A stretch of 64,000 nucleotides of DNA from Metallosphaera sedula DSM 5348. GTDB lineage: Archaea > Thermoproteota > Thermoprotei_A > Sulfolobales > Sulfolobaceae. The notes below the pieces were generated by a model that saw nothing but the letters and a program-made list of their open reading frames with translations, ran no database searches and had not been told where the DNA came from. The stretch lies in contig NC_009440.1 of the NCBI RefSeq assembly GCF_000016605.1, positions 1,377,789 through 1,441,788 of the forward strand. Reading direction: 5' to 3'. Below, piece after piece: positions 1-64,000 of this stretch (position 1 is the stretch's first letter; every line of letters starts with the position of its first letter). A program made the translations under genes and the position numbers.

Positions 1-280
1 TAATTAAATCTAGGATCTGGATTTTGAGCCATATGTATCGTGTATAATCCTTTAAAAATCTATAAAAATTTTTCCTTCAAATCAAAAGATATTTCGTTCT
101 TCTCTTTCAAGAGATAAATTCCTTTTAAATATGTAGGTTCAATAATTATAAGGATTATAGATCAAGTATTTAGATCTCTAAATCTAGGGAAGATCGCTCC
201 GCAGTCAGCATTTTATCATGTCATCCTCTTTCTTCCCATAACTCAGGAATTATGTCTCTCCTAGGAATTTCTAGTTGCTC
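1..280. other. AT-rich intergenic leader, no gene seen
   Basis: No open frame with plausible coding character is visible on either strand. The stretch is AT-rich and presumably lies between an unseen upstream gene and the regulator that starts at 315. I see no RNA gene or convincing repeat in it. Confidence 0.5.
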
Positions 281-284
281 TAAA

Positions 285-292
285 CTTTAAAG
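285..292 (+). promoter_or_regulatory. TATA-like box of the 315 regulator
   Basis: The sequence CTTTAAAG is centred about 26 bases before the ATG at 315. This is the spacing expected if transcription starts at or next to the start codon, giving a leaderless mRNA as is common in Sulfolobales. Confidence 0.45.
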
Positions 293-314
293 TGTGTTAA
301 AGGGATTATTATTT

Positions 315-665
315 ATGGAAAATGAGTCAAGAAAACTTATGATTCCCTGTGAAACGGCTATGAGAGAAGTGATACCAGCAATAAAAGCGCTTCTAGTAAA
401 GGAGTTAGTTAAGCAGGGAGAATCTCAATCACATACTGCTTCCCTTTTAGGTCTCACTCCGGCTGAGGTAAGCTATTATCTAAAGGGGAAAAGGGCCGAG
501 GGAGAGTACAAGACAATCCTCGAGAATGACGAGGAATTCATGGAAATGATAAGGCATTACACAAGCAGGCTTCATGAGGCAGACCGGGTAAATATTTGCC
601 CCCTGTGTAGCTTAGCCAGGAAGAAGTTGGGAATTATGGATTACTCCTGCCCCTATGACTGGTAA
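315..665 (+). CDS. Small HTH transcriptional regulator with C-terminal cysteines
   Basis: This 116-residue protein carries an XRE-like helix-turn-helix in its first half (about residues 25-65, GLTPAEVSYYLKGKR region), the pattern of the archaeal family COG2522 of predicted regulators. The C-terminal tail has cysteines in a CPLC motif and one further Cys near the end, which could bind a metal or an Fe-S cluster. I chose the ATG at 315 rather than the in-frame GTG at 294, because the ATG lies about 26 bases after a TATA-like box and begins the conserved part. It stands alone, convergent with the acetyltransferase gene. The target is unknown; DNA binding is inferred from the fold only. Confidence 0.75.
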   Translation: MENESRKLMIPCETAMREVIPAIKALLVKELVKQGESQSHTASLLGLTPAEVSYYLKGKRAEGEYKTILENDEEFMEMIRHYTSRLHEADRVNICPLCSLARKKLGIMDYSCPYDW

Positions 666-697
666 ACCTGGCAGGGCTAAGACTTAAAAGGACTGGT

Positions 698-1159
698 TTA
701 AGACCCTTGACCTAGTTCTAAGACCCCCTTGACCTGATCTTCATCGTACTCCAGCTTAAATCCTAGTTTCTTGCCTATCCTTATCATCGGGTAATTCTCT
801 GGAAGGGTGTAGAACTTGACCTTACTTATGCCCATCTTTTTCGCCCTCCTTATGAGTTCTGCAACCAATTCAGTTCCTATTCCTCCTCTCCTCTGATTGG
901 GTTTCACCGCAACTGAGAACTCACCATCATCGTAGAGAGTGGCCTCGCCGACTATTTCCCCATCAATCTCTGCCAGCAAGGTGATGTGATCCTGTCTACT
1001 GAAGAGTTGCTCTATCTCCTCGTGGGATACCCTATGGAACGAGAAAAAGCGCATATAGAGATCCTCAGGAGTCAACGACTGGTATAACCTGTACACCCCC
1101 TCTATATCGCCTCTAGTGGCCTCCCTGATGGTCAAGGGCAAGCTTATACTCTCCGACAT
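698..1159 (-). CDS. pat: GNAT N-acetyltransferase, Pat-like
   Basis: This is a 153-residue single-domain GNAT protein. The acetyl-CoA binding motif A is visible as NQRRGGIGTELV (about residues 87-98), and the N-terminal segment LTPEDLYMRFFS resembles the GNAT domain of bacterial Pat protein acetyltransferases. In Saccharolobus solfataricus a free-standing Pat of about this length acetylates the chromatin protein Alba on a lysine; that this gene is the ortholog is inferred from length and motifs. It is a separate transcription unit downstream of pyruvate kinase, with a TATA-like box 26 bases before its ATG. Another small-molecule or ribosomal-protein acetyltransferase role cannot be excluded. 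Confidence 0.7.
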   Translation of the reverse strand: MSESISLPLTIREATRGDIEGVYRLYQSLTPEDLYMRFFSFHRVSHEEIEQLFSRQDHITLLAEIDGEIVGEATLYDDGEFSVAVKPNQRRGGIGTELVAELIRRAKKMGISKVKFYTLPENYPMIRIGKKLGFKLEYDEDQVKGVLELGQGS

Positions 1160-1180
1160 AAGTTTATGTTTCTATTCTAG

Positions 1181-1191
1181 AATTTAAACCC
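1181..1191 (-). promoter_or_regulatory. TATA-like box of pat
   Basis: On the minus strand the sequence GGTTTAAATTC is centred about 26 bases upstream of the ATG at 1159, which points to a leaderless transcript independent of the pyruvate kinase gene upstream. Confidence 0.5.
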
Positions 1192-1212
1192 TTGCCATTT
1201 TCCTCATAGGCA

Positions 1213-2550
1213 TTAGTCGATTGAGTGAAGCTTCAGCAGGTTGGTCCTACCTGACTCCATCTTAGGATCCCCTGCTACAATGACCACATTACCCTTAACT
1301 CCCAGTTCCCTACATTTTCTTTCGAGGATAGACACTAGATCATTGAGGTCACTGGCACCCTCCTCTAGGGATATGGGAGTAACTCCCCAACATATCTTGA
1401 GCCTTCTGGCTACCTTGATATCTGGAGTGAAGGCTAGAATCATGGCCTTAGGCCTAAGCCTTGAAACCCTTATGGCTGAGAGGCCACTCCTGCTATGAAC
1501 AACTATTACGTGGGACTTGGAGAGCTCTGATAGCGACGAGGAAGCATAGGCAACTGCGTCGTCTGGACTCCTCATGGGTGAGGGACTTAGGGGTTTAACC
1601 TTGTCCTCTGATGAGGAAATTATCTGATCTAGGTATTGGACTGCCTCAACGGGATACTTGCCTACTGCGGTTTCGTCGCTAAGCATTATGGCGTCCACAC
1701 CCTGGTACACCGAGTTGGCGATGTCAATTACTTCTGCCCTGGAGGGTAATGGGTTGCTTACCATGGACTCTAGTACCTGGGTGGCAAGAATGACCGGTTT
1801 TCCCAGTTGTTTTGATATCCTGATGATCTTGCGTTGAACATATGGCAGATTTTCCAAACCAATCTCGACCCCTAGATCCCCTCGAGCCACCATAACTCCA
1901 TCGCTTTCCTCCACAATCCTGAAGAGCCTCTGTACAGCTTGACCTTTCTCGATTTTAGAGATAATCCACGCTCTTCCCTGTATCTTTTCCTTGGCCTTCA
2001 TCACGTCATTTTCACTGAGCACGAATGAGAGTCCAACGTAATCTGCTCCTAGGGATAGGGCCTCCTCCATTAGCTTAAAGTCATTTTCGGTAAGTCCAGA
2101 ATCAAGGGCCATGTCGGGGATGTTAATTCCTTTCCTAGAGGTGAGAGTCCCTGGAGTTAACACTATCCCCCTTACCTGGTCTCCAGAAACCTCCTTGATC
2201 CTTATCTTTATGAGACCATCTGCCAGAAGAATGATAGAGCCCGGTTTTACGCTCCTATAGAACAGCGGTTCCTGAACCACTATCCCTTCGTCGGGAGAGA
2301 AGAGAACCTCCTGGCCCATTGTAAGCTCCATTTTTCCTATATCCCCTACCCTCAGTTTAGGACCTGGAAGATCAGCAAGAATGGAGGAATCGGGAGCCCC
2401 AGACCTCAAAAGTTCAAAGTACCTGGCATGGGAGTCGTAATCCCCGTGTGCCAAGTTAACTCTAAAAATGTCCACCTTATCCTTAAGCTTGGGGATCAAA
2501 CCCTCAGTGGAAGGACCTAGTGTGACGACAATTTTCGTCCTTCGAGTCAT
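1213..2550 (-). CDS. pyk: Pyruvate kinase
   Basis: The 445-residue protein catalyses transfer of phosphate from phosphoenolpyruvate to ADP, the last step of glycolysis. Visible hallmarks are the N-terminal TKIVVTLGPST, the catalytic lysine in IISKIEKGQ, the metal-binding MVARGDLGVEI and the LSDETAVGKYP segment, all in the order expected for the TIM barrel and B domain; the C-terminal domain follows. Length is slightly below the usual 470 residues. The gene overlaps the preceding small gene by 4 bases (ATGA-type), so the two are translated from one message. In an organism that fixes CO2 and makes glycogen it sets the flux between PEP and pyruvate opposite PEP carboxykinase at 40.6 kb. Confidence 0.95.
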   Translation of the reverse strand: MTRRTKIVVTLGPSTEGLIPKLKDKVDIFRVNLAHGDYDSHARYFELLRSGAPDSSILADLPGPKLRVGDIGKMELTMGQEVLFSPDEGIVVQEPLFYRSVKPGSIILLADGLIKIRIKEVSGDQVRGIVLTPGTLTSRKGINIPDMALDSGLTENDFKLMEEALSLGADYVGLSFVLSENDVMKAKEKIQGRAWIISKIEKGQAVQRLFRIVEESDGVMVARGDLGVEIGLENLPYVQRKIIRISKQLGKPVILATQVLESMVSNPLPSRAEVIDIANSVYQGVDAIMLSDETAVGKYPVEAVQYLDQIISSSEDKVKPLSPSPMRSPDDAVAYASSSLSELSKSHVIVVHSRSGLSAIRVSRLRPKAMILAFTPDIKVARRLKICWGVTPISLEEGASDLNDLVSILERKCRELGVKGNVVIVAGDPKMESGRTNLLKLHSID

Positions 2551-3056
2551 GTTATTCTTGGGAAAATCTGGTTAATATCTCTGCAAGCCTCCTTAAGTCC
2601 CTTTTCGCATGCCTGTTTCAACAGTTCCTGTTCCTTTTTCCTATTCCCGATCTTCCCGTATGCAGAGGCCAACTTGAGAAGGAGAGGAGCAGGAATCTCG
2701 CCAGTCTCTGCCAAGATCTTGTCCAGCTGATCCTCCCTTCTTTTCTGCACTAGGGCCGAAAGGGCCAAGTCAACGAACTCAGAGTCCTTACCAGCCCTCA
2801 TGAAACAGGAGATCACTCTCTTCAGATTGCCACAGGCGGTCACATCAAATATCTTACCTATGGCGTTTAGCGTCTCCACCACGTATGCACAGTCCGCTGC
2901 ATCAATTACGTTACAGATTACCCAATTTGCCTCTTTGATATTGGAGGAGTTCACAGTCTTTTCGATTATTTCAACTCCTCGCTTCACATCTCCTGAGATA
3001 ATACTTTCCTTTGCTTCCATGAGAGATTTAACAAGCTCCCTACTCTCGGTTACCAT
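2547..3056 (-). CDS. Helical-repeat protein cotranscribed with pyruvate kinase
   Basis: I do not recognise a named family. The 169-residue protein is all-helical by pattern, has no membrane segment, and its C-terminal third (PLLLKLASAYGKIGNRKKEQELLKQA) looks like a TPR or SEL1-type helix pair, which suggests a protein-binding role. It contains scattered cysteines in the middle (residues about 47-85). The gene starts 25 bases after a TATA-like box and overlaps pyk by 4 bases, so it is the first gene of a two-gene unit. Coupling to pyruvate kinase suggests regulation or assembly of that enzyme, but this is inference from position only. Confidence 0.6.
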   Translation of the reverse strand: MVTESRELVKSLMEAKESIISGDVKRGVEIIEKTVNSSNIKEANWVICNVIDAADCAYVVETLNAIGKIFDVTACGNLKRVISCFMRAGKDSEFVDLALSALVQKRREDQLDKILAETGEIPAPLLLKLASAYGKIGNRKKEQELLKQACEKGLKEACRDINQIFPRIT

Positions 3057-3076
3057 GAGTAATATGTTTCGCCAAG

Positions 3077-3086
3077 GCTTAAATGG
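3077..3086 (-). promoter_or_regulatory. TATA-like box of the pyk operon
   Basis: On the minus strand CCATTTAAGC lies about 25 bases before the ATG at 3056, in the 43-base gap after the amine oxidase-like gene. It suggests that the pyk pair has its own leaderless promoter and is not only a tail of the upstream operon. Confidence 0.5.
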
Positions 3087-3099
3087 TTATACCAGGATC

Positions 3100-4206
3100 T
3101 TACTCGCTAGAGCGTAACCTGTCAACGTACCTTGAAACGTATCCGAGTGTGCTCCTCTTCCCTAGCGCCAGTTCGCTGGCGTAATAGCCCATAGCTGGGG
3201 CATAACTCCACCCTAACCTGCATGCTCCAGTTGCAACCACAACGTTATCCAGCCTGCCCATTATAGGAAAACCGTCCGGCGAGCAAGGTCTGAAACCCAT
3301 GTTCCTCTCCATTACCTCCTCCACCTTTACAAGGCTTGTGACCTTAGACAGGATATCTGTCCTCCATTCGCTTCCGTAATCAGCTGAGAATCCACCTGTA
3401 ATCTTGACGTGGTCAGATAACGGAGAGACTGCAACGCCTTCGTCCACGGTTACGAACGCGTTCTTTATCTTTGAACTACCCTTAACCCATGCCCCATAGC
3501 CCTTAAACGCGGTAATTGGCAACTTCAAGGACTTGGTGATCCACACTCCGTTGGCCAGGATCACAACATCGAATTTCTCACCATTCAAGGTGTAGTCCTT
3601 AAGATTGGGTTGAGCCTCCATTCCCTGAAAATTGACCTTCAGCTGGGTTAGCTCTCGTGTTATCCTTTTCACGAACTTCTCGGTTGCGATTCGGCTCAGC
3701 TCTGGAAAGAATATTCCTCCAGCAAACCCTGGAACTTCGGTCACCTCGAACTTGGGCGAAAAGGGACTCTGTTTCTCCTCCTTCTCTCCCTTCTCCAGCT
3801 CTTCCTCACTTGTATAAACCTCTAGGAGACCGTCGTTATGATAATCGAAATCGTTTCTTTCCTCTGCCATTTGGGCGTAAGTGTCCAGGGATAGTCTCGC
3901 CATTTCCCTCATTAGGTCCCATGCCTCCTGAGGGGGTGACTTGTTTAGGGAGGAAAGAAGCTCGACTACCCACATTTTATTAAGTTGCCTTACCTCTGTG
4001 ACCCCCCTCCTCATGAAACGTAACATCTTCGCTATCATGGAGGTTGTGTTAATCCTGTCAAAACGGTATGGCTCTATCAGCCCTGCTGCATGAATAGAGT
4101 ACTTACCAGGAGCAGGGTCATATACCGTGACGGAGACTCCCTCCTTAGCTAGAAAATAGGCTGACATTAACCCAACAATACCGCCACCCACAATTCCTAC
4201 CTTCAT
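3100..4206 (-). CDS. FAD-dependent oxidoreductase of the DadA / glycine oxidase family
   Basis: The 368-residue protein starts with a dinucleotide-binding fold for FAD (VGIVGGGIVGLMSAYFLAKE) and ends with the C-terminal FAD contact typical of D-amino acid dehydrogenase and sarcosine/glycine oxidase relatives (VVATGACRLGWSYAPAMG). The family oxidises the C-N bond of amino acids or secondary amines; the substrate here is not evident. It has no membrane segment or export signal. The gene overlaps the HEAT-like gene upstream by 4 bases and sits in one run with the Urm1-like gene, so co-translation is likely. An alternative is an FAD enzyme for tRNA or thiamine thiazole chemistry, which would suit a sulfur-carrier neighbour, but no specific motif supports that. 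Confidence 0.7.
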   Translation of the reverse strand: MKVGIVGGGIVGLMSAYFLAKEGVSVTVYDPAPGKYSIHAAGLIEPYRFDRINTTSMIAKMLRFMRRGVTEVRQLNKMWVVELLSSLNKSPPQEAWDLMREMARLSLDTYAQMAEERNDFDYHNDGLLEVYTSEEELEKGEKEEKQSPFSPKFEVTEVPGFAGGIFFPELSRIATEKFVKRITRELTQLKVNFQGMEAQPNLKDYTLNGEKFDVVILANGVWITKSLKLPITAFKGYGAWVKGSSKIKNAFVTVDEGVAVSPLSDHVKITGGFSADYGSEWRTDILSKVTSLVKVEEVMERNMGFRPCSPDGFPIMGRLDNVVVATGACRLGWSYAPAMGYYASELALGKRSTLGYVSRYVDRLRSSE

Positions 4207-4835
4207 TTCATCTCCTCCAGGATCTTCCTCGCCCTTAACGAAACCGTGGTCTCACGTTCTGTGAGCTCTTTCAAATAAATAAGATTTTGCTCAAGGTCGT
4301 CCCGCGTGAGCACCCCCTCGTTAACAAGAAACTTCGCGAGGTTCCAGGCCATTAACCTTATGTTAGGCTTCTTATTCATCAGGAACTCCACCAGCCTCTC
4401 CCTATCTCTAGGACCTACTATACCCAGCTTCACAAGGGTGGGAAGGAGTTTCCATGCCTTCTTCCTCACTGTGGGATAATAGCTCCTTAACATTCTCCAA
4501 AAATGTTGCCTTAGTCCAACAATCTCCTCCCTGGAGAGCAGGCCAAGCTCCATCACCTCCTGCACATGTTGCCATGCCGTTAACTTTATCCTGTCAGACT
4601 TGGAGGAAAATGCCTTTTCAAGCCCCGTAATCCCAAGTTCCCTATACACGTGGAGGTGTCTCCAGGCTTCCTCCCTCACTCCCTGAACCCTACTCCAGAG
4701 GAGGGAACGAAGGTAGAACCTGATATCCTGAAGCCTCTTGGGCTCCTCCTTAAGGACCTCCTCCACTTTCCTCCATTCAGATTCCCTGACCTCTGGGTTC
4801 AGACTCTTAAGATTCCTTGGATTCAGTTCAACCAC
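4203..4835 (-). CDS. HEAT-like repeat protein next to the Urm1-like gene
   Basis: The protein has at least four helical repeats of about 38-40 residues, each with the pattern AW-x(8)-LG followed by a short acidic or basic helix (AWRHLHVYRELGI, AWQHVQEVMELGL, AWKLLPTLVKLGI, AWNLAKFLVNEGV). This is HEAT/ARM-like and suggests a protein-binding scaffold. I take the GTG at 4835 as start because the frame further upstream would overlap the whole of the Urm1-like gene; the GTG overlaps that gene's TGA by 8 bases, a usual coupling. The product is then 210 residues. It overlaps the FAD oxidoreductase gene by 4 bases. No named family recognised; a role as adaptor for the ubiquitin-like protein is inference. 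Confidence 0.6.
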   Translation of the reverse strand: MVELNPRNLKSLNPEVRESEWRKVEEVLKEEPKRLQDIRFYLRSLLWSRVQGVREEAWRHLHVYRELGITGLEKAFSSKSDRIKLTAWQHVQEVMELGLLSREEIVGLRQHFWRMLRSYYPTVRKKAWKLLPTLVKLGIVGPRDRERLVEFLMNKKPNIRLMAWNLAKFLVNEGVLTRDDLEQNLIYLKELTERETTVSLRARKILEEMK

Positions 4836-5034
4836 CTGAAGCAGTCTGCACGACGGTAAGTTTCTCGCCTTCTTTGATCCTCTCGTCTTCAAGGAGAGGA
4901 ACTCCATCCCTTAAAACCACTGAACCCTGTACCGTTAACCCTAGCTTCCTCACCAGATCCCTCACAGTGGAATTGGGGTTCAGTTCCACTTCCTTCTCCC
5001 TCTTTTCCCTAGGTAAGTACACGGTCACCTTCAT
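4828..5034 (-). CDS. urm1: Urm1/SAMP/MoaD-type ubiquitin-fold protein
   Basis: This 68-residue protein has the beta-grasp pattern of ThiS, MoaD and Urm1 (MKVTVYLPREKREKEVEL, then STVRDLVRKLGL) and ends exactly in Gly-Gly (TASGG), the residues that an E1-like enzyme adenylates. Such proteins either carry sulfur as a thiocarboxylate for tRNA or molybdopterin, or are joined to lysines of other proteins. In Sulfolobus acidocaldarius a Urm1 of this kind has been linked to proteasomal turnover. Its gene lies 9 bases after glycogen synthase and runs into the HEAT-like and FAD oxidoreductase genes. No E1 gene is in the window. Whether it is a modifier or a sulfur carrier cannot be decided here. Confidence 0.8.
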   Translation of the reverse strand: MKVTVYLPREKREKEVELNPNSTVRDLVRKLGLTVQGSVVLRDGVPLLEDERIKEGEKLTVVQTASGG

Positions 5035-5043
5035 CTCTCTCGC

Positions 5044-6738
5044 CTAAAGGTAGGCTGAGCCCCTATATTTAGCCATGACTAGCGCCCTGGAATAGCACTC
5101 AAGAGCTTGATTGGTGATGGCGTTCCACCTGAAGGTTGTATCCACTTTCCTTATGGCGTTCTCCCTTACCTTATCCCAGGATTTCTCCTTGATACTGGAG
5201 GATACTTGATTGAGTAACTCCTTATCTCCACTTTCGCTCGCCTTGGATAGCAGAAGAGCCTCCGTGAGACTTGACCTTAGGGAGTCTATATTTTCCCTTT
5301 CAGTGAGGAACCCATTTCCGCTTTGATCAGCTCTCACGTCGTCAACGATCTCGATAAGCCCTCCTACGGCCGAAGCCACAAGTGGCGTACCTAAAGCCAT
5401 GGCCTCTATGGCCGTGATTCCAAAGGGCTCCCATCTCGAGGGCATGGCCATAACTGAGGCTGAATAGTGCCACAGCTTAAACATGTTCTGGTCCATGGTG
5501 CTAACTGCAAGAATCCTCACGTTATCCTTGAGCTCTGATGCCCTGTCCACTATGTCCTGTAGAAGACCGTAGTCATCTGATGGAATTCCTATTACCACTA
5601 GGCGAGCGTCTGGGATCCTGTCAACTACTCCCCTAAATGCCCTGAGTAGAAGGTCTATCCCCTTCTGGTAAACCAACCTTCCAGCGAAAAGAACCAACTG
5701 ACCCTTTTGAAGTGGCTCGTAACTCCAGTCATCCCTTATACCAAGTCTGTGCCTATTGGCCCACAACACGCTTCCAGTAGTATAATCGGATGGGACATAC
5801 CTGTTCCCTGATAGTGAAGCAAGTAGCTTCTCCCTTACACTTGCCCTATTATCTGTCCCTATCACTGAGCTGGCGTAAGCTTTAACCTGGTTCACATCCC
5901 AGTCTGTCCCGTTATATATTACGCACGACTTGTTTTCAGCGAAGCTTCCCGAGAACGGAAGGACGTCGTTGAAGAGGTAGTTTTTACTTACGGTTGTGAT
6001 CAGGTCAGCCTCATAAAACCCAAACCTCTCAATCTTTCCATCACATGAGTCCCAAAGGCTCCTGGTACTATTGAGCACATGTTTAGAGACCATCCAAACG
6101 TAGTGGGCGTAGTTCTCAAGTCCTGCCCAATCCTCTGAGGCAAAGTGCCATGGTGCCCCAACCCTGTTCAGCAGATGAACAGTGTACACCAGGGGAACTA
6201 TTACTCTCCTCTCCTCTAAGCTCATCTTGGCCCTCACCCCAGGAAGAACGGCGTGCCAGTCGTGGGCATGAATGATGGAGGGAATATTCTCGAGACTTAA
6301 GGTAGAGACTAAATGCTCGATCCCCCTGGTTAGGAGGGCTGACTTCTCCATGGCGTGGTCGTAAACTCCCCAGGAGTCTATCACCTTTCCTGTGTCGTAG
6401 TCTAATCCCTTTACTAGGATTAACTCGACACCCTCAACCTCTCCCCTTTCAAATCCCAGCCTGAACGGGTAATTTCCACCATCCATTCCCTTCCTGTTCC
6501 CCATGACCGAGGTGGGAATCTCCTGAAGTTTCAGTTTACTCCTGTAGATCCCATCCAGATGTCTTCCGTGACTCGGCATTATTACAGTGACCTTTTTACC
6601 CATCTTAACTAGAGACGTGCTCAAGGCGTAGACCGCTGAACCAAGTCCGCCAGAACTCGTTATCCCCCTGAACTCAAATGAAATCATCCAGACGCTATCC
6701 ACAGATTCAGGGATCCAGAAAGACTCAATCCTCCTCAT
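5044..6738 (-). CDS. glgA: Glycogen synthase (GT5)
   Basis: The 564-residue enzyme adds glucose from a nucleotide sugar to the growing alpha-1,4 glucan. The N-terminal donor-loop motif appears as SSGGLGSAVYALS (instead of the bacterial KTGGLADV form), and the C-terminal domain has the retaining-glycosyltransferase motif EPFGITAIEAMALGTP with its two glutamates. I prefer the ATG at 6738, which overlaps the GH57 stop as ATGA, over the GTG at 6747. It follows the GH57 gene in one operon and precedes the Urm1-like gene by 9 bases. Missing the lysine of the usual KxGGL motif is normal for archaeal members as far as I know. UDP- or ADP-glucose preference is not visible. Confidence 0.9.
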   Translation of the reverse strand: MRRIESFWIPESVDSVWMISFEFRGITSSGGLGSAVYALSTSLVKMGKKVTVIMPSHGRHLDGIYRSKLKLQEIPTSVMGNRKGMDGGNYPFRLGFERGEVEGVELILVKGLDYDTGKVIDSWGVYDHAMEKSALLTRGIEHLVSTLSLENIPSIIHAHDWHAVLPGVRAKMSLEERRVIVPLVYTVHLLNRVGAPWHFASEDWAGLENYAHYVWMVSKHVLNSTRSLWDSCDGKIERFGFYEADLITTVSKNYLFNDVLPFSGSFAENKSCVIYNGTDWDVNQVKAYASSVIGTDNRASVREKLLASLSGNRYVPSDYTTGSVLWANRHRLGIRDDWSYEPLQKGQLVLFAGRLVYQKGIDLLLRAFRGVVDRIPDARLVVIGIPSDDYGLLQDIVDRASELKDNVRILAVSTMDQNMFKLWHYSASVMAMPSRWEPFGITAIEAMALGTPLVASAVGGLIEIVDDVRADQSGNGFLTERENIDSLRSSLTEALLLSKASESGDKELLNQVSSSIKEKSWDKVRENAIRKVDTTFRWNAITNQALECYSRALVMAKYRGSAYL

Positions 6739-8069
6739 TGCAACCACTCCTTCAAGTACTTCAGGTGATCCTTAAGTGATTCATCGCGCCTCACTATTTC
6801 CATGAACTGGTTCTCATCCCAAGCTACCCCAACTCTCTTCCCATCCTTGTAGAAGAAGAAAGGCTCATTCTTGATTCCTAGATTTTCAAGTTCGTCATGA
6901 AGAAAGGAGTTAATGGCATAGAACTCGTTTAGGAAGGCATCTATCGGGGAATTATAAGCGTTGAAATACGAGTGAACCTCGCCTGGACCACCACCCTCAG
7001 TGAACAAATAGTAGTAGTTATCACTCGTGGTGAAGTATCTCCACGCCCTTAGAAATTCTCCTCCTAGTTCCTTCGAGGTCATCTCAGATCTCCTAACTGC
7101 CTCGTCGTAGGCCCACTGCATTATGTTACCCAACCAACTTGTGTGATCCTTTCTGATGTCTGCCCATGAGGATATTCCGCTAACCTCAAGGTCATAGTAG
7201 GGACTGCCCTCTACCTCCCTTGGTAGGGTCATCTCCACTCCCTCCCTGTTGAGTTCCCTGGGCAACCATCTTAGGAACTCCAGGATTCCACTCTCCTTCC
7301 AGTGATGCTCTCCAAATGTCTCATAATCCACGAAAATAGTGACTACCTGACCTGGGGAGGCCTTAACCCACGAGGAGTACTTCTCCGCGGTTAAGGGATA
7401 CTGGTCCCAGTTGGGATTGGAGAACCTGAATGCGACGTCATCACTCAAGGTGAAGTTTCTTGGTAGGATCGAGATTTTACCTCCCTTTCTCCTGTAGACG
7501 AAGTTTGGTGATCTCCCCCTCAACACGGAGTCCTTTCCCTCCATCATGATACCATTGAAACCCATGTTCTCTGCCTCCTCCACTATCACGGGACTAGTGA
7601 GTAGCTCGGTATTCTCGAACGTAACTGGGGTCTGACCTAAGAGTGACTTAACTGTTTCAACGTGAAGCTTTACCTGTTCCCTCCACTCTGTCCTATCCTC
7701 CCACAGCGAGGTAACGGAGTGATAGTAAGTCTGAGCTAGGAACTCGACCTTTCGCGTGCTCGAGAGCAATTCGAGTAAATCTAGAAAATCCCTCCCCCAT
7801 CTCTCAGCCTGTTCCAACAGGGTCCCAGACACAGAGAAGAAGAACTTGACCTCCCTTCCCTCATCTTCTCCCGCCTCGATCTCCTCAAGGATGATGTTTG
7901 TTGCGGGAATGTAGCACTTGGCCCTCACGCGCTCAAATATTTCCCTGTTTAATTTATCGTCGAAGTATCTCTCCTGCGGGGATCCCTTAAACCTAGGATT
8001 CCAGAAGGCGTCTTTCCTGATTCTGAAGGGTTGATGAACCTCAAAGCCCATTATTACCTTGCTAGTCAT
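6735..8069 (-). CDS. Glycoside hydrolase family 57 alpha-glucan enzyme
   Basis: The 444-residue protein begins MTSKVIMGFEVHQPFR, with the first GH57 motif (HQP), and contains the fourth motif as FVDYETFGEHHW, which carries the catalytic aspartate in this family. GH57 members are amylases, 4-alpha-glucanotransferases or branching enzymes; its place directly before glycogen synthase favours glycogen synthesis or remodelling. The ATG at 8069 is the right start, since it begins the conserved domain and lies 26 bases after a TATA-like box; 68 codons of open frame upstream overlap the divergent nucleotidyltransferase gene and are not coding. It heads the operon that continues through glgA, urm1, the HEAT-like gene and the FAD enzyme. 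Confidence 0.88.
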   Translation of the reverse strand: MTSKVIMGFEVHQPFRIRKDAFWNPRFKGSPQERYFDDKLNREIFERVRAKCYIPATNIILEEIEAGEDEGREVKFFFSVSGTLLEQAERWGRDFLDLLELLSSTRKVEFLAQTYYHSVTSLWEDRTEWREQVKLHVETVKSLLGQTPVTFENTELLTSPVIVEEAENMGFNGIMMEGKDSVLRGRSPNFVYRRKGGKISILPRNFTLSDDVAFRFSNPNWDQYPLTAEKYSSWVKASPGQVVTIFVDYETFGEHHWKESGILEFLRWLPRELNREGVEMTLPREVEGSPYYDLEVSGISSWADIRKDHTSWLGNIMQWAYDEAVRRSEMTSKELGGEFLRAWRYFTTSDNYYYLFTEGGGPGEVHSYFNAYNSPIDAFLNEFYAINSFLHDELENLGIKNEPFFFYKDGKRVGVAWDENQFMEIVRRDESLKDHLKYLKEWLQ

Positions 8070-8103
8070 AATACACTTAAGTGAGATCTGATAAATAAAA
8101 GAC
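8070..8103. promoter_or_regulatory. 34-bp divergent promoter of the glycogen island
   Basis: Only 34 bases separate the GH57 start (minus, 8069) from the nucleotidyltransferase start (plus, 8104). A minus-strand TATA-like box, CTTTTATTTATC, is centred near 8095, 26 bases before 8069. The palindrome CACTTAAGTG (8074-8083) is centred 25-26 bases before 8104 and fits a plus-strand box. Both transcripts would be leaderless and the two boxes interleave, so the two arms probably cannot start at the same moment. Confidence 0.6.
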
Positions 8104-9348
8104 ATGCAATGGTCTCCTGAGGATATAAAGGTTATCATTCCCATTGGGGGAGAAGCAACGAGAATGCGCCCTTTAACCGTGGAAACCTCGAAAGCGACCG
8201 TGAGGCTTCTGAATAGACCCCTCCTCGAGTTTCCGATTCTCGAGCTCGCAAAGCAGGGAGTAAAGGAGTTCATTTTTGGCGTTAAGGGGTACGTTAATTA
8301 CAAGTCTCTCTTTGACACCTTCAAGGAGGGTATAGGATTTTCAGCTAGGTACAGGATTAAACCAAGGGTGCACTTCAAGTATCAACCTAGAGTCGACAGC
8401 GTTGGTAACGCGGACTCCGTAAGGATCAACATGGACTATTACAGGATAGATGACATCACGCTCGTGATCCAGGGAGATAACCTGATCAAGCTGGACCTAA
8501 AGAAGCTAGTGGACTATCACCTGTCAAAGGGAGCGATAATGACTATCGTGCTCAAGAAGTGGCACGACGTGAGGGAATTCGGGGTTGCGGACCTTGGGGA
8601 AGACATGAAAATAAGGAAGTTCGTTGAGAAACCCAAGGAAGGAGAGGCTCCATCTAACCTGATCAACACGGGAGTCTACGTCTTGTCTCCTAAGATAAGG
8701 GATATCTTCGCGAGTGATGAGGTTTCGGCCATGAGAGAGGAGGGAAAGATGGACTTTGGGAAGGACATAATTCCCTGCCTAATCCAGAAAGGCTACCCAG
8801 TTTACGGTTACGTTACTGACTCTCTCTGGTTTGACGTCGGGACTCCTGAGAGGTACTTGGAAGCCATGAGGGTACTTCTAGAAAGCCTGGACGAACATGA
8901 AATGGGTGGGAAGAGGATAGACCAGTCCAAGAGGATATTTGTCCAGGGAACGAGCCCTGACTCCATAAGGAGGAGAAACGTGATAGCCATGAAGTATAGA
9001 AAGGGTAGGATGAAAATAGAAGGGAGCGTGCTCATAGGAAGGCACTGCCAGATCGGGAACAACGTTTACCTAGAGAACTCCACGATTGACAACTTCTCGA
9101 TCCTAAGAAATAACGTCAGGGTTGTGAGGAGCTCCATCATGGACAGGGCATTCATTGGCGAAGGAGTAGTGATAGAGAACTCGGTCATAGCTAGACATGT
9201 GGAAATTAGGGGAGGGGCTAGGATAATTGGGAGTGTCATAGGTGACGATGTGGTGATAGATGCTGACACTGAGATAGTGAACTCGAAGATATATCCGCAC
9301 AAAGTTATTAACGCGAATAGTAAAATACACGATACTGTACTGACTTAA
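8104..9348 (+). CDS. Sugar-1-phosphate nucleotidyltransferase with beta-helix domain
   Basis: The 414-residue protein has the N-terminal nucleotidyltransferase fold ([15 protein letters not shown], followed by [13 protein letters not shown]) and a C-terminal left-handed beta-helix of hexapeptide repeats (about residues 300-410, e.g. [19 protein letters not shown]). This is the architecture of glucose-1-phosphate nucleotidyltransferases such as GlgC-like and GlmU-like proteins. Position at the head of the plus-strand arm of the glycogen island suggests that it makes the nucleotide glucose for glycogen synthase, but the nucleotide and sugar are not evident. The lysine of the usual LxPLT-x-PK signature is kept as SKA. 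It is one base apart from the next gene. Confidence 0.8.
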
Positions 9349-9349
9349 C

Positions 9350-11197
9350 ATGAGACTTGCCAGCATTGGAAACGGAAAAATGCTAGTGAACTTTGATGAC
9401 CACGGGAGGATTATTGACCTCTATTACCCCTATATAGGAATGGAGAACCAAACGTCTGGTATTCCCATAAGGGTTGCGCTCTGGGATGGGAAGAACGTTT
9501 ATCTGGATGAGTCATGGAAGACCGAGGTCTCGTACGAGGACGGAACCAATCTTGTGGAGGTCAAGTGGACCCTAGATAACCCAGGACTTGAAATAACTTC
9601 CTACAACTTCGTCGACGTGAATGAACCTGTGATGAATTCCATAATAAAGATACTATCCAGGGATATTGAGGGAAAGCTCAGGCTCTTCTTCGTTCACGAC
9701 CTAAACATTTATTCCAATCCCTTTGGAGATACTGCACTTCTGGACCCTGTTACCTGGTCCATGATTCACTACAAGTCCAAGAGGTACCTAGGAATCAAGC
9801 TCATGTCCACTGAAATGAACAACACGGAATTCTCCGCAACCAAGGGCGATCCCTTGGAGGATATAAAGGACGGGAGATTGGATGGTAGCCCGATCTCTCA
9901 CGGAGACGTGAAGTCCGCGGTGGGGGTGGAACTAAACCTCAGGAGTAAATCCTTCGTGAAGGCCTATTACGTAATAGGGGCAGCGAGGAATCTCGAGGAG
10001 TTGAGGAGACTTCTCGGTGAGGCGAACCCAGCCAAGATAGAGAGCAACTTCGTCTCAGTGTTCCAGTTCTGGAAGAGCTGGCTATCTAAGGGTAGCTGGA
10101 CATCTGATCACGAGAGCTGGATATACAACGTTAGTCTCCTGACCGTGAAGAATCACATGGACATGAATGGATCGATCATAGCCTCCTCAGATTTCTCCTT
10201 TGTGAACATCTATGGGGACTCTTATCAATACTTCTGGCCTAGAGACGGGGCCATAGCTGCGCACTCGCTGGATGTTGCGGGATATGGAGAACTGGCCATG
10301 AAGCACTTCAACTTTGTGAAGGAGATTGCAAATCCCGAGGGTTATCTACACCACAAGTACAACCCCAACAGGACGCTTGCAAGCTCGTGGCACCCCTGGC
10401 TCTATAACGGGAAGAGGATCCTGCCAATACAGGAGGACGAAACTGCTCTCGAGGTCTGGGCCATAGGAAGTCATTACAGGAGGTATAAGGACTTGGACGA
10501 ACTCACAGAGATTTACAGGAAGTTTGTGAAACCAGCTCTACAGTTCATGATGAGGTACACCGAGGACGGACTTCCAAAACCGAGCTTTGATCTGTGGGAG
10601 GAGAGGTATGGAATTCACCTCTACACTGTGTCAACGGTGTATGGAGGGTTGGTCATGGGAGCAGAACTCGCCAAGGGAATGGGAGACGAAAGCCTTTCAG
10701 AAGACGCTCTAGACGTGGCCAAGACCATGAAGGAACAGGCCCTTTCCAGGTTGACCAATGGGAGGAGATTCATCAGGAGGCTAGACGAGAACTATCAGCC
10801 CGATCAGGTTGTGGACGCAAGCATGTATGCCCCGTACTACTTTGGGATGGTGGAACCAAATCATCCCATTATGATCTCCACCATGGAGGCCATAGAACAG
10901 AGGTTAATGATAAACGGTGGAATCGCGAGATACGAGAACGACATGTACCAGAGGAGAAAGGCTCAGCCCAATCCCTGGATAATCACAACCCTATGGGTTG
11001 CTCAATACATGATAGATACTTCCAGGCTGGATAAGGCCAAGGATCTCCTGACCTGGGTTATGAAGAGGGCAACCCCCTCTGGTTTCCTTCCTGAACAGGT
11101 TGACCCAGAGACGTGGGAGTCTACCTCCGTCATCCCCCTTGTGTGGTCGCATGCGGAACTAATAATTACATTAAATAAATACCACGGCAAATACTAA
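9350..11197 (+). CDS. Glucoamylase-type glycoside hydrolase family 15
   Basis: The 615-residue protein opens with the N-terminal beta-sandwich typical of archaeal GH15 ([21 protein letters not shown]) and continues with the (alpha/alpha)6 barrel. The catalytic acid lies in [10 protein letters not shown] (about residue 411) and the base in [11 protein letters not shown] near the C-terminus; [13 protein letters not shown] is another conserved barrel loop. Family members release glucose from the non-reducing ends of alpha-glucans, while some archaeal ones cleave trehalose. Being flanked by nucleotidyltransferase (1 base) and debranching enzyme (4 bases) argues for glycogen breakdown. No signal peptide is seen, so it acts in the cytoplasm. 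Confidence 0.9.
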
Positions 11198-11201
11198 CCG
11201 C

Positions 11202-13037
11202 ATGCTCGACCCGAAGGAATGCGAGGACAGGGAGTGGATAATACCTACTGGGACCGGAGGTTATTCGTCCTCAACCTTCTGCGGAATAAACTCCAGAACT
11301 TATCACGGCCTGCTAGTTATACCGCAGGATCCACCTCACAGGAGATACATGACCCTGGCCAAGGTGGAGGATTTCGTTATAACTGACGGCCAAGAGTACC
11401 CCATGAGCACGAACCATTACCTGAACGACGTGTTTTATCCGGAGGGGTACAGGTTCCTGAATCACGTGGAGCGGGGAGAGAACTTTGTTAGATGGGACTT
11501 CCTTTTTGGGAATTCAAGGGTCGAGAGAACCCTGGTTGTGCACAGGGGTTACAACGCCATAACCCTGTCCTACGCTTCCCAGAGGGGAGTTTTCAGGATA
11601 TGTCCCCTAGTCACGTACAGGAGTCATCATGTGGCTCTGAAGTCGGTTCACCCCATCTTCACGTACAGGCTTCTTCAGGACCACATTCTCCTTCTCGCGA
11701 ATGGGATACCCTTCCTCAGGGTCAGGATAAGGGGAGACCACGTCCTCGATAAGACGGAGTACTGGTACTATAACTTCTTTTACCGTTTAGACTTCGAGAG
11801 GGGAACCAATTACCTGGAGGACCTGTACAATCCCTTCTGCGTGATCAGCAAGGGGAACAAGATTGAGATGGACTTCTACTGGGGGGAATTTGAGCCCGAG
11901 CAGAAAAGGGTTGGGTCCAAAGAGATCATGGACCTTCTTTCAAGTGCGGGGAAAAGCTTCGTCGTGAGAAGCGGAGACAAGTACGCGATCATTGCAGGAT
12001 ATCACTGGTTTGATGAGTGGGGAAGGGATACCATGATCTCCATGGAGGGGATCCTGCTCATGAACGGGTTGTATGAACAGGCCAAGAGCATCCTCTTGAG
12101 GTATTTCAATGCAGTTAACAGGGGCCTGATGCCCAATAACTTCCTGGGAAACAACGAGACCGCCTACAAGGGAGTCGACGTTTCGCTATGGGGAATCAAC
12201 GCCGTGTACAAGTACTATCAGTACACGAATGACGTTGAGTTCCTGAAAAGGATATTCCCAAGAATGCTGGAGGTCGTGGACTCTTACTGGAAAGGAAACG
12301 GAGTTGTGGTGAACAAGGACAACCTCTTGTATCACGTTGGAGCACCTAGGACTTGGATGGACGCTCAGTTTGACGGTGAGGTCGTGACTCCAAGGGAAGG
12401 AGCAGCTGTCGAGATCAATGCCCTATGGTACAACGCGTTAATGATCATGGACCAGATCTCCAAGAGGTTGGGAATACATGACGACGAGTTCGTAGAGAAG
12501 GCCGAAAAGGTGAGGTCGGCGTTCCTGGAGAAGTTTCCTTCGGAGGCTGGGCTATATGACTACATTGGATGGGACGATAAGCCGGGGAAGGAGATTAGAC
12601 CCAATCAGCTGGTTGCTCTTGGCCTTCCTTACCCTGTGGTCTCCAAGGATATCGCCATGAGGGTACTGGAGGTGGTGGAGACGGAACTGTTGAGGCCATA
12701 CGGGTTGAGCACCCTCTCCAAGCGGGATAAAGGTTACACACCCTTTTACAGGGGCGATAGGGCCAGTAGAGACAGAGCGTATCATAACGGCCCGATATGG
12801 CCATGGCTCGTGGGAATCTACGTTGATGCTAAGCTCAACTTTGAATACGATTCCCTCAGAATCAAGAACCTGCTGAACCAATTCAGTCCCCTTCTAGGAG
12901 TGGCCGTGAGGGAAAATGGATACGTTCCTGAGCTCTTTGAGGATATTCCTCCCTACAAGAAGGGCGGATGTATTGCTCAAGCTTGGAGTGTCGCAGAATT
13001 GAACAGGGCAATTAGAAATATCATCAATTACTCGTGA
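11202..13037 (+). CDS. Glycogen debranching enzyme (amylo-alpha-1,6-glucosidase type)
   Basis: This 611-residue protein has the GDE N-terminal domain (IPTGTGGYSSSTFCGINSR, then TYHGLLV) and the C-terminal barrel with conserved WFDEWGRDTMISMEG, NNETAYKGVDVSLWG and HNGPIWPWLVG. The family removes alpha-1,6 branches from glycogen; the catalytic aspartates are in the WGRDT and AYKGVD regions as expected. It closes the plus-strand arm of the glycogen island and is convergent with the CoA ligase gene. It has no secretion signal. With the GH15 enzyme upstream it would degrade glycogen fully to glucose and maltodextrins. Confidence 0.92.
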   Translation: MLDPKECEDREWIIPTGTGGYSSSTFCGINSRTYHGLLVIPQDPPHRRYMTLAKVEDFVITDGQEYPMSTNHYLNDVFYPEGYRFLNHVERGENFVRWDFLFGNSRVERTLVVHRGYNAITLSYASQRGVFRICPLVTYRSHHVALKSVHPIFTYRLLQDHILLLANGIPFLRVRIRGDHVLDKTEYWYYNFFYRLDFERGTNYLEDLYNPFCVISKGNKIEMDFYWGEFEPEQKRVGSKEIMDLLSSAGKSFVVRSGDKYAIIAGYHWFDEWGRDTMISMEGILLMNGLYEQAKSILLRYFNAVNRGLMPNNFLGNNETAYKGVDVSLWGINAVYKYYQYTNDVEFLKRIFPRMLEVVDSYWKGNGVVVNKDNLLYHVGAPRTWMDAQFDGEVVTPREGAAVEINALWYNALMIMDQISKRLGIHDDEFVEKAEKVRSAFLEKFPSEAGLYDYIGWDDKPGKEIRPNQLVALGLPYPVVSKDIAMRVLEVVETELLRPYGLSTLSKRDKGYTPFYRGDRASRDRAYHNGPIWPWLVGIYVDAKLNFEYDSLRIKNLLNQFSPLLGVAVRENGYVPELFEDIPPYKKGGCIAQAWSVAELNRAIRNIINYS

Positions 13038-13063
13038 GGAGTCACAAAAAGTAAAAAGACGTC

Positions 13064-14482
13064 TCACTTCTTTCTCTGGTCCAGAAACACCTGCAACTTA
13101 TAACCTGTCCAGGCAGTCTTACCTGGTTCCACCCACTCTATCTCCACATCATCCTTGTTGAGCCCTATTCTCTCTGCGAGTATCTCCCTTGCCCTAGAGT
13201 CGTAGGTAGAATCTACCATGTTTCTCCTCGTCTCAACCCTTATCTTCAGTTTATCCATCTCATTACCGTAGATTATCACGTTAAACATTCCGGTTGTGTC
13301 TGGTATCTCGTTCACTGCATCCTCCACGTATATTGGGAGCAATAACTTGCCCTTGACCTTAAACATCCATTCCACTCTTCCGGGAATTGGCTCCACGAAC
13401 CTGGCGTGGGTTATTCCATACGTGGGATCTGGATCTGTGGTAAACTCATTCTTCACGTAATCGCCTAAACTGTACCTGATTAGGGGCATGGTAAAGTGGT
13501 TGAGAAGGGTAGCGATAAGCTCTCCCCTCTCTCCTGGTGATGCTGGCTCGTCGGTCTTGGGATCGACGATATCAAATATCTCCATGTCCTCCCAAATCAC
13601 AAGCTGGCCATCTAGGCCAGGCACTTCAACGGCCATGTGTCCGTCAGTCGTGCCCCACACGCTGATCGCTAGCTTCGCGTTGGGATGAACTTGGAACAAC
13701 TTTTTCTTCGTGTTCTCGGCCGCGGCCCCGCCGTGAAGGAGAAGAACCTTGAACGGGGACTCCCAACCCTCCGCCTTTGCTTCCTCTCCTATGAGCCTGT
13801 GAAGCCAGGGAGTGGTAGCCAGGACGTCTACTTTCCAGAGCCTGAATATGAGGTTATGCCTTGCCTTCCACGAGAAGTAAGTCTCACCTCCCCCCGCAAT
13901 AGCCGTCGCTCCGCATCTCCACATTGCAGTCTCGACCACTGGAGGACCCCAGCTGTAGAAACCTGACATGTTAAGGTAGTTTGCGTAAACAGTCGTAGGT
14001 TTAACTCCGGCGAAGGTCCAGAGATACCTAGCTTGTGCCTCCTCGAAGTAGTCAAGTTCGAGGGCACCCCAACCTTGGAAGGTGGGTAAACCTGTGGAAC
14101 CAGAGGTTGCACTCACAAATCTAATCCTCTTGGCTAGCTCAGGAACCATAATGGAACCGAATGGAGGGTTAGCTGACAGGTCCTTCCTGAGTTCGTCCTT
14201 CCTTAGAATCGGTATCTTCACGATATCCTTCCAATCGCGTATTTGATCTGGTTCGAAACCCTTGGACTTCCAGAAGTTCCTGTAAAAGGGCACGTTGTCC
14301 CATGCCCACTTAACTATCCTCTTGAGCCTGAAGGACTTTACCTTCTCCAACTCCTCCCTCTTCATGGTCATTATCTTCTTGTTCCAGAGCGTCTCGGAGG
14401 GATTCAAGGGATATTGGGTGTTAATGTAACCTTCCCTTCTAAGTTCCTCGTGGATCCTTTCATATTCCTGTAGAACCGTCAT
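13064..14482 (-). CDS. PaaK-like acyl-CoA ligase (AMP-forming)
   Basis: The 472-residue protein belongs to the adenylate-forming family in its phenylacetate-CoA ligase branch: phosphate loop [15 protein letters not shown], adenine-site SVWGTTDGH and the hinge-side [13 protein letters not shown] are present. I chose the ATG at 14482; the open frame upstream overlaps the dehydrogenase gene, and a strong TATA-like box lies 26 bases before 14482. By position it corresponds, from memory, to M. sedula Msed_1422, once proposed as a 4-hydroxybutyrate-CoA ligase and later found not to be the main one. The true acyl substrate is therefore open. It follows the hydroxyacyl-CoA dehydrogenase gene on the same strand but with its own promoter. 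Confidence 0.8.
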
Positions 14483-14501
14483 GGTTGTAAAATGTTTAAA
14501 T

Positions 14502-14510
14502 AATTTAAAA
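14502..14510 (-). promoter_or_regulatory. TATA-like box of the CoA ligase gene
   Basis: The minus-strand run TTTTAAATT sits about 26 bases before the ATG at 14482, squeezed into the 31 bases after the stop codon of the dehydrogenase gene. It suggests an independent leaderless transcript. Confidence 0.5.
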
Positions 14511-14513
14511 ACT

Positions 14514-15689
14514 TTAAGTCTTACCGTACGTGTAAAATCCCCTTCCAGAACTCTTGCCAGTTTGGCCTTGGGATACCATCTTGACCAGGAGGGGATTCGG
14601 TGAGTAGGCCTCATACCCTCTAGAGTGAATTTCCCTTAATGCGTTGAGGATCTTGTCTAGTCCCAGCTCGTCGGCCATCTCAAGGAGCCCCTTGGGGAAG
14701 TTAAAGCCAAGTCTCATCACCGTGTCTATCTCCTCTGCGTTGACTATGTTGTTCTCTATTAACCAGGCACCCTCATTCACCGCGAGAGAGATGATCCTTT
14801 CCGGGGGAACCTTGCTTTCGGGAGGCAGCGATACCTTGCTGTATTTGCCCGGTGCTGGGTAAGTGTAGAATCCCTTTCCCGTCTTGACCCCAAGCTCCTT
14901 TCTGTCCACCCTCTCCTTATAGCTTGAGCACTTAACGTCTGAGGCTCCCCTCTCCACTATGACCTTCCACAGGTCCACCGCCACGTCTAGACCAACGTAA
15001 TCTGCGAGCTCGAAGATGCCCATGGGTAGCTTTAACTTGTTCCTGGCTGATGAGTCAACTTCCTCAATCGTGGCCTCACCGCTCTCAACCTCCCTGCACG
15101 CCTCTTGCAGTAGCCTCAGAAAGATCCTATTACTCACGAACCCTGGTACCTCAACCCTAAGTCTCACTGGAGTTTTCCCCATCTTCTTAGCCAACTCCAC
15201 CGTGTACCTAGTTACATCCTCTGAGGTGTACTTGCTGGGAATAACCTCAACCAGCTTCATGAGGGGCGGTGGATTGAAGAAGTGCATCCCTATGACCTTC
15301 TCCTTCCTCGAGGTGATCTCGCCGATATCACTGATAGGGATTGAACTAGTATTAGTTGCCAGGATCGACTCCTTGGGCACCACTCTGTCCAGTTCCTGAA
15401 ATACCTTTCTCTTCAACTCCAATATTTCCGGAACAGCCTCGATCGCAAAGTCAACGTCCTTAGCTACGTCATAGCTCACGGATATCTCTATTCTACTCAT
15501 TACAGTATCAGGTGTTTCCCTTATGGTACCTCTCTCGTGCAATCTCTTGAGCGAATCATACATCCTCTCCTTGGCCCTGTTCAGGATGTCCCAGGATATG
15601 TCGATTAGCTTTACCTCCATGCCCGCCATGGCAGCCACTTCGGCTATGCCATGACCCATGGTTCCCGAACCAACAACAGCTATTCGCAT
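14514..15689 (-). CDS. 3-Hydroxyacyl-CoA (3-hydroxybutyryl-CoA) dehydrogenase
   Basis: The 391-residue NAD-dependent enzyme has the Rossmann motif [19 protein letters not shown] at the N-terminus, the signature [17 protein letters not shown] (residues about 130-146), and two consecutive C-terminal 3HCDH domains, the second ending [10 protein letters not shown]. It oxidises (S)-3-hydroxybutyryl-CoA to acetoacetyl-CoA. Unlike the bifunctional hydratase/dehydrogenase known from M. sedula it lacks the crotonase domain. The ATG at 15689 is 25 bases from a TATA-like box; the seven extra codons of open frame upstream are not conserved. From memory this place in M. sedula is Msed_1423. It is divergent from the succinic semialdehyde reductase gene and would supply the last part of the 4-hydroxybutyrate half of the cycle. 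Confidence 0.88.
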
Positions 15690-15770
15690 ACGAGTATGAG
15701 CGAAAACCAATTTAAAAGAGTGCTACTTTTACACTTTAAACATTTTAAACCCGAAGTGCTACTTCACATT
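15690..15770. promoter_or_regulatory. Divergent promoter with repeated AGTGCTACTT elements
   Basis: The 81-base spacer carries a TATA-like box for each strand: CAATTTAAAAG around 15709-15718 (25 bases from the 15689 start, read on the minus strand) and CATTTTAAAC at 15741-15750 (26 bases from the 15771 start). The 10-mer AGTGCTACTT occurs twice, at 15719-15728 and 15755-15764. Each copy is centred on AGT-GCT-ACT, and the second extends to the perfect inverted repeat GAAGT-GCT-ACTTC (15753-15765), which lies between box and start codon, as a repressor site would. Confidence 0.55.
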
Positions 15771-16853
15771 ATGAAAGCTGCAGTACTTCATACGTATAAG
15801 GAACCGCTGTCCATTGAGGACGTGAATATCTCCCAACCTAAGGCTGGGGAAGTCAAGATCAAGGTCAAGGCAACCGGGCTCTGTCACTCCGACGTCAATG
15901 TCTTTGAGGGGAAAACCCCAGTTCCTCCCCCAGTGGTTGCTGGACACGAAATATCAGGGATTGTGGAGGAAGTGGGACCTGGGGTGACCAGGGTTAAACC
16001 AGGTGATAGGGTGATTTCAGCGTTTATTCACCCCTGTGGTAAATGCGGTAACTGCGTTGCAGGAAAGGAGAATCTGTGTGAGACCTTCTCCCAGGTCAGA
16101 CTCAAGGGAGTAATGCCAGATGGAACGTCAAGGCTGTCAAAGGACGGAAAGGAGATAAGGACTTTCCTTGGAGGCGGTTTCGCGGAGTACGCCATTGTGG
16201 GAGAGAACGCGCTAACCAGGGTTCCAGAGGACATGGACCTAGAGAAGGTAGCTGTCCTAGGTTGTGCTGGGTTAACAGGGTACGGTGCCATATCATCATC
16301 CAAGATTGAGCCTGGAGACACTGTGGCCGTGATAGGCGTAGGAGGAGTGGGTTTGTCCACAATACAACTCCTAAGGGCCTCGGGTGCCGGGAGGATAATC
16401 GCCGTGGGAACGAAAAAGTGGAAACTTGACAGGGCCATGGAGCTAGGTGCAACTGACGTGGTAAACTCGAAGGAGATAGATCCCGTCAAAGCAATAAAGG
16501 AGATCACGGGTGGAGGGCCACAGGTGGTGATAGAGGCTGGAGGAAATGAGGATACGATTCATATGGCGCTGGATTCAGTTAGAATTGGAGGAAAGGTGGT
16601 TCTGGTAGGGTTACCTCCAGCAACGGCCATGATACCCATCAGGGTAGCGTCAATAGTTAGGGGAGGCATAGAGGTTGTGGGGAATTACGGAGGAAGACCT
16701 AGGGTTGATATGCCCAAGCTTCTCGAGCTAGTGAGGCAGGGAAGATACGATCCGTCTAGGCTTGTGACGGGTAGATTCAGGTTGGAGGAAATAAATGAGG
16801 CAGTCAAAATGCTTGAGGAAGGAGAGGCCATAAGAAGTCTCATAATCCCGTAA
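15771..16853 (+). CDS. Zinc alcohol dehydrogenase, probable succinic semialdehyde reductase
   Basis: The 360-residue medium-chain dehydrogenase has the catalytic-zinc residues in GLCHSDV and AGHE, a structural-zinc lobe [15 protein letters not shown], and the cofactor loop [13 protein letters not shown]. In M. sedula the enzyme at this place (Msed_1424, from memory) reduces succinic semialdehyde to 4-hydroxybutyrate with NADPH, a step of the 3HP/4HB cycle. The start is the ATG at 15771, 26 bases after a TATA-like box; the open frame before it overlaps the divergent gene. Sequence alone would only say zinc-dependent aldehyde or alcohol oxidoreductase; the substrate comes from gene order and recalled biochemistry. 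Confidence 0.85.
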
Positions 16854-16893
16854 GCTAGGTAAAGGTAGCTCTATCTTCTTCAGGACTTTTTCT

Positions 16894-17283
16894 TCACCAG
16901 ATAGTGAGGTCTGTCGCAATCAGGCCTAGGCTTCTTGCAACATCCCTAAGCGACACTACGCCAATGACTCTGCTCCCCTCCTTCACGACGAGATGCCTAA
17001 TCCCCTTACCCACCATTAGGATTGCCGCTTCCCCAACGTCAGTCCCTGCATCAGCCGTCACCAAGTTGGTGCTCATAACTTCCCTTACCTTGGTGGTCAA
17101 GGGAAGATCTGAGGCTATGGCATACACTATATCCCTTTCAGAGATGATCCCCTTAGGTTCTCCTCCCTCAACTACCAGAAGTGAGCCCACTATCTCCTTT
17201 TTCATGAGCTTAGCGGCCCTAACGAGATCTGACTCAGGATCTATGGTTACTGGTTCCCTCCCGATTAATTCTTTCAGAATCAT
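16894..17283 (-). CDS. Two-CBS-domain protein
   Basis: The 129-residue protein is a bare pair of CBS motifs (EPVTIDPESDLVRAAKLMKK and TNLVTADAGTDVGEAAILM) with the closing GVVSLRDVARSL. Such pairs bind adenine nucleotides and sense energy charge. The ATG at 17283 (MILKELIGREP) starts the domain and has the TATA-like GGATAATAAAG about 26 bases upstream; 15 further codons of open frame are probably not translated. It lies between the two 3HP/4HB reductases, divergent from acryloyl-CoA reductase, so an energy-dependent control of that cycle is possible but unproven. Confidence 0.8.
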   Translation of the reverse strand: MILKELIGREPVTIDPESDLVRAAKLMKKEIVGSLLVVEGGEPKGIISERDIVYAIASDLPLTTKVREVMSTNLVTADAGTDVGEAAILMVGKGIRHLVVKEGSRVIGVVSLRDVARSLGLIATDLTIW

Positions 17284-17365
17284 TAAGTAATATATTGTCG
17301 TGAAGGATAATAAAGTTCCCAACCTCATCTAGAGATTTTAACACCCGTAATGATCAGGGAAGAAA

Positions 17366-17380
17366 ATTCGAATATCGAAT
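17366..17380. promoter_or_regulatory. Perfect 15-bp palindrome upstream of acryloyl-CoA reductase
   Basis: ATTCGA-ATA-TCGAAT has perfect 6-bp arms and a 3-base spacer. It lies in the spacer between the divergent CBS gene and the acryloyl-CoA reductase gene, about 45 bases upstream of the reductase's TATA-like box. It is a candidate binding site for a dimeric regulator. Confidence 0.5.
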
Positions 17381-17418
17381 AAAAAAAGACCGGAATAATC
17401 TCGATTAAAAACCAGTTA

Positions 17419-17431
17419 TTTTTTAAGTTAT
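17419..17431 (+). promoter_or_regulatory. TATA-like box of acryloyl-CoA reductase
   Basis: TTTTTTTAAGTTA is centred about 25 bases before the ATG at 17450. This supports the ATG rather than the GTG at 17447 as the start of a leaderless message. Confidence 0.5.
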
Positions 17432-17449
17432 TTAAATGCATTTAAAGTG

Positions 17450-18448
17450 ATGAAAGCTGTCGTAGTGAAAGGACATAAACAGGGTTATGAGGTCAGGGAA
17501 GTTCAGGACCCGAAACCTGCTTCAGGAGAAGTAATCATCAAGGTCAGGAGAGCAGCCCTGTGTTATAGGGACCTTCTCCAGCTACAGGGGTTCTACCCTA
17601 GAATGAAGTACCCTGTGGTTCTAGGACATGAGGTTGTTGGGGAGATACTGGAGGTAGGTGAGGGAGTGACCGGTTTCTCTCCAGGAGACAGAGTAATTTC
17701 ACTCCTCTATGCGCCTGACGGAACCTGCCACTACTGCAGACAGGGTGAAGAGGCCTACTGCCACTCTAGGTTAGGATACTCTGAGGAACTAGATGGTTTC
17801 TTCTCTGAGATGGCCAAGGTGAAGGTAACCAGTCTCGTAAAGGTTCCAACGAGAGCTTCAGATGAGGGAGCCGTTATGGTTCCCTGCGTCACAGGCATGG
17901 TGTACAGAGGGTTGAGAAGGGCCAATCTAAGAGAGGGTGAAACTGTGTTAGTTACGGGAGCAAGCGGTGGAGTTGGAATACATGCCCTGCAAGTGGCAAA
18001 GGCCATGGGAGCCAGGGTAGTGGGTGTCACGACGTCGGAGGAGAAGGCATCCATCGTTGGAAAGTATGCTGATAGGGTCATAGTTGGATCGAAGTTCTCG
18101 GAGGAGGCAAAGAAAGAGGACATTAACGTGGTAATAGACACCGTGGGAACGCCAACCTTCGATGAAAGCCTAAAGTCGCTCTGGATGGGAGGTAGGATAG
18201 TCCAAATAGGAAACGTGGACCCAACCCAATCCTATCAGCTGAGGTTAGGTTACACCATTCTAAAGGATATAGCCATAATTGGGCACGCGTCAGCCACAAG
18301 GAGGGATGCAGAGGGAGCACTAAAGCTGACTGCTGAGGGGAAGATAAGACCAGTGGTTGCGGGAACTGTTCACCTGGAGGAGATAGACAAGGGATATGAA
18401 ATGCTTAAGGATAAGCACAAAGTGGGGAAAGTACTCCTTACCACGTAA
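17450..18448 (+). CDS. acr: Acryloyl-CoA reductase (NADPH)
   Basis: The 332-residue medium-chain dehydrogenase/reductase has a GroES-like half (GHEVVGEILEVGEGVTGFSPGDRV region) and a Rossmann half with GASGGVGIHALQVAKAMGA for NADPH. The cysteines of CHYCRQGEEAYC remain from the zinc lobe. The M. sedula enzyme at this place (Msed_1426, from memory) reduces acryloyl-CoA to propionyl-CoA, a key step of the 3-hydroxypropionate half of the CO2-fixation cycle; length and N-terminus MKAVVVKGHKQ agree with my memory of it. It is transcribed alone, divergent from the CBS gene. Without that knowledge it would be called a zinc-binding alcohol dehydrogenase. Confidence 0.9.
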   Translation: MKAVVVKGHKQGYEVREVQDPKPASGEVIIKVRRAALCYRDLLQLQGFYPRMKYPVVLGHEVVGEILEVGEGVTGFSPGDRVISLLYAPDGTCHYCRQGEEAYCHSRLGYSEELDGFFSEMAKVKVTSLVKVPTRASDEGAVMVPCVTGMVYRGLRRANLREGETVLVTGASGGVGIHALQVAKAMGARVVGVTTSEEKASIVGKYADRVIVGSKFSEEAKKEDINVVIDTVGTPTFDESLKSLWMGGRIVQIGNVDPTQSYQLRLGYTILKDIAIIGHASATRRDAEGALKLTAEGKIRPVVAGTVHLEEIDKGYEMLKDKHKVGKVLLTT

Positions 18449-18640
18449 TCTAGGATAGTACAATCAGTAGCAAAGTATTGTCCACAACTCCAAGTAGACA
18501 CTGACGATATTTGCCAAGATAGTTAACTCAAGGTATAGATAAGGTAAAAGAAGATCCCAATTAGCTAAACAAACCTTGAGAGGATAAGGAGTCACTTAAT
18601 CATGTTGAAGGTTTCCAACGATGAAATCGTTTAACAATGT
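18449..18640. other. Intergenic stretch before the TnpB element
   Basis: No gene is visible. The only structure noted is the inverted repeat AACGAT-GAA-ATCGTT at 18617-18631, just outside the likely end of the TnpB element. Confidence 0.4.
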
Positions 18641-18644
18641 TGAT

Positions 18645-20000
18645 ACGGATTGGACAAAGGATTGAAGCAGGAGACTCGAAGCTACTCCGCCCTTACGGAC
18701 GGGGCATCCCCACCTCGCGATGGGGATTTCCTGCTTCTTTGGGGGAACTTACTATACATCACCTCATGGAAGGTGACGTACAGTAGGGGTTCCCCCTCCA
18801 CAGGCAGAGGGGCAGTCCCAACCCCATCCCTCAAGATGTTTAGGGACGCGTTGTAATCACGGTCGATAACAAGGCCGCAACTGGGACAGTGAAATAACCT
18901 GTCAGACAGGCCAAGTTTTACCCTGTACCCACACCTGGAACAGGTCTGCGACGTATATGCTGGGTCTACCTCGACCACCCTCCTACCAGCTCAGCCTTGT
19001 GGGAGAGGTGATGGAGGAAGGTGGAGAAACTGGAGTAGAGGATGTGCTTCCTCAATCTACCGAAGGAGTCCTGTACCATTTCTCGTGTGTTTAGCTTCTC
19101 AACAACTATTACGTCATGATCCTTGACTAACCACGTGGTTATCTTGTGTATGTAATCGCGTAGAGTGTTCTCAAGCCTCTCATAGGCCTTAGCTAGCTTC
19201 AGTCTAGCCTTTTCGCGGTTCCTTGAACCCCTCCTCTTCCTCGACAGTCTCCTTTGCAACAATTTGATCCTCTCTTCCCTCCTATCTAGGAGTTTAGGGT
19301 TCTCGATTACGTCACCGTCACTCGTGGTAACGAATTTTCCTATTCCTAGGTCAATCCCCACGACTCTACCGGTCCTTTCTAGGGGTTGTTTCTCTTGTTC
19401 GACTTGAAATATTGCGTACTACCTGTTTGTCTTGCTTCTCTTCACGATTACTCCCTTCACTTCTCCCTGTGTTGGCCTATGAAGAAGGAGCTTGATCTCT
19501 CCTATCTTGGATAGATGGAGCTTATCGCCTCGCAATTTGAACCCAGATTGGTTGTACCAGACTATCTTGAACGCCTTCCTGTACCTTAGTTTCCCCACTT
19601 TCTTTTCGTTCCTCTTTAGTTCTGATAACACCTTGATGTTGTACCATAGGACGTTGTTTACCATTTGTAGGGCTTTAGAGTACACCTCGTGTTTCTCGTC
19701 CATGTCCTTGAGTAGCTTTTGAGTGTCGAACTGTGTTGCCTTCATTCCCTGTCTTCTTCTCTCCGTGATGTAGTCCAGTAACTTGTTGTACACTTTCGCC
19801 TCTATTTCCATCGTGTTGATGAGTTTTCTCTCTATCTCTGGTGTCGGGTATGCCCTGTACTTGAATGAGAGGGTTACCTTGCCATCTTTTGATTTCAACG
19901 CTGTATAAAAACCAGTTTCTTTTGGTACAAAATCTTTTCTGGGGGCTATCCATCCCCACGCGGATGGAGACTTCCGCCCTCTTAACCCCCGTCAAGGTTA
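18645..20000 (-). mobile_element. Decayed IS200/IS605-group (IS1341-like) TnpB-only element
   Basis: The unit consists of a disrupted tnpB read on the minus strand plus flanking GC-rich, hairpin-forming ends: around 18690-18745 (the CCCCGTCC-GTAAGGGCGG type end beyond the 3' part of tnpB) and around 19940-20000 (GGATGGATAGCCCCC side). No TnpA transposase is present, so movement would depend on another copy. The ends given are approximate, since these elements make no target duplication and I cannot align copies. The 3' end region of such elements normally also encodes the guide (omega/reRNA), here expected on the minus strand around 18645-18800. Confidence 0.7.
18682..19898 (-). pseudogene. 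tnpB: tnpB, RNA-guided nuclease of IS605 type, interrupted twice
   Basis: Reading from a TTG at 19898, the frame meets an in-frame TAG at 19419-19421 and then continues in the same frame with YAIFQVEQEK and the RuvC segment GIDLGIGKFVTT. A single-base frameshift near 18976-18990 then separates this from the zinc-finger part (CSRCG...CPSCG). All catalytic residues of the RuvC-like site survive: Asp in GIDLGIG, Glu in VVEKLNTR and Asp in IDRDYNAS. The first lesion looks like TGG to TAG (a Trp is usual here). The gene is therefore a young pseudogene. Programmed readthrough is unlikely, as two independent lesions would be needed. Confidence 0.8.
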
Positions 20001-20131
20001 AAAACAGGAAAAGACTAGGAGGCCGATCAAGGAGAACCAACAACATTGCTCATATCTGATCACATTGGAAAGTCATTCCAGGAAACGACTAGTCCTCTAG
20101 TAAAAGGTAACTTCACACTATCGTAAATAAG
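20001..20131. other. Spacer between TnpB element and riboswitch promoter
   Basis: I see no gene here. It holds the outer flank of the element and the upstream part of the riboswitch promoter. Confidence 0.4.
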
Positions 20132-20140
20132 GCTTATAAT
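20132..20140 (+). promoter_or_regulatory. TATA-like box of the riboswitch-Ehr operon
   Basis: GCTTATAAT lies about 26 bases before the first base of the riboswitch P1 stem (20162). The predicted transcript would thus begin at the riboswitch itself. Confidence 0.55.
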
Positions 20141-20161
20141 CCAGTTACTTTGTAGGTTACT

Positions 20162-20224
20162 GGGGATGGCGTCCCCCAGGGCTTGTTCCCGAACCGCCTG
20201 ATACATGAAGGCTGATGACGCCTA
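20162..20224 (+). ncRNA. Fluoride riboswitch (crcB motif) aptamer
   Basis: The sequence fits the crcB motif. P1 is GGGG (20162-20165) with CCCC (20174-20177); the P1 loop AUGGCGUC offers GGCGUC (20168-20173), which pairs perfectly over six bases with GACGCC (20217-20222) as the pseudoknot. P3 is GCCU (20196-20199) with AGGC (20209-20212), followed by the conserved UGAUG. A small GGG/CCC hairpin (20179-20181 with 20088-type partner at 20188-20190) fills the variable middle. The element sits right before the operon of the Ehr complex. Fluoride riboswitches have been reported upstream of formate-hydrogenlyase-like genes in other organisms, which fits. No CrcB or EriC-F exporter is in the window. 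Confidence 0.82.
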
Positions 20225-20246
20225 TCTCTTGCCTAGGTGAGATAGG
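20221..20246 (+). promoter_or_regulatory. Expression platform hairpin covering the ribosome binding site
   Basis: CCTATCTC (20221-20228) pairs perfectly with GAGATAGG (20239-20246), directly before the ATG at 20247. The ribosome binding site GGTGA (20236-20240) lies in the loop and 3' arm. Bases 20221-20222 are also needed by the aptamer pseudoknot, so aptamer and hairpin exclude each other. Ligand binding should free the site and turn translation on. Confidence 0.65.
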
Positions 20247-21542
20247 ATGACTGGCCTAAACCTAGTGGGATGGATAATACTAGTTCCCATTTTGGGAAGT
20301 GCAGTAGTTTTTAAGGAAAAGTACTCCACGGTAGCCTCTGCTACGATCACCCTAATTCTCGTGCTAGCTCTCAAACCATTTTTACCCATAGTCTCCCAAT
20401 TTTACGTTAGTAACTTAACTTGGTATTTTTTGGTCATGGTGGCCGGTGTCTATCTGCTCTCATCCATTTACTCCCTCTTCTACGTGGAGAAGAGGGGAGT
20501 TCAGGAAAGGAATTACTATTATTTCCTCAATCTATTCGCCGCCTCCATGTTGTTCACACTCTCCGTCAACAATCTTGGACTCATGTGGGTTGGATTAGAG
20601 GCCACTACGATATCGTCCGTGCTTCTAGTAACCTTTGAGGGTACTTCAACTGCACTTGAGGCAGGATGGAGGTATCTCCTTCTTGTTTCCTCCGGAGTGA
20701 CTTTCGCATTCATCTCTGTCATCCTTTTCTATTTCGGCCTACACACCTTAACCATAAGCGAGGTACTATATCCTCACTTTTCTCCATTATTCTCGTTGGC
20801 CTCAGCCATTGCACTATTGGGTTTCGGGACAAAGGCTGGAGTATTCCCAGTAAATACCTGGCTACCAGATGCTCATTCGGAAGCTCCTTCACCTGTGAGT
20901 GCACTTTTTTCAGGAGTCCTCCTGCCAGTATCTATCTACATTCTTCACACAATTTTCATCATAGCACCCCTTCCGGGACTGTATAGCTGGCTAGCTACTA
21001 TCTCCATTCTCATTTCCTCCATAATGATGGCTAGCCAACGATATTACAAGAGGCTATTCGCCTACTCCACGATCGAGAACATGAATTTTGCCCTTCTTGG
21101 GGTTGCAGTGAACTCGTTAACAGGTTTAGTTATACTCTTGGTGACTCACGCATTCGCTAAGGCTGGGGCGTTTTATGCGTCTGGATCCCTGCTCAAAAGC
21201 CAAGGGACCAAGGAGATCAACGAACATGGACTCTATGGAAGTCCCTTACTAGCTTCTTCGCTCATCCTTTCATCTCTAGCAGTAACGGGTGCACCTCCCT
21301 TTGGCAACTTCATTGGAGAGTTCCTGATTCTCTCCTCAGTCCTCAAACATGGACTTGTCCCCCAATTCTGGATTGTAATCATTTCCTTGATAATATCATT
21401 CGTCTGCGTTAACTATCATGTGTCTAGGATGATCTTTAAGGGAAAACCATTTCGGGAGAGATACAAGGCACTCTCGATCATTGCCATAATTTCAGCTCTG
21501 ATTTCCTTAATCGTTGGTGTAGTAGGGGTGGTACTACTATGA
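20247..21542 (+). CDS. Ehr complex antiporter-like membrane subunit (NuoN/HyfF-like)
   Basis: The 431-residue protein is polytopic (about 12-14 membrane segments) and carries the proton-pumping core pattern of complex I antiporter-like subunits: a buried glutamate in MWVGLEATT, the lysine helix GFGTKAGVFPVNTWLPDAHS, then FAYSTIENMNFALLGVAV and the second lysine in HAFAKAGAFY. It would move protons or sodium ions when the complex turns over. It is the first gene of a six-gene operon with 4-base overlaps and is translated from a GGTGA site 6 bases before the ATG that the riboswitch hairpin can hide. Calling it HyfF, NuoN or MrpD-like is a matter of degree. Confidence 0.85.
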   Translation: MTGLNLVGWIILVPILGSAVVFKEKYSTVASATITLILVLALKPFLPIVSQFYVSNLTWYFLVMVAGVYLLSSIYSLFYVEKRGVQERNYYYFLNLFAASMLFTLSVNNLGLMWVGLEATTISSVLLVTFEGTSTALEAGWRYLLLVSSGVTFAFISVILFYFGLHTLTISEVLYPHFSPLFSLASAIALLGFGTKAGVFPVNTWLPDAHSEAPSPVSALFSGVLLPVSIYILHTIFIIAPLPGLYSWLATISILISSIMMASQRYYKRLFAYSTIENMNFALLGVAVNSLTGLVILLVTHAFAKAGAFYASGSLLKSQGTKEINEHGLYGSPLLASSLILSSLAVTGAPPFGNFIGEFLILSSVLKHGLVPQFWIVIISLIISFVCVNYHVSRMIFKGKPFRERYKALSIIAIISALISLIVGVVGVVLL

Positions 21543-22645
21543 GAGTTATAGGAGATATAGGGCCTTACTGCCTGACCTCAGACGGGCTCAGAGAAGGACC
21601 GTGCATTAAGGACCAGAGCGAAGAGGAGAGTCTGGGCTATGGTTCATTCAAGTTCGTTTATGGCCCGTCAGCTGGGGGTCTACTGGAGTCAGTGGGATTT
21701 GAAATTACAACTTATGGAGAAAGCATAGAGAAAATAAATCATTTACCATATAAGGGTAGACAAATAACTCTCTCCGGGCTGACAATTGGAGATGCCCTCC
21801 TTAGAGTTGAGAGAATTAACGGAGCGTTCACCGCATCTCATTCCATCTCTTTTCTTCAGGCAATTGAGAGTGCCTTAGAGATAGAGGTGCCTCACGACGT
21901 TGTTATTTCTAGGATGGCTCAGCTCGAGCTTGAAAGGATAAGGAATAATCTACTCGTGATTCAGAGGGTATTGGAATCGGCATCGTTCCTGGTTCCATCA
22001 TTTCTTCTTCTCCAGCAGATAGAGGAGGTTAACAGGGCCATAGCGAGGTCTTGCGGTCATAGATATTTCTTTGGGGCTAACTACCCAGGAGGAGTTAGAT
22101 GTGAGCTTAAGCTTCCGTCTCTTAAGATTTCGGACATAGAGAGAACGCTAGAGAACAGGATCTTCATTGACAGACTCCAAGGCAATGGAGTGGTTAAGGA
22201 TAGCTTCTCCATTGGGCCTGTCGCCAGGGCCTCTGGGTTCAAGTACGACGCAAGGCTAGACTCGGATTTTCTAGCTTACAGGAACTTTGACCTGAGAATC
22301 CCTACTCAGGATCAGGGAGATGCCTTCTCCAGGATCCTAGTTCGTCTGGAGGAGATTAAGGAATCGCTTAGGCTACTCCAGGAGCTCAAGGTAAAACCCT
22401 GTAGTTTCACCATGAAGATAAGGGATGGAGAGGGAATAGGAAGAGTTGAGAGCCCATCTGGAGATCTGGCTTACCTCACAAGGGTGAGGAGTGGCCACGT
22501 GGAGAGAGCATACCTTTTAGCTCCATCAAAGGTAAACATGAGACTTTTCCTCAAGTCCATGCCTGGAAATATCTTCACTGACTTTCCCTTCAACTGGGAA
22601 AGTTTCGGGATCTGGATATCTGAGCTCGAGGTCGATCTGGAATGA
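21539..22645 (+). CDS. [NiFe]-hydrogenase large-subunit-like protein without nickel ligands
   Basis: The 368-residue protein aligns by pattern with NuoD/HycE large subunits: a segment corresponding to the nickel-site region reads RVERINGAFTASHSISFLQA, followed by VVISRMAQLELERIRNNL. In true hydrogenases this place reads RxCGxC; here both cysteines are gone (NGAF). The C-terminal DPCxxC is likewise replaced by a run ending FGIWISELEVDL. So it cannot bind a NiFe centre and should not be called a hydrogenase. This matches the energy-converting-hydrogenase-related (Ehr) class. It overlaps both neighbours by 4 bases. A redox partner or quinone-like site is possible, as in complex I, but unknown. 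Confidence 0.8.
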   Translation: MRVIGDIGPYCLTSDGLREGPCIKDQSEEESLGYGSFKFVYGPSAGGLLESVGFEITTYGESIEKINHLPYKGRQITLSGLTIGDALLRVERINGAFTASHSISFLQAIESALEIEVPHDVVISRMAQLELERIRNNLLVIQRVLESASFLVPSFLLLQQIEEVNRAIARSCGHRYFFGANYPGGVRCELKLPSLKISDIERTLENRIFIDRLQGNGVVKDSFSIGPVARASGFKYDARLDSDFLAYRNFDLRIPTQDQGDAFSRILVRLEEIKESLRLLQELKVKPCSFTMKIRDGEGIGRVESPSGDLAYLTRVRSGHVERAYLLAPSKVNMRLFLKSMPGNIFTDFPFNWESFGIWISELEVDLE

Positions 22646-23253
22646 ATTGGTTTATAAAGGGAATTAGGATGGGTGTTAAGACCGAGGACGATTATCACCA
22701 CGAAACTAAATGGCCATCCAGGCTCACGAGAGTTAAAGGAGGAGAAATTACCTGTCCCACTGACGCCATAGGTGAGGAATGGAAACAGGAGAGATGCATT
22801 TTCTGCAGGGCATGTGAACCCGTATTCTCGCCAACAGGGGAGACCTTGACACCTAGGGTTGAGAGGTCAGATGTTACCTTCAAAAGATCATTCTATCTGT
22901 ATCCGTTAGATGCTGGAAGCTGTGGCGGATGCAACCTAGAACTAAGGCTGATTTCCTCTCCTCAGTATGATATGACTAGATTTGGTATTTTCTTCACCAA
23001 TACCCCCAAGCACGCCGACGCACTACTAATTATGGGGAATCTGGGCAAGAGAATGGAAGAGGTTATAAGGAGAGCTTATGATGTAATACCTTCCCCAAAG
23101 CTAGTGATTCTCTTGGGTACGTGTGCCATATCAGGTGGAGTGACCGGAATTCCACCAGACATAAGGGGAGACGTCATTGTTCCAGGCTGTCCCCCAACCC
23201 CTGCCTCAATACTTGATGCATTGATAAAGGCCAAAGGAGGTGATAGGAAGTGA
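22642..23253 (+). CDS. NuoB/HyfI-like small subunit fused to a ferredoxin-like segment
   Basis: The C-terminal two thirds of this 203-residue protein form the small-subunit fold with all four ligands of the proximal [4Fe-4S] cluster: CGGC (SCGGCNLEL), Cys of GTCAISGG and Cys of PGCPPTP. The first 60 residues add a piece with CPTDAI and CIFCRACEP, the order of cysteines in half of a bacterial-type ferredoxin, enough for one more cluster. In Hyf/Nuo complexes that cluster sits on a separate HyfH/NuoI subunit, which is missing from this operon, so the fusion may replace it. Starts at an ATGA overlap with the upstream gene. Confidence 0.82.
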   Translation: MNWFIKGIRMGVKTEDDYHHETKWPSRLTRVKGGEITCPTDAIGEEWKQERCIFCRACEPVFSPTGETLTPRVERSDVTFKRSFYLYPLDAGSCGGCNLELRLISSPQYDMTRFGIFFTNTPKHADALLIMGNLGKRMEEVIRRAYDVIPSPKLVILLGTCAISGGVTGIPPDIRGDVIVPGCPPTPASILDALIKAKGGDRK

Positions 23254-24962
23254 TTCTAGAACTCGACCTAATTTACATACTATCTGCTCTTTCCTTAGTT
23301 ACATCCCTCTTCAGCAACAGAATATCTTTAGTGCTTCTCGTGTTAGCTTCTGGGATACTTGCCTTTTACGGTGTACAGGAACTACCCATGGGTATATTCT
23401 ACCTAGTCGCGGGATTGGTATGGGTTCTGGTCGCTTTACACTCCTTGTTCCACTATAGCGATAAGTGGCTCACTATGACCCTAAGTGGTACTGTACTAGG
23501 GATCATTGTGGTTCTTACCAGCACGAACTACATCGAGTTTCTCGCGGGATGGGAAACCATGACGCTTTTCTCGTTCGTTGGAATAGCGATCTACAGAAAG
23601 GACTGGAAACCTGCATTAACTTTCCTTGCGTTCGGGGAGCTGAGCACTGCATTACTGCTAGCCGGTTTCGCCCTTGCCTACTCTCAGACAGGTAGTCTAG
23701 TATTCGAGAGGTTAAGCACTCAGCTCCCCCTCATTATAACGTCAATGGGTTTCATCGTCAAGATGGGAATATTCCCATTCCTTGTCGTGGAGTGGTTGCC
23801 CATAGCCCACGGAAACGCCAGGTCGGATCTATCAGCAGTTCTAAGCGCAACGGTAACCATGACAGGGATTTACGGAATATTGAAGATGGAGTCCTTGAGT
23901 CCCGTTTCGACGTATCTGGGAATATTCCTTCTCGCCGTGGGAGCCTTCTCCAACCTGTTTGGTGCCCTATACTCCTATGTCTCCGATCATGTTAAGGGAT
24001 TGCTAGCGTTTAGCACCATCGAAAATAATGGTGCCATGCTAGCTCTGTTGGGAAGCCTAGAGCTTGTGAGCGGAGACTTGAAGGAGTTCGTCACGTTTAG
24101 TCTTTTTACTTACGTAATAGCTCACTCCCTCGCTAAGACAGGGCTTTTTCTTTCAACTGGATATGTTGAGGGAGAATCGCTGACAACTGCAAGCTCCTTT
24201 AGATATGGTCTCTCAGTTCTAGGAGCAGTCCTGATGGCCATGTCGTTATCGGGGCTTTTGCCTACCATAGGGGGAATCGCGACGTGGTCATTGCTGGAGT
24301 CGATGTTCATGGAAGCTATAACACTACCGCACTTCATCAACATTGTCCCAATAGTGGCAGGTGTCATGATAGGCATGGGAGAGGGATTTGCCACCGGATC
24401 CCTTGCGAAGTTCGTATCATACACTCAACTGACAAAACCGATCAAGGACAAACAGGGACTCATCCTTGCAGTTTCTGGGATCCTCGTCTTAGTTACTGTG
24501 GGCCTGGCGTATCTTCTTTCTCCCTTCAGAACAGAGGTGTCCCAGCTTGGGGTTGGGCTAAATTCCCTTATCTCCTCGCAATATCAAAGAAGTTTTGGAG
24601 GGATTGATCCGCTTTATATCTTAGTTTCATGGCCGATTATCGCATTAATAGTGTACCTGTCCCTAGGTAAGAGAAAAATAAGAGTTGTAGACCCTTGGGA
24701 TAATGGATCTGCTCAAGGATTTAGATACACCTCCTTTGGCATGGCAAATAACGTGAGACTGATGTTAAGGGCTTTACTTAGAACCAAGACTGGATCCCTG
24801 GAGACTAGCGCTGACATCTTCTGGCAAGCCATGTTAGTTTTAATCAGATGGTATCTCAAATTCTCTAGAACCTTCTCCAGGAGCTTCATGAATGGCTCCC
24901 TGAGATGGTACATGGTTTACATGATAATTGCCATTGTCGTCATAATGGTGATCACGTTATGA
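23250..24962 (+). CDS. Ehr complex antiporter-like membrane subunit (HyfB/NuoL-like)
   Basis: The 570-residue polytopic protein has the antiporter-like core (buried Glu in FLAGWETMTLF, Lys helix IVKMGIFPFLVVEWLPIAHG, FSTIENNGAML, HSLAKTGLFLS) followed by a long C-terminal part with WDNGSAQGFRYTSFGMANN, which is typical of HyfB/HycC. It is the second ion-pumping subunit of the complex. Translation begins at a GTG overlapping the upstream stop by 4 bases. With the 20247 gene this gives two antiporter-like modules, as in hydrogenase-4-type complexes. Confidence 0.87.
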   Translation: MILELDLIYILSALSLVTSLFSNRISLVLLVLASGILAFYGVQELPMGIFYLVAGLVWVLVALHSLFHYSDKWLTMTLSGTVLGIIVVLTSTNYIEFLAGWETMTLFSFVGIAIYRKDWKPALTFLAFGELSTALLLAGFALAYSQTGSLVFERLSTQLPLIITSMGFIVKMGIFPFLVVEWLPIAHGNARSDLSAVLSATVTMTGIYGILKMESLSPVSTYLGIFLLAVGAFSNLFGALYSYVSDHVKGLLAFSTIENNGAMLALLGSLELVSGDLKEFVTFSLFTYVIAHSLAKTGLFLSTGYVEGESLTTASSFRYGLSVLGAVLMAMSLSGLLPTIGGIATWSLLESMFMEAITLPHFINIVPIVAGVMIGMGEGFATGSLAKFVSYTQLTKPIKDKQGLILAVSGILVLVTVGLAYLLSPFRTEVSQLGVGLNSLISSQYQRSFGGIDPLYILVSWPIIALIVYLSLGKRKIRVVDPWDNGSAQGFRYTSFGMANNVRLMLRALLRTKTGSLETSADIFWQAMLVLIRWYLKFSRTFSRSFMNGSLRWYMVYMIIAIVVIMVITL

Positions 24963-25900
24963 TTAACACGTTAGTGGAAACACTTATCCAGGTCTCTGCA
25001 GTACTTGCCCTCTCTCCTCTCTATCCCGGCATCCTTGAGAAAATGAAAGCTAGGGTGGAAGGAAGAAGAGGTCCTAGCATATTTCAGCCCTACTACGATC
25101 TACTAAAACTTAACAAGAAGGAGATGACCATTCCGAGAAACGCAGGATGGCTCTTCGTCAATGGACCATACCTTGTTTTCTCGATTTATGTCCTTATCTC
25201 CTTTGTAATTCCTGTTGTTTACCCAGAACCTGTCTATCTTACCCCAGTGGTGGACTTTTTAGGAGGAGCTCTCCTTTTCTCGCTTTCAGGTTTCTTGAAA
25301 GTCTATGAGTCCATGGAAAGCTCTAGTAACCTAGTAACTCTTGGGGTATCGAGAAACATTTCCTTTGCCTATCTTGGAGAGGCCACCCTGCTAACAGTGT
25401 TCATAGCAGTTGCGTTGGTAACTGGAACTAATAATCCCTACATTACAATGGAGGCTATTCAATCGCCGACAGAATATCTCTTCCTGCCTCATATAACAGC
25501 CAGTGTGGCCTTTTTCATGTTATGGTTGTACGAGACTGGGAAACTTCCGTTGGAGAGCTCAGGGATGTCGGAAATGGGAATGATCGATGATTCTCTAGTA
25601 TATGAATACAGCGGAAAGGGTCTGATGCTATTGAGATGGGGAAGCTACGTGAAGTCTTACCTTCTTGGGTCTGTGTTGTTAAACGTCTTCCTCATACCCT
25701 GGGGAATGCAGACGGGTGTACTTGGGGCCATGGCGGATGTGGGAATAATGTTCCTGAAGTGGTTAGTTCTCCTTATGATAACCGTGGTAATAGAGACAAG
25801 CCTCGCGAAGTTCAGGCTATTTAAGATACAGGACTTCCTGATTGTGGCCTTAGTGCTCTCGGTGTTTTCGGTTATCCTGACGGTGACCTTGAATGGTTGA
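24959..25900 (+). CDS. Ehr complex membrane anchor subunit (HyfC/NuoH-like)
   Basis: The 313-residue protein is the NuoH/HycD-type subunit that couples the peripheral arm to the membrane. The diagnostic cytoplasmic loop RVEGRRGPSIFQPYYDLLKL lies at about residues 32-51, and a charged segment around KLPLESSGMSEM follows the middle helices. I chose the ATG at 24959, an ATGA overlap with the stop of the HyfB-like gene, over an upstream GTG-type frame that would add 18 unconserved residues. Eight membrane segments are expected from the hydrophobic pattern. Confidence 0.87.
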   Translation: MINTLVETLIQVSAVLALSPLYPGILEKMKARVEGRRGPSIFQPYYDLLKLNKKEMTIPRNAGWLFVNGPYLVFSIYVLISFVIPVVYPEPVYLTPVVDFLGGALLFSLSGFLKVYESMESSSNLVTLGVSRNISFAYLGEATLLTVFIAVALVTGTNNPYITMEAIQSPTEYLFLPHITASVAFFMLWLYETGKLPLESSGMSEMGMIDDSLVYEYSGKGLMLLRWGSYVKSYLLGSVLLNVFLIPWGMQTGVLGAMADVGIMFLKWLVLLMITVVIETSLAKFRLFKIQDFLIVALVLSVFSVILTVTLNG

Positions 25901-26522
25901 ACTTATCCAGGAAATAATACTGTTGCTCTCCTTCCTGTTACCTGTCACTGCCTTGTATATACAGGGTCAAGCCTATTTCAATCCTGCAATAAAAGTGGTT
26001 GGGGTTCAGTCCCTTATCATTGGGACTATTTCTCTTGTTTACTATTTATTTACGGATAATATTGAGTTCATAATATTAGCTGGGATAATATTTTTTACGA
26101 GAGTATTCCTTACGCCATATATTCTACTAAGGACGGTAAAGTATAGAGAATGGGATAGGGAAAAAGTAAAGGTTTTATCCAGTTTCGTTTTGAACTTAAC
26201 CTTCTTCTTCTCGGCAACCCTCCTTGTAGCTTATGCGGTATTCACAAGGGCTATACCAACGGAATATGAGCAGGTTATAATGCCCATGACGCTCTTTTTC
26301 CAGGGTTTATTTCTCATAGCATCACGTAAGTCAACCGTAGCTCACATACTAGGGTATATAGAACTTGAAAATTCCCTTGTGATGCTGGGCATATTTCTCA
26401 TACCTCCACCGATCCTGATAGATGCTACAGTATTTCTAGATGTCTTGGCCCTAGTTGTCATATCGTCCATCATTATCGTCGAGAAGAGAGACCACGAGCC
26501 TCTTGAAGAGTTAACAGGATGA
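25893..26522 (+). CDS. Ehr complex subunit HyfE-like (NuoK-related)
   Basis: This 209-residue protein with about six to seven membrane segments matches HyfE, the hydrogenase-4 subunit related to NuoK (pattern AHILGYIELENSLVMLGIFL near residue 155 with a buried Glu). It overlaps the HyfC-like gene by 8 bases and closes the operon. It is probably part of the ion channel of the complex. Confidence 0.8.
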   Translation: MVELIQEIILLLSFLLPVTALYIQGQAYFNPAIKVVGVQSLIIGTISLVYYLFTDNIEFIILAGIIFFTRVFLTPYILLRTVKYREWDREKVKVLSSFVLNLTFFFSATLLVAYAVFTRAIPTEYEQVIMPMTLFFQGLFLIASRKSTVAHILGYIELENSLVMLGIFLIPPPILIDATVFLDVLALVVISSIIIVEKRDHEPLEELTG

Positions 26523-26560
26523 AAACACCAAGGTCTAACAAGAAATGGAGTTGCTTAACA

Positions 26561-26662
26561 GCGTGACTCATTCACGCCCGGCATTAGTTAGAGAAGCGAA
26601 TGGTGACATGTATGTTATCTTCACATGAAACCTTCGGAACTCGTCTTGAGCGAGTCTGAAGG
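26561..26662. other. Two stable hairpins after the Ehr operon
   Basis: GCGTGA (26561-26566) pairs with TCACGC (26572-26577) over a 5-base loop. A second, longer hairpin, CCTTCGGAACTCG (26631-26643) with CGAGTCTGAAGG (26651-26662), has about 12 pairs with one bulge. They lie in the 178-base gap before the AP endonuclease gene. They could be a processing or termination structure or a small RNA; nothing identifies a known family. Confidence 0.35.
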
Positions 26663-26700
26663 AAAAGAGATCTTAAGAAGTTTTAAACAACAGACTTGTC

Positions 26701-27447
26701 ATGAAGATCCTTTCGTGGAACGTCAACGGCCTCAAGGCGATACTCGGTAAGGGCCTTCTTGATCTTGTAAAGAAGCAGGAATACGACATCTTGATGTTCC
26801 AAGAGGTTAAGAGTAGCCAGCTACCCATTGACTTCCAACTACTTCCATATAGGTCCTATCTTTATCCAGCTAAGAAGAAGGGTTATAGCGGAACACTTAC
26901 CTTAACCAGGATAGAGCCAATATCAGCGAAGTACGGAATAGGAGATGAGGAGTTTGACTCCGAGGGCAGGGTTATCGCACTTGAATTTCAAAAGGTTTAC
27001 GTTATCAACGTCTATTTCCCGAACGCAGGAGAGGAACTTAAGAGGCTAGATTTCAAGTTGAGGTTTAACCAAAGGTTCCATGAATTCGTGAAGAACCTTG
27101 GAAAGCCCTGCGTGATCTGTGGGGACTTCAACGTAGCGCATGAGGAGATAGATATAGCAAGACCAAAGGACAACGTTAACCACGCAGGTTTCACTCCGGA
27201 GGAGAGAAAGTGGTTTCACGAATTCCTTGCCTCTGGGTTCGTGGATACCTTCAGGATTTTTGTGAAAGAGGGAGGCCATTACTCATGGTGGTCCTATAGG
27301 TTCCATGCCAGGGAAAAGAACATAGGCTGGAGAATAGACTACTGCGTTGTATCCAAGGAGCTAGAGAAACATGTAAAGAAGGCCGAAATTCTGGAGAAGG
27401 TGATGGGGTCTGACCACGCTCCAGTCACCTTGGAGCTTGATATTTAA
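26701..27447 (+). CDS. xthA: Exonuclease III family AP endonuclease
   Basis: The 248-residue protein has all ExoIII landmarks: KILSWNVNGLKA at the N-terminus, catalytic Glu in MFQEVKSS, the tyrosine/Gly segment YSGTLTL, CGDFNVAHEEIDI with the Asp-Asn pair, and the final GSDHAPVTLEL. It cuts DNA at abasic sites during base excision repair in a magnesium-dependent reaction. It is a single gene on the plus strand, convergent with the membrane protein gene. Length is typical of the short ExoIII class. Confidence 0.93.
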   Translation: MKILSWNVNGLKAILGKGLLDLVKKQEYDILMFQEVKSSQLPIDFQLLPYRSYLYPAKKKGYSGTLTLTRIEPISAKYGIGDEEFDSEGRVIALEFQKVYVINVYFPNAGEELKRLDFKLRFNQRFHEFVKNLGKPCVICGDFNVAHEEIDIARPKDNVNHAGFTPEERKWFHEFLASGFVDTFRIFVKEGGHYSWWSYRFHAREKNIGWRIDYCVVSKELEKHVKKAEILEKVMGSDHAPVTLELDI

Positions 27448-27480
27448 CCTAGGTCCGTGATGAAGGTTAAGTCTGCGCAA

Positions 27481-27804
27481 TTACAGAATCAAGATCAAGT
27501 AAATCGTTTCCAGTAACTCATAGATGCCGTAATACGTTAGACCGTTCGCGATTTGCATTTTGCTAAGGCCACCCCTCACATAGTAGGCCCCACCGAGCAC
27601 ATGGATTACGAGATAGAGAAGCCCGAGATAATATAACACGCCAGCAACTGCATGTAACGCGATCAAGACTATGTAGAATACTGCTTCGTAGACGGCGATG
27701 AGATTTCCAAGTCTCTTCGGGAACGTCATTTTCATGAAAGAGACAACTGTCCCGGTAAGATGAATAAGTATCATGACCAAAATCATGAAAAAGATAAATT
27801 CCAT
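27481..27804 (-). CDS. Small membrane protein downstream of hemerythrin gene
   Basis: I do not recognise the family. The 107-residue product has three hydrophobic stretches (about residues 1-22, 38-62 and 62-75, with another near 90-107), so it is a small integral membrane protein. It starts at an ATG preceded by a strong ribosome binding site, GAGGTGGT, which overlaps the hemerythrin stop. It is therefore the third gene of the ferredoxin-hemerythrin operon and shares its regulation. A link to oxygen or nitric oxide handling is guilt by association only. Confidence 0.6.
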   Translation of the reverse strand: MEFIFFMILVMILIHLTGTVVSFMKMTFPKRLGNLIAVYEAVFYIVLIALHAVAGVLYYLGLLYLVIHVLGGAYYVRGGLSKMQIANGLTYYGIYELLETIYLILIL

Positions 27805-27813
27805 TTAACCACC

Positions 27814-28287
27814 TCACATGTACTTGGGCTTCCATCCTGCCGGCAAGATACTATCCCTTAGCTCGAAAAGTATGTTCGGATTCCAGGCCAATTCCTTGTC
27901 CAATTCACGGTAAATGCTGTGTTCCTCGATGGAGTTATGTGCCTTAAGCAGTTGCATAAGGAGAATGAGTTTCACTTCAGTTTCGTTGTCTCTTTCCTCT
28001 ACGAGTCGAAGAATATTGTCCAACAGGTTCCAGATCGCTACGTGTTGCATCATTAGCTCACTTATCCAGTTGTCAAGATCTGGACCCTTTAGGTAAGGAA
28101 AGAGAACCTCTTCCTCCAGGAAGATATGTGTCTTTATCCTGGCGCTTGCTATTTTCGCCTTATTCCACGCTCTCTCCCAGTCTCTCCTTTTAACCTCCTT
28201 TAGGGTTTCTTCCAATTCGTTATCTCCACTTACATGGTCCCTAGTCATGAACAAGGAGATAGTCTCGACGTTCTGCAATATCCTCAC
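27814..28287 (-). CDS. Hemerythrin-like HHE domain protein
   Basis: The 157-residue protein shows the spaced His/Glu residues of a hemerythrin four-helix bundle: TRDHVSGDNE, HIFLEEEVLFPYL, MMQHVAIWNLLD and AHNSIEEHSIYREL. Such di-iron proteins bind oxygen or nitric oxide or help repair Fe-S centres. The GTG at 28287 directly follows the ferredoxin stop; an ATG at 28248 (MTRDH) is an alternative start. It lies between the zinc ferredoxin and a small membrane protein gene in one operon whose promoter carries the CCCTAA-TTAGGG type palindrome. Confidence 0.82.
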   Translation of the reverse strand: MRILQNVETISLFMTRDHVSGDNELEETLKEVKRRDWERAWNKAKIASARIKTHIFLEEEVLFPYLKGPDLDNWISELMMQHVAIWNLLDNILRLVEERDNETEVKLILLMQLLKAHNSIEEHSIYRELDKELAWNPNILFELRDSILPAGWKPKYM

Positions 28288-28660
<373 letters not shown>

Positions 28661-29052
28661 TTGATCCAGAACCAATAATTTTACATTAACAAACAAATAT
28701 AACCTTTCTCTCAGGAAACGATTTTAGCTTTACATTGATCCTCACTAGCTTCACTGGCTTAACCTAGTAGTACAATGTATTGAAGTAGTAGATATGGGAT
28801 TCCATGGCATCATGCCCTCTTTGAACTAAACTTCTAGAGAGAACGTCCTCTTTACGAAAGATTTCACTCTTCTCAGTCAGACTTCTATTTTCTCTTACCT
28901 ATATAGAGATTCTGCTAAATAGAGACTCGTTTTCCAGTAATCCCACAGAAGAGTCTTAGCTCCACAGGCAGGGTAATCTCGACTCAGACAACTATATGCA
29001 TCCACTTATCTACCAAGAGCGTGTAACCATGAAATCGTTGGATTTTGTCTAA
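28661..29052. other. Intergenic stretch, nothing recognised
   Basis: About 390 AT-rich bases between the ferredoxin promoter and the end of the regulator gene. No frame, RNA fold or repeat that I can support is visible. Confidence 0.4.
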
Positions 29053-29430
29053 CTAATCCCGATTGATCGCCAAATCTACTGTTAATTTGCGATATGCTTC
29101 CTCCATGTCATTCCAGAATCTCTCTAGTAACTTTGACTTATTAACATAGTATTCAAATTGAAAACGGCCTTTTCCGCGTTTTATCGTACCGCTTCTTCTT
29201 TGTCTCCTCTCAACTAAACCTAGCTCGTACAATCTTTTTAAAGAGAGGCTTAAAGATACCTTAGGTACGCCAATCAACGGTATTAACTCCTCAACCGTTA
29301 TCGGCTTTTCGGACGTCCACAATCTCCATAGGACCTCGGTGGTTGTGGGGCTAAGTCCATAGATGCATCTTACCAATTTTGCTGCAACTCTGTCTGCCGT
29401 GTTATAATTAGTTTGGGTGATTTGATCCAT
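29053..29430 (-). CDS. Winged-helix transcriptional regulator
   Basis: The 125-residue protein has a winged helix at about residues 25-85 (TTTEVLWRLW, then ITVEELIPLIGVPKVSLSLS as helix-turn-helix, then RLYELGLVERRQR for the last helix and strand). The wing is rich in basic residues (KRGKGRF) and a C-terminal helix may serve dimerisation. It resembles TrmB/MarR-like archaeal regulators. It is divergent from the DUF2249-cupin gene; its own TATA-like box is next to a perfect palindrome that is repeated at the cupin and ferredoxin promoters, so it is the natural candidate for the factor that binds them, including its own promoter. The signal is unknown; no cysteine cluster is present. Confidence 0.75.
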   Translation of the reverse strand: MDQITQTNYNTADRVAAKLVRCIYGLSPTTTEVLWRLWTSEKPITVEELIPLIGVPKVSLSLSLKRLYELGLVERRQRRSGTIKRGKGRFQFEYYVNKSKLLERFWNDMEEAYRKLTVDLAINRD

Positions 29431-29451
29431 AAAAACAATGATTATTTCTTG

Positions 29452-29480
29452 ATTTTAATTATAGACCCTAAATATTTAGG
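29452..29480 (-). promoter_or_regulatory. Regulator promoter with perfect palindrome
   Basis: CCTAAATATTTAGG (29467-29480) is a perfect 14-bp palindrome. It abuts the minus-strand TATA-like box TATAATTAAAAT (29452-29463), which is about 27 bases from the ATG at 29430. Confidence 0.6.
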
Positions 29481-29513
29481 CCTTTATAGTTATCTAAACA
29501 CCAACGGAAAACT

Positions 29514-29545
29514 CCCTAAGCATTTAGGGTTCATCCTTTTTTGTA
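29514..29545 (+). promoter_or_regulatory. Cupin gene promoter with palindromic operator
   Basis: CCCTAA-GCAT-TTAGGG (29514-29529) has perfect 6-bp arms and lies a few bases before a T-rich TATA-like run (about 29533-29545) upstream of the ATG at 29565. It is the third copy of the element. Confidence 0.6.
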
Positions 29546-29564
29546 GTTAGACACATTAGATCCT

Positions 29565-30164
29565 ATGACCACACTGGATTTGAGGGAGGTAGATCCTCCT
29601 CTTAGACATAAGCTGGTATTAGAAACTTTTCACAAGATGAGGCCTGGAGAGGAACTGGAAGTGATAGCTGACCACTATCCGGCTCATCTCCTCCAACTAA
29701 TCTCGGGCAAGATTAAGAAATACGAGGTCAAAGAGAGCGGCGAGGGCATCTTTGTGCTAAAGCTAATCAAGGGTGGAGAAGAACCTAGACCTATAGTATC
29801 TCGCCTGTCTGATTATAGAAAATCAGGGGAAACATTTACTCCAATACCAGTTATCAGAAAGGACGAGTATGGAGCCATTCTAGTCTTCTTCAAACCTGGA
29901 CAGTATATTCCAATACATGCCCCCGACTCAGACCTTATTTTCTACGTAATTGAGGGAAAGGGGAAAGCGCAGATTGGGGAGAACCAAGTTGAGATAGATA
30001 AGGGTTCTATCGTTGTTGTTCCAAAGGGCGTAAAGAGGGGAATAACGGCGGAAACATACATGGAGGCGCTACATGTGGTGGTTCCAGCTCCATCCCCAGA
30101 GGACCATGAAAAAGTGATGGAGGCCGCAGCTAGGGGAATTAGGGAAGTTCAGTTAAAGGGGTAA
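29565..30164 (+). CDS. DUF2249 - cupin two-domain protein
   Basis: The first 70 residues match DUF2249 (LDLREVDPPLRHKLVLETF, then MRPGEELEVIADHYP), a small domain that in many organisms is fused to or encoded next to hemerythrin domains and linked to nitrogen-oxide metabolism. The rest is a cupin barrel (about residues 105-185, FFKPGQYIPIHAPDSDLIFYV, GKGKAQIG, GSIVVVPKGVKRG), with one metal-ligand-like His and acidic residues. No membrane part. It is divergent from the winged-helix regulator and shares its operator with the ferredoxin-hemerythrin operon 1 kb away. A sensor or stress role is inferred; no enzymatic activity can be claimed. Confidence 0.75.
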   Translation: MTTLDLREVDPPLRHKLVLETFHKMRPGEELEVIADHYPAHLLQLISGKIKKYEVKESGEGIFVLKLIKGGEEPRPIVSRLSDYRKSGETFTPIPVIRKDEYGAILVFFKPGQYIPIHAPDSDLIFYVIEGKGKAQIGENQVEIDKGSIVVVPKGVKRGITAETYMEALHVVVPAPSPEDHEKVMEAAARGIREVQLKG

Positions 30165-30373
30165 CCAGGTTAGCTCCATTACTCGTTAGTAGTTTGGATT
30201 CTCGACCAAAAAAGTTTCCCTGAGAAATACTTGGGACAGATAATAACTCCATCTTGTCAATCCTCATACGAATTTCCATAAAATGATCACACTATAGATA
30301 AACTCGTTACTGACGACTTAACGTCCTAAGGTTTTCCTTAAGCTTATTTTAAGCTACAGTAGCAGGTTGTGTC

Positions 30374-31324
30374 ATGGAAATCGAATACCTAGAAATTGAA
30401 AGCGATTATCTCCGTGACAATCCTTGGAAGGACACGTACAAGAGGAAGGTGGCTGTGGTGACCACTGGATCCACCGAGGATATCCCTGGTATTCTCTACC
30501 TCAGCGGCTATTTCTCAACGTCACTGACCCAGTTAAACCTGGACCCTCTCTCAGAGTCCCTAAAGGACAGGGTAGGAAGACTTTACGCAGAGAGAAACAT
30601 TGGCGACTTGGCCCTCATCCTTCCAGACACCTTCACCTCTCTGGGAGGCAACCAGTACCTGGACTCGAAGGCAATAGGTCTATATGAATCCTTTCTCATG
30701 AAGGAACTTGTTCCGCTCGTGAGGGAGAAGTACCAGATCACATCCCTAGGTGTCATGGGAAAGTCCTCGGGCGGATATGGAGCCCTTCACCTAGGAAGTA
30801 AGTACGACTTTCAGGCGATAGCGATTCATTCAGCCGACGCCTACTTCGAGTACGCCTACCTTCCTCTTTTTCCACGGGTGATCCAGACTCTAAGAAGAAC
30901 CGGTACCCCCAAAGACTTCGTGAGCATGTTCTGGGCTCAGCAGGACCGTAAAAGGAGAGACCTGTTGGACGCAATGATGATCATAGGACTTTCAGCCTTT
31001 TACTCTCCCACGGAAAATGTGGAGTTACCCTTTGAACTTGAAACTGGAAGGATTAGGGAGGAGGTTTGGAGGCACTGGCTTTCCTTGGATCCAGTTAGGT
31101 TCCTTGAAGAACGAAAGGAAAAACTTAGGGGAAAGTCAATCTACATAGACGTTGGAGATAGGGACGACTTTCATCTCCAGTATGGAAATAGGATAATACA
31201 CGAGATGCTGAACAACTGGAAGATAGCTCATGTCTATGAGGAATTTCATGGGGGGCACATGAACACATCGTATAGGTACGACGTCTCCCTAGTTTACCTC
31301 TACGAAAACCTGAAGGCCAAGTAA
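30374..31324 (+). CDS. Putative esterase, alpha/beta hydrolase fold
   Basis: The 316-residue protein is of the esterase D / PF00756 type. The nucleophile elbow is GKSSGGYGALHLG (Ser at about residue 134), the acid probably lies in DVGDRDDFHLQYG and the base in FHGGHMNTSYR near the C-terminus. Family members hydrolyse short-chain esters or thioesters; the natural substrate is not evident. It has no signal peptide. A monocistronic gene; the spacer before it (30165-30373) shows nothing beyond an AT-rich promoter-like run CTTATTTTAAG about 25 bases before the ATG. Confidence 0.8.
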   Translation: MEIEYLEIESDYLRDNPWKDTYKRKVAVVTTGSTEDIPGILYLSGYFSTSLTQLNLDPLSESLKDRVGRLYAERNIGDLALILPDTFTSLGGNQYLDSKAIGLYESFLMKELVPLVREKYQITSLGVMGKSSGGYGALHLGSKYDFQAIAIHSADAYFEYAYLPLFPRVIQTLRRTGTPKDFVSMFWAQQDRKRRDLLDAMMIIGLSAFYSPTENVELPFELETGRIREEVWRHWLSLDPVRFLEERKEKLRGKSIYIDVGDRDDFHLQYGNRIIHEMLNNWKIAHVYEEFHGGHMNTSYRYDVSLVYLYENLKAK

Positions 31325-31490
31325 AACTTGCTAATGCCTTTACCTTTTATGAGGTTGTCCCTTGATAATGGAAAGAGTTACGGTTCATGTGGACCAAAGA
31401 TTCATAATCCTTTTTTCAACTCCTTTCTGAACTATTTCATTACCGTGTATTATTCTATATAAATATATCATTCTCTATGGGCTAGAAGAA
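31325..31490. other. AT-rich intergenic stretch
   Basis: No gene is visible; the following GATTATTTA at 31493-31501 may serve as TATA-like box for the small membrane protein gene that starts at 31525. Confidence 0.35.
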
Positions 31491-31524
31491 AGATTATTTA
31501 TCTTCTATAACAAAGTCATTAATA

Positions 31525-31719
31525 ATGATAGAAGTCGTATTGCTAACAAAAGTGGTCCTGACGATGGTTGGAGTCATTTCCTCGGTGTATGGCATAAGCT
31601 ATGTGATTCTAGGAAGGTTTGATATACCCTTCATACCTAAGAAGGACTCAACTATGGTCGGTTCGATGCTCATAGGGATAGCGTTAGCTCTATTTATTAT
31701 TTCCGCGTTTATTCCATAA
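31525..31719 (+). CDS. Small two-helix membrane protein
   Basis: This 64-residue protein has two clear membrane helices (about residues 5-28 and 43-63) joined by a short basic-acidic loop with KKD. I do not recognise a function. It begins 28 bases after a TATA-like box and is followed after one base by the next small gene, so the two form a unit. Confidence 0.55.
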   Translation: MIEVVLLTKVVLTMVGVISSVYGISYVILGRFDIPFIPKKDSTMVGSMLIGIALALFIISAFIP

Positions 31720-31720
31720 G

Positions 31721-31960
31721 ATGAATGTGCTAGTTGGATTAGAGGATGGGCAAGTTTTTTCCCTTGAAGATACAGGAGTGATAAGGAGGTCTTCAGGGCT
31801 ACCCTCTGTCATGATTGTCAGGGAATTAACAAGGGAGAAACTTCAGGACTATGCAAGTAGAGGAGTCAAGGTCTTTGTATGTAACTCGGATGAGAAGGAG
31901 TGTCTATCCCAGGTACTAAACAAGATATTCCCACAATGCAAAACGTGTAAGTTCGCTTAA
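31721..31960 (+). CDS. Small protein with C-terminal CxxC
   Basis: The 79-residue soluble protein has a mixed alpha/beta pattern and ends with a cysteine-rich tail (CNSDEKECLSQ and QCKTCKFA) that could bind zinc or act in thiol chemistry. No family recognised. It is coupled to the small membrane protein gene (one base apart) and converges on the methyltransferase gene, overlapping its stop by 4 bases. Confidence 0.5.
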   Translation: MNVLVGLEDGQVFSLEDTGVIRRSSGLPSVMIVRELTREKLQDYASRGVKVFVCNSDEKECLSQVLNKIFPQCKTCKFA

Positions 31961-32487
31961 CACTTTCTCTGCAGGACAAGACCAAAGTGATAGTGGCCAG
32001 GAGAGAACTCTGTCACTACCTGAAAATCCTTGAACGTGGCAAGGTAATCTTCACGCGACATCCTAATATGAACCGGTGGTCCAAAGGGGGCATCTTTCCT
32101 CCAATCCACGATTATTACCCTACCACAAGGTTTAAGGATCCTCATGACTTCCTTGTAGGCTCCCTCCCTGTCCATGTCATGAAAGGAGCTTGAGAACACC
32201 ACTACATCCACTGATGATGATGGAAGAGAAGTATGTTCCGATGGCTCGTTGAGAAAAACGGTGGAGCTTTTCTTCACCCTAGTTTTAGCTATATCGAGTG
32301 CCTCCTTACTTAGATCAATACAGTACAACTTAAGGGAGTGTTCCTCAAGTACTGGACAGTAATATCCTGGACCGCATCCCATATCCACTACTACTTCATT
32401 TCCATGAAGTAATGACGGAACAAACTTCTCTGGGTCCTCAAATTTCTTCCTTTCTGGATCTAAAAGCCTCCTAAAATGATGATCCAT
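31957..32487 (-). CDS. Class I SAM-dependent methyltransferase
   Basis: The 176-residue protein has the S-adenosylmethionine fold: motif I VVDMGCGPGYYCPVLEEH, the acidic end of strand 2 in LYCIDLSKEAL, and post-motif VVVFSSSFHDMDREGAYKEV. It is a short UbiE/Methyltransf_11 type enzyme. The substrate is unknown. Monocistronic, minus strand, followed by a convergent small-protein gene. Confidence 0.8.
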   Translation of the reverse strand: MDHHFRRLLDPERKKFEDPEKFVPSLLHGNEVVVDMGCGPGYYCPVLEEHSLKLYCIDLSKEALDIAKTRVKKSSTVFLNEPSEHTSLPSSSVDVVVFSSSFHDMDREGAYKEVMRILKPCGRVIIVDWRKDAPFGPPVHIRMSREDYLATFKDFQVVTEFSPGHYHFGLVLQRKC

Positions 32488-32618
32488 GATCCTATTACAT
32501 ATTCCAACACTTAAATCGCTTAATGATTAAGTTTCTATTACGTTGCAACAAGAACATAACCGTCCCACTCAAAAGGATTCAGCTTCCTATCTGCATCATC
32601 GGAACAAAAATCCCTAGA

Positions 32619-33469
32619 TTAATATTCGGTGTTCTTAACATCCTTTGTAGTTTCAACATTCTTCAACGCATACTCTGTACTATAGTCTAGGATACGCTCC
32701 ATGTCAACTTCAAGTGCCACAGCCACAGCTTGGCCAGATTCCAGTATAAGGTTTGCTAGAACGTCATTACCAGTTATTACTTGATTTCCCCTTATCATTT
32801 TCATGTGACTTGGCTTCCCGTCCTTAACCTGAATGCTTGCTCTTAGATTCTTACCTTTGATTACAATAGCTCCTGTCTTCATGTTGGTCATAAGTTGCCT
32901 TATCTTGGTTGCTATCTCTGAGATTTCTCCCTCTACCCTACCCACTTCAGTCATGGGTAACCCCTGGGGTTCTGGGGCTACAACTTGTTCCTTCTCTAAA
33001 TACAGCTTTACATACGGTAATATATGGTCTTGGATGAAATGTTCTGCAAGCTGAAAGGGACTTCTTCCCATTAACTTGTCCAATGTAGAGCTCTTGTAGG
33101 CAACGTCTAGACCCACTCTAATTTTCGACCCAACTGCTGAATCCTCAACTATAAATTCGGCTCTCCATTCAAACTTCGCATCGTCCGATTTTCCAGCATA
33201 AACTATGGCTCCCCCGGATAGATTAGGGCCATTCATATACCCTATAGTCACGTGTAATTTTGTGTCTGGCGTACCAAAGATATAGAGAACCCTTAGTCTC
33301 TTTCAGGGCTAGTTAGTTTTCCAGGAGCGACGTATTGACCTGTTGCCTTATCCAGGATCTACAGAATGTTAACATGGCCCATCACTCTTGAGAAGAGGAA
33401 GGGATCCATTAATCCTGACTTAATCACTGATTTAGGCGCTTTAACATCAATTTCATAGGTCTGTAACAT
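32619..33469 (-). pseudogene. Broken two-part gene, possibly SRPBCC-like (CoxG-like)
   Basis: The intact-looking part (GTG at 33251 or ATG at 33236 to 32619) encodes 205-210 residues of no named family. Directly upstream, reading from an ATG at 33469, the protein MLQTYEIDVKAPKSVIKSGL... runs for 36 codons to an in-frame TAG (33359-33361), continues sensibly with ILDKATGQYVAPGKLTS, and after a single-base frameshift near 33295-33305 joins the frame LRVLYIFGTPDTKLHVTIGY of the downstream part. A TATA-like run TTTTTAATAAG at about 33500-33512 lies 35-40 bases before 33469, so the gene once started there. The start-like first part resembles ligand-binding SRPBCC domains. Two lesions argue for decay, though the downstream part may still be expressed. 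Confidence 0.6.
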
Positions 33470-33624
33470 ACCTATTAGTTGTGTTAGATTACTTGTCTTA
33501 TTAAAAATTTTTCCCCAGATATGCTCAATATTACTACTCCCTCTTAACTGATAGTAATCTAATGACGTTTAATATTCTTCGCTCCAAGGTCTGATAAACC
33601 AGTTCGCTTATGGAATCAGAGCTC

Positions 33625-33674
33625 AGTTTCACTCCACCGCGTGTCCCTTTTCTAGAGGGAAGATCATTGAAACT
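33625..33674. promoter_or_regulatory. Candidate damage-response hexamers before Dpo2
   Basis: AGTTTC (33625-33630) and its inverse GAAACT (33669-33674) fit the ANTTTC hexamer that in Saccharolobus islandicus mediates Orc1-2-dependent induction of damage-response genes including dpo2. The ribosome binding site GGTGAT at 33705-33710 precedes the ATG. Two hits of a five-base-specific word in about 230 bases can occur by chance. Confidence 0.35.
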
Positions 33675-33713
33675 AGTATTCCACGAACTGATAGTAATGG
33701 AATAGGTGATGAC

Positions 33714-35402
33714 ATGGAAGGTTACGTAATAGATGCCGTACCATACAGGGGTAGAATAAAGATCGTGCTGGACTCCTTCAGAGAAGCGTGGATTAAGACA
33801 ACCTATCCCATTTACGTCATCACCGATAGACCTGACCTCGTGATGCAACATCCCTCGGTGGTGTCCCACGAAGAGGAGGAGTGGAGAACCCTATCTGGCG
33901 AAAGGATTACCTTACACAGGTATGAGCTCCTTGACCTTGAGGCGAGGTCCTATATTTCTAGGAGAACGACCGTGGTGAACCAGCTTCCCACCACACTTTC
34001 CCTTGTCCTGGACAGGTTAGATGCTAGACCCTTCAGAAGGGTCAGGATAGACGAAGGTAAAGTCCTCGAATTCTGGGATCTGGGCCTATCCTTTCCGCCC
34101 GTGAAATATGCCACGGTGATAACACATGACTGGTATGGCCCTTCAGAGACGGGGAACATGTTTGAGGCTGACGTGAACGGAGAGAAGTGGAGGGGGTTAC
34201 TGAGAGACCTGGACCTCGAGGTAGACGTCGCTGGCTGTTTCGGACGTGCGTGCGACCACGTGAAGGCGCCAGTTAAGATAAAACTTGAACAAAAGAGGTC
34301 TCCGGTCTCCATTAAGGGGTTAATTGAGTGGTCCTACACCTGCAAGACACCCGTAAGGGAATTGGTGGACGCTACCATAGGGAAAGCGCTGACCACAAAC
34401 GAGGCCTGGGTCGCATTCGAGAAGAAAATAGTTGTTCCCAACAAGGTCCCGAGGGTAGAGAAGCTCAGGGATATGGATGAACTGCTCCTCAACGATAAGG
34501 GTGGACTGGTCCTGTTTCCTAGAACCGGTTGCTTCGACGATGCCTGGCAAGTTGACTTCTCCTCTATGTATCCTTCTCTCATAGTTAAGCATAACATCTC
34601 CGGGGAAACCGTTGACGCCTGCGATGACGTAGTCACAGAGATAGGCCATACCATCTGCAATAGCGAGAGGGGGATAGTACCGGAGGCGCTATCCTGGTTA
34701 ATAAGAAGGAAAGAGGCCCTAAAGCCCGTGGACCCTGAAAGGGCAGAGGCGATAAAATGGATACTTGTTGCCTCCTTTGGGTATCTAGGATACAGGAACT
34801 CTAAGTTTGGGAAGATTGAGGCATATGAACTGGTGACCTACTACGCGAGGAAGACATTGAGGAGAGCCTTGGAAATTGCGCAGGAAATTGGGGTTGAAGT
34901 GCTTCACGGGATAGTGGACTCCCTCGTGATTAGGGGGGATGCTCCACAGCTAGTGAGGAGACTGGAGGAGGAGACTGGGTTACACCTTCGCTCCACCAGG
35001 CTAAAGTGGATAGTTCTTGGGGGGAGAAGGGATGGACTTCCTTACCCTATGAGGTACTTTGGAATGACGGAGGAAGGAATGAAATACAAAGGAATCATCA
35101 GGAGAAACATGCCGAACCTAGTAAGGGATTTCCTCGAGAGCTCCATGAACATCCTTTCCAGGGCGGAGACGTGTGAGGACCTGAAAAGGCTTAGGTCAAA
35201 CCTACTCGAGAACCTCAGGGAGTATGAAGAGAGGGTAATTCATGGGGAGCCCAGGGACTTCGTTATGTGGGTGAAGGGAGAGCCATACGTGAGGGGAGTG
35301 AGGGGGTTCTACAACGCAAGGAGAGGGTTCATGGGGAGGGATACGAAGTACTATCTGGAATATCTTAGGAGAACGGCGAGGGAGGTCCTGGGAATTGGAT
35401 GA
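33714..35402 (+). CDS. dpo2: Family B DNA polymerase Dpo2 (PolB2), degenerate active site
   Basis: The 562-residue protein is a shortened family B polymerase. Motif A is intact (WQVDFSSMYPSLIV), but motif B is altered (KWILVASFGYLGYRNS, with Ala for the conserved Asn and one residue missing) and motif C reads HGIVDSLVI instead of YGDTDS, so one of the catalytic aspartates is lost. The N-terminal exonuclease part is reduced. This is the known pattern of Sulfolobales Dpo2, which is weak in vitro and linked to damage tolerance in vivo. The gene overlaps the next by 8 bases. Not the replicative polymerase. Confidence 0.88.
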   Translation: MEGYVIDAVPYRGRIKIVLDSFREAWIKTTYPIYVITDRPDLVMQHPSVVSHEEEEWRTLSGERITLHRYELLDLEARSYISRRTTVVNQLPTTLSLVLDRLDARPFRRVRIDEGKVLEFWDLGLSFPPVKYATVITHDWYGPSETGNMFEADVNGEKWRGLLRDLDLEVDVAGCFGRACDHVKAPVKIKLEQKRSPVSIKGLIEWSYTCKTPVRELVDATIGKALTTNEAWVAFEKKIVVPNKVPRVEKLRDMDELLLNDKGGLVLFPRTGCFDDAWQVDFSSMYPSLIVKHNISGETVDACDDVVTEIGHTICNSERGIVPEALSWLIRRKEALKPVDPERAEAIKWILVASFGYLGYRNSKFGKIEAYELVTYYARKTLRRALEIAQEIGVEVLHGIVDSLVIRGDAPQLVRRLEEETGLHLRSTRLKWIVLGGRRDGLPYPMRYFGMTEEGMKYKGIIRRNMPNLVRDFLESSMNILSRAETCEDLKRLRSNLLENLREYEERVIHGEPRDFVMWVKGEPYVRGVRGFYNARRGFMGRDTKYYLEYLRRTAREVLGIG

Positions 35403-35979
35403 GAGACTACTCACGGGGTTTCAGGAACTCGACAGGATAACCCGAGACGACGAGTTCGTGGAATTCTACTCAACTGATTGGGAACTATTGCGAGTATTCT
35501 ACCATAGGGTCATAGCACTATCGTCCCCTATCCTAGTAGTGGTGGTCTCGGAGAGGGGCGGACTTGATCCAGTCCTGGTGAGGAGATTCCAACGCATATT
35601 CAACGTGACTGGTTCAGTGAAGTTGAGGAGGGCGTTCAAGGCGGAGGACGTGGAACCCACAATAAGGGCCATGGGGGACATGGAGTTGATCGTGATTGAT
35701 CCATATCATCACAGGAACGGGAGGGAATACTCGAAAATAGTTGGGGCACTGAGGGAGAGAAGGGGGAAGCGTTTCCTGTTCAGTTACATGGATAGGCAGA
35801 GAGAGGGGCCAACCTTTGGGCTCCACTCTGCCCACAGCGTAATCAAGCTCGAGAGAACGCGAACCGGTTTCAGGGCAGTGATAATGAAGAGTGTCATCGT
35901 CGATAACGTGGAGATACCCTACGGGCTCTGGGACATTTACGGAAGGGGAGACGAGGGGTTAATGAGGTGGCTTCTTTAG
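35395..35979 (+). CDS. RecA-fold-like partner of Dpo2 without P-loop
   Basis: The 194-residue protein starts at a TTG inside the Dpo2 end (GGATTGGATGA). It shows the alternation of a RecA/RadA core (SPILVVVVSERGG, MELIVIDPYHH as Walker B-like strand) but no Walker A glycine-lysine loop, so ATP hydrolysis is unlikely. In other Sulfolobales such a gene accompanies dpo2. A scaffold or DNA-binding helper for the polymerase is a reasonable inference. No other family recognised. Confidence 0.65.
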   Translation: MDERLLTGFQELDRITRDDEFVEFYSTDWELLRVFYHRVIALSSPILVVVVSERGGLDPVLVRRFQRIFNVTGSVKLRRAFKAEDVEPTIRAMGDMELIVIDPYHHRNGREYSKIVGALRERRGKRFLFSYMDRQREGPTFGLHSAHSVIKLERTRTGFRAVIMKSVIVDNVEIPYGLWDIYGRGDEGLMRWLL

Positions 35980-36482
35980 GACCACGTGACTAGATATTTC
36001 CCCCTGCTGACTATTCTAGGAAATGGGACATCGCGATCCAGGAGATGTATCTCCCCATCCCCCGCCCTAAAGACCAGGGTTTTACCCTTCACCCAGAGGT
36101 TTGCGGTTAAGGCGCACACCACTGCGTCAGCTTCGTCCTTGCTCGGAGAGAGTTGTCTCCAGTCCCATCCAAGTAGTTTGAGGGACGACGTGGGATGGGT
36201 CTCAATTGCCCTTAATTTCCTGGACAATCTTATTCCCCTCTCGGTGAGGCTCGAGATAAAGGAGGGAGGGAAAACCCTCAGACCCCTGGATAGGAGAAGT
36301 CTATCCACTTCCCTATATCCCCTCGCTGACGTGAGGGGTGCGTCTAGGGCAACCACAGTTGCCCCCTTACATTTCTCCAGGATCTCGTCGTCGGTATCGA
36401 GAAAGGATACGGCAATTACATTGTCCTCGATAGTGGCCACTGCCGACTTACGTTTCACTGCCAGGTCTATCCCGCACTCCAT
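35976..36482 (-). CDS. Predicted RNase H-fold nuclease, DUF429-like
   Basis: The 168-residue protein begins with ECGIDLAVKRKSAVATIE, the first strand pair and Asp of an RNase H fold, and carries ALDAPLTSARGYREVDRLL and a final SPSKDEADAVVCALTA, whose acidic residues fit the remaining catalytic positions of COG2410/DUF429 predicted nucleases. Converges on the Dpo2 partner gene with a 4-base overlap of stop codons and begins next to the permease gene. Location next to dpo2 suggests a repair function, which is not proven. Confidence 0.7.
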   Translation of the reverse strand: MECGIDLAVKRKSAVATIEDNVIAVSFLDTDDEILEKCKGATVVALDAPLTSARGYREVDRLLLSRGLRVFPPSFISSLTERGIRLSRKLRAIETHPTSSLKLLGWDWRQLSPSKDEADAVVCALTANLWVKGKTLVFRAGDGEIHLLDRDVPFPRIVSRGKYLVTWS

Positions 36483-37744
36483 TACTCTTCCTCCTTAACC
36501 ATTTCAAGGCTCTCAGCTAGGAGAAAACCTAGAATTATCCAACCCAAGAAGAAGTAAACCACGTACTTCTCTAGCTGAACCAGTGAAATGAGCAGGACCC
36601 AGGCCGAGAAAGCTAGGGAAACAACGGAGAAGGCTATTTCGTGGAGATGCTTCAGGGGCTTTTTCCTTCCCATTCTGGCGAGAGAGACCCCAGCCGCCAT
36701 ATGGATGTAAAGGTTACTCATTCCTGATACCCCTCCAATCAGGCCTAGCGCCACCAGAGGACTGAAGTTCATTGAGAGAAAAGAGAGTGAGAGTATCACC
36801 AACACCGAGATTAGTACCTCGGCCACCTTGGGCTGACCCTTATACTCCCTCGCGAGATAACTGATTAGATGGCCATTTTTGGACATGTTGTAGAGAGTCC
36901 TTGACCCAGCCAACAGGTACGCTATTCCTCCCAGCACAGCATCACTCAGGGCTATGGCGGATATCAGGATACCCCCTACAAGTCCGAACTCTGAGGTGAG
37001 CAACTCAACTAGATTACCCGTGAAACCTAGGGCCGCTAAAGCGTAGAAGAAGAAGGATGCCAATCCACCTCCTATGACTGGAACTAAGAGGGAAATTCTG
37101 CTCACTGTCTTGGAAGCGTTCTCAATCTCCTCGGGGTAGCTGACTATGCTGGAGTAGCCCGATGGTATTCCAATACCGAAAAGTATTGCCTCTGGCAGGT
37201 TCATTGGAAGAGAAGTGGGAATAGGATTATAGAACGCAAACCCAGATCTATACATGAAGAAAATCGAGAGACCTAGGATTGCTATTATCTCCAATATGCC
37301 CACGGCCACTGCGTACTTGGCTGAAAGCTTCACTCCAGCAATAACTATCGTGGAGGCAAGAATTGAAACTATAAGGGTAAGGTATAGGGGACTAATACCT
37401 GTTAACAGGTTAAGTACATAGACCCCACCCATCATCAAGGTACCACCGTAGCTTAACGAGTAAAGAATATACATCCAGCCCGTAGTTATGCCCAAGTTAT
37501 TGGTCAGCGTGTGTAGGGCATAGGTGTAATACCCACCTCCTTTGTTGAATCTCTTTGAAAGTGAATAAACCACTGACGCGTTAGCCATTACCACGAGGGT
37601 AGTAACTATCATCGCGAACCCAGAATGGATACCAACGTAGGAAATCATCACTGTGCCGAACGCCATGAGTGAAATGAAGGGCGATTGTCCGCCAAAGGAC
37701 AGGAAGAACACCTCAGTGGGTGAGATTTTTGGTTTACTGCCCAT
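36482..37744 (-). CDS. APC-family amino acid permease
   Basis: The 420-residue protein has about 12 membrane helices and the APC start KISPTEVFFLSFGGQSPF with later GYSSIVSYPEEIENASKT, a typical substrate-loop region. It likely imports or exchanges amino acids or related compounds. I prefer the ATG at 37744 (MGSKPKISPTEV) over 12 earlier codons. It is the upstream gene of the DUF429-like gene, sharing a base. Substrate unknown. Confidence 0.8.
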   Translation of the reverse strand: MGSKPKISPTEVFFLSFGGQSPFISLMAFGTVMISYVGIHSGFAMIVTTLVVMANASVVYSLSKRFNKGGGYYTYALHTLTNNLGITTGWMYILYSLSYGGTLMMGGVYVLNLLTGISPLYLTLIVSILASTIVIAGVKLSAKYAVAVGILEIIAILGLSIFFMYRSGFAFYNPIPTSLPMNLPEAILFGIGIPSGYSSIVSYPEEIENASKTVSRISLLVPVIGGGLASFFFYALAALGFTGNLVELLTSEFGLVGGILISAIALSDAVLGGIAYLLAGSRTLYNMSKNGHLISYLAREYKGQPKVAEVLISVLVILSLSFLSMNFSPLVALGLIGGVSGMSNLYIHMAAGVSLARMGRKKPLKHLHEIAFSVVSLAFSAWVLLISLVQLEKYVVYFFLGWIILGFLLAESLEMVKEEE

Positions 37745-37866
37745 CGTAACTATTACTGAACGGAAGTATAAATCACGCACTCTTGAACAACTCTAAACAT
37801 AAGAACTCAGATTCACAAACTCCCCTTAAGTTAAACGTTATGTACTAGTATTCTCCTTACTTAATC

Positions 37867-38340
37867 ATGCCACTCGTTGGAGTAATAATGGGAAGCAAGA
37901 GCGACTGGGAAGTCATGAAGGAGGCCGTGGATATCCTGAAAAACTTCGGGGTTAGTTATGAGGTCAAGGTTGTTTCTGCCCATAGAACACCTGAGTTCAT
38001 GATGAAATACGCTAAGGAGGCTCATGAGAGGGGTATAGAGGTTATTATTGCGGGGGCTGGAGGGGCTGCCCATCTCCCTGGTATGGTGGCCTCACTAACC
38101 CATCTCCCCGTTATAGGAGTACCGGTTCCATCGAGGAACCTTAACGGTCTTGATTCCCTTCTTTCGATTGTGCAAATGCCCTACGGCGTCCCCGTTGCGA
38201 CTGTGGCCATCGGAGGGGCAAAGAACGCTGGCCTACTGGCGGTTAGGATACTATCCGTGAAGTACCCTGAGCTGGGAGAGAAGATGAGAAAGTTCATGGA
38301 GGAGATGAGGAATGACGTACTCTCCACGGAACTCGTTTAA
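37867..38340 (+). CDS. purE: N5-carboxyaminoimidazole ribonucleotide mutase
   Basis: The 157-residue protein is the purine biosynthesis enzyme that converts N5-CAIR to CAIR. The substrate loops [22 protein letters not shown] and [18 protein letters not shown] are complete. It overlaps purK by 29 bases, so both are made from one message. Length is normal for class I PurE. Confidence 0.95.
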
Positions 38341-39397
38341 GTTCTGTATCCTTGGGGGAGGACAACTTGGCTGGATGATGGTTCTTGAGGGACTGAAGTT
38401 TCCAATCTCCTTCCACGTATACGGAGAGAAAGAGGATCCAGCCTGCAAGATTGCCAACTGCTTCAAGGAAGAGTACAGGAAGGTTATTGAGGAGTGCGAC
38501 GTCGTCACATACGAGTTTGAGCACGTGGATGATAAGCCACTTGAACTAGCTAGGGACCTTAACAAGCTAATGCCTGGAATGAATGCGGTCGAGCTCAAGA
38601 GGGTGAGACATCTAGAGAAGGAATTTCTTAGAAGAGAAGGATTACCGGTACCGCGTTTCGTCACTGTGAGGGGTGGAGATGAGGCACTTAGGGTTCTCAA
38701 GAACGAGTTCAATGGCACGGGAGTTATAAAGAGATCCAAGGGTGGTTACGACGGAAAGGGGCAGTTCTTCGTGAGGGGAGACCCTGAAAAATACTCTTTC
38801 CTTAGGGATGAGAACGATTACTTCGTTGTTGAGGAACTGGTCAACTTCGACTATGAGGCCTCAATAATAGCTGTGAGGAGGGGGAACGAGTTCAGGGCCT
38901 ATCCTCCGACGTTCAATTACAACGAGAAGGGAATCCTCGTCTATAATTACGGGCCCTTCGGTAACGAGGAGATGGTGAAGATTGCCGAGGAACTCACGAG
39001 AAAGTTAAACTACACTGGCGTAATAGGAATAGAGTTCTTCGTTAAGGATGGAAAGGTTCTCATCAACGAGTTTGCTCCCAGGGTTCATAACACGGGCCAT
39101 TACACCTTGGACGGAGCTGAGGTATCCCAGTTTGAACAACACGTTAGGGCCCTGGCTGGATTGGAACTAGGGAGTACCAAAGTGCTTACCTTCTCGGGGA
39201 TGATAAACATACTGGGCATAGCCTCTCCTCCCATGGAGATCCTAAAGCTCGGAACCCTATACTGGTATGGAAAAAGCGAGGCTAGGAAGAGGAGGAAGAT
39301 GGGGCACGTGAACGTTCTAGGAGATGATCTGGCTGAAGTTAAGGAAAAGATTGAAAATGTTATGAATATATTATATCCCAATGGGCCTGATCTATGA
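38312..39397 (+). CDS. purK: N5-carboxyaminoimidazole ribonucleotide synthase
   Basis: The 361-residue ATP-grasp enzyme makes N5-CAIR from AIR, bicarbonate and ATP. It shows [12 protein letters not shown] at the N-terminus, the ATP-grasp loop [12 protein letters not shown] and the metal-binding [26 protein letters not shown]. It overlaps purE at its start and the ModE-like gene by 4 bases at its end. Confidence 0.95.
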
Positions 39398-39729
39398 AGT
39401 TTAATTTCAAGATCTGGATTGAGGACGATGAGGGAAAACCTGTGATGGGAAAGGGCGGAGTTGCCCTGGTCAAGGCAATTGTGGACTCAGGCTCCATAGC
39501 CAAAGCCTCAGAGGAGATGAAGGTATCGTATAAGTTTGCGTGGCAATACGTCAGGAGGATCAATGGGGAAATCGGTGGAATACAGATGAAGAAGGGAGGG
39601 AAGAACGCGGGTGGAACGAATATTGATCCCAAGGTGATCAAGGCCGTAAGAATTTACGAACAGGCGCAGGAGGAGGTCAGAAGAGTCCTAGAAAAGTATT
39701 CGAAAATGCTGGAGGAGGAAATGGGTTAA
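39394..39729 (+). CDS. ModE-like winged-helix regulator (N-terminal domain only)
   Basis: The 111-residue protein corresponds to the DNA-binding domain of ModE ([20 protein letters not shown], then [15 protein letters not shown] as recognition helix), ending in a basic-acidic helix. The molybdate-binding TOBE domains are absent, so it senses something else or depends on partners. It is coupled to purK through a 4-base overlap although no purine link is known for this family. A formate-dehydrogenase-like molybdoenzyme lies 9 kb away. Confidence 0.75.
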
Positions 39730-39750
39730 CGCGTATCGCAACTTGTGTTT

Positions 39751-40437
39751 TTATCTTTCCTCAAGCGCCCTTATTGCCCCATTTACGAAATCAAGGAGAA
39801 CCTTTTGGGGTTCCTTTGCCTTCATGATGGCACTGGCAGCTCCAACTCCATCAGAGCCCAACTTCATTGCAACATATACATCCTCACCTGAAGTGATACC
39901 TGCGCCCGCAATGAGGTAAACTCCCTGCACCTTTCTTATCTCGTCCACTGCGCTCGTTATGACCTCTGGTCTAGCCTTGGACACAGACACGCCCGTGCCT
40001 ATTAACTCGGGTGGTTCCACCAAAACTGCTGTGGGTTTAAGAAGAGCCATGGGAGCAACCAGTTCATATCTATCCACGCAGATCACTGATTCTAGACCCA
40101 ACTTTTTCATCCTCTTTAGGGCGTCGTCCATCTCGTCCATCCTTACCCTCCTTTCACTATGATTTAGTAAGCTTCCCTTGGCCCCAGCGTCCTTTATCAG
40201 CTCTGGCGTCACCGCTCCCGTATGGGCACCTTCGGGAACCCCATCCACATGCTGGGCATATACGGGTATTGTGACCGACTCGGCCACTCTAGTTATCATA
40301 GTGGCTGGGACCGCAATGATTATCTCAGTTGACGTCTCCAGTGCAACCTTCTCAACAATCTTGGCCATTTCCAGACCTCTTCTGCCGTAAGAGGTTTCGT
40401 AGACCTTAAAGTTCACAAGGATGATTGGAACTTTCAT
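39751..40437 (-). CDS. tpiA: Triosephosphate isomerase
   Basis: The 228-residue archaeal-type enzyme interconverts dihydroxyacetone phosphate and glyceraldehyde 3-phosphate. Visible residues are Lys in LVNFKVYE, His-Ser-Glu in LLNHSERRV, the catalytic Glu in [12 protein letters not shown] and the phosphate loop AGITSGEDV. It is divergent from PEP carboxykinase, which suits gluconeogenic flux from the 3HP/4HB cycle. A TATA-like AGTTTTAAATT box lies about 24 bases before its start. Confidence 0.93.
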
Positions 40438-40580
40438 GGATAGAGGAGAACTAGTTTTAAATTAAGTTTTGTTGTCTAAACTCCCCTAAAGTCTACACGT
40501 AGAATATGAACTCACTAGCTCCTAAGGACTCACGATCATATAAACTTTTCATGTTTAAAGAATTTAAGTAAGGATTTCGC
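40438..40580. promoter_or_regulatory. Divergent promoter of tpiA and pckG
   Basis: The 143-base spacer contains AGTTTTAAATT (about 40455-40465) for tpiA on the minus strand and ATGTTTAAAG (about 40550-40559) for pckG on the plus strand, each 24-26 bases from its start codon. I see no clear operator. Confidence 0.45.
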
Positions 40581-42404
40581 ATGGTTAATATGGAAGTTTT
40601 TCCCGAATCATTAAGGGGGAGACTCTCTTCTTCAATGTTAAGCAAATTAAATCAGCTTAATAATAATTACCTTGTTACCTTTTTATCTAGCATAGTAGAA
40701 TTATGTGAACCAGATAGCGTTTATCTAGTGGAGGGAACTGGGGAGGACTTGGAATACGTGAAGAGGAGGGCCTTGGAAAACGGAGAGGAGATACCCCTGC
40801 GTAACAGAAACCACACAATTCACTTCGACCACCCTCTGGATCAGGCACGGGCCAGGGAGGACACATTTATTCTGAGCGGAAAGATTCCCTTCGTGAACAC
40901 TAAGCCCAAAGAGGAGGGACTGAAGGAAGTTCTGGGAATCCTCAAGGGGTCCATGCGGAACAGAGAAATGTTTGTGGGTTTCTACTCGCTGGGCCCGGTT
41001 AACTCGAAGCATAGAATCCTTGCTGTTCAGGTCACCGACTCGGCTTATGTGATACACAGCGAACTGATGCTATACAGGAGTGCCTTCAAGGAATTCCGCG
41101 GTAACGTAAATTTCCTGAGGTTTGTTCACTCTAAGGGAACGCAGGACATCAAGAAAAGGAGGATAGCCATAGATCTTGATGGGACAGTTTACAGCGTCAA
41201 CACAACTTACGCTGGAAACAGTGTGGGACTCAAGAAGCTGGCACTGAGGTTGACCCTGAACATGGCAGTTAAGGAGGGGTGGCTCTCTGAACACATGGCT
41301 ATCATAGGAATTGATGGTGAGAGGACACACTACATTACTGCATCCTTCCCCTCAGGCTCGGGTAAGACCAGCACCTCCATGTTGGGCAAGTTGATAAGTG
41401 ACGATCTGGCCTTCATTAGGAACGTGGAGGGAAGCCCAAGGGCGTGGAACCCTGAGTCGGGAGTTTTCGGTATAATTCACGGAATCAATTCCAGAGACGA
41501 TCCCATAATCTGGGAAGTCCTACATCAAAACGACGAAGTAATTTTCTCCAATGTGCTGTTGAAACCGGACGGTACGGTTTACTGGGAGGGGAGTGGAGAA
41601 CCTGAACCTGAAAAGGGAGTAAATTTCGCCGGGGAATGGTGGAAGGGGAAGAAAGACGAGAATGGGAAACCCATCCCAGCAAGTCACCCCAACGCTAGGT
41701 TCACAGTTAGGCTCACATCATTTAGAAACCTTGATCCGAGATATGAGGATCCTAAAGGAGTTGAAGTTGAGGCCATGATATTTGGGGTCAAGGATTACAA
41801 CACACTTGTCCCCATAGCCGAGGCATTTGATTGGGGCCATGGAGTCATAACCATGGGAGCTTCCATGGAGTCAGCCAGAACCAGCGCTGTTCTAGGGAAG
41901 TCTGACGAGATGGAGTTCAATCCCATGGCACTCTTAGACTTCATTTCGGTGTCGCTGGGTAAATACCTTAGTAACTACCTTGATTTTGGAAAGAGATTGA
42001 GCAAGACTCCCAGGATATACAGCGCTAACTACTTCCTGAAGGACGAGAAGGGTTTCCTGAACAGCAAGGAGGATAAGAGGGTATGGTTGAGGTGGATAGC
42101 AGACAGACTTGAGGGAAAGGCTGACTCTATACGGACCCCCATTGGTTACATTCCCACATATGACGATCTATTCAGGTTGTTCTCACAGGTGCTGGGTAAG
42201 GGTTATTCGAGGGAAAGCTATGAGGCCCAATTCACTATCAGGCTCAAGGGGTATAAGGAGAAGTTCAAGAGAATCAAGGACATCTATCTGAGCATAGAGG
42301 ATACGCCTAGCGAGGTCATAGAGATACTGGACAGGCAATTGCTAGAGATTGACAAGTCCATGAGAAAGTTTGGTGAAAGGGTTACCCCATCCCAGCTTGA
42401 ATGA
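40581..42404 (+). CDS. pckG: Phosphoenolpyruvate carboxykinase (GTP)
   Basis: The 607-residue enzyme converts oxaloacetate and GTP to PEP, CO2 and GDP. It has the kinase loop [13 protein letters not shown] and the metal-binding DDLAFIR motif that follows, plus the long N-terminal domain of the GTP class. It is a separate gene, divergent from tpiA. In the 3HP/4HB organism it starts gluconeogenesis from cycle-derived succinyl-CoA/oxaloacetate and works against pyruvate kinase. Length is typical of the GTP-dependent family. Confidence 0.93.
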
Positions 42405-42406
42405 GT

Positions 42407-43558
42407 TCAGTTTTCTATCTCGAGGATCTCTCTGTGAAGCAGGTGAATTAACCCTTCCCCGCCAATGAGTACTAGACCAAGTCCAACCAACGTAAATAGC
42501 CCTACAGGAAGAAGGAAGGGTATCGTCTCCAGCACTCCCACCCTCGCAACATTGGTCATTAACTCGTCAACGCCCAATATACTTGTTAAATAGTCATCCC
42601 CTGCTCCCTTCCTAAGTGCTCTGAACCACATTATCTCGAGATTAGCATCGGCGAAGGTCAAGGCGAACATGGAATAGAGGAGGGCCCACGGTGTGTGGAG
42701 GAGAAGAGGAGGAAAGAGTGAAACCTTGAGTACCAAGTTGATTATGTCCATCACGGCTGAACTCTTTAACTTTGTGACAACGTAGGACCCGGAAAGTATT
42801 CCTAGATAAAAGGCAGCCTGAGCTAGGCTGTAAAAGATCTCCGTGCCTCCCTCAAGCGAAACCAGGAGAGGAGTGTAGTTAACTAGAAAGGAGATTGCTC
42901 CCTGATCAATAGCTAAACCCAGTATGGCTCCCCTAGCCTCAGACTTGGAGAGAAATAACCTGAACCCTGTGAGGAGATTCACGTCTTTCTTTCCTTGATT
43001 TATCTTTAGGTTACGTATTAGGGGAAGAGAGACGGCTAGGGCTGTGGCTGAGATTAAGAGTACGTATGGGCCTAACACGTTGAGGAGAAAGGGCCAGGCC
43101 AAGGTACCGGCCAAGGTTGACGGTTCCTTGAATGACCTGTTTATGAAGATTGCTCTTGACATCATTTCCCTGGGAACCATTGTCACAATTGACGCCGAAC
43201 CAGTCTGAGTAGTTATCTCGGAGTTGAAGGCCCTCGCATACACGACCAATATTCCCAGTAAATACGCGTGAAAACCCATGAGGAGAGCCAGAGCGACAAG
43301 AAAACCTGGTGATATGGCCTTGGTCAGGAAAATAACTCTTCCCCTGTCGTATCGATCCCCCAGATACCCAGCAAGCGGAGAGACTGCAATCCTTGCTATG
43401 ACCCTTGAGGAGGCTACCAGCGAGTAGAGGAGAAGATTGTGCAAGTTTAGATAAAATAGCCACATCACGGTCATTTCGCTTAGCGGAAAGACCCCAGACG
43501 TGATCGCGTTATTAATGACAAACCTCTTGAAGTCAGGATAGTCTAGGGGTGATGGCAT
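42407..43558 (-). CDS. MFS transporter
   Basis: The 383-residue protein has about 11-12 membrane segments and the loop GYLGDRYDRGRVIFLTK, the MFS signature between helices 2 and 3. I take the ATG at 43558 (MPSPLDYPDF). The substrate is unknown. It converges on pckG with a 2-base gap and follows the MBL hydrolase gene on the same strand. Confidence 0.78.
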   Translation of the reverse strand: MPSPLDYPDFKRFVINNAITSGVFPLSEMTVMWLFYLNLHNLLLYSLVASSRVIARIAVSPLAGYLGDRYDRGRVIFLTKAISPGFLVALALLMGFHAYLLGILVVYARAFNSEITTQTGSASIVTMVPREMMSRAIFINRSFKEPSTLAGTLAWPFLLNVLGPYVLLISATALAVSLPLIRNLKINQGKKDVNLLTGFRLFLSKSEARGAILGLAIDQGAISFLVNYTPLLVSLEGGTEIFYSLAQAAFYLGILSGSYVVTKLKSSAVMDIINLVLKVSLFPPLLLHTPWALLYSMFALTFADANLEIMWFRALRKGAGDDYLTSILGVDELMTNVARVGVLETIPFLLPVGLFTLVGLGLVLIGGEGLIHLLHREILEIEN

Positions 43559-43615
43559 CACAAATAGAGAAAACAAACAATTTTAAGCCTTTTCCTGTTA
43601 GATTTAAGAAAAGGA

Positions 43616-44395
43616 TCATGGGTTTGAGGAGCTATCCAGTGAACTATAGGCCTCCTCCAGCCCCTTGTAATTTACCTCTAGGTGTTTGCTCAATATTTGC
43701 TCCGCTATCCCCCCTAGGTCCACGTTAACCTTGTAGTTCCTGCTTAATATCTGGTTCAGGTGCTCTTGAAGATGCGATGGGGAAACTAGACCACCATGAG
43801 CTAGTCCTACAGCTCTAGGATAGAGAGACATCTGGAGCCTTAGGCTTTCTAGGTAGCTCTTTAGGTCAAGTGGCGGAGGTGTTGTGGGAATAGGAACTCC
43901 ATTATACCTTCCTCCAGCCGAGTCCCCGGAGTAGAGAATACCGTCTATGAACACTGATATGTGATGTCTTGCGTGACCCGGGGTGTAGATGATCTTCATT
44001 TTCCTTTCTCCAAGGTCAATCTCCTCCCCTCCCTTAACCTCAAGGAAGTTAGCCTCCGTTGGCGCAACTTCCCCGTAAATTTCCGCCACCTCTCCTAACA
44101 CGAGTTTTGCATCCCTATTGATCTTCGTGGGATCTCTTAGGTACTTGGAATAGCCCTGGTAAACTATGACTTTTGACTTATACCTCTGGACTATCTCTGA
44201 GAGGGCTCCCACGTGATCTATATGAAGGTGAGTGACCACAACATAATCTAGCTTGTCTAGAAAGCTAGCGTCCATGACAGAATTCGCTACACCCGCATCT
44301 ATCATGACGTTCATCTTATCGCATACCACAAAGGAGTAAACGGCCTCGGGGAACTCTCCAGGACCTGAAGGTATAGCATGTATGCCAGAACACAT
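43616..44395 (-). CDS. Metallo-beta-lactamase fold hydrolase
   Basis: The 259-residue protein carries the metal motif VVTHLHIDHVGAL (HxHxDH), YTPGHARHHISVF and YSGDSAGG, and ends with a histidine-containing GLAHGGLVSPS region. This is the glyoxalase II-like class of MBL hydrolases that cleave thioesters or related esters. Substrate unknown. A single gene between two transporter genes on the same strand. Confidence 0.83.
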   Translation of the reverse strand: MCSGIHAIPSGPGEFPEAVYSFVVCDKMNVMIDAGVANSVMDASFLDKLDYVVVTHLHIDHVGALSEIVQRYKSKVIVYQGYSKYLRDPTKINRDAKLVLGEVAEIYGEVAPTEANFLEVKGGEEIDLGERKMKIIYTPGHARHHISVFIDGILYSGDSAGGRYNGVPIPTTPPPLDLKSYLESLRLQMSLYPRAVGLAHGGLVSPSHLQEHLNQILSRNYKVNVDLGGIAEQILSKHLEVNYKGLEEAYSSLDSSSNP

Positions 44396-44433
44396 GAAGA
44401 AGAAATGGAATAGAAAGGATAAAAAAGAATCTA

Positions 44434-46341
44434 TTAGGGTGGGGTCTCCCTTGTTTCCTCTAGGATATCTTGTATGGCCTGAGTTCTAAATCCGCTTTTC
44501 ACTGCCCCATAGTGGGCTGCTAGAGTAACCACTGCAGCCACAATGGTGTCCTCGGGGAATGGAATCACCGGATTTAGTCCGAAACCTCCAAAGTATGAAA
44601 TGATGGCTACTACGAAAATGTAGGCTAGCAACCAGTAGCTAGCAGTTATCTCCCTTTTCACATCTTCACCCTTGCCAAATGCATGAAGCACTCCCACATC
44701 AAACGCTACTAGGCCTGCCATGACTAGGATATAGATCAAGAACGCCACATTGTTCGCTGCAGTTAGACCGGAGGTGGCACCGTAGAATTCAAAGGCTAAC
44801 ACTAGGGTCACCACTATGTTTACCAATCCTACGATAGCGGAAAACGCCTTATTAATTCCCATAACCTTGAAGGCATAGTAGCCAAAAAATAAGGCAAATC
44901 CCAAGAATATCCCAGTGATAACGTAGAACAGGGTGGCAAAACCTGACCAATACACTATCAGGCCCGCCGCAAGTGTAGCAATTGGCGCTATAACCCTTGC
45001 TAAGGGCAACTTGTACGGCCTATTGAGTTCTGGGGCGGTCTTCCTGAGAGTCTCAAGCCCTATCCCTCCCATTATGTAGGTAAAGACTGTGGCCGAACTT
45101 ATGAAACCAACCAGCGATTGCCAAGATGGGAAGGGTAACATGAATATTGCGGCAATGATAGTCGCGGCTATCAAAGAGTAAATTGGAATCCTAGTTTTAC
45201 CCACCTTTAGAAAGATACCAGGCAAGTAGCCGTTTGTAGCGAAGCCATACATTGTCCTAGTACTGGTACCAGTATAGATCCACCCTGTCCCGCTCGGAGA
45301 AATCACAGCATCTAGAAGCAGTATGTATGCCCATCCACTGAAAATTAATGATAATAGACCTAGAGGAGCCGCTAGTTTGAAAATCTGATAGAATGGTCCC
45401 GATGAAATGGCAGTTTGACCTAACTCTGTCCAGTTGCCTGGCGTAACAGGTACTGTTGTATTTCCCCTTGTAACAGTGAGCGCGTTCCAGTTTATTGCTC
45501 CTATAAATGCTACCTGTAAAAGTGTGTATAGAATAAGCGCAATTACTAGGGAGCCCATGACCGCAAAGGGAATATCTTTCTTTGGATTTCTACCTTCACC
45601 ACCATATTCTACTGCCTGTCTAAAACCTAGGTAGGAAAATATTACACCGGTAGTCGGAATTGCGTAAAGTACTGCAGAAAATCCATAGATCCCTGATGAA
45701 CCAGCAGCAACATTAGAAGCAGAAGGGAAAAATCCTCCGCCAAGAGTGAAGTTAGCTGGATGGAAATAAAATATAAGAAGAATTACTACGGTTATTGAGG
45801 GAATCAGTAACTTCCACCAACCTGCACCGTGTGTAACTTTTCCTAGTATATTTACACCGATGTAATTAAGGAAGAAGAAGAATAGAAGGAATAGATATGC
45901 TGTCAGTATGCCCAGTGGAGTTAGCACTCCGTTTACTGTAAGTGCTGGAACCAAGCTAGATAGATAGGTTACTGTGGCTGTGGCCTCTATGGCAGGAACC
46001 GATGCCGCGGAAAGAAAATAGGTCCACGTGATAATATATCCAGCTACACCTCCATGAGAATAATGCGGATACCTCACTATACCGCCGGACTTTGGTATGG
46101 CAGAACCTAATTCAGAGTAAGCTAGACCGACGAAAAGAACGAGTACTCCTGCGATTATCCAAGACAATATAGCAGATCCACCAGCATCTTCCGCGGTATA
46201 TAGGGCTCCGAATAACCATCCTGATCCTATGATTCCTCCCAGTGAAAGATATAGCAACTCGAACTTTCCTAGAGATCTTCTTAGTTGCTTATCGGATTCT
46301 AACCCAAAATCCCCTGCTTTTTGAGACTTTTCTCCTGACAT
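44434..46341 (-). CDS. APC-superfamily amino acid transporter
   Basis: The 635-residue protein has about 14 membrane helices. The N-terminus (GKFELLYLSLGGIIGSGWLFG) shows the unwound first helix of APC transporters, and TGVIFSYLGFRQAVEYGGE and GRNPKKDIPFAVMGS match the helix 6-7 loop. Longer than the 36.5-kb permease and of a different subgroup. It begins 27 bases after a TATA-like box (46362-46374). Substrate is probably an amino acid but not visible. Confidence 0.8.
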   Translation of the reverse strand: MSGEKSQKAGDFGLESDKQLRRSLGKFELLYLSLGGIIGSGWLFGALYTAEDAGGSAILSWIIAGVLVLFVGLAYSELGSAIPKSGGIVRYPHYSHGGVAGYIITWTYFLSAASVPAIEATATVTYLSSLVPALTVNGVLTPLGILTAYLFLLFFFFLNYIGVNILGKVTHGAGWWKLLIPSITVVILLIFYFHPANFTLGGGFFPSASNVAAGSSGIYGFSAVLYAIPTTGVIFSYLGFRQAVEYGGEGRNPKKDIPFAVMGSLVIALILYTLLQVAFIGAINWNALTVTRGNTTVPVTPGNWTELGQTAISSGPFYQIFKLAAPLGLLSLIFSGWAYILLLDAVISPSGTGWIYTGTSTRTMYGFATNGYLPGIFLKVGKTRIPIYSLIAATIIAAIFMLPFPSWQSLVGFISSATVFTYIMGGIGLETLRKTAPELNRPYKLPLARVIAPIATLAAGLIVYWSGFATLFYVITGIFLGFALFFGYYAFKVMGINKAFSAIVGLVNIVVTLVLAFEFYGATSGLTAANNVAFLIYILVMAGLVAFDVGVLHAFGKGEDVKREITASYWLLAYIFVVAIISYFGGFGLNPVIPFPEDTIVAAVVTLAAHYGAVKSGFRTQAIQDILEETRETPP

Positions 46342-46361
46342 ATCAAACTCTAGACCGAAAT

Positions 46362-46374
46362 TAATTATTAAAAA
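46362..46374 (-). promoter_or_regulatory. TATA-like box of the 46341 transporter gene
   Basis: ATTAATTATTAAA-type AT run centred about 27 bases before the start codon on the minus strand. Confidence 0.45.
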
Positions 46375-46444
46375 TCTTTCTACTATCTATCACTTTACTT
46401 TATCCTTTTTTCAAGGCGATAAGGAATTACCATAAGTCTTTTTC

Positions 46445-46462
46445 ATTTTAGTATGCTAAAAT
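46445..46462. promoter_or_regulatory. 18-bp perfect palindrome upstream of transporter and 3HP-CoA synthetase genes
   Basis: ATTTTAG-TATG-CTAAAAT has perfect 7-bp arms. It lies in the 422-base spacer, 104 bases before the transporter start and about 300 bases before the 3HP-CoA synthetase start. It is a candidate operator of unknown regulator. Confidence 0.4.
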
Positions 46463-46740
46463 CATTGTTATATTGTAAGTGTTGGGAGTAATATAATTAG
46501 AAATAATTTGGTATAATGCCATATATTGACAAATAGTTTTATGGGGTTTACGTGTGGATGAGCAGTCTAAGTTAAATGAAGATGAGATGAATGAATTGAA
46601 AATGATCTCACTATACCACGAAGTAATTATGTTTTCATCGTGATGAGCAATTCATAAAGAAATAAACGCTAGTGTACTCGAGTAAAGGTTAAACCACAGA
46701 AAGTCAAGCCTCATTTTACTATGCCTTAGAGTTGAGGGTA
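46463..46740. other. Remaining intergenic spacer before 3HP-CoA synthetase
   Basis: I see no gene or RNA structure. The bases are AT-rich with several in-frame stops in all frames. Confidence 0.4.
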
Positions 46741-46744
46741 ATCC

Positions 46745-46753
46745 TTTTTAATA
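46745..46753 (+). promoter_or_regulatory. TATA-like box of 3HP-CoA synthetase
   Basis: TTTTTAATA at 46745-46753 predicts a transcription start near 46772-46776. That would make ATG 46782 (or 46770) the effective start, not ATG 46764, because the first ATG would lie before the message. Confidence 0.45.
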
Positions 46754-46763
46754 TTGTATAAGC

Positions 46764-48749
46764 ATGTTTATGCGATATATTATGGTTGAGGAACAGACCC
46801 TGAAGACCGGGTCACAGGAACTAGAGGAGAAGGCAGACTATAACATGAGATATTACGCTCACCTCATGAAGTTGAGTAAGGAAAAACCTGCAGAGTTCTG
46901 GGGATCTCTAGCACAGGACCTGCTAGACTGGTATGAGCCTTGGAAGGAGACCATGAGACAGGAAGACCCGATGACAAGGTGGTTCATAGGAGGTAAGATA
47001 AATGCCTCGTACAACGCTGTCGACAGACACCTCAACGGCCCCAGAAAGTTCAAGGCTGCGGTCATCTGGGAAAGTGAGTTAGGGGAAAGGAAGATCGTGA
47101 CGTATCAGGACATGTTCTATGAGGTTAATAGGTGGGCCAATGCGCTCAGATCCCTAGGAGTTGGTAAAGGGGATAGGGTGACCATATACATGCCCCTGAC
47201 CCCAGAGGGAATAGCTGCAATGCTGGCCTCGGCCAGGATAGGTGCAATTCATAGCGTAATATTTGCCGGCTTTGGTTCGCAAGCCATAGCCGACAGGGTT
47301 GAGGACGCCAAGGCGAAGGTAGTGATCACTGCTGACGCCTATCCCAGAAGGGGAAAGGTTGTGGAGTTAAAGAAGACTGTCGACGAGGCCTTAAACTCCC
47401 TTGGAGAAAGGAGCCCAGTACAGCACGTGCTCGTGTATAGGAGGATGAAAACGGATGTAAACATGAAGGAGGGAAGAGACGTTTTCTTCGACGAGGTCGG
47501 CAAGTACAGGTACGTGGAGCCTGAAAGGATGGACTCCAATGATCCACTCTTCATTCTCTACACCTCTGGGACCACCGGTAAACCTAAGGGAATTATGCAC
47601 TCTACCGGTGGTTATCTGACCGGGACAGCCGTTATGCTACTGTGGAGCTACGGCCTTAGCCAGGAGAACGACGTTCTCTTCAACACCTCAGATATTGGTT
47701 GGATAGTTGGCCACTCCTACATTACCTATTCCCCCCTTATCATGGGGAGAACGGTTGTCATTTACGAGAGCGCCCCAGACTATCCCTACCCAGACAAGTG
47801 GGCTGAGATTATTGAGAGATACAGGGCAACCACTTTCGGCACCTCAGCTACAGCCTTGCGTTACTTCATGAAGTATGGGGACGAATACGTGAAGAACCAC
47901 GATCTCTCGTCCATCAGGATAATTGTGACGAACGGGGAAGTGCTTAACTACTCTCCGTGGAAGTGGGGGCTAGAAGTGTTAGGTGGAGGAAAGGTATTCA
48001 TGTCCCATCAGTGGTGGCAAACTGAGACAGGCGCACCGAACCTGGGCTACCTTCCGGGTATAATTTACATGCCAATGAAGTCGGGTCCAGCCTCAGGCTT
48101 CCCTCTACCCGGTAACTTCGTGGAGGTTCTGGACGAGAACGGAAATCCCTCTGCCCCTAGAGTGAGAGGATACCTTGTAATGAGGCCACCCTTCCCGCCT
48201 AACATGATGATGGGGATGTGGAACGATAATGGGGAGAGGTTGAAGAAGACGTACTTTAGCAAGTTCGGTTCCCTGTATTATCCAGGAGACTTCGCCATGG
48301 TGGATGAGGATGGATACATCTGGGTGTTGGGTAGGGCAGACGAGACTCTAAAAATTGCAGCCCACAGAATTGGAGCTGGGGAAGTGGAATCAGCAATCAC
48401 TTCTCACCCATCGGTTGCCGAGGCAGCAGTCATAGGCGTGCCAGACTCAGTGAAAGGAGAAGAGGTTCACGCGTTCGTTGTGCTAAAGCAAGGTTACGCT
48501 CCTTCCTCTGAACTGGCTAAGGACATACAGTCACACGTTAGGAAGGTCATGGGGCCCATTGTTAGTCCGCAGATTCATTTCGTGGATAAGTTGCCTAAGA
48601 CAAGGTCTGGGAAGGTCATGAGAAGGGTGATAAAGGCAGTGATGATGGGTTCGAGTGCTGGCGACTTAACCACCATAGAGGACGAAGCATCAATGGACGA
48701 AATAAAGAAGGCTGTCGAGGAACTAAAGAAGGAGTTAAAGACCTCCTAG
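46764..48749 (+). CDS. 3-Hydroxypropionyl-CoA synthetase (AMP-forming)
   Basis: The protein (661 residues from ATG 46764, 655 from 46782) is an acetyl-CoA-synthetase-type ligase: adenylation loop LYTSGTTGKPKG, QWWQTETGAPN and the C-terminal hinge YWVLGRADETLK-like segment, with the catalytic lysine in KTRSGKVMRR. In M. sedula the enzyme at this place (Msed_1456, from memory) ligates CoA to 3-hydroxypropionate, a 3HP/4HB cycle step. Its sequence agrees with what I remember of that enzyme. General acetate activation is the alternative reading. It converges on the formate-dehydrogenase-like gene, the two stop codons sharing a CTAG. Confidence 0.88.
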   Translation: MFMRYIMVEEQTLKTGSQELEEKADYNMRYYAHLMKLSKEKPAEFWGSLAQDLLDWYEPWKETMRQEDPMTRWFIGGKINASYNAVDRHLNGPRKFKAAVIWESELGERKIVTYQDMFYEVNRWANALRSLGVGKGDRVTIYMPLTPEGIAAMLASARIGAIHSVIFAGFGSQAIADRVEDAKAKVVITADAYPRRGKVVELKKTVDEALNSLGERSPVQHVLVYRRMKTDVNMKEGRDVFFDEVGKYRYVEPERMDSNDPLFILYTSGTTGKPKGIMHSTGGYLTGTAVMLLWSYGLSQENDVLFNTSDIGWIVGHSYITYSPLIMGRTVVIYESAPDYPYPDKWAEIIERYRATTFGTSATALRYFMKYGDEYVKNHDLSSIRIIVTNGEVLNYSPWKWGLEVLGGGKVFMSHQWWQTETGAPNLGYLPGIIYMPMKSGPASGFPLPGNFVEVLDENGNPSAPRVRGYLVMRPPFPPNMMMGMWNDNGERLKKTYFSKFGSLYYPGDFAMVDEDGYIWVLGRADETLKIAAHRIGAGEVESAITSHPSVAEAAVIGVPDSVKGEEVHAFVVLKQGYAPSSELAKDIQSHVRKVMGPIVSPQIHFVDKLPKTRSGKVMRRVIKAVMMGSSAGDLTTIEDEASMDEIKKAVEELKKELKTS

Positions 48750-50719
48750 ACCCATTCAATTTTTGTTATAGTTATCTCAGTGTACTTATATCTCGGAGTT
48801 TTAGTTTCTGGATCCAGCTCATCACAGACTACATTATTGATACTGTGGACGTGCATATACGCGAAAGTTGTTCCCTCTAACACGTCGGGGGAGATTTTGG
48901 CGCTTAGGATTGCCATACCACATCTTGAGGATACCTTTACCAGGTCATTATCCTTGATACCCAGGTTTTGTGCGTCCCTTGGATTAAGGTAAATCACGGG
49001 TGTAAGTTGGCCGAATCCAGGTGTTCTGCTTATCATCTCGTCTGTGTTGTACCTAGTTACCGCTCTGCCCGTTATCAAGATGAGACCTTTCTTGGGTTCT
49101 GGTTGTTCCTCAAACTTCAACTTAGCCTTCCCACTTGCAGTATAGAACCTTGTTCTGTAGAGAACTGGGTCGTTCTCTGGGTATCTTGAGGGGGATGAGT
49201 AGTCCATGACCTGATCCAAAGTTAAGTTAGAGTAGATCTTGACCACGCTCCTCAATTCCTTGAATACCTCCTTTGGATCCCTGGAAAATCCCTTGAATCC
49301 CAGTCTATCTGCGAGGAGGGACAGGATCTCGAGCTCTTCCTTCGCCTCTCCTGGAGGAGATACTGCCCTAAACCTCCATTTCACAACTCTATCAAGGCTG
49401 GTGACGGAACCCTCCTTCTCGGTCCACATAGCCGACGGCAGGACGTAGTGTGCAAACCTTGCGGTCTCTGTCATGAAGGGATCCATAACTACCAGAAGCT
49501 CTAGGGACTTCAAGAAATTCTCAACCTTCTGTCTGTTTGGGAAACTCACTGCAGGGTTGAAGTTCATGAGTACCACGGCCTTCATGTCCGACTCAAGGAG
49601 GGCTTCAGTTACAGTTTTACCTTCCCATGTGGGAGGCAAGAAACCCCATAGCTTCTCCAGCTCCCTCGCCGTTTCCAGCGTCATGGGACCATTGGGAAAC
49701 ACGTTGGGCTTAATCATATCTCCTGATCCTTGTACATTGGTCTGTCCCCTGTATACTAGGAGGCCCGCTCCCTCGAAACCCACATTGCCTGTAAGCAGGG
49801 CGAGGTTAATTAGGCTACGGACTGCCTTAGGCCCTCCAGTCTGGGTAAGCCCCAGACCCCAGGAGAAGATGACAGGTTTCTGCGATATTAGTTTGGCAAA
49901 CTCGAGGATAGCGGACTGATCTATCCCCGTTATTTCCTCTGCTCCTTGGATTGTGTAGGACTTAACAAGCCTAGAGAACTCAACGAATCCTTCCACCCTT
50001 TCCTCAACGAACTTCTTGTCGTAGATGTTGTTGGAGATCAAGTAGTTGGCAACGGCATTAAACAGGTAAATGTCTGTACCAGGTCTAACCCTGAGGTGAA
50101 GGTCAGCCAACCTCGCAGTTCCTGTTACCCTAGGGTCTATCACTACTACCTTGCCGTTATTTTTCTTCAACATCGAGAGATACTGAACTAGGACGGGATG
50201 GCTCTCGGTTAGTGATTCTCCAACTATAACCAAGACCTTGCTTTTGGGTATCTCCGTAACTGAGGTTGAGGTTGCACCGAGGCCTACCATCTCCTTTAGG
50301 GCTGTAGCTGAGGGATCGTGACAAACTCTCGCACATGAATCCACATTATTGGTTCCTAAGGCCCTTGCTAGCTTCATCATGGTATATCCCTCCTCAAGGG
50401 TGTTCTGGCAACCTCCGTAGAATCCTATGGCACTAGGACCGTACTTGCTCCTTATCTCCGAGAGTTTTGACGCGATCTCTCGGATAGCTTCGTCCCACGA
50501 AATCCTGACTAGGATGTCCTTTTCTCTTTTCAGGGGATACAGAAGCCTGTCCCAACTATTTCCAGGTTCGTGGGCTGTACTCCCTTTACCGCATATGTGA
50601 CCCTTGCTAACCACGTGATCGCGGTCTGGATACACTCTCGCAACTACGTTATTCTCACCCTCAAGTATAAGACCGCACCCTACTCCACAGTATGGGCAGA
50701 TACTTTTCGTTTCAAGCAT
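48746..50719 (-). CDS. Formate-dehydrogenase-like molybdopterin oxidoreductase
   Basis: The 657-residue protein has an N-terminal [4Fe-4S] binding motif (CPYCGVGCG, fourth Cys in KGHICGKG), the molybdopterin domain, and CARVCHDPSATAL, where the first Cys of this FdhA/FdhF-type segment normally coordinates molybdenum or tungsten. The C-terminal MobB-like domain closes with NVVCDELDPETKTP. It probably oxidises formate, but arsenate, nitrate or other oxyanion enzymes of the family are not excluded by the motifs I can see. No beta or gamma subunit is adjacent, so electrons would pass to a free ferredoxin. I prefer ATG 50719 to the earlier ATG at 50743. Confidence 0.82.
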   Translation of the reverse strand: MLETKSICPYCGVGCGLILEGENNVVARVYPDRDHVVSKGHICGKGSTAHEPGNSWDRLLYPLKREKDILVRISWDEAIREIASKLSEIRSKYGPSAIGFYGGCQNTLEEGYTMMKLARALGTNNVDSCARVCHDPSATALKEMVGLGATSTSVTEIPKSKVLVIVGESLTESHPVLVQYLSMLKKNNGKVVVIDPRVTGTARLADLHLRVRPGTDIYLFNAVANYLISNNIYDKKFVEERVEGFVEFSRLVKSYTIQGAEEITGIDQSAILEFAKLISQKPVIFSWGLGLTQTGGPKAVRSLINLALLTGNVGFEGAGLLVYRGQTNVQGSGDMIKPNVFPNGPMTLETARELEKLWGFLPPTWEGKTVTEALLESDMKAVVLMNFNPAVSFPNRQKVENFLKSLELLVVMDPFMTETARFAHYVLPSAMWTEKEGSVTSLDRVVKWRFRAVSPPGEAKEELEILSLLADRLGFKGFSRDPKEVFKELRSVVKIYSNLTLDQVMDYSSPSRYPENDPVLYRTRFYTASGKAKLKFEEQPEPKKGLILITGRAVTRYNTDEMISRTPGFGQLTPVIYLNPRDAQNLGIKDNDLVKVSSRCGMAILSAKISPDVLEGTTFAYMHVHSINNVVCDELDPETKTPRYKYTEITITKIEWV

Positions 50720-50831
50720 AAACTTACGTAATGCTCTATTCAATTAAACTGAGGTATTATAGAAATCTTAGAAACTAGTAAACGGAGTTAACTTACATGT
50801 TACTTTTTAGTTTAGGTCCGCTATTTCATAC

Positions 50832-51623
50832 ATGCAGGTAAGGATATCTTCGGGAGAGTTGGAGGCAATAATTGACCAGAGGGGGGCATACCTTACATCC
50901 TTCAAGATGAAGGGAAAGAACGTGATCACTGAGGGCCAGGAAAGACAAACTAGGGGAGGAATGGCGATACTTCTTCCGTTTGCCAACAGAGTTAAGGGGG
51001 GCAGATATGAGTGGAAGGGAAGAGTTTACAACCTTCCGCTGAACAGGGAGGGAAATGCCATTCACGGTTTAGTAATGGACAAGACGTTTCAGATCCTCTT
51101 CAGGGATGACAGGGAAGTGAGACTGGGCACGGAACTCCGGGATCAGGGCTATCCCTCCAGGTTAAACGTGGAGGTGAACTATTCTCTGAGGAGCGAGTTA
51201 AGGTGTACAATCTCAGTGAAAAATGAGGGAGATGAGGCTCCCCTAGTCGTGGGGACACATCCATACTTCATCGTGAAGGGGGACTGGAGGATCTCACCTA
51301 GTAAAGGCAAGAGATGCGTCATGAGGGAGAAGATACCTACGGGAGAGATGATAGATTTCAACATCACGCAAGGAGATTACGACGACTGCTTCTATTTACC
51401 GGGAGATGTGATCCTTTCGTCCAATTACTCGAGGGTGAAGATCTCCAAGCCTGGAATGGATTTCGTTCAACTATACACTGGAATTCCTGGTGCAGTCGCC
51501 GTTGAACCCATGAGTGGAGCCCCCAACGCCTTCAATAACGGGATAGGCCTAATTACCCTGGCCAGTGGAGAGAGAAGGGAGTTTGAGATTGAAATACAGG
51601 TCTCCCTCGTGGAGGAAGGCTAA
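50832..51623 (+). CDS. Aldose 1-epimerase family protein
   Basis: The 263-residue beta-sandwich protein shows the family pattern: LPFANRVKGGRY, an active-site histidine in NAIHGLV, and the second His in VVGTHPYFIV, with the acidic base late in the sequence (VEPMSGAPNAF). It interconverts alpha and beta anomers of aldohexoses. It is monocistronic and divergent from the formate-dehydrogenase-like gene. The exact sugar is unknown. Confidence 0.85.
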   Translation: MQVRISSGELEAIIDQRGAYLTSFKMKGKNVITEGQERQTRGGMAILLPFANRVKGGRYEWKGRVYNLPLNREGNAIHGLVMDKTFQILFRDDREVRLGTELRDQGYPSRLNVEVNYSLRSELRCTISVKNEGDEAPLVVGTHPYFIVKGDWRISPSKGKRCVMREKIPTGEMIDFNITQGDYDDCFYLPGDVILSSNYSRVKISKPGMDFVQLYTGIPGAVAVEPMSGAPNAFNNGIGLITLASGERREFEIEIQVSLVEEG

Positions 51624-51648
51624 GCCATTCTGTGACTCATATTTGTAC

Positions 51649-51927
51649 TCAACAACCAAATCTCAGGCAAAGGACCTGCTCTATTTCCTCTAGTAGATCC
51701 TTGAGTACTGGATATTCCCTCATTAACTCCTCTATTCCGCTTTGTGTTATACTGAGGATGAGTTCTCCGCCTATTATGGCCTTCTGCTCAATTAGATCCC
51801 GCCTCATGAGTGCATCCAACTCTCTCTTCAAACGTGGTCCGCTTATTCCCGTATATTCCTCGATCTCTGATGTACTTAGTTCCCCCTCAAGTAAAAGGGT
51901 CAATATCCTCAGTTGCCTTATGTTCAT
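51649..51927 (-). CDS. Small winged-helix regulator
   Basis: The 92-residue protein is a bare winged helix (MNIRQLRILTLLLEGELSTSEIEEYTGI, then GPRLKRELDALMRRDLIEQ) with a C-terminal helix that ends in cysteines (CLRFGC). Its target is unknown; the neighbouring surface-protein genes on the same strand downstream (separated by a short spacer) are the nearest candidates, but it is upstream of none of them as the first gene. It may act elsewhere. Confidence 0.65.
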   Translation of the reverse strand: MNIRQLRILTLLLEGELSTSEIEEYTGISGPRLKRELDALMRRDLIEQKAIIGGELILSITQSGIEELMREYPVLKDLLEEIEQVLCLRFGC

Positions 51928-52023
51928 TAATCAACTAATCAAAAACATAGTAAAAAACCTAGTTTAGTAACCGGTATTACCCAGAAAATTTGTCCAAAGG
52001 TGTAGAGGAAAAGGATTATGAGC

Positions 52024-53832
52024 TCATATATTCAGGTCGGGCTTTCTGAACCTGTTAATGAGCACCCATATTACTATCACGACGATTACGGCAATCACTA
52101 GCCCAGGTAGAAGGTAAGGGGGAAGCCCACCCTTCTTCGTAGGGGCGCTAGAAGTCTGGCTAGTGTTACTTGGTGGAGGTACAGTATTCTTGGTAACATT
52201 GGAACTGGTGGAAGTTGATGTGTTCGTATGAGTTGTAGTAGTGGTAACGTTAGACACAGAGCTCTTGTTTTGAACATGATTAACGACAACTCGCAATACC
52301 GGTATGGACGCATTAAACTGGTTCGTGAGAAAGACTGGGTTGTCCTGACCCTTAGAAACGGAAACCAGACCATTCATTAATGACACGTGTAAGTCGCTCG
52401 TGCCCTCGGCAGTATCTGCGCCGAAGCTATACACACTTGGGAAGGGATGAAGAGATCCGTTATAGTAGAAGATGGCAAGGGTAGCCGAAAGGTTCTGGAA
52501 ATATGCCACCTCTCCGTTTCCTCCGCCTCCAAAAACTAGTTCAGCATCATAGAAATTCAGGGTAGATGGGGAGTTATATCCATCCACGTAAAGATAGGCC
52601 TGTGACACTCCCGAGTCTAGAATGAGAGGAGAATCAAACTGGTTCCAGCTACCGTTAACTACCGAACCGTTCTCAAGCACCTTATAATCGAAGCCTATTC
52701 TCACTCCAAGTTTCTTTATCACTGATACATTTATGGAGATCAAGAGAGATAGGGGCGTCTTGTACTGCACTCCCTTAGTCTTGTAGGTATAGTATATTCC
52801 ATTATTGAAGGGCGGATACACTCCGCCTCTCCCTTGTATAGAGATGTTTGTTAAGGTGGCATTCGCGTTAGTCACGTTTAAGACGGAGGACTCGTAGCAT
52901 AGGGTCGACTCATTAGTCATGAAAACTATCACGTTCTGTACCCAGTAAGTCTGGTTCTGCTTTCCGTTTATCACGACCAGTGGGACATTTAACTGTAAAC
53001 TCGCCGAATAGGGGGAGACATTCAGTTTCTCAGCAGTCTGATTATAAGCAAAGATAGAGGAAATATTTGCAAACCCCACTACGGAGGATGCCTTGACCAC
53101 GTACGGGACTGGTACCCCTGACCTGTTAAATAGGCCATAACTTGCCACTCCCATAGGGTAATCTGTCCTATTCAAGGATAAGGGATCTGGATAAGTGGAG
53201 GCGTACAGCACTGAGGAATAAACGGCTATCGTTGAGGATCCAGGATTAACCACAGTAATGGAATAGTTGCCTGGGCTGAGGGTTAACGTGTGATTGACGA
53301 AAGTAAGAGGAGTATCCCTGGAGGGAGCTGCACTGAAGTAAGTAACGTTGCCTGAAGTGACCCTCACAGAGAACGAGTTATTGGAAACTAGATAGAGGTA
53401 AAGATGAAAGGGATAGCTTAGGTTCAACTGATAATTTTCCTGATACCCCACCGGAAGGGTATAGGACACCTGAGCTGGAACCAGTTTCAGGCTGTACTGC
53501 AGGGTTACCTGTTGTAGGTAGGCGTAGAGCACAAAGTAATACTTACCGGGAGTTAGCAGAACTTGATTGCTGAACGATGAATTCAGGATAACCAACCCCT
53601 TGTAGGGGCTTCCTGTACCATTGAGAAATTCTTGAAGTTGGGTCTGGTTCATTACCATCACTGCAACACTACCTGTTGAATTCCAGGAGTAGGAAAGTAT
53701 CTCTGTTGTGTTAACGTTGAGCGGGAAATACTCGTATTGACCTGCGCTAAGGGTGGTAGAGGTGTTAGACTCATACAAGTTCATGGGAAAAAGTGATATT
53801 GCTAGCAGTATTGTAAATAATAGCCATTTCAC
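52024..53832 (-). CDS. Thermopsin-like secreted protease with C-terminal anchor
   Basis: The 602-residue protein has an N-terminal signal peptide (WLLFTILLAISLFP), an extracellular part rich in Asn-x-Ser/Thr sites, and the thermopsin (peptidase A5) pattern YPMGVASYGLFNRSG, VVGFANISSIFAYN and TYWVQNVIVFM in the expected order. Then a Ser/Thr-rich stalk (about residues 530-575) and a single membrane helix (LLPGLVIAVIVVIVIWVLI) with a positively charged tail. Thermopsin is an acid protease active near pH 2, which suits the outside of this cell. The anchored form is unlike free secreted thermopsin. It is followed in the same direction by a similarly built protein. Confidence 0.83.
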   Translation of the reverse strand: MKWLLFTILLAISLFPMNLYESNTSTTLSAGQYEYFPLNVNTTEILSYSWNSTGSVAVMVMNQTQLQEFLNGTGSPYKGLVILNSSFSNQVLLTPGKYYFVLYAYLQQVTLQYSLKLVPAQVSYTLPVGYQENYQLNLSYPFHLYLYLVSNNSFSVRVTSGNVTYFSAAPSRDTPLTFVNHTLTLSPGNYSITVVNPGSSTIAVYSSVLYASTYPDPLSLNRTDYPMGVASYGLFNRSGVPVPYVVKASSVVGFANISSIFAYNQTAEKLNVSPYSASLQLNVPLVVINGKQNQTYWVQNVIVFMTNESTLCYESSVLNVTNANATLTNISIQGRGGVYPPFNNGIYYTYKTKGVQYKTPLSLLISINVSVIKKLGVRIGFDYKVLENGSVVNGSWNQFDSPLILDSGVSQAYLYVDGYNSPSTLNFYDAELVFGGGGNGEVAYFQNLSATLAIFYYNGSLHPFPSVYSFGADTAEGTSDLHVSLMNGLVSVSKGQDNPVFLTNQFNASIPVLRVVVNHVQNKSSVSNVTTTTTHTNTSTSTSSNVTKNTVPPPSNTSQTSSAPTKKGGLPPYLLPGLVIAVIVVIVIWVLINRFRKPDLNI

Positions 53833-53882
53833 GACTGAAAATTTGTTGAAAAAATAAAAGTCTTTCCTTTACTTGTCGCTCG

Positions 53883-55520
53883 TTATTTTCTCTTCATAAA
53901 GATTGCTATTGCTGCCACAACGATTATTACAACTACAACGATCCCGATATATAGCGGCGTGTTTCCTGAGCTTGGAGAAGTCGAGGAAGGAGACGTAGTG
54001 GACGTGGATGTACTGGATGTTGTAGATGTGCTAGATGTGGTGGTAGGTGTTGCCCCGTAAACTGCATAGTAGGTATTTGACGGATCGTCATAGACCACGA
54101 GCTTACCGTTCACCACGAAGTAGTTGGTGGAGTTCAAGGCAACCAGAGTCCCATTAACCTCCTTGTAGACCGCAACGCTCTCATTCTTCAACAAAGTGAC
54201 GTTAAACAATATACTTCCATTGGCATTTACCACTATCTTCTGGGCTGGATACTGATGACCGGTCATGTTGATTATTGTTTCAGTAACGTTCTCTGGCCTG
54301 ACTACGGTTACATTAATGGTTCTTCCGCTGGGAGTAATCACAAAGAAATCATACGTGCCGTTGATTGATACCTCGACCAGGTGAGCGCCATTACCATGAC
54401 CATGTTCCACTACGTATACTGGATGAGTTAGATTAACGTAGGCGGTAGACTCAGCGGAATCATTGGAAGTTATCACAACCACCACTGGTACGCCATGAAC
54501 CTCTACCTCGGCCTCTGTCTCAGCTTTAGGCGGAGTCACGTGGCCTGTAACCATTTTTAGTTCTCCAGCAACTAAGCTTGAGAAAGAGTTAGACACAATC
54601 CCGTGCCTGCTCCCTTCCTTGGAAAGGTAACTGTTGTGGACGTAGCCTAGCACTGTACCGTTCACTCCAAAGAACTCGATTGTGGAGAATTGGTAGTAGG
54701 AGTTTCCTGACACACCGAACTTACCAAACCCTAGATCCATTAGGGCAAATCCTTCACCCTTCCAAACCAGGGCTGGAACCAGTGAACCGTTAAAGTAGGC
54801 TAGGGTGGTGTTGTAATTGGTTGTGGCATTTACGCTTTCATTACTTACCTGTAGCTCATCCTCCTCTGGTGCATACCTCCTTGGGAAGTTTTGCTGAACC
54901 TCGACTTCCCTAGTGGAGTGAGCTATTGCGGTAGGGGTTACCTGGACTAAGTTCAGACTCTCGCTGAACTCATGGTTGCCCAAGGCGAGCGGTAGTGTGA
55001 CGTTAACTAGGGATGTTCCATTACTAAAGACTAGGGTAAGAGTGCCTGTTTCGTTCACGTAGGCCTGTGTGGTGATAGAGGAATTGGAGCTTGCGAATCC
55101 AGCCCAAACCAATTCCGTCATTCCAGAGGTGTTCACTATTAGTCTAATGAGCTGAGGTATTTCTGACGTCACTGTCAGGGTCCCGGCTTGAGAGAGACTA
55201 ACACTGATATTGCCCTTGTAGTTCTTTACGCTACCGAGATTGAGCTGGTATAGCGTTGAACTGCCCTCTGCCTTAACGCTTTCGCCTGAGTAAGTGGAAG
55301 TGTAGGTCGCGTTAGATACGTAATAATAAACTGTACCATTTAGATCTTGAAGCCCACGAATTCCGTGAAGTGAAAGTCCTACGTCGTAGACGCTGTCGTA
55401 TCTCTGGTAAGCTACAGTCAGGTTACTCTGACCAGAACCTGAGATCGTGGATACTGCAAAAATTGATGCAAATAGTCCCAACATTAGAAGGGCTAGTGCA
55501 GGGATTAGGAGTTTTTTCAT
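53883..55520 (-). CDS. Secreted, C-terminally anchored surface protein
   Basis: From the ATG at 55520 the protein starts with a signal peptide (KKLLIPALALLMLGLFASIFA) and has many Asn-x-Ser/Thr sites over about 480 residues of beta-rich sequence. A Thr/Ser-rich stretch (TTTSSTSTTSSTSTSTTS region) and a membrane helix with a KRK end follow, the same layout as the thermopsin-like neighbour. No named domain recognised, but the residue pattern of the middle region with repeated beta strands would fit a cell-envelope protein. Earlier in-frame starts (55583, 55544) lack a better signal peptide. Possibly one of a surface-protein pair with the protease. Confidence 0.65.
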   Translation of the reverse strand: MKKLLIPALALLMLGLFASIFAVSTISGSGQSNLTVAYQRYDSVYDVGLSLHGIRGLQDLNGTVYYYVSNATYTSTYSGESVKAEGSSTLYQLNLGSVKNYKGNISVSLSQAGTLTVTSEIPQLIRLIVNTSGMTELVWAGFASSNSSITTQAYVNETGTLTLVFSNGTSLVNVTLPLALGNHEFSESLNLVQVTPTAIAHSTREVEVQQNFPRRYAPEEDELQVSNESVNATTNYNTTLAYFNGSLVPALVWKGEGFALMDLGFGKFGVSGNSYYQFSTIEFFGVNGTVLGYVHNSYLSKEGSRHGIVSNSFSSLVAGELKMVTGHVTPPKAETEAEVEVHGVPVVVVITSNDSAESTAYVNLTHPVYVVEHGHGNGAHLVEVSINGTYDFFVITPSGRTINVTVVRPENVTETIINMTGHQYPAQKIVVNANGSILFNVTLLKNESVAVYKEVNGTLVALNSTNYFVVNGKLVVYDDPSNTYYAVYGATPTTTSSTSTTSSTSTSTTSPSSTSPSSGNTPLYIGIVVVVIIVVAAIAIFMKRK

Positions 55521-55681
55521 CTTTATCCAAGAGGAATTCAACATTCCTCTATTTAAGACTGTTCCGATGGCTATACGTTCCACTTAACTGAAACGCGAGA
55601 ATAATTGAGTTAATTAATAAAACGATATAAAAATATCTAATTTTTATCTTAAGTAGGAAAAATAAGAACTATTTTATTCTT

Positions 55682-56998
55682 CTACTTAGTTTGTATCCCA
55701 GGCTTGATAAGTTTACTAAGATCCAGAATATCATCTATTTGTTTATCACTAAATCCTAGTTCCTTTAGGGCCTCCCTGATCGACATCCCACGATTTAGCA
55801 TTTTCCCTATTTGAGACGCCTTATCATATCCCACAATAGGGGAGATCACAGTAACTAGAGCCGGGCTACTCTCAGCGTATCTCTTCATCTTTTCCTGATT
55901 GGGAACCATGCCCTTTACTAACAGGGAGGAGAACTTGTTTAGACCTTCGGAAAGGAGATCAACTTGGGTCACGACGTTTTGGCCTATCAAGGGAACTCCC
56001 ATTGCTAGCTCGAACTCCCCAAGGTTAGACGCAAACTGGTTGGCTTGATCTAGGCCCACCACCTGGGCAGCGATTAACATTGAGGCCTCTGCAGTAACCG
56101 GATTTGTCTTACCCGGCATAATGCTACTCCCAGCAATTTCCTCCTGTGTGGGAAGGTCTATCTCGCCTATGGCCGTCATGGGTCCTGAGAACATTAACCT
56201 AAAGTCCTGGGCCATCCTGTAAAGTTCTACAGCGATTGTTCTCATGATCCCGCTTAGGGTTAGGAGGTCTGTGAGAAATCTTAGGCCCCTGAATGGGTTG
56301 GCCAAGGTGAATCCTAGCCCTGTAACCTGATTGATAACCGTGATAACTGTTTCCCTGAACTTGGGATGGGAGTTTACACCGGTGCCTACCGCAGTCCCTC
56401 CAAGGGGAATCTCCTTAACGTACTCAAGAACAGTTTTAAGCATGTTAAGATCGTGAGATAGGGCATCGGCATAGGCATGAAGTTCTTGGCCAAGGGTGAC
56501 GGGCATCGCATCCCTTAAATGTGTCCTACCTGACTTTATCACAGATGAGTACTTATCTCCAGTCTCTCTTAGAGAGCTGATTATTCCCTCTAGGGCTGGA
56601 ATTAACTTGTCCTGAACTTGCTTCACTGCGCCGATCCTGATAGCCGTGGGGACCGTATCGTTGGAGGATTGACTCATGTTTACGTGGTCGTTGGGATGGA
56701 CCTTGAGGCCCGAAATTTGAGAAGACCTCTCGGCTAGGACCTCGTTAACGTTCATGTTAAGTCCTGTTCCAGAACCAGTCTGAAATACGTCAAGAACAAT
56801 CTTATCATCGAGTTTACCCTCCATGAGTTCCATGGATGCCTGTTCAATGGCCTTTCCTATCTGCTGATCCAGAATTCCCAAGGTCGCGTTAGCCCTGGCA
56901 CACGAATACTTTACAACGCCCATAGCAAAAATTAGAGATCTGTGAAACTTTGTTCCTGTGTTCATGAAAAGTTTGGGAGCACTTTCTGTGTATTTCAT
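55682..56998 (-). CDS. fumC: Fumarate hydratase, class II
   Basis: The 438-residue enzyme converts fumarate and malate. It has the superfamily signature [15 protein letters not shown], the catalytic-site [17 protein letters not shown] and the second-site [13 protein letters not shown] region. In this organism it serves the oxidative citric acid cycle and the link of the 3HP/4HB cycle's succinate to oxaloacetate. It begins 26 bases after a TATA-like box. Length is as usual for class II. Confidence 0.95.
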
Positions 56999-57019
56999 GG
57001 GATAGAAAGGTCAAATGAA

Positions 57020-57028
57020 CATATAGGT
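57020..57028 (-). promoter_or_regulatory. TATA-like box of fumC
   Basis: On the minus strand CCTATATGT is centred about 26 bases before the ATG at 56998, consistent with a leaderless start. Confidence 0.5.
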
Positions 57029-57102
57029 TTTCCTCAGCCTGTGAGAAAGGTAAGGTAGGGATTGATAGTTTCCAAGCTGAGTCTTGTTGACTAGAAGGAA
57101 CA

Positions 57103-57960
57103 CTAAACCAGGATACTCCAGTGATCCAGAATTCTCTTTAACTTCTTCACAATACTAGGTACATCCGCAGTAGGGAAATACTCCCATCCGTGGAGCTCGC
57201 TCTCCTCCGATGTATAAACCTTGCTCCACTTGACTCCGTGTATATAATATGCGTAAATTGGTTTGACCGCTTCCATGAGTTTCATGAAGGAGCTCAGATC
57301 CTCTGTCTTCACCATGTAGCTCCCCTTATCACTCTCCTCAACCACGGGAACCCCCTCATAGGACTCTAGACCCTCAAGTTCGCCCTCCGCTAAAGACACG
57401 TGTAACCTGTACCCATTATCATACTCGACCAGGAACGCGAGGGGTTTCATCCCCACTGCTTGGCTATACAACTTGATAAGTTCCTCGGTTTCAACCCTCT
57501 TAGTGAACGTAACAACCTTGTGTGGGCGGGGGTAAAGTTTCATCGAGGCCTCGGTGAACCCTCCAAGAAGACCCTTTGAACCAATCAACCCCTTCCACTT
57601 TAAGATTCCCACAGGGGTTACTATCTTAGCCCATTGTGTGAACATGTAGGGAGTTCCGTATCCGGTTGAAATTGGATATGCCTCATTCAGGGCAAGCAAT
57701 CCCCCTACGGTACCGTCATACAGTGACGGGAAAAGAAGATCAGAGGACATAGCTTCCTCCCTTATCTTGGTAACAGAGGACCCAGCCTGAGCAATTACTT
57801 CCTGCCCCTTTATCTCAAAGTCTGCCATCTTTAATGTGGACACCACTACGTCAGCCGTCTTATGAGAATGGGTTCCGGTTCCTATTACGGATACCGTTTT
57901 ACCCTCGGCCCTAGCGCTTCTAAGGATTTCCAGAAGTTCCATGTCATTGTTGATTTCCAT
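57103..57960 (-). CDS. FAD-linked oxidase, GlcD/GlcE-like
   Basis: The 285-residue protein has the FAD_binding_4 fold: SVIGTGTHSHKTADVVVSTL near the N-terminus and GTVGGLLALN after it. It is much shorter than GlcD and resembles GlcE, the second FAD subunit of glycolate oxidase, or a truncated form. The ATG at 57960 is preceded by GTGAT, a ribosome-binding-like site; the GTG at 57969 is the alternative. It is not in the same operon as the LutA/LutB-like genes but lies 1.2 kb from them, so a shared substrate is possible. Start of a lactate or glycolate oxidation system is inference. Confidence 0.7.
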   Translation of the reverse strand: MEINNDMELLEILRSARAEGKTVSVIGTGTHSHKTADVVVSTLKMADFEIKGQEVIAQAGSSVTKIREEAMSSDLLFPSLYDGTVGGLLALNEAYPISTGYGTPYMFTQWAKIVTPVGILKWKGLIGSKGLLGGFTEASMKLYPRPHKVVTFTKRVETEELIKLYSQAVGMKPLAFLVEYDNGYRLHVSLAEGELEGLESYEGVPVVEESDKGSYMVKTEDLSSFMKLMEAVKPIYAYYIHGVKWSKVYTSEESELHGWEYFPTADVPSIVKKLKRILDHWSILV

Positions 57961-58189
57961 ACTAATCACTTTCTTCGCGTATTCCTTAAAAGGGAAACCG
58001 CATTTTTCAACTCCTAAAGTCTCCTAAAGCGTGTCAGAATCTTCTTGCCATGGAAAACTAATTGTAAACCGATAGCCTGAACATTTGTCTCATTAACATG
58101 ATACTCTGTCTTGATCAGAGTACAACATACTGAAATTTCCATGGGCTTTCCCATGCCATCTCCTAAGAGTTCTCCAAACAAAAAGGAAA

Positions 58190-58198
58190 GATTTATAT
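58190..58198 (+). promoter_or_regulatory. TATA-like box of the NicO-type permease
   Basis: GATTTATAT, centred about 28 bases before the ATG at 58223. Confidence 0.5.
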
Positions 58199-58201
58199 TC
58201 T

Positions 58202-58216
58202 TTAGGGTTACCCTAA
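58202..58216. promoter_or_regulatory. Perfect operator TTAGGGT-T-ACCCTAA
   Basis: A perfect 15-base palindrome (7-bp arms around one base) lies between the TATA-like box and the start codon of the permease gene, where a bound repressor would block transcription initiation. The half-site resembles that of the 28-30 kb palindromes, but with the halves in the opposite order, so it is probably recognised by a different factor. Confidence 0.6.
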
Positions 58217-58222
58217 TATTTG

Positions 58223-59134
58223 ATGGAAATGAATCTGATTGAACTTGTCCTGAACCCTCCACAGAACCTTACTATCACCGAAATTCTAGTTATCTCTTTT
58301 ATTCTAGGTCTAATGCATGGAGCGACCCCTGATGAGCATACTTGGCCCATTACCTTCAGTTACGCAGTGGGAAAGTACAGCACCAAGGGAGGTATGAAGG
58401 CAGGGTTCCTATTCTCCCTGGGCTTTACCGTTCAGAGAGCGCTCCTGACTACTCTAGGATTCTTGGGGTTAGCTGAAATTTACAACAGGTATAACCTTGA
58501 CGGACCAGTATACATTATCGTGGGAATAGTTATGGCCATAGCCGGATCCTACATCCTTAAGGGAAGGTACATTCACCTACCCATAGACAAGTTGCTAGGT
58601 AGTGAACATCACGATCCCATGGCAGAGAGGAACGAATTGAAAGATCCACCAATAAAGATGACCATTGTACACGGATTGATCGCTGGGTTCGGTTTCGGAG
58701 CATATGCCTCCATCATTACCTTCGTGCTTGCACCCAGAATGCCAAGCGTGCTATTTGCCCCCTTACCTGGAGTGATGTTTGGTCTAGGCACCATGACCAT
58801 GCAGATAATCTTTGGGGCATTGTTTGCGAATCTAATGAAGGTGAAAAAGCTCACTGAGGATGACATCAAATACGTAGGTAGTAAAACTGCAGGAAGGGTT
58901 CTATACTACGGTGGGTTCACTTTCTCATTGGTTGGTCTACTGATCGTGCTCTTTCCTAGTATTGATAACTGGGCAGTATCCACCGGAATCTCGATACCTA
59001 ACCTCAATGCGATAGATGTGGGATTCCTCCTGGTCATTACTGTGGTTGGAGTGTTAGGTGTGATGAGCATGGTCATGAGTTACAGGGAAGTCACCAAAAC
59101 CAAGGGAAGACTAAGCAAGGAAACTAAAGCCTGA
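58223..59134 (+). CDS. Nickel/cobalt-type permease (NicO/UreH-like)
   Basis: The 303-residue protein has six or more membrane helices. The segment LGLMHGATPDEHTWPITFSYA resembles the His/Asp metal-selectivity motif in helix 2 of NiCoT and UreH-like permeases. It would take up or export divalent nickel or cobalt, though in this family the direction is not certain from sequence. A perfect palindromic operator sits right before it, which fits a metal-responsive repressor. No nickel enzyme is evident in the window. Confidence 0.65.
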   Translation: MEMNLIELVLNPPQNLTITEILVISFILGLMHGATPDEHTWPITFSYAVGKYSTKGGMKAGFLFSLGFTVQRALLTTLGFLGLAEIYNRYNLDGPVYIIVGIVMAIAGSYILKGRYIHLPIDKLLGSEHHDPMAERNELKDPPIKMTIVHGLIAGFGFGAYASIITFVLAPRMPSVLFAPLPGVMFGLGTMTMQIIFGALFANLMKVKKLTEDDIKYVGSKTAGRVLYYGGFTFSLVGLLIVLFPSIDNWAVSTGISIPNLNAIDVGFLLVITVVGVLGVMSMVMSYREVTKTKGRLSKETKA

Positions 59135-59142
59135 CATATTTA
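59135..59142 (+). promoter_or_regulatory. TATA-like box of the lutA-like gene
   Basis: CATATTTA lies about 25 bases before the ATG at 59164. Confidence 0.45.
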
Positions 59143-59163
59143 CCAGTTCAACTACTATGATTT

Positions 59164-60042
59164 ATGGAGAGCCTTAGATCCTTTCTCAAGCAAAGCCTGG
59201 ATAAGTATGGAATGCCCTTCCCCGTGGACAAGAGAGTTTGTTCAGGCTGGGCCAGAGACCTTCCACACGGTGGGGAGACCATAATTTTCACGTCATGTAT
59301 GTATCAGATTGAACCAGTAGTCCCTACGTTAAGTAAATTTTCTTCCATGGCGGGTGCCCTCACCGGGGCCCTCAAGGGACTCTCATCCTTCGCAAAGCTT
59401 GTTAAACCTCCCAAGGAGGAGATGGAGAGGGCGTACACGATCTTAAACAATATCGTGAATGCCCTCAGGAGAAGGGGAATCAACCCTGGGTACCTGTACG
59501 AGGATGAGCCCTATAGTGGCGCCCTCCTGTTGGAGTCAGGTCTGCTCGAGGATTTCGCAGATCACGCAAGAAAGGTGGCGTCGATGCTGAAGGAAAGGGG
59601 GGTAAAGAGAGTCATCACTGTTGATCCCCACACGCACAACGCCTTGACCAGATATGGCGAGTTCATCCCCTTTGATGTAGAGGTCGTGAACTATCTCCAG
59701 CTAGTGGATGTGGATAGGAAAATAGATGGAGAGTTCACGATCCACGACTCATGCCTCTACTCTAGGTTCCTGAACCTTAGGGATAGGTATAGGGAGCTCA
59801 TGTCTAAGTCCGGGATCAAGTTAAACGAAGACTTCCTTGTAACTGGGAGGGAGACCTCCACGTGCTGTGGTGGTCCCATAGCGCTAATCAACAGGGATCT
59901 AAGTGAATCCATAGCGGAGAAGAGAGCTCAGGACCTGAACAGACTGTCTAACAAGCTCCTGGTTATGTGTCCAATCTGTTACGTTACACTCTCACCTCAC
60001 TTTAAGGGAGAGGTAAAGGACCTTGCTGAGGTGATACTATGA
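59164..60042 (+). CDS. LutA-like / GlcF-like CCG-domain protein
   Basis: The 292-residue protein has one complete cysteine-rich (CCG) domain in its second half, with [22 protein letters not shown] and [10 protein letters not shown] as the cluster or haem ligands, and a first domain that keeps [12 protein letters not shown]. This is the pattern of LutA and of HdrB/GlcF-type subunits, which carry electrons in lactate or glycolate oxidation. It overlaps the next gene by 4 bases and has its own TATA-like box. Confidence 0.75.
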
Positions 60043-61166
60043 CCTGGGAAATCGCCATTGAAAGGACGATAAGGAACAACGTTCCCAGAGTTTACAATGT
60101 CTTAGAGAAGTATCCCTACATACTAGATCTTGCAAAGGAGCTGAGGAAGGCCAAGCTTGAGGTCCTGAACAATCTCGAGATGTACGTGGAACAGACGGTC
60201 GAGTCTATAAAGAGAATTGGTGGGGTTCCACACGTCGTTGGGGATTCTACGGAGGCGAGAGAGGTCATCTCCAAGATAATTGGGGATAGGAAGAGGGTTG
60301 TCATGGGCAAGTCCATGGTGGCCTTCGAAGTTGGATTAAGGGAACATCTCAAGAGCCTAGGAAAGGAGGTGTGGGAAACTGACCTAGGCGAGTTCCTGAT
60401 ACAGCTCGCCAACGAGCCACCCTCTCACATCATAGCCCCTGCGGTTCATATGTCAAAGGAGAGGGCTGAGGAACTGGTTAGAGAGGCGCTCGGTGGTCTT
60501 CCTCCCAATTCAACTCACGAACAGATCGTGGCAAGGGTGAGGGAGTTCCTGAGGGACAAGTTCGTCAACGCTGAGGTGGGAATAACGGGAGCAAACGCGA
60601 TAGCTGCCGATACTGGGTCAATCATCCTCGTGGAAAACGAGGGAAACATAAGGTTTACCACAGTGTCTCCTCCTCTTCATATTGCAGTGGCCGGTTTCGA
60701 GAAAATCGTACCTACCCTTCCACACGCTATGATGGAGGCCATGGTCCAAGCTGCATATGCGGGATTATATCCGCCCACCTATGTTAACCTGACCTCTGGA
60801 CCCAGTTCCACAGGTGATATTGAGATGAAGAGGGTTAGCCCAGCACATGGGCCCAAGGAGTTCCACCTTGTCCTGGTGGATAACGGGAGAGTGAAGGCGT
60901 CCAAAGATCCTGACCTGAGGGAGGCCTTACTTTGTATTAGGTGTGGTAGATGCCATCTACACTGCCCCGTGTATAGGGCGATGGATGGAAAATGGGGCGT
61001 TCCTCCCTACTCGGGTCCCATGGGCTCCATGTGGTCATATGTCGTGTTCGGCGATCCTAAACCCTCGCTACTCTGCACACACTCTGGGGGATGCAAGGAG
61101 GTTTGTCCCATGAAGATAAACATACCGAGGGTTCTAGAGAAGATAAAGGCTCGGGCGTGGAGCTAA
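60039..61166 (+). CDS. LutB-like iron-sulfur protein (LUD domain plus ferredoxin motif)
   Basis: The 375-residue protein starts with a LUD domain (about residues 40-290; [20 protein letters not shown] is typical) and ends with two iron-sulfur motifs. The first, [14 protein letters not shown], is complete. The second reads [13 protein letters not shown], where the second of four cysteines is Ser, so that site may hold a [3Fe-4S] cluster or nothing. LutB with LutA and LutC oxidises L-lactate in bacteria; no LutC is seen here, and the GlcE-like protein at 57.1 kb may be the flavin subunit. It overlaps the lutA-like gene. Confidence 0.8.
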
Positions 61167-61234
61167 CTTTTAAGTTTTATTACTAATCCTTTCCCATAGA
61201 AAAATCTCTTATTGTCGCAACGCTATTAACTTGC

Positions 61235-63757
61235 ATGAAAATCGAGAAATCTAAGATAGGAAACGCTTACTACTACCCTCTATCTCAGCTCAAGGAGATG
61301 GGGTTTAACGTTGAAAAATATCCTTACTCTATTAAGATCCTGATAGAGAACGTACTCAGAAACCTTGACGGCGAGAAAATCACAGAGGAGGACCTTGAAG
61401 TTATAGCTGGATGGAAAACTGGTAAGGACTTCGCGTTTTCTCCCACTAGGGTCATAATGCAGGACTATACAGGAGTTCCTCTTCTGGTGGATCTCGCGGC
61501 AATGAGGTCAGAGCTACAGAGAAGAGGCAAGGATCCATCTCGCGTTAATCCAAGGTTACCCTCGGATTTAGTTATAGACCATTCCGTGCAGGTAGACTAC
61601 TTCGGGACGGAGTACTCCCTGTCCCTTAACATGAAGACAGAATTTGAGAGAAACAAGGAGAGATATAAATTCCTGAAGTGGGCCCAGGGAGCTTTCAGCA
61701 ACCTTAGGATAGTCCCTCCAGGAAATGGAATAATCCACCAGGTAAACCTGGAGTTCCTAAGTAAGGTTGTAGACCTTAGGGAACATAACGGTGTTCTCAC
61801 TGCGTTCCCAGAGATAGTGATTGGGACGGACTCCCATACAACCATGGCAGACGGTATTGGGGTTCTAGCCTGGGGGGTTGGAGGGCTTGAGGCAGAGGCT
61901 GTCATGCTCGGGGAACCATACTACATGACAGTACCTGAGGTAGTTGGTGTTAGGCTCACCGGAGAAGTGAGGGAAGGGGTAACTCCCACAGACGTAGTCC
62001 TATACATAACAGAAACGCTCAGGCGTAAGGGGGTAGTTGGGAAGTTTGTAGAGTTCTTCGGTCCTGCCCTATCCCACTTATCTGTGCCCGACAGGGCCAC
62101 CATCGGAAACATGGCTCCTGAGTACGGCGCCACCGTTGGTTACTTCCCCATAGACGAGGCGACCTTAAACTACCTGAGGGCCACGGACAGGGACGCTGAA
62201 ATCGTGGGAGAATATGCTAAGGCACAAGGCATCTTCTACGGGATTGAGCCTAACTATAGTGAGATGGTTAACATTAACCTCTCTGATGTGGAGCCATCCC
62301 TAGCAGGACCCAGAAACCCCGACGAAAGGGTACCCCTCAAGAAGATGGCCGAGATTAAAACCGGTAACAAGAGAGGGAAAAAGATTGCTGACGGTAGCGT
62401 AGTGTTGGCCTCAATCACGAGTTGTACCAACACGTCAAATCCCACAGTGATGTTGGGTGCAGGGATACTCGCGAGGAAGGCCGTTGCCATGGGCCTTAGG
62501 TCCATGAACTACGTCAAGACCAGTATGGCGCCTGGATCCCCCATTGTGGTGAAGTACTTGAACGAGGCTGGTCTAACTCCATATCTGGAGGCCTTAGGTT
62601 TTCACGTGGTGGGATTTGGGTGCACCACCTGCATCGGTAACGCCGGGCCCCTACCCAGCGACGTCGAGGAGGACCTAAAACAGGGGATTGAGGGATATGC
62701 AGTTATAAGCGGAAACAGGAATTTCGAGGGCAGAATAAATCCCCTACTGAAGGGAACTTATCTGGCTTCCCCGATCCTGGTGGTAGCCTATGCCCTCGCA
62801 GGAAGAATAAACATTAACTTCGAGACCGAGCCTGTGGGCGTGGACCCCAACGGGAGGCCGGTTTTCCTAAGGGACATCTGGCCCACAATGAAGGAGATCT
62901 CCTCTTACATTACACTGGCCTTAAACCCAAAGTTCTACAGTGAGCAAAAGGGGAGAATATTCGAGGGAGATGAGAACTGGAAATTATTACCTGTTGAGGG
63001 TGGTTTAACCTTTGCTTGGGATCCCAAGTCAACGTATATAGTTGAGCCTCCCTGGTTCAAGGAGAGCTCTGAATTCAAGGAGATAAGGAACGCAAGGATA
63101 CTAATGGTTCTGGGAGATAAGGTGACCACGGATCATATATCCCCAGCTGGTCCCATTGCCAAGGATTCAGACGCAGCGAAATACCTTGAGGAGAGGGGAA
63201 CAAAGGAACTTAACACATATGGTGCCAGGAGAGGAAACCACGAGGTTATGTTGAGGGGTGGATTCGCGAATCCTAAGGTCAAGAACCTTCTTGTAAACAA
63301 GGAGGGAGGGTTTACAGTGCATTACCCAGACGGTACTGTGGACACGGTTTACAGGGTTGCGATGAGGTACAAGAGCGAGGGAGTACCTCTGGTAATATTT
63401 GCCGGGAAGCAGTACGGGACAGGTAGTTCTAGGGATTGGGCGGCTAAGGTGACTGCACTCCTTGGAGTGAAGGCAGTGATCGCGGAAAGTTTCGAAAGGA
63501 TACACAGAAGTAATCTAGTGGCCATGGGTGTCATACCGATTGAGGCGGATTGGAAGTCCCTCAACCTTAAGGGGAACGAGGTTGTTGATGTGGAACTGGA
63601 TGAAATGAAACCGAGAACCACAGTGACCATAAAGATTAGAGGAGAGTCAGAGAGAACAATAAAGGGAATAGCTAGAATTGATACAAGGACGGAGCTGGAA
63701 TATGTAAAGCATGGGAATATACTCAACTACGTCTTCAAGAGACTTGTGCAGGACTAG
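61235..63757 (+). CDS. acnA: Aconitate hydratase (AcnA/IRP type)
   Basis: The 840-residue enzyme interconverts citrate and isocitrate through cis-aconitate. The three cluster cysteines are in TSCTNTSNP and FGCTTCIG, and the swivel domain carries GTGSSRDWAAKV; domain order is 1-2-3-linker-4 as in AcnA. It has slightly fewer residues than bacterial AcnA (about 890). Monocistronic, with a weak TATA-like run TCTTATTG about 26 bases before the start. With fumarase and the 3HP/4HB genes it belongs to the citric acid cycle enzymes of this cell. Confidence 0.95.
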   Translation: MKIEKSKIGNAYYYPLSQLKEMGFNVEKYPYSIKILIENVLRNLDGEKITEEDLEVIAGWKTGKDFAFSPTRVIMQDYTGVPLLVDLAAMRSELQRRGKDPSRVNPRLPSDLVIDHSVQVDYFGTEYSLSLNMKTEFERNKERYKFLKWAQGAFSNLRIVPPGNGIIHQVNLEFLSKVVDLREHNGVLTAFPEIVIGTDSHTTMADGIGVLAWGVGGLEAEAVMLGEPYYMTVPEVVGVRLTGEVREGVTPTDVVLYITETLRRKGVVGKFVEFFGPALSHLSVPDRATIGNMAPEYGATVGYFPIDEATLNYLRATDRDAEIVGEYAKAQGIFYGIEPNYSEMVNINLSDVEPSLAGPRNPDERVPLKKMAEIKTGNKRGKKIADGSVVLASITSCTNTSNPTVMLGAGILARKAVAMGLRSMNYVKTSMAPGSPIVVKYLNEAGLTPYLEALGFHVVGFGCTTCIGNAGPLPSDVEEDLKQGIEGYAVISGNRNFEGRINPLLKGTYLASPILVVAYALAGRININFETEPVGVDPNGRPVFLRDIWPTMKEISSYITLALNPKFYSEQKGRIFEGDENWKLLPVEGGLTFAWDPKSTYIVEPPWFKESSEFKEIRNARILMVLGDKVTTDHISPAGPIAKDSDAAKYLEERGTKELNTYGARRGNHEVMLRGGFANPKVKNLLVNKEGGFTVHYPDGTVDTVYRVAMRYKSEGVPLVIFAGKQYGTGSSRDWAAKVTALLGVKAVIAESFERIHRSNLVAMGVIPIEADWKSLNLKGNEVVDVELDEMKPRTTVTIKIRGESERTIKGIARIDTRTELEYVKHGNILNYVFKRLVQD

Positions 63758-63895
63758 TTCTATCAGGAACCGCAACTATGCATTAACTAGACCGGCTCTG
63801 TCTGCATGACTCTAGGCTGTTTTTCTTCCATATATTAACCCACAAGGAGAAAAGAGAAAAAGTAAAAACGGAGTATAACTTAAATAGGTTTGACT

Positions 63896-64000
63896 TTACT
63901 GCTTCATTGGCAAAATTTTCACAGAGTTTTCATTTTCATCGAACACTACTCTAACCAGGTCTCCCTCCTTTATCTGGAACTTCTGCCTGATTCTAGCTGG
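63896..64000 (-). CDS. AbrB/SpoVT-type DNA-binding protein, C-terminal end only
   Basis: The last 34 codons of a gene that runs out of the window read ARIRQKFQIKEGDLVRVVFD and end ILPMKQ. The pattern of a beta strand, a Gly-Asp turn and another strand is that of the swapped-hairpin AbrB fold found in antitoxins and small archaeal regulators. The N-terminal half is outside. Between it and aconitase (63758-63895) I see no other gene. Confidence 0.55.
   Translation of the reverse strand, partial: PARIRQKFQIKEGDLVRVVFDENENSVKILPMKQ

Follow-up and report, generated by a model that had tools for sequence, protein, structure and literature searches.

The window analysed here, a stretch of 64,000 nucleotides at 1377789-1441788 of the 2,191,517-base genome of Metallosphaera sedula DSM 5348, contains an RNA element in the 5' leader of a six-gene operon on the same strand (20247-26522, +), which starts directly 3' of the element. 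The genes overlap or nearly abut and follow the order HyfF-LSU-SSU-HyfB-NuoH-HyfE (LSU and SSU being the large and small subunits). The features are as follows, with the basis of each in brackets.

About 20125-20139, + strand: BRE/TATA-like promoter, AAATAAGG-CTTATAA (read from the sequence)
20153-20231, + strand: fluoride riboswitch aptamer RF01734 (cmscan, single genome copy)
20162-20177, + strand: P1 (GGGG/CCCC), its loop holding AU and the 5' pseudoknot strand GGCGUC at 20168-20173 (sequence)
About 20179-20190, + strand: extra small hairpin between P1 and AACC (sequence, relatives)
20192-20216, + strand: conserved AACC, P3 (GCCU/AGGC) and joining strand UGAU (sequence, cmscan alignment)
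20217-20222, + strand: 3' pseudoknot strand GACGCC, common to the aptamer and the expression platform (sequence, folding)
20221-20246, + strand: putative start-masking hairpin CCUAUCUC/GAGAUAGG, overlapping the pseudoknot strand and reaching up to the start codon (sequence, relatives, folding)
20247-21542, + strand: HyfF/NuoM-like antiporter-type subunit, first gene (PF00361, NF005042)
21539-22645, + strand: large subunit, NuoD/HycE-like, without the [NiFe] cysteine motifs (profile matches, alignment)
22642-23253, + strand: small subunit, NuoB/HycG-like, with a ferredoxin-type N-terminal extension (profile matches, alignment)
23250-24962, + strand: HyfB/NuoL-like antiporter-type subunit (NF005046)
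24905-25900, + strand: NuoH/HyfC-like subunit (PF00146)
25893-26522, + strand: HyfE-like membrane subunit at the end of the operon (NF008556, scoring under the curated cut-off; position conserved in relatives)

When the whole window was scanned against all Rfam families, RF01734 (the fluoride riboswitch) was the sole family above its gathering score, with a single match of 53.2 bits (gathering score 34; E 6.3e-12) and no second copy in the 2.19 Mb genome. The original prediction of a crcB motif was therefore borne out, and a chance match was rejected on the E-value, the uniqueness in the genome and the conservation. The parts it had named are all in place: P1 (GGGG 20162-20165 with CCCC 20174-20177, two further pairs being possible), P3 (GCCU 20196-20199 with AGGC 20209-20212), the joining strand (UGAU, 20213-20216) and a pseudoknot of six perfect pairs between 20168-20173 and 20217-20222. 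Across the Ehr-linked aptamers described below, the pseudoknot pairing survives many compensatory changes in a comparison over several phyla. The predicted architecture held, but not the predicted length of 63 bases; the element is about 70-79 nt long because of the extra short hairpin, which also occurs with variable sequence in Sulfolobaceae relatives. Its 3' end lies 15 nt upstream of the ATG at 20247. From the usual archaeal distance between TATA box and start, the AATAAGG-CTTATAA promoter would place transcription initiation at about 20157-20162, at the foot of P1, in agreement with the predicted coincidence of element and transcript start. The element is thus confirmed by the covariance model as a fluoride riboswitch, and is predicted to bind fluoride. 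Further upstream, a TnpB-like transposase insertion split over three frames, with a visible zinc-finger motif (window 18682-19898, -), separates the riboswitch promoter from an alcohol dehydrogenase gene, which in genome G022 is directly upstream.

All six proteins match Hyf/Nuo/Mbh-type subunits. The large subunit, whose nearest named relative is in Metallosphaera javensis (79% identity), aligned best with that of the Pyrococcus furiosus hydrogenase Mbh (PDB 6cfw, E 2e-29), its best solved relative, and then with complex I 49 kDa subunits. Whereas Mbh carries CGIC nickel ligands, the large subunit here has residues unable to bind nickel: the first ligand motif is ERMCGICSFSH in Mbh and ERINxxFxASH in the operon's family, the N- and C-terminal CxxC ligands are both missing, and no CxxC was present in the large subunit of 60 relatives. 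Residues of the NuoD quinone site are likewise not conserved at the aligned positions. In the small subunit the cluster cysteines C94, C97, C161 and C183 are invariant, and the ferredoxin-like N-terminal extension brings four further cysteines. A complex of Ech/Hyf type that combines NuoH and antiporter-like subunits with a large and a small subunit but has no [NiFe] ligands corresponds to the energy-converting-hydrogenase-related (Ehr) complexes, which Marreiros et al. in 2013 reportedly placed between group 4 [NiFe] hydrogenases and complex I. Given the missing [NiFe] cysteines of the large subunit, we assign the complex to Ehr, as had been predicted for the genes behind the element, and reject a hydrogenase or formate hydrogenlyase identity. 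Alignment with relatives showed E118, K196, H301, K305 and E358 of HyfF to be invariant, E102, K171 and K296 of HyfB to be kept, and many acidic residues to be kept in NuoH. These charged residues sit at what we take to be the positions where complex I carries protons, so the complex should pump ions, and is predicted to be a redox-driven ion pump.

We assessed how closely the riboswitch and the operon are associated in other genomes. A covariance search of 197 genomes of the order detected RF01734 in 21 Sulfolobaceae genomes, and a separate protein search with HyfF recovered the operon in 20, all of which carry the riboswitch directly before the operon's first gene. Two gene orders occur, HyfF-LSU-SSU-HyfB-NuoH-HyfE and NuoH-HyfE-HyfF-LSU-SSU-HyfB; these are circular permutations of each other, and the riboswitch always comes first. 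In the remaining one of the 21 genomes, G032, the aptamer scores lowest of all (35.4 bits) and is located before an 84-residue HyfF remnant, as expected of a switch decaying with its operon. In two other loci, L061 (G146) and L065 (G175), the HyfB and NuoH frames appear broken, through sequencing errors or operon decay.

The large-subunit alignment was also run against 84,980 species genomes. Outside Sulfolobaceae it picked up the operon in MAGs bearing the names Marsarchaeota G2, Micrarchaeota, Thaumarchaeota and Thermoplasmata, several of these relatives being MAG contigs that are possibly mis-binned. Their loci hold all six genes of the operon as far as the contigs extend. An aptamer (canonical, weak or variant) precedes the operon in 12 of the 12 MAG loci with an intact operon front, a count that leaves out two contigs ending before it (L103, L105). 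Four aptamers score above the RF01734 cut-off (L097, L100, L109, L110) and seven below it (L099, L101, L102, L104, L106, L107, L111), and L108 has one of 18.7 bits (E 1.1) in the corresponding position before the operon. Among Thermoplasmatota, the operon was present in 34 of 293 genomes (large-subunit profile, at least 190 bits). Covariance models detected an aptamer in 30 of the 32 leaders with an operon front: 29 with RF01734 at E ≤0.32 (14 of them above gathering) and one more with the variant model R1. A degenerate aptamer was seen by eye in L151, and none was visible before the operon in L159 (G730). No aptamer was found with three more distant complexes that have recognisable subunits (L175, L176, L178), and no operon was recognised upstream in L177. 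The linkage of riboswitch and Ehr operon is conserved across several archaeal phyla.

A variant form of the leader, GGCG-GA-GGCGUC-CGCC...GGC-CAAU-GACGCC, characterises one clade of Thermoplasmata (tree support 100/99). We compared 43 aptamers: 31 open the AU step with A and the joining strand with U, and the remaining 12 have G and C at these two positions (the aptamers of the L066 and L170 leaders were read by eye). These covarying positions presumably correspond to A6 and U38 of the crystal-structure numbering, which we take to be in mutual contact. The variant occurs in L101 (5493-5567), L102 (6660-6729), L104 (149-221), L106 (5560-5634), L107 (670-742), L108 (6660-6729), L111 (4300-4373), L165 and L167-L170, and the A6-to-G, U38-to-C aptamers before the Ehr operon are mostly below the Rfam cut-off. 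A canonical fluoride riboswitch adjoins the Ehr operon on the opposite strand in L106 (4624-4686, -) and L107 (2-458, -), in the latter preceding a dynamin-like GTPase (PF00350). Because these two loci carry both forms, the variant keeps to the Ehr operon while the canonical aptamer persists in the same genomes. It is possible that the variant has an altered ligand preference.

Known fluoride exporters were sought in the same genomes. A search for PF02537 (CrcB/Fluc) gave no match in M. sedula, consistent with the prediction that the riboswitch precedes a complex instead of an exporter, nor in any Sulfolobaceae examined (operon present or not) or any of the 12 named MAGs with the operon. In Thermoplasmatota, Fluc was found in 0 of 34 genomes with the operon and 106 of 259 without it (Fisher p 1.2e-7, with relatedness ignored); one of the 34 (G591) retains a broken Fluc remnant of 50 residues. 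The exclusion is partly a lineage effect, since Sulfolobaceae that lack the operon also lack Fluc. The single CLC of M. sedula has the motifs GSGGSAGREGP and GSGGSGGVFAP and does not contain GNNLI/GMGLI, which a 2024 review (PMC11139923) quotes as the CLC-F signature. No fluoride exporter was found in or beside the operon, the CLC being encoded elsewhere in the genome and without the signature.

Other genes also lie behind fluoride riboswitches in these archaea. MutS-domain-V ATPases follow one in L097 (15840-18943), L100 (2350-5380), L002 and L013 (PF00488 was found in L097 and L100; the other two were judged by sequence), and two of these cases are tandem riboswitch pairs in the neighbourhood of the Ehr operon. 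In many other Thermoproteota (L074, L075, L077, L079-L082, L084, L085, L087-L093), a fluoride riboswitch precedes a prenyltransferase/terpene-cyclase-like toroid protein, with PF00432 in L074 and a similar N-terminal sequence in the other loci; in L089 the toroid protein is followed by an apparent CrcB. A Na+/H+ exchanger occupies this place in L078 and L083 (PF00999 in L078).

The leader 3' of the aptamer suggests how the switch might act on the operon. It reads CCUAUCUC-(10)-GAGAUAGG-AUG (20221-20249), and the 5' arm of the resulting hairpin uses the final two bases of the pseudoknot strand GACGCC; the hairpin half encloses the Shine-Dalgarno sequence GGUGA (20236-20240). This hairpin is kept in other Metallosphaera and in the Marsarchaeota copy. 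Species with the NuoH-first order have a longer competitor, in which GACGCCUACUUC pairs with GAAGUAUGGCGUC; here the start codon region, AUGGCGUC, repeats the aptamer's 5' pseudoknot strand and would therefore compete for GACGCC. A third design is seen in L053, L055 and L066 (G066, G096, G183), where a coding stretch downstream of the start, GGCGGUUC, can pair with GAACCGCC of the aptamer. A transcription-terminator platform was rejected, as the leader has no T-run.

Folding calculations were used to examine this competition. At 70 °C, locking GACGCC unpaired made opening of the region from Shine-Dalgarno to start cheaper in 20 of 20 Sulfolobaceae leaders, by a mean of 2.3 kcal/mol compared with 0.37 kcal/mol for other 6-nt locks; per leader, 3-26% of the other locks match the GACGCC lock, and four leaders, those of G066, G096, G183 and G131, show a weak effect. 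For the M. sedula leader the shift at 70 °C was modest with both pseudoknot strands held (5.4 to 4.3 kcal/mol), and at 37 °C there was no effect (9.1 vs 9.5 kcal/mol). Because the Vienna model cannot represent a pseudoknot, these results are support for the platform, not proof of it. Folding thus points to a translational ON switch in which GACGCC would help to mask the Shine-Dalgarno sequence and start codon; with strands in competition and no terminator, ligand binding would raise translation.

The reading that we favour, with moderate confidence, is that the fluoride riboswitch controls translation of the Ehr ion pump, probably as an answer to HF entry in genomes without Fluc. HF has a pKa of about 3.2. 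At pH 2-3 it would enter the cell and dissociate in the near-neutral cytoplasm to F- and H+, so that a passive F- channel would turn HF entry into a proton leak. Without fluoride, GACGCC would help to form the hairpin hiding the Shine-Dalgarno sequence and start codon; once Mg-fluoride is bound, GACGCC would be locked in the pseudoknot, the hairpin would weaken and the first gene would be translated. Chemistry and gene content suggest that the induced redox pump would expel the proton load or power anion removal. The pairing recurs in Fluc-less genomes, which makes the complex their probable means of defence against fluoride; fluoride binding, induction and the pump's action on fluoride are inferred. 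HF entry and cytoplasmic acidification are described in the 2024 review, in which Na+/H+ antiporters are the next most common fluoride riboswitch targets after exporters (PMC11139923). A wider proposal, put forward tentatively and with rather less than even confidence, is that acidophile archaea have a third, Fluc-independent defence in which a fluoride-induced Ehr pump replaces the passive channel, and that one Thermoplasmata clade uses a G/C variant aptamer in place of A6-U38.

The subunit names invite a different interpretation, in which the operon encodes a formate hydrogenlyase or hydrogenase-4 and fluoride induces a shift towards fermentation. Its best NCBIfam names are those of hydrogenase 4 subunits F and B, and formate hydrogen lyase is listed among common fluoride riboswitch genes (PMC2864571, PMC11139923), but the loss of both [NiFe] cysteine pairs, no CxxC being present in 60 relatives, together with the lack of a formate dehydrogenase gene in the operon or directly beside it, makes this very improbable. 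It is less far-fetched, though still unlikely in our judgement, that the complex bypasses a fluoride-sensitive respiratory or biosynthetic step and maintains redox balance during inhibition of metal-phosphate enzymes. Bacterial fluoride riboswitches also control the inhibition targets enolase and pyrophosphatase (PMC11139923), and the quinone-site residues of NuoD are not kept at the aligned positions of the large subunit. Such a bypass does not, however, account for the occurrence of the operon in Fluc-less genomes.

Mutual exclusion with Fluc, and an only CLC without the CLC-F signature, would also suit a complex that itself exports fluoride (or HF or an anion) through an antiporter-like subunit, as a redox-powered alternative to Fluc and CLC-F. 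Yet the conserved charged residues resemble ordinary proton channels and we know of no anion-transporting Mrp/Nuo subunit, so that direct export seems improbable. We find it barely credible that the aptamer is a decayed or non-binding fossil riding with the operon. Some linked aptamers do fall below the Rfam cut-off, and we found no experiment showing binding in any archaeon, but no core position is lost in the M. sedula copy, compensatory change preserves the pairing over several phyla, and the aptamer weakens where the operon is lost (G032).

The proposed fluoride-responsive control of the Ehr pump can be set against known systems. The element shares architecture, pseudoknot, core letters and 5' UTR position with the crcB/fluoride class (RF01734), and differs in preceding an Ehr operon instead of an exporter, in its putative start-codon platform without a terminator and in the extra hairpin 3' of P1. 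For Pseudomonas syringae and Burkholderia pseudomallei, fluoride riboswitches acting on translation have been named (PMC13273304); these likewise lack an intrinsic terminator, whereas the present ones are archaeal and, in NuoH-first species, have AUGGCGUC copying the 5' pseudoknot strand. The complex has the same Hyf/Nuo-type subunits, without [NiFe] ligands, as known Ehr complexes, but a fluoride riboswitch accompanies almost all of the operons of its family that we examined. The usual riboswitch targets, Fluc (CrcB) and CLC-F, have the same presumed purpose of fluoride tolerance and no sequence relation to the complex, and Fluc is absent from every tested operon-bearing genome.

According to the original prediction, an ion-translocating complex answering to fluoride was not known to have been studied in Sulfolobales. 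The pairing is not wholly new, because Weinberg et al. reported in 2010 both crcB RNAs in archaea and crcB RNAs upstream of 'formate hydrogen lyase' genes (PMC2864571), and existing alignments may therefore already include the M. sedula copy. The 2024 review repeats the association and reads it as fermentation (PMC11139923), and archaeal riboswitch action was called undemonstrated in 2011 (PMC3124441). In the main texts of the open literature we found no paper on the Ehr identity or on how constantly the riboswitch accompanies the operon, and none on the exclusion of Fluc, a platform at the start codon or the aptamer variant.

To our knowledge, Ehr complexes have no known function, and a near-constant fluoride riboswitch names a condition under which to seek it. 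The pairing offers an answer to how acidophiles without Fluc survive where fluoride enters as HF, and points to a non-hydrogenase pump behind the 'formate hydrogen lyase' riboswitch entries, at least those from archaea. It also provides a compact, testable case of an archaeal riboswitch, and some of the host organisms are genetically manipulable.
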